A stretch of 49,405 nucleotides of DNA, from the NCBI GenBank assembly GCA_029248915.1, contig JAQWIK010000103.1:1-49405 (forward strand), in the 5' to 3' direction. The position numbers and the translations under genes are program-made. The notes under the pieces are model-generated. The model saw only the letters and a list, made by a program, of their open reading frames with translations. It was not told the origin of the DNA and ran no database searches. Each line of letters starts with the position of its first letter. The stretch's first letter is position 1. Shown piece after piece: positions 1 through 49,405 of this stretch. The stretch is from Paracoccaceae bacterium (lineage in GTDB: Bacteria > Pseudomonadota > Alphaproteobacteria > Rhodobacterales > Rhodobacteraceae).

Positions 1-725
1 GCAGCGCGCATTGTAATTTTAACATCACTTTTACAGTCGGACATACAAACTTTTTTATTCCAAAAATGTGCTTCTGATGTCACTCTATCATCGACTATAA
101 AGCCACTTTTATTTGGCATCTCAACATCAAGAAAAGTTTCGTTAGATAAAATAAAATCCTCATCAACAATATCGTTTGAGTACAAAATATATGCCACAAT
201 TGCATACACATCATCATCACTCAAACTCTGCGCATAGCCAAATGGCATTGAACGTTTCACATAATCCCATGTTGTTGATAGATAAGGCCAATATGAGCCT
301 ACTGTTTTAACCGGATCTTCGTCAGCCAGTGTATCCAAGCCTCCTGCCAACTCCGGCCAATTATCTACACCCTCAGCAAAATCACCGTGGCAAATAGCAC
401 AATGCTCAGCAAACACTTCTTCCCCATAAATTGCATCCCCAGAGCCTATGGGTAAACCAGTACCATCAGGACTTATATCGCCATCCCAAGCTGCCACCTC
501 TCTTTTAGTGGCGCCACGACCTAGCCCAAATTTTCCATCTCTTGGCCCGACAGCAGAAGCTTCGGCCGCAGCGATCATTCTGAAATCAGGATCAAAATCT
601 AGTGATACTATCTTAGCATCCTGCGGAAGCTGAGTTACAAAGCGATCAGCAAAGTTAGTCGCGATAAGTAAAACTCCAAAAACACAAATACCTGCGACGG
701 CAAACAAATCACGAGATTTCGACAT
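1..725 (-). CDS. soxD: SoxD, cytochrome c subunit of sulfur dehydrogenase SoxCD (partial, C-terminus off the left edge)
   Basis: SoxD is the c-type cytochrome partner of SoxC in the periplasmic sulfane dehydrogenase, which oxidises the cysteine-bound sulfane sulfur on SoxY and passes electrons to cytochrome c. Reading the minus strand from the ATG at 725 gives about 241 codons with no stop before the window edge. There is an N-terminal hydrophobic anchor or signal segment (about residues 8-24) and a CxxCH heme motif (CAICH, about residues 109-113). The start lies inside the end of soxC (17-base overlap), a usual sign of translational coupling. SoxD of Paracoccus is a longer two-heme protein, so the rest of the protein should lie to the left. 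The identity rests on position behind soxC and on the heme motif. Confidence 0.9.
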   Translation of the reverse strand, partial: MSKSRDLFAVAGICVFGVLLIATNFADRFVTQLPQDAKIVSLDFDPDFRMIAAAEASAVGPRDGKFGLGRGATKREVAAWDGDISPDGTGLPIGSGDAIYGEEVFAEHCAICHGDFAEGVDNWPELAGGLDTLADEDPVKTVGSYWPYLSTTWDYVKRSMPFGYAQSLSDDDVYAIVAYILYSNDIVDEDFILSNETFLDVEMPNKSGFIVDDRVTSEAHFWNKKVCMSDCKSDVKITMRA

Positions 726-1992
726 TTTCAGCCTCCCCGTTTGATTTAATCCACCAGGTTTGAATACAATTATTGTGATAAATGGAGTTCAACCCACGCG
801 TTTCTCTAAGCTCTTCTTTGGTAGGCTGAACATAGCCTGTTTCATCATGGGCTCTTGACTGCAGGAACATTTCCTCACCGTCCCACTCTATATCAAGATA
901 AAATCTTGTAAGCGCCATTTTTGTACCAGGCTGAGCTAGTCTTGCTTCGTACCAGTTCTCTCCACCATCTATTGTAACATCCACTCTATTTATCGCGCCA
1001 CGCCCAGACCAAGCCAAACCGGAGATAACCAACGGACCTTTTCCATGTAAAATTGGAGACTGTGGGCTAGGCGATGTGACGACAGACTTAGCATCCATAG
1101 CCCAAGTCCACTTTCTGCTTATTCCTTCCGCTAGAGTATCTGTATATTTAGAAGTCTCCTCCCTGCTCTCGACAGGTTTATCTAGAACTTCAACCCGACG
1201 AAGCCATTTTACCCACATATTTCCTTCCCAACCAGGCACAACCAGTCTAGCAGGATAGCCATGCTCTTTTCTGAGGGCCTCACCATTAGCTTTAAAAGCA
1301 ACAAGAACATCATCTAAAGCTTTTTCCATAGGAATGGACCGACCATTAGAAGAAGCATCAGCACCCTCAACAAAAATCCATTTCCCTTTTAAATCACCAG
1401 CTGCATTCAAACCGGCTTCATTGAGTAGCGTTCTGAGAGGAACCCCTGTGTATTCCATGTTGTGAATCATTCCATGAGTGAACTGAACGCCATTCAATTG
1501 TGCACCTGCCCACTCCATGCCAGTATTAGCTGCACATTCACAAAAGTAGACATGTTGTTCCCTTGGAAATCTTTCAAGATCTTCATAGGTAAAAACTAAT
1601 TCTTGGTCGACCAGACCGTTTATCATCAGCCGGTAGTTCTCTTTTCGAAGCTCAATAGCTCCCGAATGATGTCGTTCAAAAGCGCATCCTTGTGGCGTGA
1701 TTGTACCGTCCAAAGCGTGAATAGGACTAAAGTTTATAGAGCTTATTGTGTCAGCTGTTAACCAGCCAACATTTCTCCGAACAACGTCTTTTTCAAATTC
1801 TATTGGAAGTCCATAAGGAGTGGCGTCCACACCATCGCCAGTTATTTGAGCCCATTCTTGAACCTCGGTTATAAGAGGATCGTCATCACTAGCTGATAAA
1901 GAACTAGCAGCAGTGGAACCCGCACCTAACGCAGCAGCACCAGCCAAGAATTGTCGACGAGAAGACTTTTTATCAGAAAAATCATCGGCCAT
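709..1992 (-). CDS. soxC: SoxC, molybdopterin subunit of sulfur dehydrogenase SoxCD
   Basis: SoxC is the molybdenum-cofactor subunit of periplasmic SoxCD, which removes six electrons from SoxY-bound sulfane sulfur and so allows complete oxidation of thiosulfate to sulfate. The 427-residue product begins with a twin-arginine signal (SSRRQFLAG, residues 10-18), as expected for a cofactor-loaded exported enzyme. It has the sulfite-oxidase fold signature FCECAAN; Cys153 in CAAN is the expected molybdenum ligand. The C-terminal half matches the Mo-co dimerisation domain. It lies 26 bases after soxB and overlaps soxD. An AAAGGA element about 10 bases upstream supports the ATG at 1992. Sulfite oxidase homologues outside sox clusters look similar, but the neighbours settle the call. 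Confidence 0.96.
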   Translation of the reverse strand: MADDFSDKKSSRRQFLAGAAALGAGSTAASSLSASDDDPLITEVQEWAQITGDGVDATPYGLPIEFEKDVVRRNVGWLTADTISSINFSPIHALDGTITPQGCAFERHHSGAIELRKENYRLMINGLVDQELVFTYEDLERFPREQHVYFCECAANTGMEWAGAQLNGVQFTHGMIHNMEYTGVPLRTLLNEAGLNAAGDLKGKWIFVEGADASSNGRSIPMEKALDDVLVAFKANGEALRKEHGYPARLVVPGWEGNMWVKWLRRVEVLDKPVESREETSKYTDTLAEGISRKWTWAMDAKSVVTSPSPQSPILHGKGPLVISGLAWSGRGAINRVDVTIDGGENWYEARLAQPGTKMALTRFYLDIEWDGEEMFLQSRAHDETGYVQPTKEELRETRGLNSIYHNNCIQTWWIKSNGEAENVEIS

Positions 1993-2018
1993 AATTCATT
2001 TTTCCTTTAACAATACTA

Positions 2019-3716
2019 TCAAATACCAACAACTTCCACATTGCTATTAGGTTCAACGGAGATAGTTTCCTGCCTTCGAATATAATTTTCAACCACATCC
2101 CAAATCTGAGGCCCTTCAGTATCTTCATTCACTGATGCCCAACCAGAAACAATATACGTTTTTGACGGGTCAATTATTTCACCAGTCTTTAAAAGTGTCA
2201 TTTCCGTTATGCGACTACCTTGAGGCTTATTTATGTCAATTTTATAACCCATACCACCGATCCTGACCATATCACCACCCTGTTGATAGTAGGGATCAGA
2301 ATTAAACAAATTATCCGCTACATCTTCAAGAATAATCTGAATAAACTCACCTGTAAATTCTGTTCTATAAGCTTTACCGTACGTCATTGAGGTAACGTTC
2401 CATATATCTTCACGGGTGATATCTTGACCTGGAATAATTGAAGGGCCCCACCTTACACCTGGAGACATCGAAATATCAGCATCACGCTCTTCGATGAGAG
2501 CCTCACATATCAAATCATCCCAAGTTCCATTAAAATTTCCTCTTCGATATAGCAGGCTTTCTGATTTCCCAATTACCTCACTTAATTCATTTGTATAAGG
2601 AGCACGTTGCTCATCTATCAATTTTGCCACCGTTGCATCGGGCGAGATAACATCAGAAAAAATTGGAATTAATTTGTGCTTATAGCCCATCATACGTCCA
2701 TTTTGGACGTCTAAATCTACACGGCTAACAAATTTTCCGTTTGAGCCAGAGGCAATAATAATAGTTTTATCAATTAGAACAGGTTCTGGCAGAGCATCAT
2801 GAGTATGCCCAGATAAAATCACATCAATTCCTGAAACACGGCCAGCCATTTTCTTGTCCACATCAAATCCATTATGAGACAGCACAACAACTACTTCTGC
2901 ACCTAAGGAGCGAACTTCATCGACCATATTCTGCATGTTGGAGTCGCGTATACCAAAACTATACTCTGGAAACATCCAGCCTGGATTTGCAATAGGCATA
3001 TATGGAAATGCTTGACCAATAACTGCTATTTTTGATCCACCTCGTTCAAACATTTTATAAGGTGGAAAAAGCTCAGCAGGTTCATCCCATTCAGCATCAA
3101 AAATATTCTGCCCTAAAGCAGCAAAAGGGAGGTTTTCAATGATCTCTGAAATTCGATCAGAGCCCAGCGTGAATTCCCAATGGAAAGTCATTGCATCTGG
3201 CTTCAAAGCATTCATAACATTTACCATGTCCTGACCTTCAGTATGGTAACATGTATATGAGCCATGCCATGTATCCCCGCCATCAAGTAAAAGCGCATCA
3301 GGCCTATCTGCTCGAATTGAATTTATAACCGTAGCGACGCGATCTAACCCACCAACGCGACCATAGCCATTAGCCATCGATATAAAATCATCATAAGTTA
3401 GCGCATAATGAGCAGGAGACCCATCAGCAATACCATAAAGTTTTCGGAAATCCGATCCCGTGATGTGAGGAACTTTTCCAAAAGCATTTCCTACCCCTAG
3501 ATTCACTTCAGGTTCACGAAAATAAATTGGCTTTAATTGCCCATGTATATCTGTGACATGAATAAGCGATATATTTCCAAACGTTTCAAATTCTAGAAGT
3601 TGGCTTTGGTCTAGCTTTTGTTGGGCAGCCAATTTAGCCCAGTTCCCAAAGCCAGACGCACCATAAAGCGAAGATGCGGCCATAGATACTTGTAAAAAAT
3701 CACGACGTGATAACAT
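2019..3716 (-). CDS. soxB: SoxB, thiosulfohydrolase
   Basis: SoxB hydrolyses the terminal sulfonate from SoxY-bound thiosulfate as sulfate, in the periplasm, using two manganese ions. The 565-residue product begins with a twin-arginine signal (LSRRDFLQVS). It shows the metallophosphoesterase/5'-nucleotidase motifs in order: HVTDIHGQ (residues 53-60, metal ligands Asp56 and His58), LLDGGDTWHGS, VLSHNGFD and SGHTHDALPEP. The C-terminal half is the 5'-nucleotidase C-terminal domain. Full length for the family. It is preceded by a 91-base gap containing two terminator-like hairpins, so soxBCD may be expressed differently from soxXYZA. Confidence 0.97.
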   Translation of the reverse strand: MLSRRDFLQVSMAASSLYGASGFGNWAKLAAQQKLDQSQLLEFETFGNISLIHVTDIHGQLKPIYFREPEVNLGVGNAFGKVPHITGSDFRKLYGIADGSPAHYALTYDDFISMANGYGRVGGLDRVATVINSIRADRPDALLLDGGDTWHGSYTCYHTEGQDMVNVMNALKPDAMTFHWEFTLGSDRISEIIENLPFAALGQNIFDAEWDEPAELFPPYKMFERGGSKIAVIGQAFPYMPIANPGWMFPEYSFGIRDSNMQNMVDEVRSLGAEVVVVLSHNGFDVDKKMAGRVSGIDVILSGHTHDALPEPVLIDKTIIIASGSNGKFVSRVDLDVQNGRMMGYKHKLIPIFSDVISPDATVAKLIDEQRAPYTNELSEVIGKSESLLYRRGNFNGTWDDLICEALIEERDADISMSPGVRWGPSIIPGQDITREDIWNVTSMTYGKAYRTEFTGEFIQIILEDVADNLFNSDPYYQQGGDMVRIGGMGYKIDINKPQGSRITEMTLLKTGEIIDPSKTYIVSGWASVNEDTEGPQIWDVVENYIRRQETISVEPNSNVEVVGI

Positions 3717-3731
3717 TTTAATCTTTTCCGT

Positions 3732-3758
3732 AAAAAAACATATGCAATTTTTTGCATA
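3732..3758 (-). terminator. Terminator-like hairpin with T7 tract, 15 bases before soxB
   Basis: Read on the minus strand, a 7-base perfect stem (TATGCAA / TTGCATA, window positions 3752-3758 and 3741-3747) with a four-base loop is followed after two bases by seven Ts (3738-3732). The stem is AT-rich, so it would be a weak terminator or a pausing or processing site. It is the second of two consecutive hairpins in the soxA-soxB gap. Confidence 0.5.
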
Positions 3759-3769
3759 AGTTAATTAAG

Positions 3770-3797
3770 AAAAATCCCCGCATCTTTTGACGCGAGG
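3770..3797 (-). terminator. Intrinsic terminator-like hairpin just after soxA
   Basis: On the minus strand the arm at 3797-3791 (CCTCGCG) pairs with 3782-3776 (TGCGGGG): five Watson-Crick pairs and two G-T wobbles, an eight-base loop, then A and five Ts (3774-3770). It starts 11 bases beyond the soxA stop codon. GC-rich stem plus T tract is the form of a rho-independent terminator, but it lies inside the sox operon, so partial readthrough (attenuation) or 3'-end protection of the soxXYZA message is the likely role. Confidence 0.6.
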
Positions 3798-3807
3798 ACC
3801 ACGAAAA

Positions 3808-4647
3808 TTAGTTTCGAACTGAAGGGGTTTCGACCGACAATCCATTCGCACGAGACGCAACATAAAGCTCCAGTGCTTTAAATTCTTCACTACCCTCTTT
3901 AAAAGGTGTTGCTCTTATATTTTTCATACAGCCTTTGAAACGTCCGTGAATAGTATTTAATTTGGCATTTTTTAAACGATAAGTCGGAAAGCCATTTATT
4001 TGTCCCTGTGACAAATGATCGGCGCGGATCATGTTTCCATAATTATCTTCATGGCAACTTGAGCAAGCCATGTCTAACTGACCTACCCTCTGATAATATA
4101 ACGCCTTCCCTTTTTCCCAAAAAGAAGCCGCTGGTCCGTCTATGGCAACGTTTAAAGGCATTCCGCGCGACTGGAGACCAATTAGGCCTAGCATTGCAGA
4201 CATCTGCCCACCCGACCATTTCCATTTTTCGGCACCCATTCGCTCAGTTCTACAATTATTTATTAACTCTGGAATAGTTTCAAGTTCACCAGCTGAATTT
4301 ACTCTAGGCATACTCGCACGCAAACCCGAAAAACCTTCAGCGGACTCATGGCATGAGGAGCAAGCCTTACCTGCAGAACCATCCACCATCTCAAATTGAT
4401 CTAATGCCTGATCTATAAAAACGAATGATGGATTATCAAAATCGTCCATTTGAAGGGCTTGCGTCTCATCTCTTCTATAAGTCCATCCAGAAAATATTTC
4501 ATCTACATTTTCAAGATGTGCCGGAGCTGCAGTTTTCGTTAAGAAGACTTCCCCCTCAATCGACAATGTCGAGTCTTCACCTGCAGTCACAACACTAGCA
4601 AGAGCCGTAATACATAATGCTAGTGGTAAAAGCGATGTGATCTTCAT
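3808..4647 (-). CDS. soxA: SoxA, diheme cytochrome c subunit of SoxAX
   Basis: SoxA with SoxX joins thiosulfate oxidatively to the cysteine of SoxY in the periplasm. I choose the ATG at 4647 because GGAGG lies 9 bases upstream and a clean signal peptide follows (about residues 1-22); the frame stays open upstream to 4692. The 279-residue product has two CxxCH motifs (CSSCH at 96-100 and 195-199), so it is the diheme type. Cys240 in the FKGCMKN segment matches the conserved cysteine that ligates the active-site heme and is found as a persulfide in characterised SoxA. Cys132 is a candidate ligand for the other heme. Do not confuse it with sarcosine oxidase soxA at 15762-18695. Confidence 0.95.
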   Translation of the reverse strand: MKITSLLPLALCITALASVVTAGEDSTLSIEGEVFLTKTAAPAHLENVDEIFSGWTYRRDETQALQMDDFDNPSFVFIDQALDQFEMVDGSAGKACSSCHESAEGFSGLRASMPRVNSAGELETIPELINNCRTERMGAEKWKWSGGQMSAMLGLIGLQSRGMPLNVAIDGPAASFWEKGKALYYQRVGQLDMACSSCHEDNYGNMIRADHLSQGQINGFPTYRLKNAKLNTIHGRFKGCMKNIRATPFKEGSEEFKALELYVASRANGLSVETPSVRN

Positions 4648-4697
4648 TTTCTTTTCCTCCCTAAAAAGGTGTCTTCGTCTGAGCAAAAACATTTACC

Positions 4698-5027
4698 CTA
4701 AGCTAATTTTATTGATTTCTTCTTTTCATAAACTGAACCGTCGTCATCATACCATGTAAACGTAAACTCACCTGCTTCAGGCACATTAGCATCAAATTGA
4801 AAATATGGATTGACCGAAATTGCTGGCTCCATATTAACATCTACGACATTTTCGCCATTGAATGCACAGGTAAACCTATTAATTATCGAACGTGGTATTA
4901 CCTGTCCGTCGCCATCTTTGCGACGCCCTGTTTCCATCTTGTGACTAATCAAAGTCTTAATTGTTATCGTCTCCCCTGCAGCTGCAGTTTTGGGAACCTT
5001 TACTCGTGGTTTTACACCTTTTGCCAT
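4698..5027 (-). CDS. soxZ: SoxZ, sulfur carrier complex subunit
   Basis: SoxZ forms the heterodimer with SoxY that carries sulfur intermediates between the Sox enzymes in the periplasm. The 109-residue product has no signal peptide, as usual; it is exported together with SoxY by the Tat route. The sequence shows the family's immunoglobulin-like pattern, with the typical KVPKTA..GETITIKTLISHKMETG start and an FTWYDDDG segment near the end. GGGAG lies 7 bases before the ATG. It sits between soxY (18 bases away) and soxA. Confidence 0.96.
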   Translation of the reverse strand: MAKGVKPRVKVPKTAAAGETITIKTLISHKMETGRRKDGDGQVIPRSIINRFTCAFNGENVVDVNMEPAISVNPYFQFDANVPEAGEFTFTWYDDDGSVYEKKKSIKLA

Positions 5028-5045
5028 TTTCTATCTCCCTATTAA

Positions 5046-5462
5046 CTAGCCGCCGCAGCCGCCAATTGTGACTTTAACGGTTTGATGAGCCGCAGAAAAA
5101 GATCCATCAGCCATTTCAGCGACAGCGATAACATCTTGTGTTCCAGCCAGCCGTATACGAGTTGTGCAGCTTTGTGAGCCTGAACCCATTCCAAAATTAA
5201 ATTTCGCGACACCAGGTGTTGGATTACCTGCCGCCAGCACCGTGATTGCAACTGCTCCTGGCGCATCAACTGAAATGGGAACAGTGTTCCCATTTTCTGC
5301 AATTTCTGGCGCTGTCAAATCTATTCCACCACTAGATGCTTTCACACCACCTGTAATGTCTGAAATCAAATCAGGCGTAGACGCCATTAATTTTAAAGGC
5401 AGCAATGTTGCTACCAGGGTAGCTCCACTAACTGCCAGTGTTTCACGTCTCGTGAAATTCAT
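5046..5462 (-). CDS. soxY: SoxY, sulfur carrier protein with C-terminal GGCGG
   Basis: SoxY holds the growing sulfur substrate covalently on one cysteine while SoxAX, SoxB and SoxCD act on it. The 138-residue product has a twin-arginine signal (NFTRRETLAVSG) and ends in the diagnostic swinging arm GGCGG, with the carrier Cys136 three residues from the end. No other cysteine positions are needed for the call. AGGAG lies 6 bases before the ATG. Cleavage of the Tat signal would leave a mature protein of about 110 residues. Confidence 0.97.
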   Translation of the reverse strand: MNFTRRETLAVSGATLVATLLPLKLMASTPDLISDITGGVKASSGGIDLTAPEIAENGNTVPISVDAPGAVAITVLAAGNPTPGVAKFNFGMGSGSQSCTTRIRLAGTQDVIAVAEMADGSFSAAHQTVKVTIGGCGG

Positions 5463-5500
5463 AACAATCTCCTAATTAACAAACTCAAATTCTTCAAATT

Positions 5501-5953
5501 CTATTTTAAAGTCGCTACATAAGCTAGCAGGTCTTCCACCTCTTGGGCTGACAAAATAGTCTTACCGTCAAATTTTTTCAAAACCCGATTGTACCCACTA
5601 TCTCTGTAAAAGGCTGGCATTATAGTACCTTCAAACATCTTTTTCGAATTAACTAAAATACCGCGAAGCTCTGCAGTGTTCCATCTGTCTGCAACTCCGT
5701 CCAATTCTGGGCCAACTTCGCCATGAAAAGTTTGTTCGGCCATGTCAGTGTTTACATGACATGCTAAGCAATTGCCTTTTTTCCGGTTCATAAAAAGTTT
5801 TCTTCCAGTTGCCACATCGCCTGCAGTTCCTGTCAGAGCAAGCTCTATTTCTCCGTTTTCTCCAAACTTGATGTCTCCGGGCGCTGTTGTTTCAGCAAAC
5901 GAGGCGCTGCTAAAAGCGACCGCTGCTGCCAATATAATTGTTGTTACCCTCAT
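5501..5953 (-). CDS. soxX: SoxX, monoheme cytochrome c subunit of SoxAX
   Basis: SoxX takes the electrons released when SoxAX couples thiosulfate to SoxY. I choose the ATG at 5953: GGAGG stands 4 bases upstream and a standard signal peptide follows (residues 1-20, cleavage after SFA). The frame extends upstream to 6004 without support. The 150-residue product has one CxxCH (CLACH, residues 62-66), and the conserved KGNCLACH context is typical of SoxX. The 97 bases between soxW and this start are the longest gap on the upstream side of the structural genes and could hold a second promoter. Confidence 0.95.
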   Translation of the reverse strand: MRVTTIILAAAVAFSSASFAETTAPGDIKFGENGEIELALTGTAGDVATGRKLFMNRKKGNCLACHVNTDMAEQTFHGEVGPELDGVADRWNTAELRGILVNSKKMFEGTIMPAFYRDSGYNRVLKKFDGKTILSAQEVEDLLAYVATLK

Positions 5954-6050
5954 AGTTCCTCCAATAGGAATCTTGATATCCTTAGTATACCGTAGGCTAC
6001 ACAAATTATAAAAATCAAGAAAAATTCATAAAAACGAGTATTTTAATTCA

Positions 6051-6641
6051 CTAGTTTGACTTTGCAGCTTTTCGCTCATTTATTCTTCGTGCGTGATATC
6101 GCTGAAAATCTTCCCCATTATTTAGAAGATAACGCTCCTCGTTTACCCATGTTAACATATCAAGAGTAGTACCGGCTGACCAAGCGCCTGGCATAAAAGA
6201 AACAGAGGCTTCCGTGGCGGTTAAATTATCATCAACTTCTTGAGGTAAGTATAAAACTGTTGGTGTAAAAAGTATATTCCACTTTCTGGCCATTGCTTTT
6301 TCCGAAAGCACTTCACCATCGAAATCCGTTACCTCTAAATCACCATGAAGATTAAGTTGTACTACAAAAAAATTTTCATCAATATAATTTGAAACATTAT
6401 CACGAGAATAAACATCTTTATGCATTTTTGAGCAGTATATGCATCCCCGCTGTTCAAACATTAAAACTAATCTTTTTCCTTCCATATTAGCTTCATCAAG
6501 ATCCTCCCTTAGATCTTTAAAAGTATCACGCATCCAATTTTGCTTATGGAGGCCATCATCTCCTATCTCTGTGGAAAATGCCCAAATTGGCACAAGAAAG
6601 TATAGCAGACCCAGAATAAATATATTTTTAAAAGATTTCAT
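6051..6641 (-). CDS. soxW: SoxW, periplasmic thioredoxin-like protein
   Basis: SoxW is a periplasmic thiol-disulfide protein that receives reducing power from SoxV and is thought to keep SoxY in an active, reduced state. The 196-residue product has a signal peptide (residues 1-23) and a thioredoxin-like fold with the redox pair CIYC (Cys67, Cys70) in the FEQRGCIYC context. Later elements (RKWNILFTPTVLYLP) fit the thioredoxin cis-proline loop. GGAGGAAAT directly precedes the ATG. The gene follows soxV by 38 bases. Confidence 0.9.
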   Translation of the reverse strand: MKSFKNIFILGLLYFLVPIWAFSTEIGDDGLHKQNWMRDTFKDLREDLDEANMEGKRLVLMFEQRGCIYCSKMHKDVYSRDNVSNYIDENFFVVQLNLHGDLEVTDFDGEVLSEKAMARKWNILFTPTVLYLPQEVDDNLTATEASVSFMPGAWSAGTTLDMLTWVNEERYLLNNGEDFQRYHARRINERKAAKSN

Positions 6642-6679
6642 ATTTCCTCCAATTTTTCATAAAATTCCTTTATTTGAAA

Positions 6680-7429
6680 TTATGTCCTACCAAGAACTTG
6701 ATTGATCCCGTTGCTCATTTCCAACATCCAGAAGGCAACCGAATTAACAGAATTCGAAAATAGCAAAAATGCAAATAGTATAAGCAACAAGCCCATTGCT
6801 TTTTCAACTTTACTCAAATGGGTTCGAAAACGTGAAGTAGCTTGCAAGAAAGTTTTAATAAATGCGGCAGCCAGCATAAAAGGCAATGTCAAACCCACAC
6901 CAAAAACTAAAAGAAGGCCAACACCTCTAAGAGCTGTCTCTTCAAAAGATGCTGTAAACAAAACTGCTGCCAGCACTCCACCAACACATGGGGTCCATCC
7001 TGCAGCAAATGCTAGGCCTACAATGTAAGAGGTCAGAACCGACATTTTTGACGTATTACCTACCTGCAGATTAAATTGTCTGTTCAAAAACCCTATACGA
7101 ACTACACCCAGAAAATGCAGTCCAATAAGAAAAATTATCGCAGAAGCCAAATATCGAAACTCATCAATATAAGACTGGAAGGTCTTCGATATAGAGAAGG
7201 CTGCCGCGCCTAGTAATACAAAAACACTTATAATTCCTAATGAAAAAGCCACTGACGATATAATAGCTCTGTATCGAATATCATCCGGAAGTTTTCCGTC
7301 TTCGTTAAACGAAGCCATTCCAACACCAGCCATATAACTTAAATAAAAGGGCACAATAGGGAGAATACATGGTGAGAAAAAAACTAGAATACCCCCAAAA
7401 AACGCCCCTAAAATTGAAACGTCTAACAT
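6680..7429 (-). CDS. soxV: SoxV, CcdA/DsbD-type membrane thiol reductant transporter
   Basis: SoxV carries electrons from cytoplasmic thioredoxin across the membrane to SoxW. I choose the ATG at 7429 (AAGGA, six bases, ATG); a TTG- or ATG-type extension to 7450 would cut into the divergent promoter. The 249-residue product has six hydrophobic segments and the two conserved cysteines in CcdA contexts: FFSPCILPI near residue 20 and GWTPCVGG near residue 150. It is the first gene of the minus-strand sox run and is divergent from soxS, with 69 bases between them. Confidence 0.92.
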   Translation of the reverse strand: MLDVSILGAFFGGILVFFSPCILPIVPFYLSYMAGVGMASFNEDGKLPDDIRYRAIISSVAFSLGIISVFVLLGAAAFSISKTFQSYIDEFRYLASAIIFLIGLHFLGVVRIGFLNRQFNLQVGNTSKMSVLTSYIVGLAFAAGWTPCVGGVLAAVLFTASFEETALRGVGLLLVFGVGLTLPFMLAAAFIKTFLQATSRFRTHLSKVEKAMGLLLILFAFLLFSNSVNSVAFWMLEMSNGINQVLGRT

Positions 7430-7447
7430 AACGAATCCTTGCAAACC

Positions 7448-7466
7448 CACATATTCAATTTATGTG
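7448..7466. promoter_or_regulatory. Inverted repeat between soxV and soxS, candidate SoxR operator
   Basis: A perfect 6-7-6 inverted repeat (CACATA, seven bases, TATGTG) lies at the centre of the 69-base gap between the divergent starts of soxV (7429) and soxS (7499). In Paracoccus, SoxR is known to bind in this intergenic region. The match to a defined SoxR consensus cannot be tested here, so the operator role is inferred from place and symmetry only. Confidence 0.45.
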
Positions 7467-7498
7467 ATATAACCACAAACTCGTCAATCGGAGTTAAA

Positions 7499-7885
7499 AT
7501 GCACCTGATAAAAAAAATCGTCCTTTTGATTTTTACAGTGCCTATTCTTTCTGAGAATTTGACGGCAGCAGAACTGATAATGGTGGAACAGCAAGGCTGT
7601 TACTACTGTGAAGAGTGGAAAGACCAACTAGGACACATTTACCCTAAAACTCCAGAAGGCAAGTATGCCCCATTAAAAACTTTTGATATCACCGAGGTTG
7701 ATGGAATTAAGGGACTGGAGAGAGACGTCATATTCACGCCCACATTTATTTTAATGGAAAAAAATAAGGAATTGGGCCGACTAGAGGGATATTCTAGCGA
7801 AGACTTTTTCTGGGAGTTATTGGAAGTGATCCTCGAAAAGGAAACTGAGTATACTGCTCCTAAAGTAATAAAAACAATTAATTGA
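7499..7885 (+). CDS. soxS: SoxS, periplasmic thioredoxin
   Basis: SoxS is a small periplasmic thioredoxin needed for full expression or activation of the Sox system in Paracoccus. I choose the ATG at 7499 (GGAG six bases upstream) over the upstream in-frame start at 7439, because it gives a signal peptide right at the N-terminus (residues 1-24). The 128-residue product has the redox motif CYYC (Cys34, Cys37). It is followed after 42 bases by soxR on the same strand and is divergent from soxV. Confidence 0.88.
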   Translation: MHLIKKIVLLIFTVPILSENLTAAELIMVEQQGCYYCEEWKDQLGHIYPKTPEGKYAPLKTFDITEVDGIKGLERDVIFTPTFILMEKNKELGRLEGYSSEDFFWELLEVILEKETEYTAPKVIKTIN

Positions 7886-7927
7886 TGAACTTAAGGTTAT
7901 TAGAATTTGTAGAAAAGGTGAGAATTT

Positions 7928-8263
7928 ATGTCACTGCCAGTCATTACTAAAGAGACAACTCAAACCGAATTAGACGCAATAGTTCAGAAAGCAAAGTCAG
8001 CATCCTGCTTTTTAAAGGCTATAAGCCATGAAGGCCGCCTTATGATCCTTTGTCATCTTGTATCTGGAGAAAAATCTGTGACTGAACTTGAAGACTTAAT
8101 TTTAGCTCGGCAGGCTGCGGTATCTCAACAATTATCAAGACTAAGACTAGAAGGGCTAGTTATTCCGAGGCGAGACGGTAAAACGATATACTATCGCCTG
8201 GTCGATGACAAACCTAAACAAGTTTTAGAGATAGTTTACGATTTATTTTGCCGCGACAATTAG
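7928..8263 (+). CDS. soxR: SoxR, ArsR-family sulfur-responsive repressor
   Basis: This is the winged-helix repressor of sox genes. The 111-residue product has the ArsR fold: SHEGRLMILCHL (helix 2), the recognition helix AAVSQQLSRLRLEGLV and the wing RRDGKTIYYRL. It has cysteines at 27, 42 and 108. Cys42 and Cys108 are 66 residues apart and occupy the same places as the two cysteines (41 and 107, from memory) by which Rhodobacter SqrR senses reactive sulfane sulfur, so a persulfide/polysulfide-responsive switch is expected. AGGTGAG precedes the ATG. It is not the redox-stress SoxR of enterobacteria. Confidence 0.9.
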   Translation: MSLPVITKETTQTELDAIVQKAKSASCFLKAISHEGRLMILCHLVSGEKSVTELEDLILARQAAVSQQLSRLRLEGLVIPRRDGKTIYYRLVDDKPKQVLEIVYDLFCRDN

Positions 8264-8294
8264 ATTTAATTGAGAAATTAATAGGGATTAAATA

Positions 8295-8888
8295 TTACTG
8301 ATATTCTGTTAATCGCGCAACGTATCTTGCAAGGGTATCGATTTCTAAATTTATAGGGTCGCCAACTTGGGTCGCATCCCATGACGTTACTTTTTTTGTG
8401 TGCGGAACCAAATTTATTCCAAATGTATTATCTTGCACCTCATTAACAGTTAAAGACGTACCATTTAAAGCGACAGATCCTTTTGGAGCAATAAAACGGG
8501 CTAATTCCCTGGGCACTTCGAACACAAATCTGGTACTGTCACCTTCATCTTTAATGGATGAAACTTTTGCAATTCCATCCACGTGACCAGAAACAATATG
8601 TCCACCAAGCTCGTCTCCAACTTTTAGTGAGCGCTCTAAATTCACCTTATGACTAATTTCCCAAAGACCAGTTCCTATAATCGTTTTAGAGACAGTCTCT
8701 GCGCTGATCTCAACATCAAACCAATTGTTCCCAAAATCTACTGCCGTGAGGCAAATTCCATCACAGGCTATAGATGCACCAAATGCAATTCCTTTTGCAT
8801 CATAATTTGTTTTTATCCGAGCACGAAGGTCACCTTTCTTTTCTAATTGGATAATCTCACCCACATCTGTGATTATTCCTGTAAACAT
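8295..8888 (-). CDS. ribE: Riboflavin synthase, alpha subunit
   Basis: Riboflavin synthase dismutates two 6,7-dimethyl-8-ribityllumazine molecules to riboflavin, the last step of the pathway. The 197-residue product has the two tandem lumazine-binding barrels (about residues 1-97 and 98-190), the diagnostic start MFTGI, and repeated motifs such as CDGICLT and LNGTSLTV. The C-terminal helix (LARYVARL) mediates trimerisation in the family. It follows ribD by 88 bases on the same strand. It converges with soxR, separated by 31 bases. No FMN riboswitch is visible. Confidence 0.96.
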   Translation of the reverse strand: MFTGIITDVGEIIQLEKKGDLRARIKTNYDAKGIAFGASIACDGICLTAVDFGNNWFDVEISAETVSKTIIGTGLWEISHKVNLERSLKVGDELGGHIVSGHVDGIAKVSSIKDEGDSTRFVFEVPRELARFIAPKGSVALNGTSLTVNEVQDNTFGINLVPHTKKVTSWDATQVGDPINLEIDTLARYVARLTEYQ

Positions 8889-8976
8889 CTGAGATTAAGC
8901 TCCAAAAATATTAAAAATTATTAATTACGGTAACCTATAAAATTTTTCAGCAAAAGTGTATCAATTAAGAAATATT

Positions 8977-10083
8977 TTAATTTTTGATATATTTGTCCGT
9001 TGGGTGCCAAATATTTAAAACTTCAGTATCAAAAGATAGTGTTTGATCCAACCGCCAACGTTTTGCATCAATCAACGCATTAATCCCCAATTCCCCAATA
9101 CTGGGAACCCCATCAGCTCCAACAATCAAGCCTCCATGAAATGTAACTATTTCATCAACCAGTTCTGAGCGAATAAGCGAGGCTGCGAGCTTGCCACCTC
9201 CTTCACAAAGTAGTCTCGTTATCCCTTGATCTGATAATTTTTGCATAACACCTTTTAAAGAAATACCAAAATCATCAACTTCGCATTCAAACAATTTAGC
9301 TCCTAATTGTAACCATTTACTCCTAAGCTCTTCACATACTCCGTTTGAGTGGAATATCCAAACTGGCTGTTCATGAATTGTCTTGGCCAAATTACTTTTT
9401 ATTGAAATTTCCAAATCGGAACTCAATACGATTCTGCATGGCTGTATACAAGTTCCCAAATCTCTCACATTCAGACTAGGATCATCGGATATTACTGTTC
9501 CACTTCCAACCATAATGGCATCATGTTTCCGCCTCATATTATGAACAAAATGACGAGCAGAAGAGCCAGTTATCCACTTACTATCGGCTGTTCTAGTTGC
9601 AATTTTTCCATCGAGACTTGCAGCTAACTTGAGCGTAATCCAGGGTCGACAGCTACTCTGAGAAGAAAAAAAACCAGCGTGATCCAGGGAAGCCTTCTCA
9701 GATAAAACACCAACTTTAACCTCTATCCCAGCAGCATTTAGAATAGATATTCCTTTACCATTTACTCTTTTATCTGGATCAATGGCTGCCACAACGGCAC
9801 GCTTTATACCTGCTTCAACAAGCGCATGCGCACATGAGGGCGTTTGGCCCTCGTGAGAGCATGGTTCCAAAGTTATATAAGCAGTAGCACCGTTTGCGGC
9901 TGAACCAGCCTGCTTTAGTGCCTGTGTTTCTGCATGTGGCCTTCCATGCGGGGCCGTGTAGCCTCTGCCAACAATCACATCATTTTTTACCAGCACACAT
10001 CCAACACTTGGGTTCGGCGAAGTTTGACCTAAATTACGACGCCCAAGCGAAATCGCTAATGCCATATAGCGTTCATCTGACAC
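8977..10083 (-). CDS. ribD: Bifunctional riboflavin deaminase/reductase RibD
   Basis: RibD deaminates and then reduces the pyrimidine intermediate of riboflavin synthesis. The 368-residue product has an N-terminal zinc-dependent deaminase (HAET about residue 50, EPCSHEGQTPSC with the zinc cysteines) and a C-terminal reductase (LAASLDGKIATRTADSKWIT, then the nucleotide-binding LLCEGGGKLAASL). The start is GTG at 10083, five bases after nrdR stops. The family's DxRYMALA start supports it over the ATG seven codons in. nrdR-ribD-ribE is a common order in alphaproteobacteria and other groups. Confidence 0.95.
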   Translation of the reverse strand: MSDERYMALAISLGRRNLGQTSPNPSVGCVLVKNDVIVGRGYTAPHGRPHAETQALKQAGSAANGATAYITLEPCSHEGQTPSCAHALVEAGIKRAVVAAIDPDKRVNGKGISILNAAGIEVKVGVLSEKASLDHAGFFSSQSSCRPWITLKLAASLDGKIATRTADSKWITGSSARHFVHNMRRKHDAIMVGSGTVISDDPSLNVRDLGTCIQPCRIVLSSDLEISIKSNLAKTIHEQPVWIFHSNGVCEELRSKWLQLGAKLFECEVDDFGISLKGVMQKLSDQGITRLLCEGGGKLAASLIRSELVDEIVTFHGGLIVGADGVPSIGELGINALIDAKRWRLDQTLSFDTEVLNIWHPTDKYIKN

Positions 10084-10088
10084 TAAAA

Positions 10089-10559
10089 TTAGGCTTTATC
10101 GTCTGTATCTGGTGGTCTGAGTTCGGATACAAACTTATCAAAATCATCAGCTGCTTGAAAATTTTTGTAAACGCTAGCAAACCTAACATAGGCTACGGTA
10201 TCAATTCGCGCCAAAGCTTCCATAACAATTTCACCAATTTTATTAGAATTGATGTCAGTTTCTCCTAAACTTTCAAGGCGACGGACGATGCCAGATATCA
10301 TCTGCTCCATCCTCTCGTGTTCAACAGGCCTTTTTTGCAAAGCTATACGAATAGATCTCTCTAGTTTATCTCTATCAAAGTCTTCACGCTTTCCATTTGA
10401 TTTTATGACTACCAAATCTCTTAGTTGAACGCGCTCATATGTTGTAAAACGACCACCGCAAGCAACACAAAATCTGCGTCGTCTTATAGAAACATGGTCT
10501 TCTGCGGGTCTTGAGTCTTTTACCTGTGTATCAATATTACCACAAAACGGACAACGCAT
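10089..10559 (-). CDS. nrdR: NrdR, repressor of ribonucleotide reductase genes
   Basis: NrdR senses ATP/dATP and represses ribonucleotide reductase genes. The 156-residue product is full length, with an N-terminal zinc ribbon (CPFCG at residues 3-7 and CVACGGRF near 31-38, with the arginine-rich RRRRFC strand) and an ATP-cone domain (about 49-139, starting [11 protein letters not shown]). A purine-rich AAGAGG precedes the ATG. The upstream gap carries a consensus DnaA box. Confidence 0.97.
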
Positions 10560-10605
10560 TACTACACCTCTTGTTGTAATCTCTCAATCTGGATCTTGCG
10601 CACAC

Positions 10606-10614
10606 TTATCCACA
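10606..10614. promoter_or_regulatory. Consensus DnaA box upstream of nrdR
   Basis: TTATCCACA, an exact match to the DnaA box consensus TTATNCACA, lies 47 bases before the nrdR start codon in a 118-base gap between nrdR and the YjbQ gene. One box does not make an origin. A role in tying nrdR transcription to replication is possible; chance is also possible for a nine-base match in a 49-kb window. Confidence 0.4.
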
Positions 10615-10677
10615 GTTAGAATAAAAAATAAACAACAAATTGTGTAGTGTGAATTTTTTACGCCTATATAAAGTAAA

Positions 10678-11091
10678 TCAAGCTAATAGAAGAGACGCGG
10701 CTATTTCTCTTTTACGTGGACTTGCGCGATGTTCAACAAGGTAAATTCCCTGCCAGGTACCAAGTGTCATTTTACCATTTACTACGGGGATGGATAATGT
10801 CGTGGGCAGTAGCCCAGATTTGATATGAGCAGGCATATCATCAGGCCCCTCATAAGTATGGGTTAAGTAAGACATTTCTGGAGATGAACTGGGGGGAACT
10901 AATTTCTCAAGATACTGAATAAAGTCAAATTTTACTTCTGGATCAGCATTTTCCTGAATCAAAAGGCTAGCTGAAGTATGTTTGACCAAAAGTGTCAAAA
11001 GCCCATTCCCCTCAAGCCATTTTGCTACTTGGGTTGTTACTTCGTAAAGACCAGGGCCATTTGTCAAAACAATAAAATTATTTATTTTCAT
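10678..11091 (-). CDS. YjbQ/UPF0047 family protein (secondary thiamine-phosphate synthase-like)
   Basis: A single-domain protein of 137 residues, as usual for this family. Features are LLTLLVKHTSASLLIQENADP (residues about 35-55), the histidine-rich middle THTYEGPDDMPAHIKSGLLPTTL, and the closing GTWQGIYLVEHR. The histidines line the family's metal-like site. E. coli YjbQ has weak thiamine-phosphate synthase activity, but the physiological role is unsettled. I use the ATG at 11091; a TTG two codons upstream (11097) is less likely. It is flanked by nrdR and rpoD on the same strand. Confidence 0.9.
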   Translation of the reverse strand: MKINNFIVLTNGPGLYEVTTQVAKWLEGNGLLTLLVKHTSASLLIQENADPEVKFDFIQYLEKLVPPSSSPEMSYLTHTYEGPDDMPAHIKSGLLPTTLSIPVVNGKMTLGTWQGIYLVEHRASPRKREIAASLLLA

Positions 11092-11135
11092 ATTCAAAAA
11101 AATAGAACAGTATTTCTTGGCTAAAACGAGTACCG

Positions 11136-13115
11136 TTATTGATCAAGGAAACTTCGTAATTTTCTGCTCCTGCTGGGGTGCTTTAACTTTCTCAAAGCTT
11201 TAGCTTCAATTTGCCTAATTCTTTCCCTGGTAACACTAAATTGTTGCCCCACCTCTTCGAGAGTATGATCGGTATTCATCCCAATACCAAACCGCATTCT
11301 TAAAACTCTCTCTTCTCTAGGTGTTAGTGAAGAAAGAACCCGAGTAGTTGTTTCTTTGAGGTTTTCTTGAATGGCGCTGTCTAACGGAAGTACAGCATTT
11401 TTATCTTCTATAAAGTCACCCAATTGTGAATCTTCTTCATCCCCAATCGGAGTTTCTAAAGAAATTGGTTCCTTAGCAATCTTCATAACCTTACGAACTT
11501 TTTCAAGAGGCATTTGCAGTTTGGCAGCTAACTCTTCAGGAGTTGGCTCTCTTCCAATTTCATGAAGCATCTGTCTGCCAGTACGCACCAGTTTATTTAT
11601 TGTTTCAATCATATGAACTGGGATTCTAATGGTCCTAGCTTGATCTGCTATAGAACGCGTAATAGCCTGACGTATCCACCAAGTCGCATAAGTCGAGAAC
11701 TTGTACCCACGGCGATATTCAAATTTATCAACCGCTTTCATGAGTCCAATATTACCCTCCTGGATCAAGTCTAGGAATTGCAAACCACGATTGGTGTACT
11801 TTTTGGCTATTGAAATCACTAATCGCAAATTCGCTTCAACCATTTCCTTTTTAGCTTGACGGGCCTCTTTCTCGCCCTTCTGCACTTGGGAAACAATTCT
11901 TCTAAATTCAGAGATATCTAGACCGACATATTGTCCCACTTGCGCCATATCAGATCTTAATTCTTCAGCCTTTTCTCGTGATTTATCAATGAACATTTGC
12001 CAACCACGACCAGTTTTTTCAGCCATCCGGTCAAGCCAATTAGGGTCTAGTTCGTATCCCCTATACTCTTCGATAAAATCTCTCCGATTGATACGCGCTT
12101 GATCGGCTAATTTTACAATTGACCCATCAATCTGCATTATTCTTCGATTTATACCATAAAGTTGGTCTATTAGGGCTTCAATTCTGTTATTATGAAGGTG
12201 TAACTCATTAACCAATTCAACAATTTCTGATCTCAAAGATTGATAATGTTTCTCTTGGGTTTCAGTGAAATCGCTTCCATCGTTTAAAGTTGCAGATATT
12301 CTATCGTCCTGCATTTCAGATAACTGTGAATAATCTGCCGCTATGCGATCTAAACTTTCCAAAACACGCGGTTTTAATTCGGCTTCCATTGCCGCTAGTG
12401 ACATGTTCGACTGGTCATCGTCCTCATCATCATCGTCATCGTTAATAATTGGGTTGCCATCAGCATCTAACTCTTCTCCAGATTGTTTTACTGGAGCACC
12501 ATTAACGTTAGAGGTTTTCACGACCTTTTGATCATCAACCTCTTCTCCCATTTGATTTCCAAATGTAGCCTCAAGATCGATAACATCTCTCAGCAAAATA
12601 TCCTCGCTTAAAAGCTCATCTCGCCATATTGTAATCGCTTGAAAAGTAAGTGGGCTTTCACACAAACCCAAAATCATTGTGTTTCGACCAGCCTCTATCC
12701 GCTTTGCAATTGCGATTTCGCCTTCTCTACTGAGTAACTCAACAGAGCCCATTTCCCGAAGATACATGCGCACCGGATCATCTGTTCGATCTAACTTTTC
12801 CGTATCCCCACCAGAAACAGCAACGTCTTTAGTTTGGTTTACTGCGACTAAATCTGTAACTCGACCTTCTTCTTCTTCAACATCTTCGTCTTCTATGATG
12901 TTTATGCCCATCTCTGACAGCATCGACATAACATCTTCAATCTGTTCCGAAGAAACTTGATCTGGCGGCAAAACATTATTCAATTGATCATAAGTTATGT
13001 AACCGCGCTCTCTCGCTTCAGCGATCATCTTCTTGACCGCGGCCTGACTCATGTCTAATGCCAAGTCGGCTTCTTGTTCATCGGTTTTCCGAACTTCTGT
13101 ATCTTTTGCAGCCAT
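11136..13115 (-). CDS. rpoD: RpoD, primary sigma factor (sigma-70/sigma-D)
   Basis: The housekeeping sigma factor directs RNA polymerase to -10/-35 promoters. I choose the ATG at 13115 (AGGAG seven bases upstream; the product starts MAAKDTEV like related proteins); the frame stays open to 13160. The 659-residue product has region 1.1 at the N-terminus, region 1.2 ([21 protein letters not shown]), an acidic run of Asp/Glu, a large non-conserved region, region 2 ([33 protein letters not shown], with the -10 recognition [15 protein letters not shown]), region 3 and region 4 with the helix-turn-helix [18 protein letters not shown]. dnaG lies upstream on the same strand, as in the macromolecular synthesis operon. 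Confidence 0.98.
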
Positions 13116-13139
13116 GATTAGCTCCTGAGGCGTATCGAG

Positions 13140-13180
13140 TGATTCGTATTTCCGAATCAATAGCGTGAACTTTTGATTCG
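13140..13180 (-). promoter_or_regulatory. rpoD leader with three GANTC sites and two mutually exclusive hairpins
   Basis: On the minus strand the heptamer CGAATCA occurs at 13180-13174 and again at 13146-13140, with its complement TGATTCG at 13159-13153 between them. The middle copy can pair with either neighbour (loops of 14 or 6 bases). Each copy contains a GANTC, the CcrM methylation sequence: 13141-13145, 13154-13158 and 13175-13179. The cluster ends 25 bases upstream of the chosen rpoD start. A GcrA/CcrM-responsive promoter element or a leader switch are both inferences. Confidence 0.5.
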
Positions 13181-13207
13181 CACACCCATATAACTTAATA
13201 ATCTCGG

Positions 13208-15157
13208 TTAATTTTCATGATTTTTAGATTTATTAAAGGTATCTTGGGAAATTTCTTCCAAAAGTGCGTCAAACTGACTTTTTTCTTCTCTATTTAATTT
13301 TACTCCATTAGGAGCAGTTTCAAAATTATTTAGATCGTCTTTTTCTGATTTATTGCTACTAAGTCTTACTTGTGTTGCTTGGCCAAGTCGCCAAAATGCT
13401 GTTTCGTCTAGCTCCTCAGCTGAGGAATTCACAACTTCTTGTAGCTCAGCATCCAAACCACGCTGAATTTCCAATTTTTTAATCTCATCCAATAAGATCA
13501 ATTCAGCTTGTTGAGGATCATTTTTGGTCCCAAGACAAGGTATAATGTTTACGTAGCTTTGTTTAAAGAGCTTCCCAAGAGCCTTATCACCAAATTTCTT
13601 TTCAAGGTTTTCTGTTATCTCTTTGTACCCCAAGTGTCCCATATTTATAATTTCATCTAATAACGAAACGTGGTCCTTAGAGTTCCAATCCATTGTGGTT
13701 AGTTTTTCTTTATTTGTTTCAATTAAATTTGGATATTTAACTAAAATAGCAAGAATGACTCCTTCTTTAAAAGAAATAAAGTTTTTCTTATCCGAATTTG
13801 CAATAAATGAACTTTTTATGGCGTTTCCCGTAGAAGTAATATTGTTAAGATCCGAAGATTTTTTTACAGTCTTTTTATTAAATGCGCCCCACTTTAGATC
13901 TTTAAAGTATTGCTGGTAATGATATTTAAGCTGCCTATCGCGAACATTTGAAATTGCTTGATCTAATTTTTTATCAAGAGCTGCCCTTGCGTCTGGATTA
14001 TCAAAAGAAAGACCCTCTGTTTCCCTTTTCCAGAGCAAGTCACCTAAAGAAATAGCATCATCAACTAAATTCTGCATAGCATCCCTACCCCGTTCTTGAA
14101 TTAGATCGTCAGGATCATATCCTTCAGGCATCAAAACGAATTTAATTGTTTTTCCCGTTTCAATTAATGGAAGAGCAACATCTATCAACCGATAAGCGGC
14201 ATTGATGCCCGCTCGATCTCCATCAAGCGCAATCACAGGGTTAGGACTTATTCGCCAGATCAAAGCTAATTGGTCTTTTGTTATAGCTGTACCCAAAGGA
14301 GCAACAGAAGCTTTAAAATTAGCCTGCGCGAGCGCGATAACATCCATATAGCCTTCTGCTACGATCAATGATGATTGTTTGTTAAGGGCAGATCTAGCAG
14401 CACTAAAATTATAAAGGCTTTTACCTTTATCAAATAATTTGGTTTCCGGAGAATTAAGATACTTGGCACGAGCATTTTGTGACATTGCTCGACCACCGAA
14501 GGCTATACACCGATCTCTAGAGTCTCGAATTGGATACATTATACGATCTCTAAATCGATCATATACCGCGCCACCATCGTCAGAACGAATGCACATTCCA
14601 GTATCAATTATATGTTCTTCTAAAATATTTTTATCTTTCAGATAATCAAATAGTTCGGTTCTATTATTGGATGCAAATCCGAGTTCAAAATTATCGATTG
14701 TAGCTGAAGTTAATTTTCGAGAATTGATATAATCTCGAGCTTTTGCACCTTGTGCCGAATTTAATGAGCGTTGATAAAATCTAACTGATAGATCCATAAT
14801 CTTAAAAAGTTCATCCCTATAGCTGGACTTTTCTTTTGCTTGTGGATCTTGTTCGGGCATTTGAAGGCCCGCCTCTTTAGCTAATATTTGAACTGCCTCA
14901 ATAAAATTTACATTTTCAGTTTCTTTTACAAAAGATATAGCATCTCCTTTTGCATGGCATCCAAAGCAATAATAAAAACCTTTTTGATCATCTACATGAA
15001 ATGAGGCTGTTTTTTCCTGATGAAAGGGACAAGGAGCCCACATATCACCTTTATTCTGGTTTGACTTTTTCAAGTCCCATGACACTTTACGACCAACAAC
15101 TTGGGTTACACTAACTCGTGAACGTAACTCTTCTAGGAAACCAGGTGGCAAACTCAT
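13208..15157 (-). CDS. dnaG: DnaG, DNA primase
   Basis: Primase makes the RNA primers for replication. The 649-residue product has the N-terminal CHC2 zinc-binding domain ([13 protein letters not shown] about residues 42-54, then [12 protein letters not shown]), the catalytic core with TOPRIM ([14 protein letters not shown] and ALDGDRAG acidic motifs, roughly residues 264-320) and a divergent C-terminal helicase-binding region rich in Lys, Asn and Ser. No strong ribosome binding site is seen before the ATG. It is followed 92 bases later by the chosen rpoD start. Confidence 0.97.
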
Positions 15158-15169
15158 AATGCAAATATC

Positions 15170-15190
15170 GATTCAGATTTACTCAGAGTC
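15170..15190. promoter_or_regulatory. Two GANTC sites in the dnaG upstream region
   Basis: GATTC at 15170-15174 and GAGTC at 15186-15190 lie 13-33 bases upstream of the dnaG start codon, in the 69-base gap after soxG. Together with the three sites before rpoD this suggests CcrM/GcrA-dependent, cell-cycle-timed expression. That reading is an inference from the motif alone. Confidence 0.35.
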
Positions 15191-15226
15191 CAGAGTATAT
15201 ATCAATTTCATCAACTTAATATTATC

Positions 15227-15769
15227 CTAATGGCGGGCAACTACTGTTGAAAGTGCTTGGGTCAATTCATGGCAGAGTGTTTTTGCCATTGAACGAAATC
15301 CATACACATCAATTGTATCTGTGCCTACCCGGTGAAGGGTAACATTTACATGCATCAAACTGGTACGAACAACGTCACCACTTTTAAATGCTTTCAATCT
15401 TACATCAATTGGACTTAATCGCATTAGAACGTCTTCAATTGAGCCACCACTCATCCTCAAAATTACCCAAGCATCACTTTGATCTGTCAAAATTCCAAAA
15501 TTTGTTAATTTCTCATCAGGCTTTGCACCCACTAAAAGCGTATGCTGTCCAAACCACAAAGCTCGTGCGCCTTCTCGGCCAGTAGCACGCCCCTTACGAG
15601 GAATAGCCAGTCCATGGGATTTTTTTAACTGTTCAGATAATTTTTTTGAATTTCCTTTGTATTCAGAAATTGACGTGAGATTTAACGAAAGCATTTCCAC
15701 GATAGTAGTGTTTGAAAGTTTAATTGGCGTCAGCCCATCAGCAGCTGATTTAGTTAATAATTTAATCAC
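15227..15769 (-). CDS. soxG: Sarcosine oxidase, gamma subunit
   Basis: The gamma subunit is a structural part of cytoplasmic heterotetrameric sarcosine oxidase, with a fold related to the aminomethyltransferase domain. I choose the GTG at 15769: AAGGAG lies nine bases upstream within the end of soxA, and the GTG overlaps the soxA stop by eight bases. An ATG start at 15793 would lack this site. The product is 180 residues, with family features such as LWFGQHTLLVGA, DQSDAWVILRMSGGSIEDVLMRL and the closing YGFRSMAKTLCHEL. Confidence 0.88.
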   Translation of the reverse strand: MIKLLTKSAADGLTPIKLSNTTIVEMLSLNLTSISEYKGNSKKLSEQLKKSHGLAIPRKGRATGREGARALWFGQHTLLVGAKPDEKLTNFGILTDQSDAWVILRMSGGSIEDVLMRLSPIDVRLKAFKSGDVVRTSLMHVNVTLHRVGTDTIDVYGFRSMAKTLCHELTQALSTVVARH

Positions 15770-18695
15770 GAAGCCGATCTCCTTTTGGATCAAATGACAC
15801 AGTATTTACAACCTCACACTCAGTTTCAATACCTCTAAGATGATCTACCATCTTTATTCGATCGCCTAATCTTTCGTGACCATTCTTTAAGAAAGCTAAG
15901 CCTAGAAAGTGCCCAAAAGTTGGGGAAAAACCAACTGATGTTACATAGCCTCTATCATTTTGCCGTATTGGATTATCATTTAGATCAAAAAGATGAGCAC
16001 CTGCAACGATCTGCTTAATTGGTCCCACGGGTTTAATTGCAATAAGCTGCTCTCTTTCATTATCAAGCAAACCGGGCCGAGCAGCCGATGTCTTTCCAAT
16101 ACAATCCTTTTTCTTGGAAACCATACGCTCCATACCTAAATCGAAAGCGGTTACCCTTCCGTGAATTTCAGCATGTGTTATAAAGCCTTTTTCTAGTCGC
16201 AGGACATTTAAAGCTTCCATTCCATAGGGCCCTCCGCCTATTTCCTCCGCACGAGAGACTAATAAACGAAAAAGACTTTCACCATATCTAGAAGGTACAG
16301 CTATCTCATAACCATGTTCTCCACTGAAAGAAATTCTAAATAAGCGACCCAATTCTCCCAAAACACCAATGGATGCGCATGACATAAAGGGAAAAGTGTC
16401 TGAAGTAATCGGCTGATCCAGCACAGCATTAATCAACTCTTGAGATTTTGGCCCAGCTATTGCGAATTGCGCCCATTGCTCAGTGACTGAAATAAAACTT
16501 AAATCCCATTCAGGATGAAGGCATTGATGAACAAAGTCTAAATGACGCATTACTTGTCCAGCTGCGGCGGTAGTGGTGGTCATTAAGTAGTGGTTTTCGG
16601 CTAAACGTGCTGTTGTTCCATCATCCATCACATGCCCATCTTCACGAAGCATTAATCCGTATCGAACCTTTCCAACTTTGAGAGTACTAAACATATTAGT
16701 ATAAACAAAATCTAATAGTTTATGGGCATCAGGGCCCTGGATATCTATTTTTCCAAGTGTTGAAACATCGCATACACCTACGTTGGAGCGAACCATTTCG
16801 ACTTCGCGGTCACATGACTGACGCCAATTGGTCTCCCCAACCTCTGGGAAATAGCTTGGTCGGTACCAAAGACCTGCTTCAACCATTGGAGCTCCACGAT
16901 CGACAGATGCGATATGAGAAGTTGTATGGCGCTGGGGCGCAAAACCAATTCCTTGCGCGTTTTTACCCATAGAGGCAATTGACACAGGCACAAAAGGAGG
17001 GCGAAAAGTAGTTGTACCAGTTTCAGGAATTCCTTGACCCGTTGCATCCGCTAAAATCGCCAGAGCAGCAACATTTGAATTCTTACCTTGGTCAATTGCC
17101 ATACCTTGAGTTGTATAACGCTTCATATGCTCAACAGATTTGAAGTTTTCTCGAACAGCTTGCTGAATATCTTTAACAGTCACATCATTTTGGTAATCGA
17201 GCCACGCCCTACCTTTTCCTTCTACTGACCACTTTGGTGCGATCTCATATTTTGTTATTTCCACTTTTGGTAATTTTTTTGATTTTGCAGTTTTTCCAGA
17301 AGCTTTTAATATAAGACTGACTTCTTTTTCCGCTGACGCAAAACACATGTGGGTATCCATCAAACCATTTGCCGCCCCAATAACAGCCATATTCGGGATT
17401 GCTCCAATTTTCGGAACAAAGCTTAGGATTTTTTCATCCCAAACTGGTCGAGCATTCATATGACAAGTTAAATGCACAGTTGGATTCCATCCCCCTGAAA
17501 CAGCCAAACAATCAACTTCTATTGTAGTCTCCGTATTGCTTTTTTTCACAACAATAGATTTGAGACCATGGCGCCCAGAAGTATTTGAAACTTCGGCTCC
17601 ATTATAAAATGGGACATTTAAATCAGTTTTACTGTCTTCGCGAGTGTCAATGATCGCAGCAACATCAATACCACTTTCCAATAAGTCCCTGGCCGTATTA
17701 TGCGCTGTATTGTTATTGCAGAATAGTGCTACGGATTTACCCGTCGAAACTCCAAAGCGGTTAAGATACGTTCGTACTGCACCTGCTGACATAATGCCAG
17801 GACGATCATTATTGGGAAACGCTATAGATCTTTCAATCGCCCCCGCTGCCAGAATACTATGCTTAGCAACGATCCTCCAGAAACATTCAAGTGGCCGATC
17901 ACCTCCTCTTTTGGGAAGATGATGCCCCACGCGTTCAACTGCAGCGAAAGTTCCTTGATCATAAGCACCAGTCACGGTCGTTCGCGAAAACAAACGTACG
18001 TTGTTCAATTCCTCTAAGTTTTTTACGGTTTTAGCAGCCCAAACACTACCAGGCATACCATCAACTTCTTCTGTTTCACTAATTAGGCGTCCACCAAAAA
18101 TAGGCTCTTGTTCTACAATAATAACATCTAAACCAGCCTCAGCAGCGATTTTAGCTGCCATCAATCCTGACGGTCCTCCACCTATAATTAGTAAGTCACA
18201 AAAAGTGTAAGCTTTTTCATAGGTATCTGAATTATGTAAGCCACTCAATGCACCCAGACCCGCTGCGCGCCGAATAAATGGCTCATATACCTTTTCCCAA
18301 AAACTTTTAGGCCACATAAAAGTTTTATAGTAAAAACCCGCACCTAAAAAATCTGAAAATAAATCGTTTGCAGATAGAATATCATAATGCAGATTTGGCC
18401 AATTATTTTGACTTTTAGTAATTAACCCTTCAAAAATTTCTTGGGTTGTTGCTCTAATATTTGGATCTTGAAATGCACCCTGCCCGACAGTAAGAAGAGC
18501 GTTAGGCTCCTCACTACCAGCAGTTAAAACACCCCTTGGTCTATGATATTTAAATGAACGGCCAAATAGTTTTTTACCCGACGCTAATAGTGCTGATGCA
18601 ACTGTATCGCCCTCGAACCCTTTATAATCGCTTCCATCAAATTTAAAATTTACAAGCTTTTCACGATTTATAAGACCCTTTCCAGAAATCCTCAC
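15762..18695 (-). CDS. soxA: Sarcosine oxidase, alpha subunit
   Basis: The alpha subunit carries the NAD site and the tetrahydrofolate-binding domain of heterotetrameric sarcosine oxidase, which oxidises sarcosine to glycine and passes the methyl carbon to folate. The 977-residue product has an N-terminal ferredoxin-like fold (DTVASALLASG), a dinucleotide-binding motif (DLLIIGGGPSGLMAAKIA about residue 168), a middle FAD/NAD fold with a ...LAVSGGWNPTVHL segment, and a C-terminal GcvT-like aminomethyltransferase part (from about residue 600). The start is GTG at 18695, overlapping the soxD stop by four bases (GTGA). Length is normal for the family. Confidence 0.95.
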   Translation of the reverse strand: MRISGKGLINREKLVNFKFDGSDYKGFEGDTVASALLASGKKLFGRSFKYHRPRGVLTAGSEEPNALLTVGQGAFQDPNIRATTQEIFEGLITKSQNNWPNLHYDILSANDLFSDFLGAGFYYKTFMWPKSFWEKVYEPFIRRAAGLGALSGLHNSDTYEKAYTFCDLLIIGGGPSGLMAAKIAAEAGLDVIIVEQEPIFGGRLISETEEVDGMPGSVWAAKTVKNLEELNNVRLFSRTTVTGAYDQGTFAAVERVGHHLPKRGGDRPLECFWRIVAKHSILAAGAIERSIAFPNNDRPGIMSAGAVRTYLNRFGVSTGKSVALFCNNNTAHNTARDLLESGIDVAAIIDTREDSKTDLNVPFYNGAEVSNTSGRHGLKSIVVKKSNTETTIEVDCLAVSGGWNPTVHLTCHMNARPVWDEKILSFVPKIGAIPNMAVIGAANGLMDTHMCFASAEKEVSLILKASGKTAKSKKLPKVEITKYEIAPKWSVEGKGRAWLDYQNDVTVKDIQQAVRENFKSVEHMKRYTTQGMAIDQGKNSNVAALAILADATGQGIPETGTTTFRPPFVPVSIASMGKNAQGIGFAPQRHTTSHIASVDRGAPMVEAGLWYRPSYFPEVGETNWRQSCDREVEMVRSNVGVCDVSTLGKIDIQGPDAHKLLDFVYTNMFSTLKVGKVRYGLMLREDGHVMDDGTTARLAENHYLMTTTTAAAGQVMRHLDFVHQCLHPEWDLSFISVTEQWAQFAIAGPKSQELINAVLDQPITSDTFPFMSCASIGVLGELGRLFRISFSGEHGYEIAVPSRYGESLFRLLVSRAEEIGGGPYGMEALNVLRLEKGFITHAEIHGRVTAFDLGMERMVSKKKDCIGKTSAARPGLLDNEREQLIAIKPVGPIKQIVAGAHLFDLNDNPIRQNDRGYVTSVGFSPTFGHFLGLAFLKNGHERLGDRIKMVDHLRGIETECEVVNTVSFDPKGDRLRD

Positions 18696-18964
18696 GACAA
18701 TTCACCCTTTAAATCAATAGCCAATTCGGCAGTTTCGACCTCGTGAGTAACAGTATTTCGGGTTACTACTAACCAGGAATTACAACCACTTTCATGATAC
18801 CACAAATCTCTCGTTACACCGGCTGGGTTTTCACGATTATGGAGATAATCATTCCATATATCTTCTGAGGCGTCAGGAGATGGCCTCTTCACTATTTTTG
18901 CATCACCAACGTAATAAAATTCTCGCCGATCTCTCTCTCCACAAACAGGGCACGGAATTCGCAT
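18692..18964 (-). CDS. soxD: Sarcosine oxidase, delta subunit
   Basis: The small zinc-binding delta subunit of heterotetrameric sarcosine oxidase. The 90-residue product begins RIPCPVCGERD (Cys5, Cys8) and continues to LWYHESGCNSW (His57, Cys61); these four residues are the expected zinc ligands. It lies 12 bases after soxB and overlaps soxA by four bases. It is unrelated to the SoxD cytochrome at the left end of the window. Confidence 0.95.
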   Translation of the reverse strand: MRIPCPVCGERDRREFYYVGDAKIVKRPSPDASEDIWNDYLHNRENPAGVTRDLWYHESGCNSWLVVTRNTVTHEVETAELAIDLKGELS

Positions 18965-18976
18965 AAAATTTTTCCT

Positions 18977-20230
18977 CTAATGAAGGTTGTGTTGAGAGCC
19001 GGTACCCTCTTCATCAATCAAACCATAACCTGTTTTAAATCTACTTAAACGAAATCCACTTGCTACTTCGTGATGTCGATCGGTTGCCATTAAATGAGCA
19101 AAACAATAACCCGAAGCAGGAACCGCTTTGAACCCACCATAACACCAACCACAATCGATATATAAACCATCTATACTTGTCTTATCGATTATCGGAGAGC
19201 CATCTGGCGTCATATCCATAATTCCTCCCCAAGAACGTAAAACACGCGCTTTTCCAATCATTGGCATTAAAGTCATACCAGCTTCCATAACATGCTCTTT
19301 CATTGGTAAATTTCCTCGCTGAGCATACGAGGTATAAAAATCCAGATCACCACCAAATACCAGTCCACCTTTATCTGATTGGCTTATATAAAAATGACCC
19401 ATGCCAAAACTGACAACATGATCAATGCATGGCTTCAAACCCTCAGTAACAAAGGCCTGCAAAATATGACTCTCTATCGGTAAATTCATTCCTGCCATAG
19501 CTGCCAACTGTCCAGATCGTCCTGCGACCACAATACCAACTTTTTTAGCATTAATAGCGCCGCGAGTAGTTTGCACACCAGTAACACGACCTTGTTTAAT
19601 ATCTATACCCGTGACCTCGCAGTTTTGGATTAAATCTACTCCTCGAGTATCTGCGCCACGAGCATAGCCCCAAGCTACGGCATCGTGTCGAGCCGAACCT
19701 CCTCTGGGATGATACAAACCACCATAAATAGGAAAACGTGTTTGCTCAAAGTCCAAGTAAGGCAACAAATCTCGAACACCGTCTTTATCTAACAAAATAG
19801 CGTCATCACCCTGATTTATCATTGCATTTCCACGCCTTGCAAAAGCATCTCTCTGTCCATCCGAATGAAAAAGGTTTATCAACCCTCTTTTAGAATGCAT
19901 GACATTGTAATTCAGATCTTGTTCCAAGCCTTCCCAGAGTTTCAAGGAGTGCGAGTAAAACTCCGAATTACCTGGCAAAAAGTAATTTGCTCTTACTATC
20001 GTTGTGTTTCGCCCAACGTTTCCTCCACCGAGATAACCTTTTTCTAAAACAGCTATATTTTTTATACCGTGATTTTTTGCTAAATAATATGCCGTGGACA
20101 GACCATGTCCACCACCGCCAATTATTAAAATATCATATTCCTTTTTGGGTTCTGGGTTTCGCCAATGCTCAGTCCAACCTTTATTTCCAGTTAAACCTTC
20201 TTTTAATATTTTTAGTCCAGAAAAGCGCAT
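18977..20230 (-). CDS. soxB: Sarcosine oxidase, beta subunit
   Basis: The beta subunit holds the FAD and covalent FMN at which sarcosine is oxidised. The 417-residue product has the N-terminal FAD-binding motif DILIIGGGGHGLSTAYYLA (about residues 33-51), LEKGYLGGGNVGRNTTIVRANY, and the family-typical C-terminal DCGWCYGGFKAVPASG. CGGAG six bases before the ATG supports the start. It is the first gene of soxBDAG, with 195 bases free of genes upstream, shared with the divergent rimO. It is unrelated to thiosulfohydrolase SoxB. Confidence 0.95.
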   Translation of the reverse strand: MRFSGLKILKEGLTGNKGWTEHWRNPEPKKEYDILIIGGGGHGLSTAYYLAKNHGIKNIAVLEKGYLGGGNVGRNTTIVRANYFLPGNSEFYSHSLKLWEGLEQDLNYNVMHSKRGLINLFHSDGQRDAFARRGNAMINQGDDAILLDKDGVRDLLPYLDFEQTRFPIYGGLYHPRGGSARHDAVAWGYARGADTRGVDLIQNCEVTGIDIKQGRVTGVQTTRGAINAKKVGIVVAGRSGQLAAMAGMNLPIESHILQAFVTEGLKPCIDHVVSFGMGHFYISQSDKGGLVFGGDLDFYTSYAQRGNLPMKEHVMEAGMTLMPMIGKARVLRSWGGIMDMTPDGSPIIDKTSIDGLYIDCGWCYGGFKAVPASGYCFAHLMATDRHHEVASGFRLSRFKTGYGLIDEEGTGSQHNLH

Positions 20231-20425
20231 AATCTACTCCGGTGAAGCATAGTGTTATGTTGATCAATTTATATAAATAAAATCAAGACTTACAAACGAT
20301 AAAACACAAATCTTTTTGACCAAATTTTTCAAACATCTCAAACTAAAAAAAATTCTTGCCAAGGAACAAAACAATAAAAACCTTATGGGCTTTTACTCTA
20401 GCAAATATCTGATACTACAGGTGAG

Positions 20426-21811
20426 ATGAGTAGTAATCCTTCATTTAATAGACCTGACCAAGCAAAAGCATCCTTCAACGACGAGAGAAGTTCAGAACAA
20501 CCAAATATCGGGATGGTTTCATTAGGATGCCCAAAAGCACTCGTTGATAGCGAAAGAATCCTAACAAGGCTTCGTGCGGAAGGATATGGCATCTCCCCTG
20601 ACTATGTAGGAGCCGATGCTGTCATAGTAAATACTTGTGGTTTTTTAGACAGTGCTAAAGCTGAAAGTTTAGAGGCAATTGGTGAGGCGATTGATGAGAA
20701 TGGGAGAGTTATAGTTACCGGATGTTTGGGGGCTGAACCAGAATTTATAACTGGAGCTCATCCTCGCGTTCTTGCTGTAACTGGGCCACACCAATATGAG
20801 AGTGTTTTGGATGCAGTTCATCAAATAGCGCCCCCGAAACCTGATCCCTTTATAGATTTACTTCCTGAGACCGGGATTAAATTAACTCCTCGCCATTATA
20901 GTTATTTAAAAATTTCAGAGGGCTGCAATCATAAATGCAAATTTTGCATAATTCCTCAGATGAGAGGCCGGTTACAGTCCAGACCAGCACATGCAATAAT
21001 TCGTGAAGCCACGAAATTGGTTGATAATGGCGTCAAAGAACTGCTTGTAATATCACAAGACACAAGTGCCTTTGGATTAGATCTCAAGTATGCAAGCGAG
21101 AAGGGTCATAGATCTCATATTAAAGATTTGGCTGGCGATTTAGGAAAACTTGGGGCTTGGGTACGCCTACATTACGTTTATCCATACCCTCATGTTCGTG
21201 ATCTCGTTCCGCTGATGGCGGATGGATTAATACTACCTTATCTCGATATACCTTTCCAACACGCACACCCACAAGTTTTAAAACGAATGGCAAGACCTGC
21301 TGCGTCAATAGGAACTTTAGAAGAGATAAAAAAATGGCGCTCAGATTGCCCAGAGATCACACTGAGATCGACATTTATAGTGGGCTATCCTGGCGAAACT
21401 GAAGATGAATTTAATACCCTTATCGAATGGTTGGATGAAGCTCAATTAGATCGTGTTGGGTGTTTTAAATATGAAAATGTTGAAGGTGCGAGATCCAATT
21501 CACTACCCGATCAAATATCTGAGGATGTGAAACAACATCGCTGGGAAGTTTTTATGGAAAAGGCAGGGAGCATATCTGCTGAAAAACTTGCGAAAAAAAT
21601 TGGGAAAGAGATTGATGTCATTGTTGACGAAATAGATAAAGAGGGCGCTATTTGTAGAACAAAAGCTGATGCCCCAGAAATCGATGGAAATCTTTTTATT
21701 GAGAATAATTTTGAAGAGATCAATGTGGGTGACATTGTAAAAGTCACTGTGACCGAAGCTGGTGATTATGACCTTTGGGGAACAATATCCAAGGATCAAA
21801 AATTTCAGTGA
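20426..21811 (+). CDS. rimO: RimO, ribosomal protein uS12 methylthiotransferase
   Basis: RimO is a radical-SAM enzyme that adds a methylthio group to an aspartate of ribosomal protein S12. The 461-residue product has the N-terminal methylthiotransferase domain ([25 protein letters not shown]), the radical-SAM triad CNHKCKFC (near residue 170) with [12 protein letters not shown], and a C-terminal TRAM domain ending GDYDLWG, the RimO signature. The first 25 or so residues before the core are poorly conserved in type. It is divergent from soxBDAG. Confidence 0.96.
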
Positions 21812-21867
21812 GATAAAAAACAAAATTAAGAACTTGCTATCTAAGTGTCTAAATCTATTTATTCGAT

Positions 21868-22242
21868 ATGACGACAAGAGTTTTATTTAACGAAGACTGC
21901 CCAATCTGCAACGCAGAAATCTGCCACTACATGAAGTATGCAGAAGCAAATAATATTGATCTTCATTTCGATAAATTAGGTGAGACAGATTTATCACTTT
22001 ATGGAGTCAGCAAGGATCAGGGTGCAAAACGTTTGCATGTAATATCGGATGGTAAAGTAATCCACGGTTTACAAGCATTTCAAAAACTTTGGGCGCAAAT
22101 GCCCAGATATAAATTTTTAGCGGTAATAACCGATATTCCAATAATTAGAGAAATTTCTGGGCTAGTTTATGACAAAATACTTGCACCAATTTTGTATAAA
22201 ACGCATTTAAACCGTGTGAATAAAAATTCTAACCAAAGCTAG
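21868..22242 (+). CDS. DCC-family thiol-disulfide oxidoreductase-like protein
   Basis: A 124-residue protein of the DCC (DUF393) family. The N-terminal strand and motif VLFNEDCPICNAEICHYM place a CxxC pair at residues 11-14, and KDQGAKRLHVISDGKVIHGLQAF is the typical second block. Members look like small thioredoxin-fold proteins, but no physiological reaction is established. It follows rimO by 56 bases and may be cotranscribed. No clear ribosome binding site is seen. There is a minus-strand open frame across part of it and rimO that has no family features. Confidence 0.85.
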   Translation: MTTRVLFNEDCPICNAEICHYMKYAEANNIDLHFDKLGETDLSLYGVSKDQGAKRLHVISDGKVIHGLQAFQKLWAQMPRYKFLAVITDIPIIREISGLVYDKILAPILYKTHLNRVNKNSNQS

Positions 22243-22284
22243 ATTTATATTAATTATAGGACGTTAAAAAATCCTTTGAATTAA

Positions 22285-23712
22285 TTATTCATATAGATTT
22301 GATCCAAAAATCGCACCAGGGTTCAATATACCTTTTGGGTCCATAGCTGATTTAATTAGTTTATTTTGTTTTAGTTTTATTGGATCAGAATATTTCACTA
22401 AATCATTAATCTTTAATCGCCCAATTCCATGCTCTGCACTGACAGACCCTCCATGTGAATGGACTAGATCATGGACGGTAGCCTTAATCGTTGGCCGTAT
22501 GTGATTATAATCCCCCCGGTTTTCCCCTTTTTGAGGAAAAATATTAAAATGTAGGTTTCCATCTCCTAAATGGCCAAAACAGTTTATTCTAAAATTACCT
22601 AGTTCCAAAATTTCAAGCCTAGTTTCTTCTATAAAGCTATTTATCTCAGACAAAGGCAAAGAAATATCATGGCTTGATACTGAGCCAATCCTGCGATTTG
22701 CTTCAGGGATATTCTCACGTATCGCCCATAAGTCATTTTGCTGACTTACATTTTCAGCGAGAACACCATCAACCGCAAGCCCACTGGTTAAAATATTTTC
22801 AAAGAACTCGTTTGTATTTTCTTTTGTGCTAAATTTCCCCGGGTGGCCAATATCCAAGAGAACCATCCACTCTGGAATATTACTGAAGGGAAATTTAAGC
22901 ATTAACTTTGTTTCCCTGAAAAAATGAATGCCCATCTTATTAATCAATTCGAAAGCAGAAATTGTTTCACCAAAAAATTCTTTTGTTTCAGAAAGTAATT
23001 TAAGAGCATCCTTTGGAGAGTTGACTGCAATTAAAGCTACAGTACGCTCTATTGGTTTTGGAAAAAGTTTCAGCGTTGCTGCAGTAATAATTCCTAGGGT
23101 GCCTTCTGAGCCTATGATTAAATTTTTGAGATCATAACCAGTATTATCTTTGTGCAGGCGCGACAATCCATTCCAAATTGAACCATCAGCAAAAACCACT
23201 TCCAAACCTAAGCATAAGTTTCTAGTGCTACCATATCGAAGGACATTAACGCCACCTGCGTTTGTTGCCAGATTCCCACCTATTTGAGCTGTTCCCTCGG
23301 AAGCCAAAGAAAGGGGGAAAATTTTTTTCTCTTTTTCTGCTGCATCTCTTAAATTAGACAAAATCACACCTGCTTCTACAGTTATAATATTTTCGTCTAC
23401 GTTTAGAGACCGGATTTTATTCATACGTTCCAAAGACAATAGGATTCCTGCAGGCCCCTTATCCTGTATTTGCCCACCAACTAAGCCAGTGCCGCCACCG
23501 TAGGGAATTATCGGGATGTTTTCAGCATTAGCAGAGCTAACTATGGCTGAAACTTCTTTGACAGTCCTGGGTGACATTAAAATTGAACTGACCCCTTGCC
23601 ACCTAGAGCGCGGTTCTAACAAATAGTCATCGGGCACAGCTGACGCTACCCCAGGAGATAAACCTGATTTCAATCGATTAATAAATTCTTCCGTCACCGG
23701 TTTTAAAGTCAC
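22285..23712 (-). CDS. FAD-linked D-2-hydroxyacid dehydrogenase/oxidase (GlcD-like)
   Basis: A flavoprotein of the FAD-binding PCMH and C-terminal oxidase type, which oxidises a D-2-hydroxyacid such as D-lactate, glycolate or D-2-hydroxyglutarate. The 475-residue product shows IPYGGGTGLVGGQ (about residues 70-82), NLATNAGGVNVLRYGSTR, GLEVVFADG, GSEGTLGIITAATLKLFP, and near the end NCFGHLGDGNLHFNIFP and SAEHGIGRLK with the metal-binding histidines. The start is GTG at 23712 with GAGG upstream. The exact substrate cannot be read from the sequence; there are no glcE or glcF genes beside it, which argues against glycolate oxidase. Confidence 0.88.
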   Translation of the reverse strand: MTLKPVTEEFINRLKSGLSPGVASAVPDDYLLEPRSRWQGVSSILMSPRTVKEVSAIVSSANAENIPIIPYGGGTGLVGGQIQDKGPAGILLSLERMNKIRSLNVDENIITVEAGVILSNLRDAAEKEKKIFPLSLASEGTAQIGGNLATNAGGVNVLRYGSTRNLCLGLEVVFADGSIWNGLSRLHKDNTGYDLKNLIIGSEGTLGIITAATLKLFPKPIERTVALIAVNSPKDALKLLSETKEFFGETISAFELINKMGIHFFRETKLMLKFPFSNIPEWMVLLDIGHPGKFSTKENTNEFFENILTSGLAVDGVLAENVSQQNDLWAIRENIPEANRRIGSVSSHDISLPLSEINSFIEETRLEILELGNFRINCFGHLGDGNLHFNIFPQKGENRGDYNHIRPTIKATVHDLVHSHGGSVSAEHGIGRLKINDLVKYSDPIKLKQNKLIKSAMDPKGILNPGAIFGSNLYE

Positions 23713-23732
23713 GTCTTTTCCTCAACCGTTTT

Positions 23733-24323
23733 TTAACCAACACCTGCAGATGTCTTTCCTCTTCGATCGTAACGAAGTGCAGAATATAAGACGTGCGTCC
23801 GCCAACGTCCATTGATCTGGATATATGCCTGCGCGACACCTTCATATTTAAATCCACATTTTTCAAGGACACCACGAGAAGGCTTATTATCAGCTAAACA
23901 AGCACTTTCTATCCGGCTAAGGTCAAGTTCCGTGAAGGCATATTGCACAAGTGCATTTATTGCCTCCGTCATATACCCACGACGAGCAAATTCTTCACCA
24001 ATCCAGTATCCCAGGGTTCCGCTTTGAGTTGGGCCACGTCGAATATTATCGAGAGTAATAGCTCCATATAGTTGATCCGTACCATTATCGAAAAGAAATA
24101 ATGGCACACCAGTTCCTTGGTTGATTGCCCTCTTTGACCAATAAACTCTGTTTGAAAATGACTTACGCGTCAAATGATCGGAGGCCCATTTAGGCTCCCA
24201 AGGCGCCAAGAAGTCTTTACTTAAATAACGAACTGCTTTCCATTTCTTAAAATCAAAATGCATGGGCGGCCTAAGTATCAGCCGTCTTGTAACAATCTTA
24301 GTTTTTTGCCTAAATGAAAACAT
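23733..24323 (-). CDS. GNAT-family acetyltransferase, RimJ/RimL type
   Basis: A 196-residue N-acetyltransferase that resembles RimJ, which acetylates the N-terminus of ribosomal protein S5. It has the RLILRPP start, WAS/WEPKW segment, GYWIGEEFARRGYMTEAINALVQYAF acetyl-CoA-binding region (about 112-137) and the typical SLADNKPS-like ...ACLADNKPSRGVLEKCGFKYEG. The start codon overlaps the stop of the M16 protease gene by one base (TAATG), so translation is coupled. The true acceptor is unknown. Confidence 0.87.
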   Translation of the reverse strand: MFSFRQKTKIVTRRLILRPPMHFDFKKWKAVRYLSKDFLAPWEPKWASDHLTRKSFSNRVYWSKRAINQGTGVPLFLFDNGTDQLYGAITLDNIRRGPTQSGTLGYWIGEEFARRGYMTEAINALVQYAFTELDLSRIESACLADNKPSRGVLEKCGFKYEGVAQAYIQINGRWRTHVLYSALRYDRRGKTSAGVG

Positions 24324-25588
24324 TAAGCTGCTCTAAGTGCATCCAATTCCTGCAAGGACGGTGCGGATGAAATTGGGCCATAAAGAGCCATAGCAAACTT
24401 TGCTTCTGTCGTTACATGTTCAGCATAAGTTTTAACTTTATCTAAGTTAACCAAGTCAATCTTTTCAATTGTTTCATCTAAACTAGGAACTTTTCCCCAA
24501 ATTTGAATCATTCTGGCAAGTCTTTCAGCTCTACTCGAGGGGCTTTCCAACCCCATAAGCAAACCAGCCTTCATTTGCGATCTGGCTCTGGTAACTTCAA
24601 CTTCTGAAAGATCCATCGCAGCTCTTTTCAGCTCATTAACTGTTAAATTTGCTAAATCAGGTATTTGCTCTGCCGAAGTACCCGCATAAATAGTCGTCAA
24701 GCCTGTATCCGAAAAGGCTCCCGCCTGTGCGAAAATAGAATAGCACAACCCACGCTTTTCTCTAGCCTGTTGAAATAACCGTGATGACATGCCACCACCC
24801 AGTGCAATAGAATAGACTTGGGCAGTATAGATATCAAGGCTTCTATAACTTGGGCTTTCAAAAGCCAGTGCAAAATGAGCTTGCTCGAGTTTTTTATCCC
24901 TTCTAAATTCTCCACCTGAAAAAGCTGCAGGTCCAGATTGATGTAATAACTTTGGTTTTTTAAGATCACCAAAAGCTTTTTCAGCGAGCTTGCAAAGCGT
25001 ATCATGATCAACCCCACCAGCTGCAGAAAGTATCATTCTATCGGGACTGTAGTGTTCGTTTACAAAAGTGGATAAGTCCTCTCTAGAAAACCTTGAAATA
25101 TTCTCACTAGGTCCAAGAATAGACCGCCCTAACGACTGCTCAGGGTAAGCAGTCTCTTGCAACCAATCAAAAACTATATCGTCTGGCGTATCTAAAGTTT
25201 GACCAATTTCTTGAAGTATAACTCCGCGCTCAACATCCAACTCACGTTGTTCAAATACAGAATTTCTTAAAATATCAGATAATATATTAGCTGCCATTTC
25301 GACATCATCGTTTAAAACCCTCACGAAGTATGCAGTTGTTTCTCTTGAAGTGTAGGCATTTATATATCCACCTACATTCTCAATCGCTTCTGCTATCTCC
25401 AAAGCTGACTTTGTTTTTGTTCCCTTGAACGCCATATGTTCGAGAAAATGAGCTATACCGTTCTGCTCAAGCCGTTCATGGCGACCACCTGCGGAAATCC
25501 AAATACCTAGAGAGGCAGATTTTAGACCCGGCATGTTTTCTGTAATTACTTGAAAACCGTTACTTAATGTATGGTGACGTATGCTCAT
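24323..25588 (-). CDS. M16-family zinc metallopeptidase (mitochondrial processing peptidase-like)
   Basis: A 421-residue zinc peptidase of the pitrilysin (M16B) family. The inverted zinc motif HFLEH is at residues 47-51 (His47, Glu50, His51), with the third ligand in ERGVILQEIG farther on. The second half carries the usual partner fold (FSPDRMIL, GGGMSSRLFQQAREKRGLCYSI). In alphaproteobacteria such genes often follow thrC; the natural substrate is not defined. It begins two bases after the thrC stop. Confidence 0.92.
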   Translation of the reverse strand: MSIRHHTLSNGFQVITENMPGLKSASLGIWISAGGRHERLEQNGIAHFLEHMAFKGTKTKSALEIAEAIENVGGYINAYTSRETTAYFVRVLNDDVEMAANILSDILRNSVFEQRELDVERGVILQEIGQTLDTPDDIVFDWLQETAYPEQSLGRSILGPSENISRFSREDLSTFVNEHYSPDRMILSAAGGVDHDTLCKLAEKAFGDLKKPKLLHQSGPAAFSGGEFRRDKKLEQAHFALAFESPSYRSLDIYTAQVYSIALGGGMSSRLFQQAREKRGLCYSIFAQAGAFSDTGLTTIYAGTSAEQIPDLANLTVNELKRAAMDLSEVEVTRARSQMKAGLLMGLESPSSRAERLARMIQIWGKVPSLDETIEKIDLVNLDKVKTYAEHVTTEAKFAMALYGPISSAPSLQELDALRAA

Positions 25589-25590
25589 AT

Positions 25591-26976
25591 TTAAATCCGT
25601 TCTTTTACAACAGCCTGGATGGATTGAAGATTATTTTCAACATTTGTTATTCTCTCATCAAGGTCAAATAGATCAGCCATGCGAGACGGCAACTCAGGAA
25701 ATACTGATGTCGCATTTTTGACAGCTTTTGGGAATTTAGCTGGATGGGCTGTAGCAAGAGTTACCATAGGAATGTCAGGGTTACGTTGTTTTCTTGCAGT
25801 AAGCACACCTATGGCAGTATGAGGACATAGCAACTCAGAGTATTTTTTGTAATTATAGGTGATCTCCGAATGAGTTTCTTCCTCAGAAGCCCGTCCACTA
25901 TCGAAATTCTTTCGCAACATTTCTAGAGCATCTCCAGAAATATTAAACTGCCCAGTGCTTTTAAGTTGCTCCATCAAATTGGATACTTCGCTACCATTAC
26001 AATCCGTGGCGTAAAAAATCGCCCGTTCAAAGTTAGAACTTACCTGAATATCCATAGATGGGCTTATACTCGGTAGAACTCTATCTGTTTTATAAACTCC
26101 AGAACTCAGGCACCTATGCAATATATCGTTTTGATTAGTAGCCACTACTAAACGATCAATCGAAAGACCCATTTTTTTAGCAATAAAACCAGCGAAGATA
26201 TCCCCAAAGTTTCCAGTGGGCACGCTAAAACTTATTTTTTTATTTGGTGCTCCCAGCTTAACTGCCGATGAAAAATAATAAACCACCTGCGCTAAAACCC
26301 GCGCCCAGTTTATTGAATTCACACCAGCCAAATTTACACCATCGCGGAAATCAAAATCATTAAACATATCCTTCAAACGAGCTTGACAGTCATCAAAATG
26401 ACCATTGATCGCAATCGCATGAACATTTTTTTCACAAGGAGTTGTCATCTGCCGTCTCTGAACATCTGAGACACGCCCCTTTGGATATAAAATAAAAACG
26501 TCTACAGAATCTAAACCACGAAAGGCTTCAATCGCAGCACTCCCAGTATCTCCACTAGTTGCACCAACAATAGTTACTCTTGATTTTTTACGTTCTAATG
26601 CAACTTGGAAAAACTGGCCGATAAGTTGCATGGCAAAATCTTTAAAGGCCAGAGTTGGACCATGAAATAACTCCAAAAGGAAATGATTACTTTCTAATTC
26701 AACTAGAGGCGCTCGCTCTTTATGCCCAAAGTGTAAATAAGCTTTGTTTATAATTTCAATTAGTTCATGATCAGAAAAACAATCTCCAACAAAGGGTGAA
26801 ATAACTTTAAAAGCTATTTCCTCATAACTTAGATCTGCCATGGATAGCATATCATCGTGAGAAAAGTTTGGGATTGATTGGGGAACGTACAAGCCACCAT
26901 CTCTTGCAAGACCGGTTAACATAGCTTCTTCAAAATTTAAAACCGGAGCTTTACCTCGGGTAGATATGTACTTCAT
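25591..26976 (-). CDS. thrC: Threonine synthase
   Basis: Threonine synthase converts O-phosphohomoserine to threonine with pyridoxal phosphate. The 461-residue product has the family start MKYISTRG, the PLP lysine in PTLAFKDFAMQL (Lys112), ATSGDTGSAAIEAFRG (phosphate-binding loop) and SVPTGNFGDIFAGF. This is the longer proteobacterial form. The start codon overlaps the surf1 stop (ATATGA, four bases), giving surf1-thrC-M16-GNAT tight coupling. Confidence 0.96.
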   Translation of the reverse strand: MKYISTRGKAPVLNFEEAMLTGLARDGGLYVPQSIPNFSHDDMLSMADLSYEEIAFKVISPFVGDCFSDHELIEIINKAYLHFGHKERAPLVELESNHFLLELFHGPTLAFKDFAMQLIGQFFQVALERKKSRVTIVGATSGDTGSAAIEAFRGLDSVDVFILYPKGRVSDVQRRQMTTPCEKNVHAIAINGHFDDCQARLKDMFNDFDFRDGVNLAGVNSINWARVLAQVVYYFSSAVKLGAPNKKISFSVPTGNFGDIFAGFIAKKMGLSIDRLVVATNQNDILHRCLSSGVYKTDRVLPSISPSMDIQVSSNFERAIFYATDCNGSEVSNLMEQLKSTGQFNISGDALEMLRKNFDSGRASEEETHSEITYNYKKYSELLCPHTAIGVLTARKQRNPDIPMVTLATAHPAKFPKAVKNATSVFPELPSRMADLFDLDERITNVENNLQSIQAVVKERI

Positions 26977-27656
26977 ATTTCACGGCCTCTACTGACGCTC
27001 GTTCTATAAATGAAAAATACTCCCATCCCAAGCCAAATAAACGCTAACGAAAACCACGTGATTGCATACTGTTTGTGGTTGTTAGGAATATTCTCTGTAT
27101 CTATAGGAAGTGGATCAAGATGGATAATTGAGGGAGTGAAGCTTTTCGCAACCACTAGGATAGGTTCTGTACCCAGTTTTTTTGATAATGCATTTACATC
27201 ACGGGCGAACCAAATATTATTTTTTTGATCGGGATCTGGTGTAAAAAAATCAACTTCGTTGGGCCAATGTAAATTCCCAATTATGTTCAGACTACCATTT
27301 AAACTTATATTTGATGCCAATTCATGGCGTATAAAACCTAAATCTAATAAGATAATATTTCCATTTTCCAGTTCCAATGAAGAAATTATTCGGTAACCAG
27401 CCCCAATAAATTTTTGGCTAGCCAAAACTTTAATATAGTTTCCTGTTAATTTTCCGAAAATCTGTACCGGCATATATTTGTGATCTGATTCTAGAACTTC
27501 GGAGGGCAAACGCTGGGGTAATCCAGAAATTTTACTGTCAATATCCACTAAAACGGACTGCTTCCAAAGAAGCCTTTCTAACTGCCATTGCCCTAAGGAC
27601 AGCAAAATAGCGGTCCCAACAAAAATAAATAACCAAGTAAAAAATTTATGAGGCAT
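26973..27656 (-). CDS. surf1: Surf1, cytochrome c oxidase assembly factor
   Basis: Surf1 helps insert heme a into subunit I of aa3-type cytochrome c oxidase. The 227-residue product has two transmembrane segments, one at the start (about residues 6-25) and one near the end (about 197-216), with a periplasmic domain between them; LSLGQWQLERLLWK and NHKQYAITWFSLA are family hallmarks. A hairpin with a T tract ends 16 bases before its start codon, and there is no good ribosome binding site, so its expression is not obvious from the sequence. Confidence 0.92.
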   Translation of the reverse strand: MPHKFFTWLFIFVGTAILLSLGQWQLERLLWKQSVLVDIDSKISGLPQRLPSEVLESDHKYMPVQIFGKLTGNYIKVLASQKFIGAGYRIISSLELENGNIILLDLGFIRHELASNISLNGSLNIIGNLHWPNEVDFFTPDPDQKNNIWFARDVNALSKKLGTEPILVVAKSFTPSIIHLDPLPIDTENIPNNHKQYAITWFSLAFIWLGMGVFFIYRTSVSRGREI

Positions 27657-27664
27657 AAATTTAA

Positions 27665-27700
27665 ATCCAAAAAAAAGTGCGCAAAATTATGCGCACTTTT
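27665..27700 (-). terminator. Strong intrinsic terminator-like hairpin between ctaE and surf1
   Basis: An 11-base perfect stem (AAAAGTGCGCA with TGCGCACTTTT, positions 27673-27683 and 27690-27700) has a six-base loop. On the minus strand the second arm and the following Ts form an eight-T run down to about 27669. It lies 47 bases after the ctaE stop and just ahead of surf1, so it should end the cta message. A TATAAT on the minus strand at 27704-27709 precedes it directly and could start a new transcript within the hairpin. Confidence 0.7.
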
Positions 27701-27747
27701 ATAATTATATCCATTTTAGATTAGCTAACCTTAACAAAAAGGACATT

Positions 27748-28566
27748 TTAGTGAATTGTTGCGCCAATGCTGCCCCAAACATAAATCGCTGCAAACAAAA
27801 ATAACCATACTACATCCACGAAATGCCAATACCATGCCGCAGCCTCAAAACCCAAATGCTGATCTTTAGTAAAGTGACCACGCATTGCCCGTAACATACA
27901 AATCGCCAGAAATATTGTTCCAACAAGCACATGAAATCCGTGAAAACCCGTGGCCATAAAAAAGTTTGCTCCGTAAATATTGCCCGAAAAACCGAATGCT
28001 GCATGTTGATATTCATATGCCTGGAAGATCGTAAATAACACACCTAAACTTACTGCAACGACAAGACCCTGCACCATAGATTTTCGATCTTCATCATGAG
28101 CAATTGCATGGTGAGCCCAGGTAGCAGCAGCTCCAGAACACAACAAAATCAGGGTGTTTATCAATGGCAAATGCCAAGGGTCAAAAACTTCTATGCCAGC
28201 CGGGGGGAACTGGCCATCTTGCAATGGGCTCATATCACCCATTGGATACATAGCGTGCTTGAAAAAGCTCCAAAACCAAGCCAAGAAAAACATAACTTCC
28301 GACATAATGAAAAGAATAAAACCATATCGCAGTCCAATTAATACAACCGGAGTGTGATCGCCAACTTGATTTTCTTTTACAGTATCTGACCACCAGACAT
28401 ACATCACAAACAATACAGCAACAAAGCCTGCAATAAACATCCATGGATTTTCACTATGAAAGAATATTACCGCTCCAAAAAGCATCACAAAAGCTGCTAT
28501 TGAACCAATAAAAGGCCATATAGACGGATTTAAAATATGATAGTCGTGGTCTTTTTCATGCGCCAT
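27748..28566 (-). CDS. ctaE: Cytochrome c oxidase subunit III
   Basis: Subunit III of the aa3-type terminal oxidase in the inner membrane. I choose the ATG at 28566 (GAGGGG upstream, product starting [15 protein letters not shown] as in related proteins) over 28581. The 272-residue product has seven hydrophobic segments and family motifs such as [31 protein letters not shown] and [11 protein letters not shown]. It overlaps the end of ctaG by 11 bases. Subunit I (ctaD) is not in the window, as is common where it is encoded apart. Confidence 0.96.
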
Positions 28567-29164
28567 TTGTTTTCCCCTCACTTGGGAGCTGATTAAAATT
28601 TCTTTTTGTGTTTACACTGACCTTCGCCGGTTCCAGTGATATATCTTTTTCATAAAAGGTGTAAGATAGCGTGATTACCTTAGTATACCTTGCGTCGCGA
28701 TCCTCTACTATCTCCGGATCGACAAAAAATGTCACGGGCATTTGAACACGTTCACCAGGCATTAAAACTTGTTCTTCAAAGCAGAAACAGTCTATTTTGC
28801 TAAAAAAGCCCCCAGCCTCATAAGGGGTCACGTTATAGCTAGCTGTTCCAGCAACAGGTTTATCTGTTGGGTTATACGCCTCATAAAAAGCTAAACCGGT
28901 TGCCCCTATTTGAATTTCCATTTCTCTCTGCACCGGCTTGAATTCCCAAGGCATATCACGCTCTAGCGACGCATCAAATCTAACTTTTACCGTTTCGCTC
29001 AATACAATTTCAGAGCCGCTCTCTGCTACCTGCGTAATTCCTCCAAACCCAGTAACTCTACAAAACCAATCGTAAAATGGAACAGATGCCCACGCCAGAG
29101 CTCCCATAAAAATGACCACACCAACCATTTGAGCAGCTGTCTTTTTTTTCGCCTTTTCATTCAT
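28556..29164 (-). CDS. ctaG: CtaG/Cox11, copper chaperone for cytochrome c oxidase
   Basis: CtaG delivers copper to the CuB site of subunit I. I choose the ATG at 29164, which overlaps the stop of the 55-residue gene by eight bases; the frame is open to 29194. The 202-residue product has one membrane anchor (about residues 11-28) and a periplasmic immunoglobulin-like domain with the copper-binding CFCF motif in [10 protein letters not shown], plus [15 protein letters not shown] near the anchor. Gene order ctaB, small ORF, ctaG, ctaE is classic for Paracoccus and relatives. Confidence 0.95.
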
Positions 29165-29324
29165 TGCGCGACGCCCCTGCCAAAGCCTCAGCAAACTGAC
29201 CCTCGGTGACTTTGACTACTGTCAGGCCAAACATAATTGCAACAAAACCAATCAAAACTAGGCCAAGACCTAAGTTTCTACCTCTGCGCCGTTTATGTAA
29301 ATCATGTTCTTTTCCAAAACTCAT
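29157..29324 (-). CDS. Small single-span membrane protein in the cta operon (CoxF-like)
   Basis: A 55-codon frame between ctaB and ctaG, starting [17 protein letters not shown] and ending ASRNE. A basic N-terminus is followed by one hydrophobic segment (about residues 17-36), so it should be a membrane protein with the N-terminus in the cytoplasm. Its ATG overlaps the ctaB stop by four bases (ATGA) and its stop overlaps the ctaG start by eight bases, so it is translated in line with both. A small ORF occurs at the same place in Paracoccus-type cta operons. A function in oxidase assembly is likely from context but not shown. Confidence 0.85.
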
Positions 29325-30259
29325 ATTAAACTTCCTAGCCAGGTCATATTGATTTGAGAATCGATCATAATAGCGGCAAAATGAACAAACAGATAAAGTA
29401 GAGAAAATTTAAAAAATTTGCGCTCCAGAAGAGAATTATCAGCAATGCACTCAGGTTCAGATCGTGACCACAGTTTAAATGCTGAAAAAACAAGCTGTAC
29501 GTTAAATAATATTGCGATTAACAAATAAAATGGACCACTCAAAGAAGAAAACCCTATTGCCAGAGCGACAACAGCTAACAGGCATGAATATGCAAAGATA
29601 TGGTTTCTTGTTGACCTTCTACCGTTAGTGACCGTCAACATTGGGACTTCCGCCGAGTCATAGTCATTTTTCATAAAAAGTGCCAAAGACCAAAAATGAG
29701 GGGGAGTCCAAATGAAAATTAAAGCAAACATCAAGACACTTTCAAAACCAACATTGCCTGTGACAACAGCCCAACCAATAATTGGTGGAAATGCTCCAGC
29801 AGCACCACCAATTACAATATTTTGTGGTGTCATCCTTTTTAGCCAAATTGTGTAAACAATTACGTAGAAAAATATTGTGAAAGCCAATAAAAACGCTGCT
29901 AACCAGTTTGACGCAAGGCCGAGCATAACAACTGAAATGACTGAAAGTACAATTCCAAAACTCTTTGCTTCGCTTGCCGAAATTTTTCCAGCAGGAATTG
30001 GCCGCGATTTAGTTCGTGACATTATACTGTCGATATCAGCGTCATACCACATATTTAAGGCTCCAGAAGCTCCACCGCCTAACGCTATAAATATAATCGA
30101 GACAAGTGCCACAAATGGATGAATACTTCCTGGAGCCGCTACTACTCCAGCAATTGCAGTAAATACAACCAAAGACATAACTCGGGGTTTTAGTAGAGAA
30201 AAATAATCACTAAACTCAGGCTCGTCTGAGTAGAGCCGATCTATACTAACTTCTGACAT
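29321..30259 (-). CDS. ctaB: Heme O synthase (protoheme IX farnesyltransferase)
   Basis: CtaB adds a farnesyl group to heme B, making heme O, the precursor of the heme A used by the aa3-type oxidase. The 312-residue membrane protein has about nine hydrophobic segments, the start [17 protein letters not shown], and the prenyl-diphosphate/metal-binding motif [23 protein letters not shown] (about residues 68-90) followed later by [25 protein letters not shown]. It lies 49 bases after ctaC. Confidence 0.96.
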
Positions 30260-30308
30260 AATTAATTTTTTGCTTCCCGAGTGTTATAGCGAACAACCTT
30301 ACTTCCTC

Positions 30309-31181
30309 TTATTCAGACGCCTCAGCTATGTTATAGGGTTGAGTAGCTCCAGCATACTCAGATTTTGCTGCCGATAACCAAGATTTGTAAGCGTCTTGGC
30401 TAACCACCTTAACCGTAATTGGCATATATGCATGATCTTTACCGCACAATTCGGAGCACTGTCCAAAGTATATTCCTTCTTTTTCGGCTTTAAACCAAAG
30501 TTGTCCTAACCTACCAGGGACTGCATCTTGCTTCACGCCAAATGCAGGGATGGTCCAACTATGTATAACATCAGCACCAGTGACTTGCATTACAACTGTT
30601 TTATCAACTGGCACCACAACTGCAGCGTCAGTGGCAAGCAAAAATTGATCACGGGTGTAGCCCGCTTCTTGTAGTTCAAGTTCAACCTCAGGCGTTAAAA
30701 CTTTTCCGTCACCGATTAAGAAGCTTTCAAACTCAAAACCTTCGTCTACATACTCGTAACCCCAATACCACTGATATCCAGTAACTTTTATGTTGACTTC
30801 ACCCTCAGGAATTTTCTGTTGGTCAAACAAAACTGGCAGGGAAAAAGCTCCAATGAATACTAAAATAACGATTGGTATTACAGTCCAAGCAACTTCTACA
30901 GAGGAGTTGTGAGTAAACGTCTCAGGGACAGGGTTAGCCTTTCGATTATAGCGAAGTATAACATATGCTAATAGACCAAGCACGAAAACTGTGATTGCGG
31001 TGATGATAATCAAAACCATTCCATCCAGCCATTGTAAGTCGCGCGCCAGCTTTGTTGCAGCAGGTTGAAAACCTATTCCGTCTGCTACGGGTTGCCCGAT
31101 TATTTCAAGCCCACTTTCAGCGAAAGCTGGCATGGCTAGAAATCCAGAAATAAATCCGGTTATTTTTGATTTTAGTCGCAT
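30309..31181 (-). CDS. ctaC: Cytochrome c oxidase subunit II
   Basis: Subunit II receives electrons from cytochrome c at the CuA centre. The 290-residue product has a signal peptide (residues 1-21), two transmembrane helices (about 54-76 and 96-115) and the periplasmic cupredoxin domain with VTGYQWYWGYEY, DVIHSWTIPAFGVKQDAVPGR and the CuA ligand loop GQCSELCGKDHAYMP. AGGGTG lies before the ATG. It is the first gene of the cta run and is divergent from tldD, with 183 bases of shared upstream DNA. Confidence 0.97.
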   Translation of the reverse strand: MRLKSKITGFISGFLAMPAFAESGLEIIGQPVADGIGFQPAATKLARDLQWLDGMVLIIITAITVFVLGLLAYVILRYNRKANPVPETFTHNSSVEVAWTVIPIVILVFIGAFSLPVLFDQQKIPEGEVNIKVTGYQWYWGYEYVDEGFEFESFLIGDGKVLTPEVELELQEAGYTRDQFLLATDAAVVVPVDKTVVMQVTGADVIHSWTIPAFGVKQDAVPGRLGQLWFKAEKEGIYFGQCSELCGKDHAYMPITVKVVSQDAYKSWLSAAKSEYAGATQPYNIAEASE

Positions 31182-31364
31182 TTTTCACCCTGATCTTCAG
31201 TGTTCGTGTCAATTTGCTAACCATGCTGTACGCTGCTATGGTGCGCTGTCTTATTTTATGTAGTCTACAATCATATTTTGACAAAGAGATAAAGAAGAAT
31301 ATTTGCGGCAAACGGACGCTTTTATAAAAAAAGTGTAAACATAAAAGCTATTACAGGAAAGAAC

Positions 31365-32786
31365 ATGAAAATTTGTGAATTTGATCCTTTCGGAAAAAAC
31401 CTAACCCGCGAAGACGCAGTAAAGTCTTTGAAATTGGCTACTAAAAACTCCGATGATGGAGAAATATTTTTTGAACAGCGCCAGACTGAAACGATAACTT
31501 TTGATGATAGCAGAGTGAAATCTGCAAACTTCGATACTTCAGAAGGGATGGGAATGAGATCAGTTTGTGGTGAAATAACAGGTTATGCTCATTCAACAGA
31601 TTTATCGTTCTCAGCACTTTCAAAAATGATCCCAATCGTACAAAAAGCCTCCCAAGAAAAAATACGTTTGTTCGCTGATGCACCTGAAAAAACAACAAAA
31701 ACCATGTACGATCCATCTAATCCAATATCAGAATTAACTTTTGCAAAAAAGGTTAAAATTTTACAAGAAGTTGATGATTTCACTAGAAGCCTTGACCCAA
31801 ACATCAAACAAGTAACAGCAACAATATCTTCATCAAATCAGAAAGTTTTTATACTACGACCTGATGGATCTTCGTCTTCCGATATAAGACCTATGGTTAG
31901 ATTAAATATATCCATTTTATTAGAGAGTAATGGACAAAGGGAAAACGGATACACTGGAATTGGTGGCCGAGACAACTTGCTAAGTTTTTTAAAGCCAGAA
32001 GTTTGGCAGAATGCCGCATCTGAAGCGTTAAGAATTGCTCGAGTAAATATTCACGCAAAGCCAGCTCCTGCAGGTGTAATGGATCTAGTATTAGGTCCGG
32101 GTTGGCCTGGAATTTTATTACATGAGGCAATCGGTCACGGTCTTGAAGCCGATTTTAACAGAAAAAAAACAAGTGCATTCAGCGATTTAATGGGCAAAAT
32201 GATTGCTGCGCCAGGGGTTACAGTTTTTGATGATGGTACAATTCCAAATCGTAGAGGCTCAATTACGATTGATGATGAGGGCACCCCAAGTCAAAAGACT
32301 AAGCTGATAGATAATGGCGTTTTAGTAGGTTATATGCATGACCGACAGAACTCTAGATTAATGGGGTTACAATCTACTGGTAATGGCCGCAGACAAAGCT
32401 ATGCACACGCTCCTATGCCGCGAATGACTAATACCTACATGCAGGCTGGAAATGAAGAACCAAAAAATTTAATTCACGATTTAAAAGACGGGCTATACGC
32501 TGTTGGATTTGGTGGAGGCCAAGTAGATATAACAAATGGAAAGTTCGTTTTCTCATGTACGGAGGCTTATAGAGTAAGAAATGGTAAGATTGAAGAAGCT
32601 GTTAATGGTGCGACTTTAATCGGAGACGGCGCATCGGCCCTTCAAAAAATTAAAGCCATCGGAAACGATCTTCAGTTAGATCCAGGCATTGGTAATTGTG
32701 GAAAGGCTGGACAATGGGTACCTGTAGGAGTGGGACAACCTAGCTTGTACATCAGTGGCCTGACTATCGGGGGCGTTTCCAATTGA
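31365..32786 (+). CDS. tldD: TldD metalloprotease
   Basis: TldD pairs with TldE (PmbA) to form a zinc protease that degrades unfolded peptides and matures microcin- or CcdA-type substrates in E. coli. The 473-residue product has the zinc motif HEAIGH (His253, Glu254, His258) and typical family blocks GPGWPGILLHEAIGHGLE, RRGSITIDDEGTPSQ, RQSYAHAPMPRMTNTYM and the closing GVGQPSLYISGLTIGG. AGGAAAG seven bases before the ATG supports the start. tldE is not seen in the window. Confidence 0.95.
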   Translation: MKICEFDPFGKNLTREDAVKSLKLATKNSDDGEIFFEQRQTETITFDDSRVKSANFDTSEGMGMRSVCGEITGYAHSTDLSFSALSKMIPIVQKASQEKIRLFADAPEKTTKTMYDPSNPISELTFAKKVKILQEVDDFTRSLDPNIKQVTATISSSNQKVFILRPDGSSSSDIRPMVRLNISILLESNGQRENGYTGIGGRDNLLSFLKPEVWQNAASEALRIARVNIHAKPAPAGVMDLVLGPGWPGILLHEAIGHGLEADFNRKKTSAFSDLMGKMIAAPGVTVFDDGTIPNRRGSITIDDEGTPSQKTKLIDNGVLVGYMHDRQNSRLMGLQSTGNGRRQSYAHAPMPRMTNTYMQAGNEEPKNLIHDLKDGLYAVGFGGGQVDITNGKFVFSCTEAYRVRNGKIEEAVNGATLIGDGASALQKIKAIGNDLQLDPGIGNCGKAGQWVPVGVGQPSLYISGLTIGGVSN

Positions 32787-32928
32787 TATTCAAACCTTCC
32801 AAATTATTGCCAAAAAAATTGTAATTTCAGATATTAAGTTTAATTCTCCGTAAGCAGGATTGACAAACCTACCACACTACAGCCATGTTCCCGCGCTAAG
32901 TAATAGTCGTGAGTCGAAAGGATTTTTA

Positions 32929-35421
32929 ATGCCAGTAGTCGTTGTAGAGTCACCAGCAAAAGCTAAAACGATTAACAAATATCTAGGCTCCGACTACACC
33001 GTTTTAGCATCATATGGTCATATTAGAGATTTACCCGCAAAGGATGGCTCCGTAGACCCTGATAAAGAATTTGATATGAAATGGGAAATTGGCACTGATA
33101 GCAAAAAACATGTAAAGGCAATCGCCGATGCTCTAAAAGAAGATAATGAGTTAATATTGGCAACGGACCCCGACCGTGAAGGCGAGGCCATAAGCTGGCA
33201 CCTTGAAGAAACTCTACGGAACAAACGGGTTATAAAGGACGATACGCCAGTAAGTCGAGTTGTTTTTAATGCTATTACTAAATCAGCTGTTTCAGAGGCG
33301 ATGGCAAATCCTCGAGAAATAGATGCTCCACTGGTACATGCCTATCTTGCCAGGAGAGCTCTGGATTACCTTGTTGGTTTTAATTTATCTCCAGTGTTAT
33401 GGCGTAAATTGCCTGGTGCTAAATCAGCTGGGAGAGTACAGTCCGTTTGCTTAAGATTAATTGTAGAAAGAGAAATCGAAGTAGAGGCCTTCAAACCAAA
33501 AGAATATTGGTCTGTCAAAGCATCTTTAAAAACCCCAAGAGGCCAAATATTTGAAGGGAAACTTATAAACTTTGCGGGCACAAAATTAGATAAATATGAT
33601 TTGAAAAGTAGCTCAGAAGCCGAGTTAGCCGCACAGGCGATCTCGACGCGTGAACTTGTTGTATCATCAGTTGAAAGCAAGCCAACTAGTAGAAATCCCT
33701 TCGCACCATTCATGACATCTACCCTACAGCAAGAAGCTGGAAGAAAATATGGAATGGGGGCCAGACAGACGATGCAAGCGGCTCAGCGATTATACGAAGC
33801 AGGCCATATTACATACATGAGAACTGACGGTATTGATATGGCGCCAGAGGCCGTCACCTCTACAAGAGAGGCTATTAAGGAAAGATATGGTGAAAAATTT
33901 CTTCCATCATCGCCGAGGTTTTACAAAAATAAAGCCAAAAATGCTCAGGAAGCACATGAATGCATTCGACCTACTTCTATTTCAAAAGACTCTAAACAAT
34001 TGAAACTTTCGGATCCAGATCAATTCAAATTATATGATTTAATTTGGAAAAGGACGATATCTTGTCAAATGGAGTCTGCAAAATTAGAGAGAACCTCTGT
34101 GGACCTGCAAAGCCCCGATAAGGAAGTTACTCTGAGAGCCAATGGGCAGGTGGTGTTGTTTGAAGGCTTTCTAAAGGTCTATGAAGAAAGCAGAGATGAC
34201 GCAGAACAGTCAGACAGTGAAAACCGTCTTCCTCAAATGTCGCAGGGAGAAAATATCGAAAAGCTTAGCATTGACCCCGAACAGCATTTTACCCAACCTC
34301 CGCCAAGATATACTGAAGCTAGTCTCGTTAAAAGAATGGAAGAATTGGGAATAGGCAGGCCTTCAACTTACGCTAACATAGTGACAACAATTCAAGATAG
34401 AGAATACGTCAGAAAAGAAAAAAATAGACTGTTTCCCGAAGATAAAGGACGAATAGTAACGATTTTTTTACTTAATTTTTTCAAACGCTACGTAGAATTC
34501 GATTTCACGGCTGGTTTAGAAAATCAACTTGATGCTGTAAGCGCCGGTAAAGGAAACTATAAAGAACTTTTAGGTCAGTTTTGGGATCATTTTTCAGAAG
34601 CAATCTCTGAAACATCAGAATTGCGAATTACTGAAGTATTAGATGTTCTGGATGATGCATTGGCACCCCAGCTTTATCCAAAAAAAGAGGACGGCAGCGA
34701 CCCAAGGAAGTGTCCAAAATGCGGAAATGGCCAACTTCACCTAAAATCATCCCGAACTGGTGGATTTGTTGGATGCGGAAACTATCCAGAATGCAAGTTT
34801 ACGCGCCCAATATCTGGTGAACCAGATGAAACGGCAGAGCGCCTACTTGGTGACAACGATGGAGACCAAATATTTTTGAAGACTGGAAGATATGGCCCAT
34901 ATGTTCAACGTGGTGAAAGTTCCGAAGACAATAAAAAACCGCCAAGGGCAAGTCTTCCAAAAGGTTGGTCAGCATCAGACATTGAGCTCGAAAAAGCCCT
35001 CAAACTCCTCAGCTTGCCAAGAGAAATTGGCGCTCACCCCGAAGATGGCCAGATCATTGAAGCCGGGATTGGTAGATATGGTCCTTTCGTACGTCACGGG
35101 CGGACCTACGCAAACTTAAAAGATCCAGAAGATGTCTTTAATATAGGAATGAATAGGGCAGTTGAAGAATTAGCAAAAAAAGTACTTTCCGGAAATAGCC
35201 GTGGGGCAACTTCAAAAGCGCTTAAGGAACTTGGCGAACATCCCGACGGTGGTGGGCTGGTTAACGTGATGGATGGGCGTTATGGCCCCTACATCAAGTA
35301 TGCTAAAATAAACGCTACGATACCAAAAGAGAAAGATCCTGAAAAAATCACAATGGAAGAAGCTGTAATTATGATAGCTGAAAAGGCTGCAAAAGGAAAA
35401 AAAAGAGGCAAGAAAAAATAG
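32929..35421 (+). CDS. topA: DNA topoisomerase I
   Basis: Topoisomerase I relaxes negative supercoils. I choose the ATG at 32929 (AAGGA upstream; product starting MPVVVVESPAKAKT), not the upstream TTG at 32860. The 830-residue product has the TOPRIM domain (VVVESPAKAKTINKYLG, ATDPDREGEAISWHLEE), the core with catalytic tyrosine in ITYMRTDG (about residue 300), one Cys4 zinc ribbon (CPKCG...GGFVGCGNYPEC, about residues 596-626) and then three repeats with the GRYGP motif and a lysine-rich tail. TTGACA at 32860-32865 could be a -35 element, but no convincing -10 follows. Confidence 0.97.
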   Translation: MPVVVVESPAKAKTINKYLGSDYTVLASYGHIRDLPAKDGSVDPDKEFDMKWEIGTDSKKHVKAIADALKEDNELILATDPDREGEAISWHLEETLRNKRVIKDDTPVSRVVFNAITKSAVSEAMANPREIDAPLVHAYLARRALDYLVGFNLSPVLWRKLPGAKSAGRVQSVCLRLIVEREIEVEAFKPKEYWSVKASLKTPRGQIFEGKLINFAGTKLDKYDLKSSSEAELAAQAISTRELVVSSVESKPTSRNPFAPFMTSTLQQEAGRKYGMGARQTMQAAQRLYEAGHITYMRTDGIDMAPEAVTSTREAIKERYGEKFLPSSPRFYKNKAKNAQEAHECIRPTSISKDSKQLKLSDPDQFKLYDLIWKRTISCQMESAKLERTSVDLQSPDKEVTLRANGQVVLFEGFLKVYEESRDDAEQSDSENRLPQMSQGENIEKLSIDPEQHFTQPPPRYTEASLVKRMEELGIGRPSTYANIVTTIQDREYVRKEKNRLFPEDKGRIVTIFLLNFFKRYVEFDFTAGLENQLDAVSAGKGNYKELLGQFWDHFSEAISETSELRITEVLDVLDDALAPQLYPKKEDGSDPRKCPKCGNGQLHLKSSRTGGFVGCGNYPECKFTRPISGEPDETAERLLGDNDGDQIFLKTGRYGPYVQRGESSEDNKKPPRASLPKGWSASDIELEKALKLLSLPREIGAHPEDGQIIEAGIGRYGPFVRHGRTYANLKDPEDVFNIGMNRAVEELAKKVLSGNSRGATSKALKELGEHPDGGGLVNVMDGRYGPYIKYAKINATIPKEKDPEKITMEEAVIMIAEKAAKGKKRGKKK

Positions 35422-35490
35422 AAATTTTCTAAAATAAATGAAAATTTTTATTTAAGATTAGCTCCCATTTTAAGAAAGGAAGATAGTTCA

Positions 35491-36189
35491 ATGAAAAAAG
35501 TTTATGGAACTGCCGAGGAAGCTCTAAAGGATCTACTATTTGATGGTATGTTCATCGCTTCCGGAGGTTTTGGACTATGCGGCATCCCAGAATTGTTGCT
35601 GGAAGCTATTAAAGATGCTGGAACAAAGGACTTAACCTTTGCGTCAAATAATGCTGGTGTTGATAACTTTGGAATAGGAATATTACTGGAAACTCGCCAA
35701 GTTAAAAAGATGATATCGTCATACGTGGGAGAAAATGCAGAGTTCATGAGGCAATATTTAGCCGGCGAGCTTGAGTTGGAATTTAACCCCCAGGGCACTT
35801 TAGCAGAAAGAATGCGTTCCGCAGGTTGTGGGATACCAGGTTTTTACACAAAAACTGGAGTGGGTACTATAATCGCCGATGGTAAAGAACACAAAGATTT
35901 CAATGGAGAGACTTATATTCTGGAAGAAAGCCTGTTTGCAGATCTATCAATTATAAAAGCGTGGAAGGCCGACGAAACAGGGAATCTTATATTCAGAAAA
36001 ACTGCGCGAAATTTCAATCCTCCGGCTGCAATGTGTGGCAAGGTTTGCGTCGTAGAGGTAGAGGAAATTGTGCCTACAGGTTCAATCGATCCAGATTTAA
36101 TACATCTGCCTGGGATCTACGTTCATAGGATCATAAAAGGTCAGCACGAAAAACGAATTGAACAGCGCACAACGCGCCCTGCTGCTTAG
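35491..36189 (+). CDS. 3-oxoacid CoA-transferase, subunit A
   Basis: The alpha subunit of a succinyl-CoA:3-oxoacid CoA-transferase (scoA/atoD/pcaI type), which moves CoA from succinyl-CoA to acetoacetate or another 3-oxoacid. The 232-residue product has the N-terminal signature [21 protein letters not shown] (about residues 16-36) and the phosphate/CoA-binding features [10 protein letters not shown] and [23 protein letters not shown] precedes the ATG. The B subunit follows after 11 bases. Acetoacetate is the likely acceptor; 3-oxoadipate is the alternative and cannot be excluded. Confidence 0.93.
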
Positions 36190-36200
36190 AGGATATAAAA

Positions 36201-36827
36201 ATGTGGGATCGAGATCAGATGGCTGCCCGAGCAGCAAAAGAACTTGAAGACGGAATGTATGTAAATCTTGGCATTGGAATACCAACTTTGGTATCAAATT
36301 ATATTCCAGAAGGGATGAACGTTACACTACAGTCAGAAAACGGAATGCTCGGAATGGGACCATTTCCATTCGAAGGCCAGGAAGATTCAGATTTAATCAA
36401 TGCTGGGAAGCAAACGATTACTGAATTACCGCAAACTGCTTATTTTGATAGCGCCACCTCTTTTGGAATGATCCGAGGAGGCAAAATAGCAATGGCAATT
36501 TTGGGAGCAATGGAAGTTGCTGAAAACGGTGACTTAGCTAATTGGATGATACCTGGAAAACTCGTTAAAGGGATGGGCGGTGCTATGGATTTAGTGTCCG
36601 GTGTTGGGCGTGTCATTGTTGTTATGGATCATACAAACAAACATGGGGACTCCAAGTTATTGAGGGAGTGCACTTTACCTCTGACTGGAAAGAGTGTTGT
36701 GCATAGAATAATTACAAATTTAGGCGTCTTGGATGTTGTTTCGGGTGGCTTGGAAATTATCGAGTGTGCGGATGGAATATCCGAGCAAGAAGTGCGTAGC
36801 GCTACAGAAGCCAAAATAGTGAACTAA
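36201..36827 (+). CDS. 3-oxoacid CoA-transferase, subunit B
   Basis: The beta subunit of the CoA-transferase (scoB/atoA/pcaJ type). The 208-residue product has the GIGIPTLV block (about 24-31) and the catalytic glutamate in [11 protein letters not shown] (Glu46), which forms the enzyme-CoA thioester. [15 protein letters not shown] and [12 protein letters not shown] follow as in the family. GAGGAT lies ahead of the ATG. It forms a two-gene unit with the A subunit; the Lhr helicase gene starts 20 bases later. Confidence 0.94.
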
Positions 36828-36847
36828 TTTAAAGCTTCTTAAAATTA

Positions 36848-39259
36848 ATGCTAAAATATGATTTACCAAAAAAGTTTAAAAACTGGATTGAAACAAAAAA
36901 CTGGGTCTTGCGGCCCCACCAGATTGAAGTTCTGAATAATTCAAAAAGGCAGTCTCAACTCCTTATTGCCCCAACCGGATCCGGAAAAACCTTATCAGGA
37001 TTTTTACCAACACTAATCGAACTTGATTCCGTAAAGTTTTCTGGCCTCCACACAATTTACGTTTCCCCATTAAAAGCACTAGCCGCGGACATAAAACGAA
37101 ATTTAATGATCCCTATCGAAGAAATGGGTCTGAATATTAGAGTAGAAGATAGAACTGGCGACACCAAAGCTGCAACAAAGCGACGCCAGCGAGTTGATCC
37201 GCCACATATTTTACTTACCACTCCTGAAAGCCTGGCATTACTCGTTTCTTTTCCAGAATCTAAAGTCCTTTTTGCGAACTTAGAAAGAATAGTGATTGAT
37301 GAAATACATGCGCTTGTTGAAAGCAAACGTGGCCATCAGTTAGTTTTAGCAATTTCTCGGTTGCAATCCTTATGTACGAACCTTCGGAAAATAGGACTAT
37401 CTGCAACAGTTGAAAACCCTAATGAAATAGCGCAATTTATTTCAAAAAATGAAGCTTCTTGCCCAATTATTTTTGCTAAAACTGGAATAGAACCAGATAT
37501 TTCAATGCTTCAAACAAAAGTTTCACCTCCCTGGTCAGGAGCAGGAGCGACCTATGCCATCCCAGATGTATTGGAGAAAGTATCCTCTCATAAAACTACT
37601 CTGATTTTTCATAACACGCGCGCTCAAGCTGAAATCTTTTTTCATAACTTATGGTTAAATAATAATAAAAATTTACCCATTGCTATCCATCATGGCAGCC
37701 TCAGTCTAGAACAACGAAAGCGGGTTGAGGCAGCTATTAATAGAGGTGAATTGAGGGCTATCGTTTGCACTGGTACCTTAGATCTAGGAATAGATTGGAA
37801 TGATGTAGACCTTGTTATTCAAGTTGGTGCCCCAAAAAATATAAAAAGGCTAGTACAGAGAATTGGGAGAGCAAACCACACTTATAATGCTCCATCCAAA
37901 GCAATAGTTGTTCCAGCCAACAAATTTGAAATCATTGAGTGTCAAGCTGCTCTAGAGGCGGTCAAAGATAAAGATCTAGACGGTGAGACAGTACAGACAG
38001 GATCACTTGATGTATTGTGTCAACATATTTTGATTGTGGCTTGTGCTGGAAAAATCCATCCCACTAAATTATTTAAGGAAATAAAGAAAGTAGGCGCTTA
38101 CAAAAACTTAACAAAGCATGACTTTAAAGAGTGTTTACGATTTTGTATAGACGGAGGATATGCACTTAAACGATACGAACAGTGGCACAGACTAAAAATT
38201 GATAATGCGGGAAACTTAGTCCTGCGCGATCCGAGAACTTCAAATAGAATTAGAATGAATGTGGGAACCATCCAAGATACAGATACCCTTAAAGTTAAGA
38301 CGCATCGTCGAGGTGGTGGGAAAGCCCTTGGAGAAATTGAAGAAGCTTTTGCCGCATCATTGACAAAAGGGGATACTTTTTTAATTGGAGGCAAAATAGT
38401 CCGCTTCGAGAATCTGCGGGAAATGGTCGTAGAAGTAACACAAAACGCAAACAAGCAACCTAAAATTGCCACCTTTATGGGAACTAAATTTGCAACAAGT
38501 ACAAAACTAAGCGATAGAATTTTAGATAATTTCCAAAATGAACATTGGGACGATTTGCCAGCAGATACGGTGAGCTGGTTAAATAAACAGAAAGAATTTT
38601 CAGAACTTCCAGTAAAAAACAGTTTATTAGTCGAAACTTTTTTCAGAAAATCTCGACATTATATGGTGGTCTATAGCTTTGCGGGAAGGAATGCTAACCA
38701 AACATTAGGCCTAATTTTATCCAAAAGATTAGAAGAACTCGAGCTGGCACCGTTGGGCTTTGTGGCAAATGATTACGCTACCCTACTGTGGGGTCTCAAA
38801 AAAGTACAAAATCCGATCGAATTATTCAATTCCAATGCGATCGAACTGGGCCTTGATAATTGGCTTTCAGGTAACGCTTTAATGAAAAGAACATTTAAAG
38901 CCGTGGCTACAGTTTCAGGATTAATTGACCGAAATTTGCCAGGTCTTAAAAAATCAGGGCGCCAGACAACTTTTTCTTCAGATATTTTATATGATACTTT
39001 GGTCAAATATGATCCAGGTCATCTCCTCTTAAAAATAACCAAGGATGAAGCCATGAAGGGGCTGATTGATTTTAACCGCATAAAAGAAATGTTCGATAGA
39101 ATAGATAATAATATAAAACATATAGATCTACCACATGTGTCTCCTTTAGCGGCGCCAATGTTGCTAGAGATGGGTACTGTACCCATTGAAGGAAAGGCTA
39201 AAGAACTAATTTTAAAAAATGAAGCAAGTTTGCTTATGAAAGAGGCTGGGTTAGTTTAA
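36848..39259 (+). CDS. Lhr-type ATP-dependent helicase (DNA-repair ligase-associated type)
   Basis: A superfamily 2 DEXH helicase of the short Lhr type, 803 residues. It has motif I APTGSGKT (about residues 40-47), VSPLKALAAD, motif II DEIH (in IVIDEIHALVESKRG), GLSATVENP, motif IV-VI blocks (HHGSLSLEQRKRVE, VCTGTLDLGIDWNDVDLVIQVGAPK, QRIGRANH), then a winged-helix and Lhr core domain. Such proteins occur with PdeM, an ATP-dependent DNA ligase and an exonuclease in a proposed DNA-damage response set. PdeM follows here after 36 bases; the ligase and exonuclease are not adjacent. Confidence 0.93.
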   Translation: MLKYDLPKKFKNWIETKNWVLRPHQIEVLNNSKRQSQLLIAPTGSGKTLSGFLPTLIELDSVKFSGLHTIYVSPLKALAADIKRNLMIPIEEMGLNIRVEDRTGDTKAATKRRQRVDPPHILLTTPESLALLVSFPESKVLFANLERIVIDEIHALVESKRGHQLVLAISRLQSLCTNLRKIGLSATVENPNEIAQFISKNEASCPIIFAKTGIEPDISMLQTKVSPPWSGAGATYAIPDVLEKVSSHKTTLIFHNTRAQAEIFFHNLWLNNNKNLPIAIHHGSLSLEQRKRVEAAINRGELRAIVCTGTLDLGIDWNDVDLVIQVGAPKNIKRLVQRIGRANHTYNAPSKAIVVPANKFEIIECQAALEAVKDKDLDGETVQTGSLDVLCQHILIVACAGKIHPTKLFKEIKKVGAYKNLTKHDFKECLRFCIDGGYALKRYEQWHRLKIDNAGNLVLRDPRTSNRIRMNVGTIQDTDTLKVKTHRRGGGKALGEIEEAFAASLTKGDTFLIGGKIVRFENLREMVVEVTQNANKQPKIATFMGTKFATSTKLSDRILDNFQNEHWDDLPADTVSWLNKQKEFSELPVKNSLLVETFFRKSRHYMVVYSFAGRNANQTLGLILSKRLEELELAPLGFVANDYATLLWGLKKVQNPIELFNSNAIELGLDNWLSGNALMKRTFKAVATVSGLIDRNLPGLKKSGRQTTFSSDILYDTLVKYDPGHLLLKITKDEAMKGLIDFNRIKEMFDRIDNNIKHIDLPHVSPLAAPMLLEMGTVPIEGKAKELILKNEASLLMKEAGLV

Positions 39260-39295
39260 AAGTTATGGCGTCTATAACACTTCTTAAGAAATGAA

Positions 39296-39964
39296 ATGAA
39301 CTATTTTAAGTTTTCAATCTCAGAAAATGAACTTTTGGCGTTGCCATCAGGAGCTCTATGGTGGCCCGATCAATCCATTTTATGTGTTTCCGATTTACAT
39401 TTTGGCAAGTCAAATAGATTAGCCAGAAAGGGTCAATCGTGGATGCCCCCGTATGAAAATCAAGATACATTATTACGGTTAGAAAAAGACTTGGATGCCA
39501 CGAATACAAAAAAAATAATATGCCTAGGGGATAGTTTTGATGATAACGAAGCCAGTAGATCGCTTCCACCAGATGAGGTTCTTTGGATTACAAAAATGCA
39601 AACACGTCGGGAATGGATATGGATTTCTGGCAATCATGATCCCTCACCTAAAAATTTAGGTGGTACTTTTTTAGAGTCACTCGAAATTGAAAAACTGAAT
39701 TTCCAACATATCGCAAGTTCCAAAAAACGTTTCGAAATATCTGGCCATTACCACCCTAAAATAAGGGTGAGAGTAAAGCATCAATCTTTCACAAAGCGTT
39801 GCTTCTTGGTGGATGATAAGCGTGTAATAATGCCAGCCTATGGAACCTATACTGGAGGTCTTTACTGCAACCGTGATCCACTTCGTTCAATTATGAACCA
39901 AAATTCTATTGCCTTAATGACTGGAAAAGAAATTTATCCTATTCCAATTTCTAAAGCAAATTAA
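39296..39964 (+). CDS. pdeM: PdeM, ligase-associated metallophosphoesterase
   Basis: A 222-residue calcineurin-like phosphoesterase of the type found beside Lhr helicases and ATP-dependent ligases. Metal-binding motifs appear in order: [12 protein letters not shown] (about residues 29-40), [18 protein letters not shown], and the closing [12 protein letters not shown]. The family is annotated as an endonuclease/phosphoesterase in DNA damage response; biochemical details are sparse. The stop codon overlaps the folD stop codon on the other strand by four bases (TTAA). Confidence 0.9.
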
Positions 39965-40854
39965 TTTAGATTGATATCTGGCTCCTTGAGATGATATTTC
40001 CGACAACAGGCAACCAAAGTATTTGCTAACAAACAAGCGATCGTCATTGGCCCAACACCACCAGGAACAGGAGTTATGGCGCCCGCAACTTCTGAACAGC
40101 TTGAGAATTGTGCGTCACCAACCAAACGCTTCCCACCATCACTTCCCTCAACTCTATTAATCCCTACGTCGATAAGGGTAGCTCCGGATTTTATCCAATC
40201 ACCTTTAACCATTTCTGCTCTACCTACAGCCGCTACTACTATATCCGCGCGTCCAACCACTGCTTCCAAATTTTTTGTTCTAGAATGCGTTACCGTAACG
40301 GTACAACTTTCGTTTAACAAAAGCTGAGCCATTGGTTTTCCAACTATGTTTGACCGACCGATTATTACTGCATCCTTGCCAGCCAACGACCCATGGAATT
40401 CTTTAAGCATCAACAAGCAACCTAAAGGTGTACAAGGAACCATAGATTTTTGACCCGTAGCCAATAATCCAACATTGGAAATATGAAAACCATCCACGTC
40501 TTTTTCTGGATTGATTGAATTTATTATAGAATCTTCATTGATATGTTTCGGTAAAGGTAGCTGAACTAAAATTCCATGGACCTCGTCATCATCGTTTAAC
40601 TGATTTACCAAAGCCAAGAGATCTTCTTCAGAAGTATCTTCATTGAGTTTGTGTTCATATGACTTCATTCCAGCTTCGATAGTTTGCTTTCCTTTTGATC
40701 GAACGTAAACTTGGCTTGCTGGATCCTCACCAACTAAAACTACAGCCAAGCCGGGAGTAACTTTATGTTCTTTTTCTAAAACAGTCACATGTTTAGCAAC
40801 TTGGTCTCGTAGCTTCTTTGAAAAAAGCTTTCCATCTAGTATTTGTGCTACCAT
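39961..40854 (-). CDS. folD: FolD, methylenetetrahydrofolate dehydrogenase/cyclohydrolase
   Basis: FolD interconverts 5,10-methylene-, methenyl- and 10-formyl-tetrahydrofolate, with NADP. The 297-residue product has [14 protein letters not shown] (with the catalytic lysine), [21 protein letters not shown], the NADP-binding [29 protein letters not shown] and the closing DVGINRV and [15 protein letters not shown] signatures. It is full length and convergent with pdeM. With fhs (41244-42920) and sarcosine oxidase it forms a folate-linked one-carbon route. Confidence 0.97.
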
Positions 40855-40887
40855 TTTTGGTAATCCTTTAAAATTAATAAATTAAAC

Positions 40888-41193
40888 TCACTCTTCACGA
40901 ATAGTTTTTGCTTCTCTTTGGATCGACCAATCAATTAAAATTCGCCATATTTTTTCTACAAGATCCGAATCCATGTTGAGTTCCAAAGCCGCACTCCGCG
41001 CGTTCGAAACCACTTTTTCAATTCGTTCGGGAATTCTAGCGGGCATTCCATTGGAGCTTTTTAACTCAGTTGCCCTATCGATAAATTCAGAACGATGGGC
41101 CAAGAGCTCAATTATTTTTACATCCAACTTATCAATTTGACGACGTAATTCATCCATATCATTACAATCGGCTGGTTTTGTGAGCTCTGTCAT
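40888..41193 (-). CDS. Chorismate mutase, AroQ type
   Basis: A 101-residue helical protein with the AroQ pattern DELRRQIDKLDVKIIELLAHRSEFIDRATELK (residues 13-44), containing the active-site arginines and lysine that bind chorismate or prephenate. It catalyses chorismate to prephenate in phenylalanine and tyrosine synthesis. A related isochorismate pyruvate-lyase (PchB) has the same fold, but no siderophore genes are near. GGGAG six bases before the ATG supports the start. It lies between fhs and folD, an arrangement common in Rhodobacterales (from memory). Confidence 0.87.
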   Translation of the reverse strand: MTELTKPADCNDMDELRRQIDKLDVKIIELLAHRSEFIDRATELKSSNGMPARIPERIEKVVSNARSAALELNMDSDLVEKIWRILIDWSIQREAKTIREE

Positions 41194-41205
41194 TATGGTC
41201 TCCCG

Positions 41206-41244
41206 AACTTAAAACTTAGCAATGTAAAACATTAAATTTAAGTT
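41206..41244. other. Nested inverted repeat in the fhs-chorismate mutase gap
   Basis: An eight-base outer inverted repeat (AACTTAAA at 41206-41213, TTTAAGTT at 41237-41244) encloses a second perfect one (AATGT, three bases, ACATT at 41221-41233). It fills nearly all of the 50-base gap between the two genes. There is no T tract, so it is more likely an RNA structure or processing site than a terminator; with an AT-only stem it may be chance. Confidence 0.3.
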
Positions 41245-42920
41245 TAGAACAACCCTTCTATTTCACCAGATTTGTTGAGACATATAGATTCAGCTGCAGG
41301 AACTCGAGGCAGACCGGGCATAGTCATTATTTCTCCGCATACAACCACTATGAAACCTGCACCCGCGCTAATTCTCACTTCTCGAACTGGAACACTGTGT
41401 CCAGTTGGCGCTCCACGCAAGGTAGGATCGGTCGAGAAACTGTATTGAGTTTTCGCCATACAAATTGGCAAACCACCATACCCCTGATCCTCCCACTGCT
41501 TTAATTGATCAAGAATTTTTTTATCCATAACGGCTTCATCAGCCCTGTAAATGCTTTTGCAAATCGTCTGAATTTTTTCGGCTAGCGGCATATTGTCAGG
41601 ATAAATTGGAGCAAAATCAGAAACTCCTGAGTCAGCTATTTCTGAGACACGCTTAGCCAATTCTATTGAACCCTCTGACCCAAACTCCCAATGTTTTGAA
41701 ACAATAGCTTCAGAACCCTGACTTGTCACAAAATCCATTACAGCATCAATCTCGTCTTCTGTGTCTTTTACGAAATGGTTAATTGCAACGATTACTGGAA
41801 CCCCAAAGCTTTTCAAGTTCTCTATGTGACGACCTAAATTTGCACATCCAGACTTCACAGCACTTACATTTTCTTTTCCTAAATCTTGTTTGGCCACTCC
41901 ACCATTCATTTTCATAGCGCGAATAGTAGCAACAAGTACAATGACGGAGGGGGATAAACCCGCCTTGCGGCATTTTATATTTAGAAATTTCTCAGCGCCT
42001 AAGTCAGCCCCAAAGCCAGCTTCAGTTACAACATAATCGGATAATTTAAGCGCTGTTTGAGTTGCAATTAAAGAATTGCACCCATGCGCGATATTAGCAA
42101 AAGGACCACCGTGTACAAAAGCGGGGTTATTTTCTAACGTCTGAACCAAATTAGGTTTAATTGCGTCTTTAAGCAAAACTGTCATCGCTCCATCTGCCTG
42201 AATATCACGGCAAAAGACAGGAGAACGATCGCGTCTATATGCAACAATCATATTTCCTAGTTTTTCCTGCAAATCAGTTAGATCTTTGGCTAAACACAAA
42301 ATTGCCATAACTTCTGAGGCAACTGTAATATCAAAACCTGCCTCGCGTGGGAACCCATTGGAAACGCCCCCGAGGGATGCTGTAATCTGACGGAGTGCTC
42401 TATCATTCATGTCTACGACCCGCCGCCATACCACTCTTCGAGTATCTATGCCTAGGTCATTACCCCAATAAATATGATTATCAATCATAGCTGAAAGTAA
42501 TGAGTGTGCAGACGTAATAGCGTGGAAATCACCCGTGAAATGTAAGTTCATATCTTCCATCGGGATAACTTGGGAATAACCGCCGCCAGCAGCACCACCT
42601 TTCATACCAAAATTTGGACCTAAAGATGCTTCCCTAATACAAATCATGGCATTTTTGCCGATTTTGTTAAGTCCATCGCCAAGACCAACAGTTGTTGTTG
42701 TTTTACCTTCTCCAGCCGGTGTTGGATTTATGGCTGTTACAAGAATTAGTTTCCCATTTTCTCGGTCTTGCAAAGTGTTTATAAATTCTTGGCTTACTTT
42801 TGCCTTATCGTGACCATACGGCAACAAATGTTCTGCTTCAATTCCGAGGTGGGCACCAACTTCCTGAATTGGTTTTTTTTCTGCACTTCGAGCAATTTCA
42901 ATATCACTTTTGTAGCCCAT
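41244..42920 (-). CDS. fhs: Formate-tetrahydrofolate ligase
   Basis: Fhs joins formate to tetrahydrofolate at the cost of ATP, giving 10-formyl-THF; run with FolD it links formate and the methylene-THF pool. The 558-residue product has the ATP-binding loop [18 protein letters not shown] (about residues 67-84), [28 protein letters not shown], the substrate region [13 protein letters not shown] and the closing [22 protein letters not shown] before the ATG supports the start. It is the most upstream gene of fhs-chorismate mutase-folD; the 167-base upstream gap holds no recognisable riboswitch. Confidence 0.97.
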
Positions 42921-43050
42921 CTAAGTTTCCTCTTTCAAATGAAAAACATCTTTAGATCCTATAAAGCCTAAGTATAATTTCAACTTTGCATTTCCGACAT
43001 TTACCAGACCACTTACGTCCAGATTTTAGAAAAATATATTTTATAGGAAG

Positions 43051-43072
43051 TTAAATAAGCCATACTGGCTTA
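43051..43072 (-). terminator. Possible weak terminator after plsC
   Basis: A six-base perfect stem (TAAGCC with GGCTTA, 43056-43061 and 43067-43072) with a five-base loop lies 16 bases beyond the plsC stop, followed on the minus strand by TTTAA. The T run is short, so termination efficiency would be low. It would mark the end of ftsE-ftsX-plsC. Confidence 0.35.
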
Positions 43073-43087
43073 AAATTTTCTTTTTAT

Positions 43088-43810
43088 TCATATTTCTACT
43101 TCAGTAATTAATTGATTTGTTCTTTTTTCTATCGATTGCTCAAGTTCACTCATAAGAACTGAATTCTCTAATCCTGCAGGTATCAAAGGCAAACACTCAA
43201 CAACTGCAATCCCGGGCTGCCGCATAATGCCAAATTTTGGCCAGAAAAGTCCAACGTTGCAAGCCACTGGTAGACATTCTTGACCAGTTTGTTGATAAAG
43301 TGCAGCGACACCTATTTTGTATGGTTTAAAGTCACCTGGCGACACTCTAGTTCCTTGTGGATAGATAATTAGCTGCCCAGGAGGAGCGTCACCTGAAGCG
43401 ACAGCAGACATCATTTTTTGTATCGCTTCAGATCTTTTCCCACGCTCTACTGGAACACATCCTATTTTTTTTGCGTACCATCCCAGCACAGGAGCCCAAC
43501 GCAATGACGATTTCATTATAAATTTTGGCCTTGGCGTTTCACTAACAATCAAAATAATATCAAAAAAGCTTTGGTGTTTCGCCGCGATAATGAGCTCGGT
43601 ATCTGGGATAACTCCCCTGACCTCAGATTTTAAACCAACCATCCAAGAAGCTGTCCAACGGACCCATCTACACCAAACATGAACAGCTAAATAGGAATAG
43701 TCCCTGTTGAGCATAACAAATGGACAAAACAACAGGCCAAAAATTACCATCATTAAATACATCTGAATAAGAAACAGCAGAGAACGTAGATATTGAAACG
43801 CATAAAGCAT
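43088..43810 (-). CDS. plsC: 1-acyl-sn-glycerol-3-phosphate acyltransferase (PlsC family)
   Basis: PlsC acylates lysophosphatidic acid to phosphatidic acid in phospholipid synthesis. I choose the ATG at 43810, which overlaps the ftsX stop by one base (TAATG); the frame is open upstream to 43906. The 240-residue product has an N-terminal hydrophobic segment (about residues 7-30), the HX4D catalytic motif HQSFFD, and the conserved IGCVPVERGKRSEA and IIYPQGTRVSPG blocks. It is coupled to ftsX. Other acyltransferases of the family share these motifs, so the substrate is assumed. Confidence 0.9.
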   Translation of the reverse strand: MLYAFQYLRSLLFLIQMYLMMVIFGLLFCPFVMLNRDYSYLAVHVWCRWVRWTASWMVGLKSEVRGVIPDTELIIAAKHQSFFDIILIVSETPRPKFIMKSSLRWAPVLGWYAKKIGCVPVERGKRSEAIQKMMSAVASGDAPPGQLIIYPQGTRVSPGDFKPYKIGVAALYQQTGQECLPVACNVGLFWPKFGIMRQPGIAVVECLPLIPAGLENSVLMSELEQSIEKRTNQLITEVEI

Positions 43811-44703
43811 TAGGCCAGAGACTTCAGGATACTGAGTGAGGATATGCGTGCTGTTAAAAACGTCATAACAAAAAAGGATAAGGGAACAACAATTAACCAA
43901 GACCATTCCAAGCCTTCTAATCTAAGGCCTAACAAAACTGCAGTTTGATCCACCTCAGAGGGTAAAAGAAACAGGGTTATTGATGCTAACATCGCACCAA
44001 GCGCTGAACCAAAAAAAGCTCTAAAAGCAAATTTACGGACAAATGCTGCAGCAATATATTGGTCGGTGGCTCCAACTAGCCTCAAAACTTCAATTACCTT
44101 TCTATTTGATGACAGAGCAGCACGGGTAACGAGAACCATCATTGCGATTACAATGAAAAATATCAAACCAATTGATAACCAACCCAGAAACCAAATACGA
44201 TAAGCCGCTTTTATTAGAGGCTGCCGCCACCTTGTATGATCGTCAAGTACTGCAGAGGGGACTTCAGCAGCGAGCCTTAGCCTTAGACCTGCTCGGTCAT
44301 ATCCATTTTCATCTTCTTCAATGCTTATGAGACGTGGCATGGGCAAATTGTTTATCGGCACTTTTGGCCCAAACCAAGGCTCAAGCAATGCCTGCTGTTC
44401 TTCTTCTTTCAACAAACGAAAAGATGCTATTCCCTTTGTATTGGATAAAACATTTAAAGCGGCCTCTGTTTGACTTTCTAAATCTGCTTTTGGGGCAGAT
44501 ACGCGCAAGGTCGCAGAATTTGCCAAGGAGTCTGACCAGCTGTGAGCTAATCGATCAGCGGCAAACGAAATGGCTACTGAAAAAACAATCAAGAATGCCA
44601 TGGATGCAGAAGTGAAAAATGTCAAAAGCGTGGTAAATCCATTCGTCGGAACGACCTGATTTACGTATCTATCAGGTAATAATATATTTTTCATACCAAC
44701 CAT
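43810..44703 (-). CDS. ftsX: FtsX, cell division ABC transporter membrane subunit
   Basis: FtsX with FtsE forms an ABC-type complex that regulates cell-wall hydrolysis at division. I take the ATG at 44703, sharing one base with the ftsE stop (TGATG); a TTG at 44706 or the ATG at 44694 are alternatives. The roughly 297-residue product has four hydrophobic segments: one near the N-terminus (about residues 24-46), a periplasmic domain, and three in the C-terminal half (near 170-190, 218-240 and 263-285), as in FtsX. The conserved VIEVLRLVGATDQYIA block lies between the second and third. Confidence 0.9.
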   Translation of the reverse strand: MVGMKNILLPDRYVNQVVPTNGFTTLLTFFTSASMAFLIVFSVAISFAADRLAHSWSDSLANSATLRVSAPKADLESQTEAALNVLSNTKGIASFRLLKEEEQQALLEPWFGPKVPINNLPMPRLISIEEDENGYDRAGLRLRLAAEVPSAVLDDHTRWRQPLIKAAYRIWFLGWLSIGLIFFIVIAMMVLVTRAALSSNRKVIEVLRLVGATDQYIAAAFVRKFAFRAFFGSALGAMLASITLFLLPSEVDQTAVLLGLRLEGLEWSWLIVVPLSFFVMTFLTARISSLSILKSLA

Positions 44704-45377
44704 CAAAGATCGCTCCCAGCAAGCTGAACTGTTTTATTACTGATCCTTAAAACGCGAGCCTGCACGCTAGCTTTTGTAAATCTAATCAAATTTAAGTCGT
44801 GAGTAGCAATAACAATAGTTTTCCCCATATGGTTTAATTCTATCAATAATCGGATTAGCCGCTGTGACATTTCCCAGTCAATATTACCCGTTGGCTCATC
44901 AGCCAATATCACATCTGGCGACATAATAATTGCACGCGCCAAAGCTGCTCTTTGCCTTTCACCGCCCGAAAGTTCAGGTGGTAGCGCCTTGGCGCGATGG
45001 GATAGACCAACCCAATTCAAAAGCTCTTTTAAATTTACGCTATCAGATAAGGAATTTTGAGCTGAAACCATGATCGGCAACGCAATATTATCTGCAACAT
45101 TCAAATGATCAAGAAATTGACAATCTTGGTGTACAACGCCTATTTTGCGCCGCAGATATGCTATTTCGTCTCTAGACAACTCAGATATGTCTCTACTAAA
45201 AACATTGAGCTCTCCTGATGTCGGGTTGAGAGACCCGTAGCACATTTTAAGGAAAGTTGTTTTACCCGATCCTGATGGCCCGGTAAGAAAATAAAAAGAA
45301 CCTTGAGAAATGGAAACATTAAGCTCTGATAAAAGTTCCTCGCCATACGAGTAAGCGACGCTTTTCATTTCAATCAC
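44703..45377 (-). CDS. ftsE: FtsE, cell division ABC transporter ATPase
   Basis: The ATPase partner of FtsX. The 224-residue product has Walker A TGPSGSGKTTFLK (about residues 33-45), the Q-loop VVHQDCQFL, the signature LSGGERQRAALARAI, Walker B VILADEPTGN and the switch histidine in IATHD. The start is GTG at 45377 (MIEMKSVAYSYG fits the family start), with AGGAAAG upstream. It is divergent from a zinc-ribbon gene with 157 bases between them. Confidence 0.93.
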   Translation of the reverse strand: MIEMKSVAYSYGEELLSELNVSISQGSFYFLTGPSGSGKTTFLKMCYGSLNPTSGELNVFSRDISELSRDEIAYLRRKIGVVHQDCQFLDHLNVADNIALPIMVSAQNSLSDSVNLKELLNWVGLSHRAKALPPELSGGERQRAALARAIIMSPDVILADEPTGNIDWEMSQRLIRLLIELNHMGKTIVIATHDLNLIRFTKASVQARVLRISNKTVQLAGSDL

Positions 45378-45534
45378 AACTAAAACTTTCCTTATTCTTT
45401 AATTTTAAAACCCATACTATCACCATACTCTAATAAACAGTTGTTCAACAATAAAAAGCATGTACTTTTACGGCTATATATATTTTTTAATCTATCATAA
45501 AGTCTGATGGAGTCATTTATTTATAAAGGAACTA

Positions 45535-46158
45535 ATGCGTTTAGTCTGTCCAAATTGCAAAGCAAATTATGAGATCCCTCGTGATGCTGTTCCAATAAGC
45601 GGTAGGGAAGTAAAATGCGACAGCTGTGGACACTCATGGTTTCAAACTCGTACTAAAAAAACTAACAACGAAAAATTAATTGAGCCGGAAATTAAAAGTA
45701 CGGAAGAAAATTTTATAGAAGTAGAGAGTGCGGTATCTAATCAGAAAAAAATTGATCCTTCTGTTATTAAAATATTGAAAGAAGAAGCAAAAAGAGAAAT
45801 TGAAGCTAGAGATCGAGAACGAACAAAACAAAAGACACCATCCAAAAATAATGTGAAAAATGTTAGGAATAATGAGCCCGCAACTCTCACAAGAGATGCT
45901 ATACTTAAGCATCAATCTAATGATGTAATAGCTGAGGCCCTTGAAGATAAGGAAACAAAACAACCAGCAGGCTTCATTTTTGGCTTATTAATAGTTTTAT
46001 CTGCATTATTAGCATACACTTACAACGAACAACTAGTATCGATCTTGCCAGATTCTGAAACCTATGTTGCTTCATATATTGATCTGATTGACAGGATAAG
46101 ATTAGAATTGAACAAGCTCATGGGAAAAGTCATACACTTAATAAACAGTTTGATATGA
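45535..46158 (+). CDS. Zinc-ribbon membrane protein (MJ0042-type N-terminus)
   Basis: A 207-residue protein with an N-terminal zinc ribbon MRLVCPNCKANYEIP...VKCDSCGHSW (Cys5, Cys8, Cys28, Cys31), a charged and partly coiled middle (about residues 40-140, rich in Lys and Glu), and one transmembrane segment (about 146-163). It is predicted as a membrane-anchored protein with the zinc ribbon in the cytoplasm. AAAGGA precedes the ATG. Genes like this are often divergent from ftsE in Rhodobacterales (from memory). Function unknown; metal or nucleic-acid binding is possible. Confidence 0.85.
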   Translation: MRLVCPNCKANYEIPRDAVPISGREVKCDSCGHSWFQTRTKKTNNEKLIEPEIKSTEENFIEVESAVSNQKKIDPSVIKILKEEAKREIEARDRERTKQKTPSKNNVKNVRNNEPATLTRDAILKHQSNDVIAEALEDKETKQPAGFIFGLLIVLSALLAYTYNEQLVSILPDSETYVASYIDLIDRIRLELNKLMGKVIHLINSLI

Positions 46159-46183
46159 AATACTTTTAATTAAGTTTGTAATT

Positions 46184-46783
46184 TTAGTTTTTTAAATCTG
46201 TCTCAATAGCCTTTTGAATCATGTTTAACGCTTGTGGGCTTGACCAATCAGCATCACCGATAAACCGAGCCACTTCCTTATTATCTTTACTTAGTAAAAT
46301 TGTAAGAGGTAGTCCGGCTATCTTAAGAGACCGGGCTAATTTTCCTTTAGGATCTTGATATTTAGTTAGATTCTCGATTGAAGTTTTTTTAAAAAAATTT
46401 TCCACAGATTTTGGAGAATTTCTCATTGTAGCAATGGTTACAACCTTAAAGTTTTTACCGCCTTTTATTGTTTGTAGGTTTGACAAACTTGGCATTTCTT
46501 CCAGACATGGAGCGCACCAAGTTGCCCAAAAATTAATCAAGGTAAGACTGCCAGAAAAGGATTTTAAAATGAGAGGGTCACTATTAAAAGTGTAGAAAAT
46601 TTCTTCACTGACCTCCTTAGGGCTTTCATGCAAAATGAGTTTTTTCATTTCACCAAATTTAAATTCCTCAAGAACAGAAAATTTACTATCCTCAGAAAGC
46701 ACAATATTTGCACAGAAGTTAAAGGCCGTATAAAGAACAACCAACGTTAAAAAATTTTTAGCTCCTCGGTAAGGTAGTTTCAT
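46184..46783 (-). CDS. TlpA-family thioredoxin-like protein
   Basis: A 199-residue membrane-anchored or exported thiol-disulfide protein. I choose the ATG at 46783 because it gives an N-terminal hydrophobic segment (about residues 9-28); the frame is open farther to 46879, but that part would cover argH. The active-site block [19 protein letters not shown] has the WCxPC pair of reducing periplasmic thioredoxins, and [11 protein letters not shown] carries the cis-proline. Its start codon overlaps the argH start codon on the other strand by two bases. Likely job: cytochrome c or oxidase maturation, or disulfide reduction. Confidence 0.88.
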
Positions 46784-48173
46784 GTCAAAAAAATCCTCTA
46801 ACAAAATGTGGGGCGGTCGGTTTTCTACCGGACCAGATGCTATAATGGAAGCAATTAACGCCTCAATTGATTTTGACAAGCGTTTGGGAGCTCAAGACAT
46901 TGAAGGTTCTATTGCACATGTAAATATGCTGGGCGCAACAGGTATATTAAATGAAAACGACGTATCAGCAATTAAAGTAGGCCTTAAAGAAATCCTCAGT
47001 GAGCTAAATTCAGGTGAATTTTCATTTTCAAAGGCGCTTGAAGATATCCATATGAATATCGAGGCAAAATTAACAGATAAGATAGGAAATCCGGCTGGTC
47101 GGCTTCACACTGCGCGATCACGCAACGATCAAGTGGCGACAGATTTTCGACTTTGGGTTCGAGACCAAATAGATTGGATTGACGAGAATTTGGGGAATTT
47201 AATGAAAGCCTTACTAGAGCAGGCCCAAAGTGGGGTTTCTTGGATCATGCCTGGGTTTACTCATTTACAAACCGCTCAACCAATTACTTGGGGTCATCAC
47301 ATGATGGCATATGTCGAGATGTTCTCCCGAGATCGCTCAAGATTTAAAGATGCAAGAGACAGGATGAACGAGTGCCCGCTAGGTTCTGCGGCATTAGCTG
47401 GTACTTCTTTTCCAATTGATCGAGACCACACTACTAAAGCTCTTGAATTTGATCGCCCAACAGCAAACTCTTTAGACGCTGTAAGTGATCGGGACTTTGC
47501 CTTAGAGTTTTTAGCCTCATCATCCATCTGTGCGATGCATTTAAGTAGATTAGCAGAAGAACTCGTAATTTGGTCTTCAGCACAATTTAAATTTATTGAA
47601 TTATCAGATCGATTTTCGACGGGTTCTTCTATTATGCCTCAGAAAAAAAATCCAGATGCTGCTGAATTGGTACGCGCAAAAATAGGACGAATATTAGGCG
47701 CAAACGTAGGCTTGATGACAGTGATGAAGGGCCTCCCTCTGGCTTATTCGAAAGATATGCAAGAGGATAAAGAGCAAGTTTTTGATGCAGCTGACAGCTT
47801 AAATTTAGCTTTATGTGCGATGGAAGGCATGATCAAAGATTTGACAGCTAATAAAAATAACCTGGAATTAGCAGCTAAATCTGGGTTTTCTACAGCAACT
47901 GATTTAGCGGATTGGTTAGTTAGAGTTTTAAACTTACCCTTTCGAGAAGCACATCACATCACAGGTGAGTTAGTAAGCCTTGCTGAACAATTAGGATGCG
48001 ACTTATCTGATATAAACCTTAAAGATATGCAAAAAATTCATTCAAATATTACAGAGGATGTATTTTCCGTCTTATCTATCCAAAATTCTGTTAAGTCACG
48101 ATCTTCCTACGGAGGCACATCGCCCAAAGAGGTGCAATTTCAGATAGATAGATGGAAAAAGGTGTTAGGATGA
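46782..48173 (+). CDS. argH: Argininosuccinate lyase
   Basis: ArgH splits argininosuccinate into arginine and fumarate, the last step of arginine synthesis. The 463-residue product begins [22 protein letters not shown] and has the family signature [20 protein letters not shown] (about residues 281-300) with the mobile catalytic serine loop, plus EDIHMNIE and [19 protein letters not shown]. The ATG at 46782 lies in the sequence CATG shared with the opposing thioredoxin gene. AAGG lies eight bases upstream. The stop overlaps the start of the lipoprotein gene (ATGA). Confidence 0.97.
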
Positions 48174-48268
48174 GGAATTTTGCTTTAATTCTTCTTTTGT
48201 GTTTTGCGATGTCAGGCTGTGGCGTTGATGGCCCACCTAAAGCACCGAGTCAAAACGTTTTTAAATAA
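48170..48268 (+). CDS. Small lipoprotein, LptM-like
   Basis: A 32-codon frame with a lipoprotein signal peptide and lipobox (FAMSGC, lipidated Cys18), followed by the short [12 protein letters not shown] tail typical of the LptM/YifL family, in which CG.xGP.xxP is conserved. Its ATG overlaps the argH stop by four bases. In E. coli LptM helps assemble the LPS transport protein LptD; that role is assumed here. In many proteobacteria such a gene lies just upstream of lysA or dapF, but an aminotransferase follows here. Confidence 0.82.
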
Positions 48269-48294
48269 ATCAAAATAGGCTTTTGGAAAATTAC

Positions 48295-49405
48295 ATGACG
48301 CAACTTAAATTCGCTGACAGCATTTCCAGGTTGGGAACAGAATCTGCCTTCACGGTATTAGCTAAAGCAAACGAATTAGCCGCCAACGGGAAAGACATTA
48401 TTAATCTTGGAATTGGCCAACCAGATTTCAGAACGCCCGAACACATAGTCAAAGCTGGGATAAAGGCGCTAGAAAATGGACACCACGGATATACTCCAGC
48501 TAATGGAATTCTTGAATTACGTGAGGCCGTTGCAAATGACTTAAAAAAACGCCACCAAACTGAGGTAAATCCGGATAATATAATAGTTGTTCCAGGTGGA
48601 AAACCAACAATGTTCTTCGCAGTACTTTTATTTGGGGAAAAAGATGCCGAGATAATGTACCCTAATCCGGGATTTCCAATTTATGAGTCTGTAATTAATT
48701 ACACGGGTGCCACCCCTGTTCCAATTGCTTTGAAAGAGGAGAACGGTTTTGCATTCGATGCGCAGACTGTTCTTTCTCAGATTACCGATAAAACCAGGCT
48801 CATAATTATTAATAGCCCAGCTAATCCAACCGGTGGCGTTACTCCCAAATCAGAAGTTGATAAACTAGTTAAAGGGCTAAAAGATCATCCAAATGTAGCT
48901 ATATTATCAGATGAAATTTATAGTCAAATGTTATACAATGGACGTAAGCATGTTAGCCTATTACAGTATCCAGAAATTCGTGACAGGTTGATTGTTTTAG
49001 ATGGTTGGTCAAAAACTTATGCCATGACAGGTTGGCGTATGGGATACGCTGTTTGGCCTGATCAAATGGTTGACCAAGTCACCCGTTTATGTATCAACGA
49101 CCACTCTTGTGTGAACGCTGCTGCGCAATACGCTGGTCTGGCAGCACTTACAGGGCCAGAAGAGCCAATTCTCAGAATGGTTACTGAATTTGATACGAGA
49201 CGTAAAGTTATTGTCTCTGCGCTTAATGGACTAAAAGGAGTTTCATGCATAGATTCAGCTGGTGCATTTTATGCTTTTCCAAATATATCAAATACCGGGC
49301 TCACTTCATCGCAAGCTCAAGATCTATTTCTGGATGAAGCTGGAGTTGCTACTATTGCTGGGACCAGTTTTGGCCAATTCGGAGAAGGATATTTACGATT
49401 TTCAT
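48295..49405 (+). CDS. Class I aminotransferase (partial, C-terminus off the right edge)
   Basis: A pyridoxal-phosphate-dependent aminotransferase of fold type I, about 370 codons read before the window ends. From the ATG at 48295: NLGIGQPDFRTPEHIV (about residues 40-55), NPGFPIYES, SPANPTGGV, ILSDEIYSQMLYNG and the PLP lysine in DGWSKTYAMTGWRMGY (about residues 238-253). These match aspartate/aromatic-type enzymes (AAT family); the substrate cannot be told from the motifs. The start lies 26 bases after the lipoprotein gene, and the frame has no stop up to 49405. Confidence 0.92.
   Translation, partial: MTQLKFADSISRLGTESAFTVLAKANELAANGKDIINLGIGQPDFRTPEHIVKAGIKALENGHHGYTPANGILELREAVANDLKKRHQTEVNPDNIIVVPGGKPTMFFAVLLFGEKDAEIMYPNPGFPIYESVINYTGATPVPIALKEENGFAFDAQTVLSQITDKTRLIIINSPANPTGGVTPKSEVDKLVKGLKDHPNVAILSDEIYSQMLYNGRKHVSLLQYPEIRDRLIVLDGWSKTYAMTGWRMGYAVWPDQMVDQVTRLCINDHSCVNAAAQYAGLAALTGPEEPILRMVTEFDTRRKVIVSALNGLKGVSCIDSAGAFYAFPNISNTGLTSSQAQDLFLDEAGVATIAGTSFGQFGEGYLRFS

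Follow-up and report, generated by a model that had tools for sequence, protein, structure and literature searches.

The Sox system is one of the main routes by which thiosulfate is oxidized in the ocean, and its gene cluster is usually drawn as a single operon. How does this picture fit a cluster in which two terminator-like hairpins follow one another between soxA and soxB, as a preliminary description had noticed in the DNA of a Paracoccaceae bacterium, and what would then set the expression of the genes beyond them? We have examined the locus in a window of 49,405 nucleotides, the whole stretch of DNA that was analysed, and in related genomes.

The sox cluster and the soxA-soxB gap

The minus strand carries the sox genes in the order soxV, soxW, soxX, soxY, soxZ, soxA, soxB, soxC and soxD, with soxS and a gene for a SoxR/BigR-like protein diverging from them. 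The gap between soxA (end at 3808) and soxB (start at 3716) occupies positions 3717-3807, 91 nt in all, and folds as a whole with z = -5.6. The features of the region are:

3808-4647, minus strand: soxA (TIGR04484, 218.6 bits), last gene of the proposed upstream unit
3773-3800, minus strand: hairpin 1, a GC-rich stem of 12 pairs with a 4-nt loop (-18.1 kcal/mol, z = -4.8)
3770-3774, minus strand: T5 tract of hairpin 1, read from the sequence, with T conserved after the stem in relatives
3741-3758, minus strand: hairpin 2 (-7.9 kcal/mol, z = -3.4), in which TATGCAA pairs with TTGCATA over 7 bp without mismatch around an A4 loop
3732-3738, minus strand: T7 tract after hairpin 2, absent from the four nearest relatives in an alignment
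3723-3729, minus strand: GGAAAAG, the probable soxB ribosome-binding site from its sequence, with the ATG 6 nt further on
2019-3716, minus strand: soxB (TIGR04486, 829.8 bits), first gene of the proposed downstream unit

Coordinates and folding bear out that both hairpins of the 91-nt gap are on the minus strand, that is, in the transcribed direction. The accompanying statement, that other sox gaps lack such structures, holds for the W-X, X-Y, Y-Z, Z-A and B-C gaps of the window, in which we found no comparable hairpins. For the comparison, gaps were drawn from the genus itself (16 genomes, 13 of them with soxA) and from 80 loci in related bacteria, almost all of them Rhodobacterales; 91 soxA-soxB gaps were compared, 88 of them distinct, with a median length across relatives of 94 nt, and all counts of gaps take related genomes as independent.

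A very probable terminator after soxA

Hairpin 1 shares with intrinsic (Rho-independent) terminators a GC-rich stem, a short loop and a T tract, but differs from the usual ones in that it sits within a conserved operon and at a near-fixed distance from an operator-like motif. None of 200 shuffles was as stable, and in the 49-kb window, which alone supplies this background rate, only three sites have a hairpin of -12 kcal/mol or below followed by a T tract, hairpin 1 being the strongest. Conservation in relatives, the check that the preliminary description had itself put forward, is found for hairpin 1: a stem with its T tract is present in 81 of the 88 distinct soxA-soxB gaps under a permissive test that allows imperfect stems. 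A strict test, requiring a perfect stem, detects terminator hairpins in 68 of the 91 gaps and in 1.1% of shuffled gaps, and elsewhere in the cluster in none of the X-Y, one of the Y-Z and five of the Z-A gaps. The five closest gaps are too shallow in variation for covariation to be assessed (202 of 500 shuffles reach the observed number of two-sided changes), and the wider comparison was therefore used. When 65 stems are compared, most positions of hairpin 1 show five or six kinds of pair, which indicates that pairing, not particular letters, has been kept; these stems were selected for pairing, so that the informative part is the count of pair types.

A stable stem right behind a highly expressed gene can, as a matter of general knowledge, stabilise RNA or direct its processing, and hairpin 1 might in this way guard the 3' end of soxXYZA within a longer transcript. 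We regard this as highly unlikely, as the T tract, which processing does not need, is conserved like the stem, with T at 80-98% in three successive columns immediately 3' of it in the relatives. Hairpin 1 and its T5 tract very probably form, as judged from these patterns, a conserved intrinsic terminator by which soxXYZA is uncoupled from soxBCD. Between genes, the window has just one further strong site of terminator type, a strong hairpin at 27673-27700 that has this character on both strands and lies between reading frames that end at 27656 and start at 27748.

Hairpin 2 and the palindrome before soxB

The second stem is present in the window as described, a perfect 7 bp stem 11 nt past the T5 tract and followed by T7. 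A standard terminator scan does not report it, the number of its G-C pairs being too small. In a tandem arrangement, both hairpins would stop transcription coming from soxA and soxBCD would be expressed by readthrough only, at a lower level than soxXYZA. The perfect stem and T7 tract of the window genome are what such an arrangement would call for, and T7 could add termination in one species, but the stem is weak and AT-rich, and the four nearest relatives (L002, L003, L004 and L013) keep the palindrome and not the T7 tract. Moreover, the element has a median stability of -1.7 kcal/mol in relatives, most of which do not fold at this place, T is not enriched after it, and its conserved letters agree with a DNA operator. 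Thus, the tandem proposal stands for hairpin 1, which is conserved, and falls for hairpin 2, where relatives have a DNA palindrome in place of a terminator; a double terminator acting in this way appears very unlikely.

Other roles for hairpin 2 were also considered. A dispersed palindromic repeat is rejected, since ATGCAAN4TTGCAT occurs at just two places in 2.02 Mb. An attenuator or antitermination element is likewise rejected: the window has no Rfam match, the soxA-soxB gap directly follows soxA and holds no leader reading frame, and, with two symmetry centres tried, neither raised RNA-stem covariation convincingly above shuffles (best single pair, 42 of 500).

The relatives carry ATTCAAATATGCGAATATGT and similar sequences at the place of hairpin 2, and the palindrome within its stem resembles a known type of operator. 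The relevant features are:

3742-3757, minus strand: operator-like palindrome ATGC-N8-GCAT, which forms the stem of hairpin 2, a symmetric variant of the SoxR/SqrR-type ATTC-N8-GAAT
6024-6039, minus strand: companion operator-like site before soxX, ACTC-N8-GAAT, homologous to the ATTC-N8-GAAT of relatives
5989-6018, minus strand: promoter-like TTGATT-N18-TACGGT of soxX, from column conservation in 63 relatives
7928-8263, plus strand: soxR-like gene for an ArsR/BigR-type repressor with two conserved cysteines

ATTC-N8-GAAT is the recognition site of the sulfide-responsive repressor SqrR, as cited in PMC9774250. The half-sites and 8-nt spacing of the Rhodobacter capsulatus SqrR operator (and of the related YgaV site of E. 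coli) recur exactly in 27 of the 88 distinct soxA-soxB gaps, while 11 letter permutations of the palindrome are found in 0-1 gaps each. The looser ATKC-N8-GMAT, whose K and M letters were picked after inspection of these same data, is present in 65 of the 88 distinct gaps (68 of 91 overall), essentially with a spacer of 8 only (other spacers, 0-3 gaps). Differences from the SqrR operator are that the target here lies inside the sox cluster and that the right half of the soxB site is more often GCAT (57%), with ATTC-N8-GCAT a common variant in relatives. The soxA-soxB gap of the window lacks the exact site, its ATGC-N8-GCAT agreeing with it at six of eight letters; these half-sites are shared with four close relatives, except that L004 has ATGT/GCAT and has lost one half.

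The same motif occurs before soxX. In the soxW-soxX gaps, ATTC-N8-GAAT is found exactly in 60 of 80 and ATKC-N8-GMAT in 64 of 80, and the latter is absent from the X-Y, Y-Z and Z-A gaps of the relatives compared. The soxX promoter region of relatives is strongly conserved as ATTCA-N7-GAATTTGTTGTTGCG, with TACGGT 18 nt past TTGCGT (compare window positions 5989-6039). Exact ATTC-N8-GAAT is also found before soxC in five lineages without an operator between soxA and soxB (L040, L042, L045, L054 and L080; Fisher p = 0.005). This placement, in the soxB-soxC gap, gives the impression that the internal SoxR site has been displaced by one gene in the downstream direction; both sites are present in L030 and L035. 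In the divergent soxS-soxV gap (window positions 7430-7498), a conserved promoter-like TTGACG is accompanied by GAATATGTG, possibly a third SoxR site.

Two further forms of the soxB element may be recorded. In L046, L052 and L057, where the gap is 66 nt, an operator-like ATTCAGGAAT..GMAT abuts the soxB ATG, merging operator, ribosome-binding AGGA and start codon. In L018, L019, L022, L027, L030 and L034 the element is CACACATGCGAATGTGTG or CACACATGCGCATGTGTG, which contain another palindrome, shifted by 4 nt, able to fold as a 7-bp stem.

The SoxR-like regulator

The SqrR family takes in SoxR and BigR (PMC10451225), and SqrR and the SoxR-like protein encoded here fall into one subfamily of the ArsR family, that of sulfur-sensing repressors that carry two cysteines. 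The protein scores 92.7 bits against the BigR model NF040642, below its cut-off of 155, and 77 bits against NF033788, above the cut-off of 55. Its cysteines, in LCHL and LFC, are conserved in 9 of 9 aligned sequences.

The soxB palindrome might alternatively be the operator of a regulator other than SoxR. Unlike the soxX site, it favours GCAT as its right half and shows additional conservation, of ATGT after the site and of ATATGCG within it, and the ATTC form was lost in the clade of the window with the SoxR recognition helix unchanged. A shift in SoxR specificity matching the ATGC half-sites of this clade is rejected, the recognition helix being identical in the relatives of the window and in the sister clade. 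Nevertheless, the 27 gaps with the exact palindrome have a form identical to that of the soxX site and of the published SqrR site (PMC9774250), and no alternative candidate regulator was identified; another regulator at this site is, in our estimation, rather improbable. The best reading of hairpin 2 is as an operator-type site, probably for SoxR, whose perfect symmetry happens to permit a hairpin, and the T7 tract after it is probably incidental.

Arrangement of the probable terminator and operator, and a candidate soxB promoter

The operator and the terminator occur together. All 65 operator-bearing gaps also have a terminator, whereas 16 have a terminator alone and seven have neither (88 gaps; Fisher p = 4e-5). 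In 48 of the 65, the operator starts 16-19 nt past the last G-C pair of the hairpin 1 stem, and several of the shorter distances are, by inspection, folds that run past the T tract; the distance from the operator to the soxB ATG varies from 16 to 85.

These observations bear on a further possibility, namely that hairpin 1 is a partial attenuator with no promoter behind it, merely lowering soxBCD relative to soxXYZA within a single transcript. The conserved gene order does have a strong terminator inside, and the carrier and cytochrome proteins may be required in excess. Such an attenuator, however, leaves unexplained both the operator motif 16-19 nt past the stem, kept in three quarters of the genomes, and the occurrence of that motif before soxX together with its absence from the other gaps, and we consider it quite improbable. 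Instead, soxBCD probably has its own promoter, for which the sequence offers these candidates:

3759-3764, minus strand: putative soxB -35 element, TTAACT, at offset -7 from the operator
3737-3742, minus strand: putative soxB -10 element, TATGTT, after a 16-nt spacer, overlapping the operator

At offset -7 from the operator, relatives have 2.69 TTGACA-like letters against 1.54 expected, and at offset +15 they have 3.21 matches to TATAAT against 1.61 expected, part of which is the operator itself. The -10 sequence itself is a weak one, and the enrichment counts as weak evidence of a promoter. The suggestion that soxBCD is set by readthrough or antitermination found no support; neither is needed, since the conserved operator, together with the promoter-like sequence, directly before soxB would provide soxBCD with a regulated start of its own.

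Discussion

Given the gene order, the conservation, spacing and co-occurrence of the two structures and the same motif before soxX, we consider it likely that the sox cluster is made up of two units under SoxR control, soxXYZA and soxBCD, with a terminator insulating one from the other and a separate, repressed promoter for soxB; SoxR binding, the promoter with its start site, and termination itself are predicted from the DNA. Hairpin 1 and its T tract would end the soxXYZA transcript through intrinsic termination, and a palindrome acting as an operator of SoxR/SqrR/BigR type would lie over the soxB promoter, about 17 nt past the stem, making soxBCD a second transcription unit. When oxidizable sulfur is absent, SoxR would occupy this site and the matching soxX site; sulfane sulfur bridging its two cysteines would cause it to leave both, and the two units would then be induced together, at strengths set by their separate promoters. 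In the clade of the window, the operator-like site has become ATGC-N8-GCAT in both halves, a perfect palindrome and, on paper, an RNA hairpin.

Related systems offer points of comparison. The SoxR of Hyphomicrobium is inactivated by sulfane sulfur (PMC10451225, PMC12423496), and in Hyphomicrobium denitrificans the region bound by SoxR is soxA-soxY (PMC10451225), likewise an operator inside the sox cluster. In Paracoccus and Pseudaminobacter salicylatoxidans, too, sox promoters are repressed by SoxR through cluster-internal operators, with several transcription units, as proposed here; the soxA-soxB gap of Paracoccus in our set (L083) has neither the operator nor a T tract. In a Roseobacter strain, thiosulfate induces every sox gene, and soxC by a factor of more than 14 (PMC10090131), so that the likely terminator does not keep soxC from being induced, by whatever route. 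Terminators and SoxR/SqrR operators are each of an already known kind. In the literature searched, with most subscription papers outside its scope, we found no description of a SoxR site between soxA and soxB, nor of a terminator and a SoxR/SqrR operator at a near-fixed distance inside a sox cluster.

The terminator and operator might also act as a composite switch, in which bound SoxR blocks a polymerase paused on the T tract, or a released polymerase is re-used at the soxB promoter. The near-constant start of the operator, 16-19 nt after the stem, is the reason for thinking that SoxR would block the front of the polymerase during the T-tract pause, but we hold this idea only tentatively and think it unlikely. 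Were SoxR to act on termination, termination would be tight with SoxR bound and leakier once sulfane sulfur removes it, and the near-fixed spacing thereby raises the wider question of repressors acting on termination. The arrangement of terminator and operator-like site appears to be kept in most of the Rhodobacterales examined; if the split is indeed conserved, the carrier and cytochrome part of the pathway (SoxXYZA) would be dosed separately from its hydrolase and dehydrogenase part (SoxBCD).
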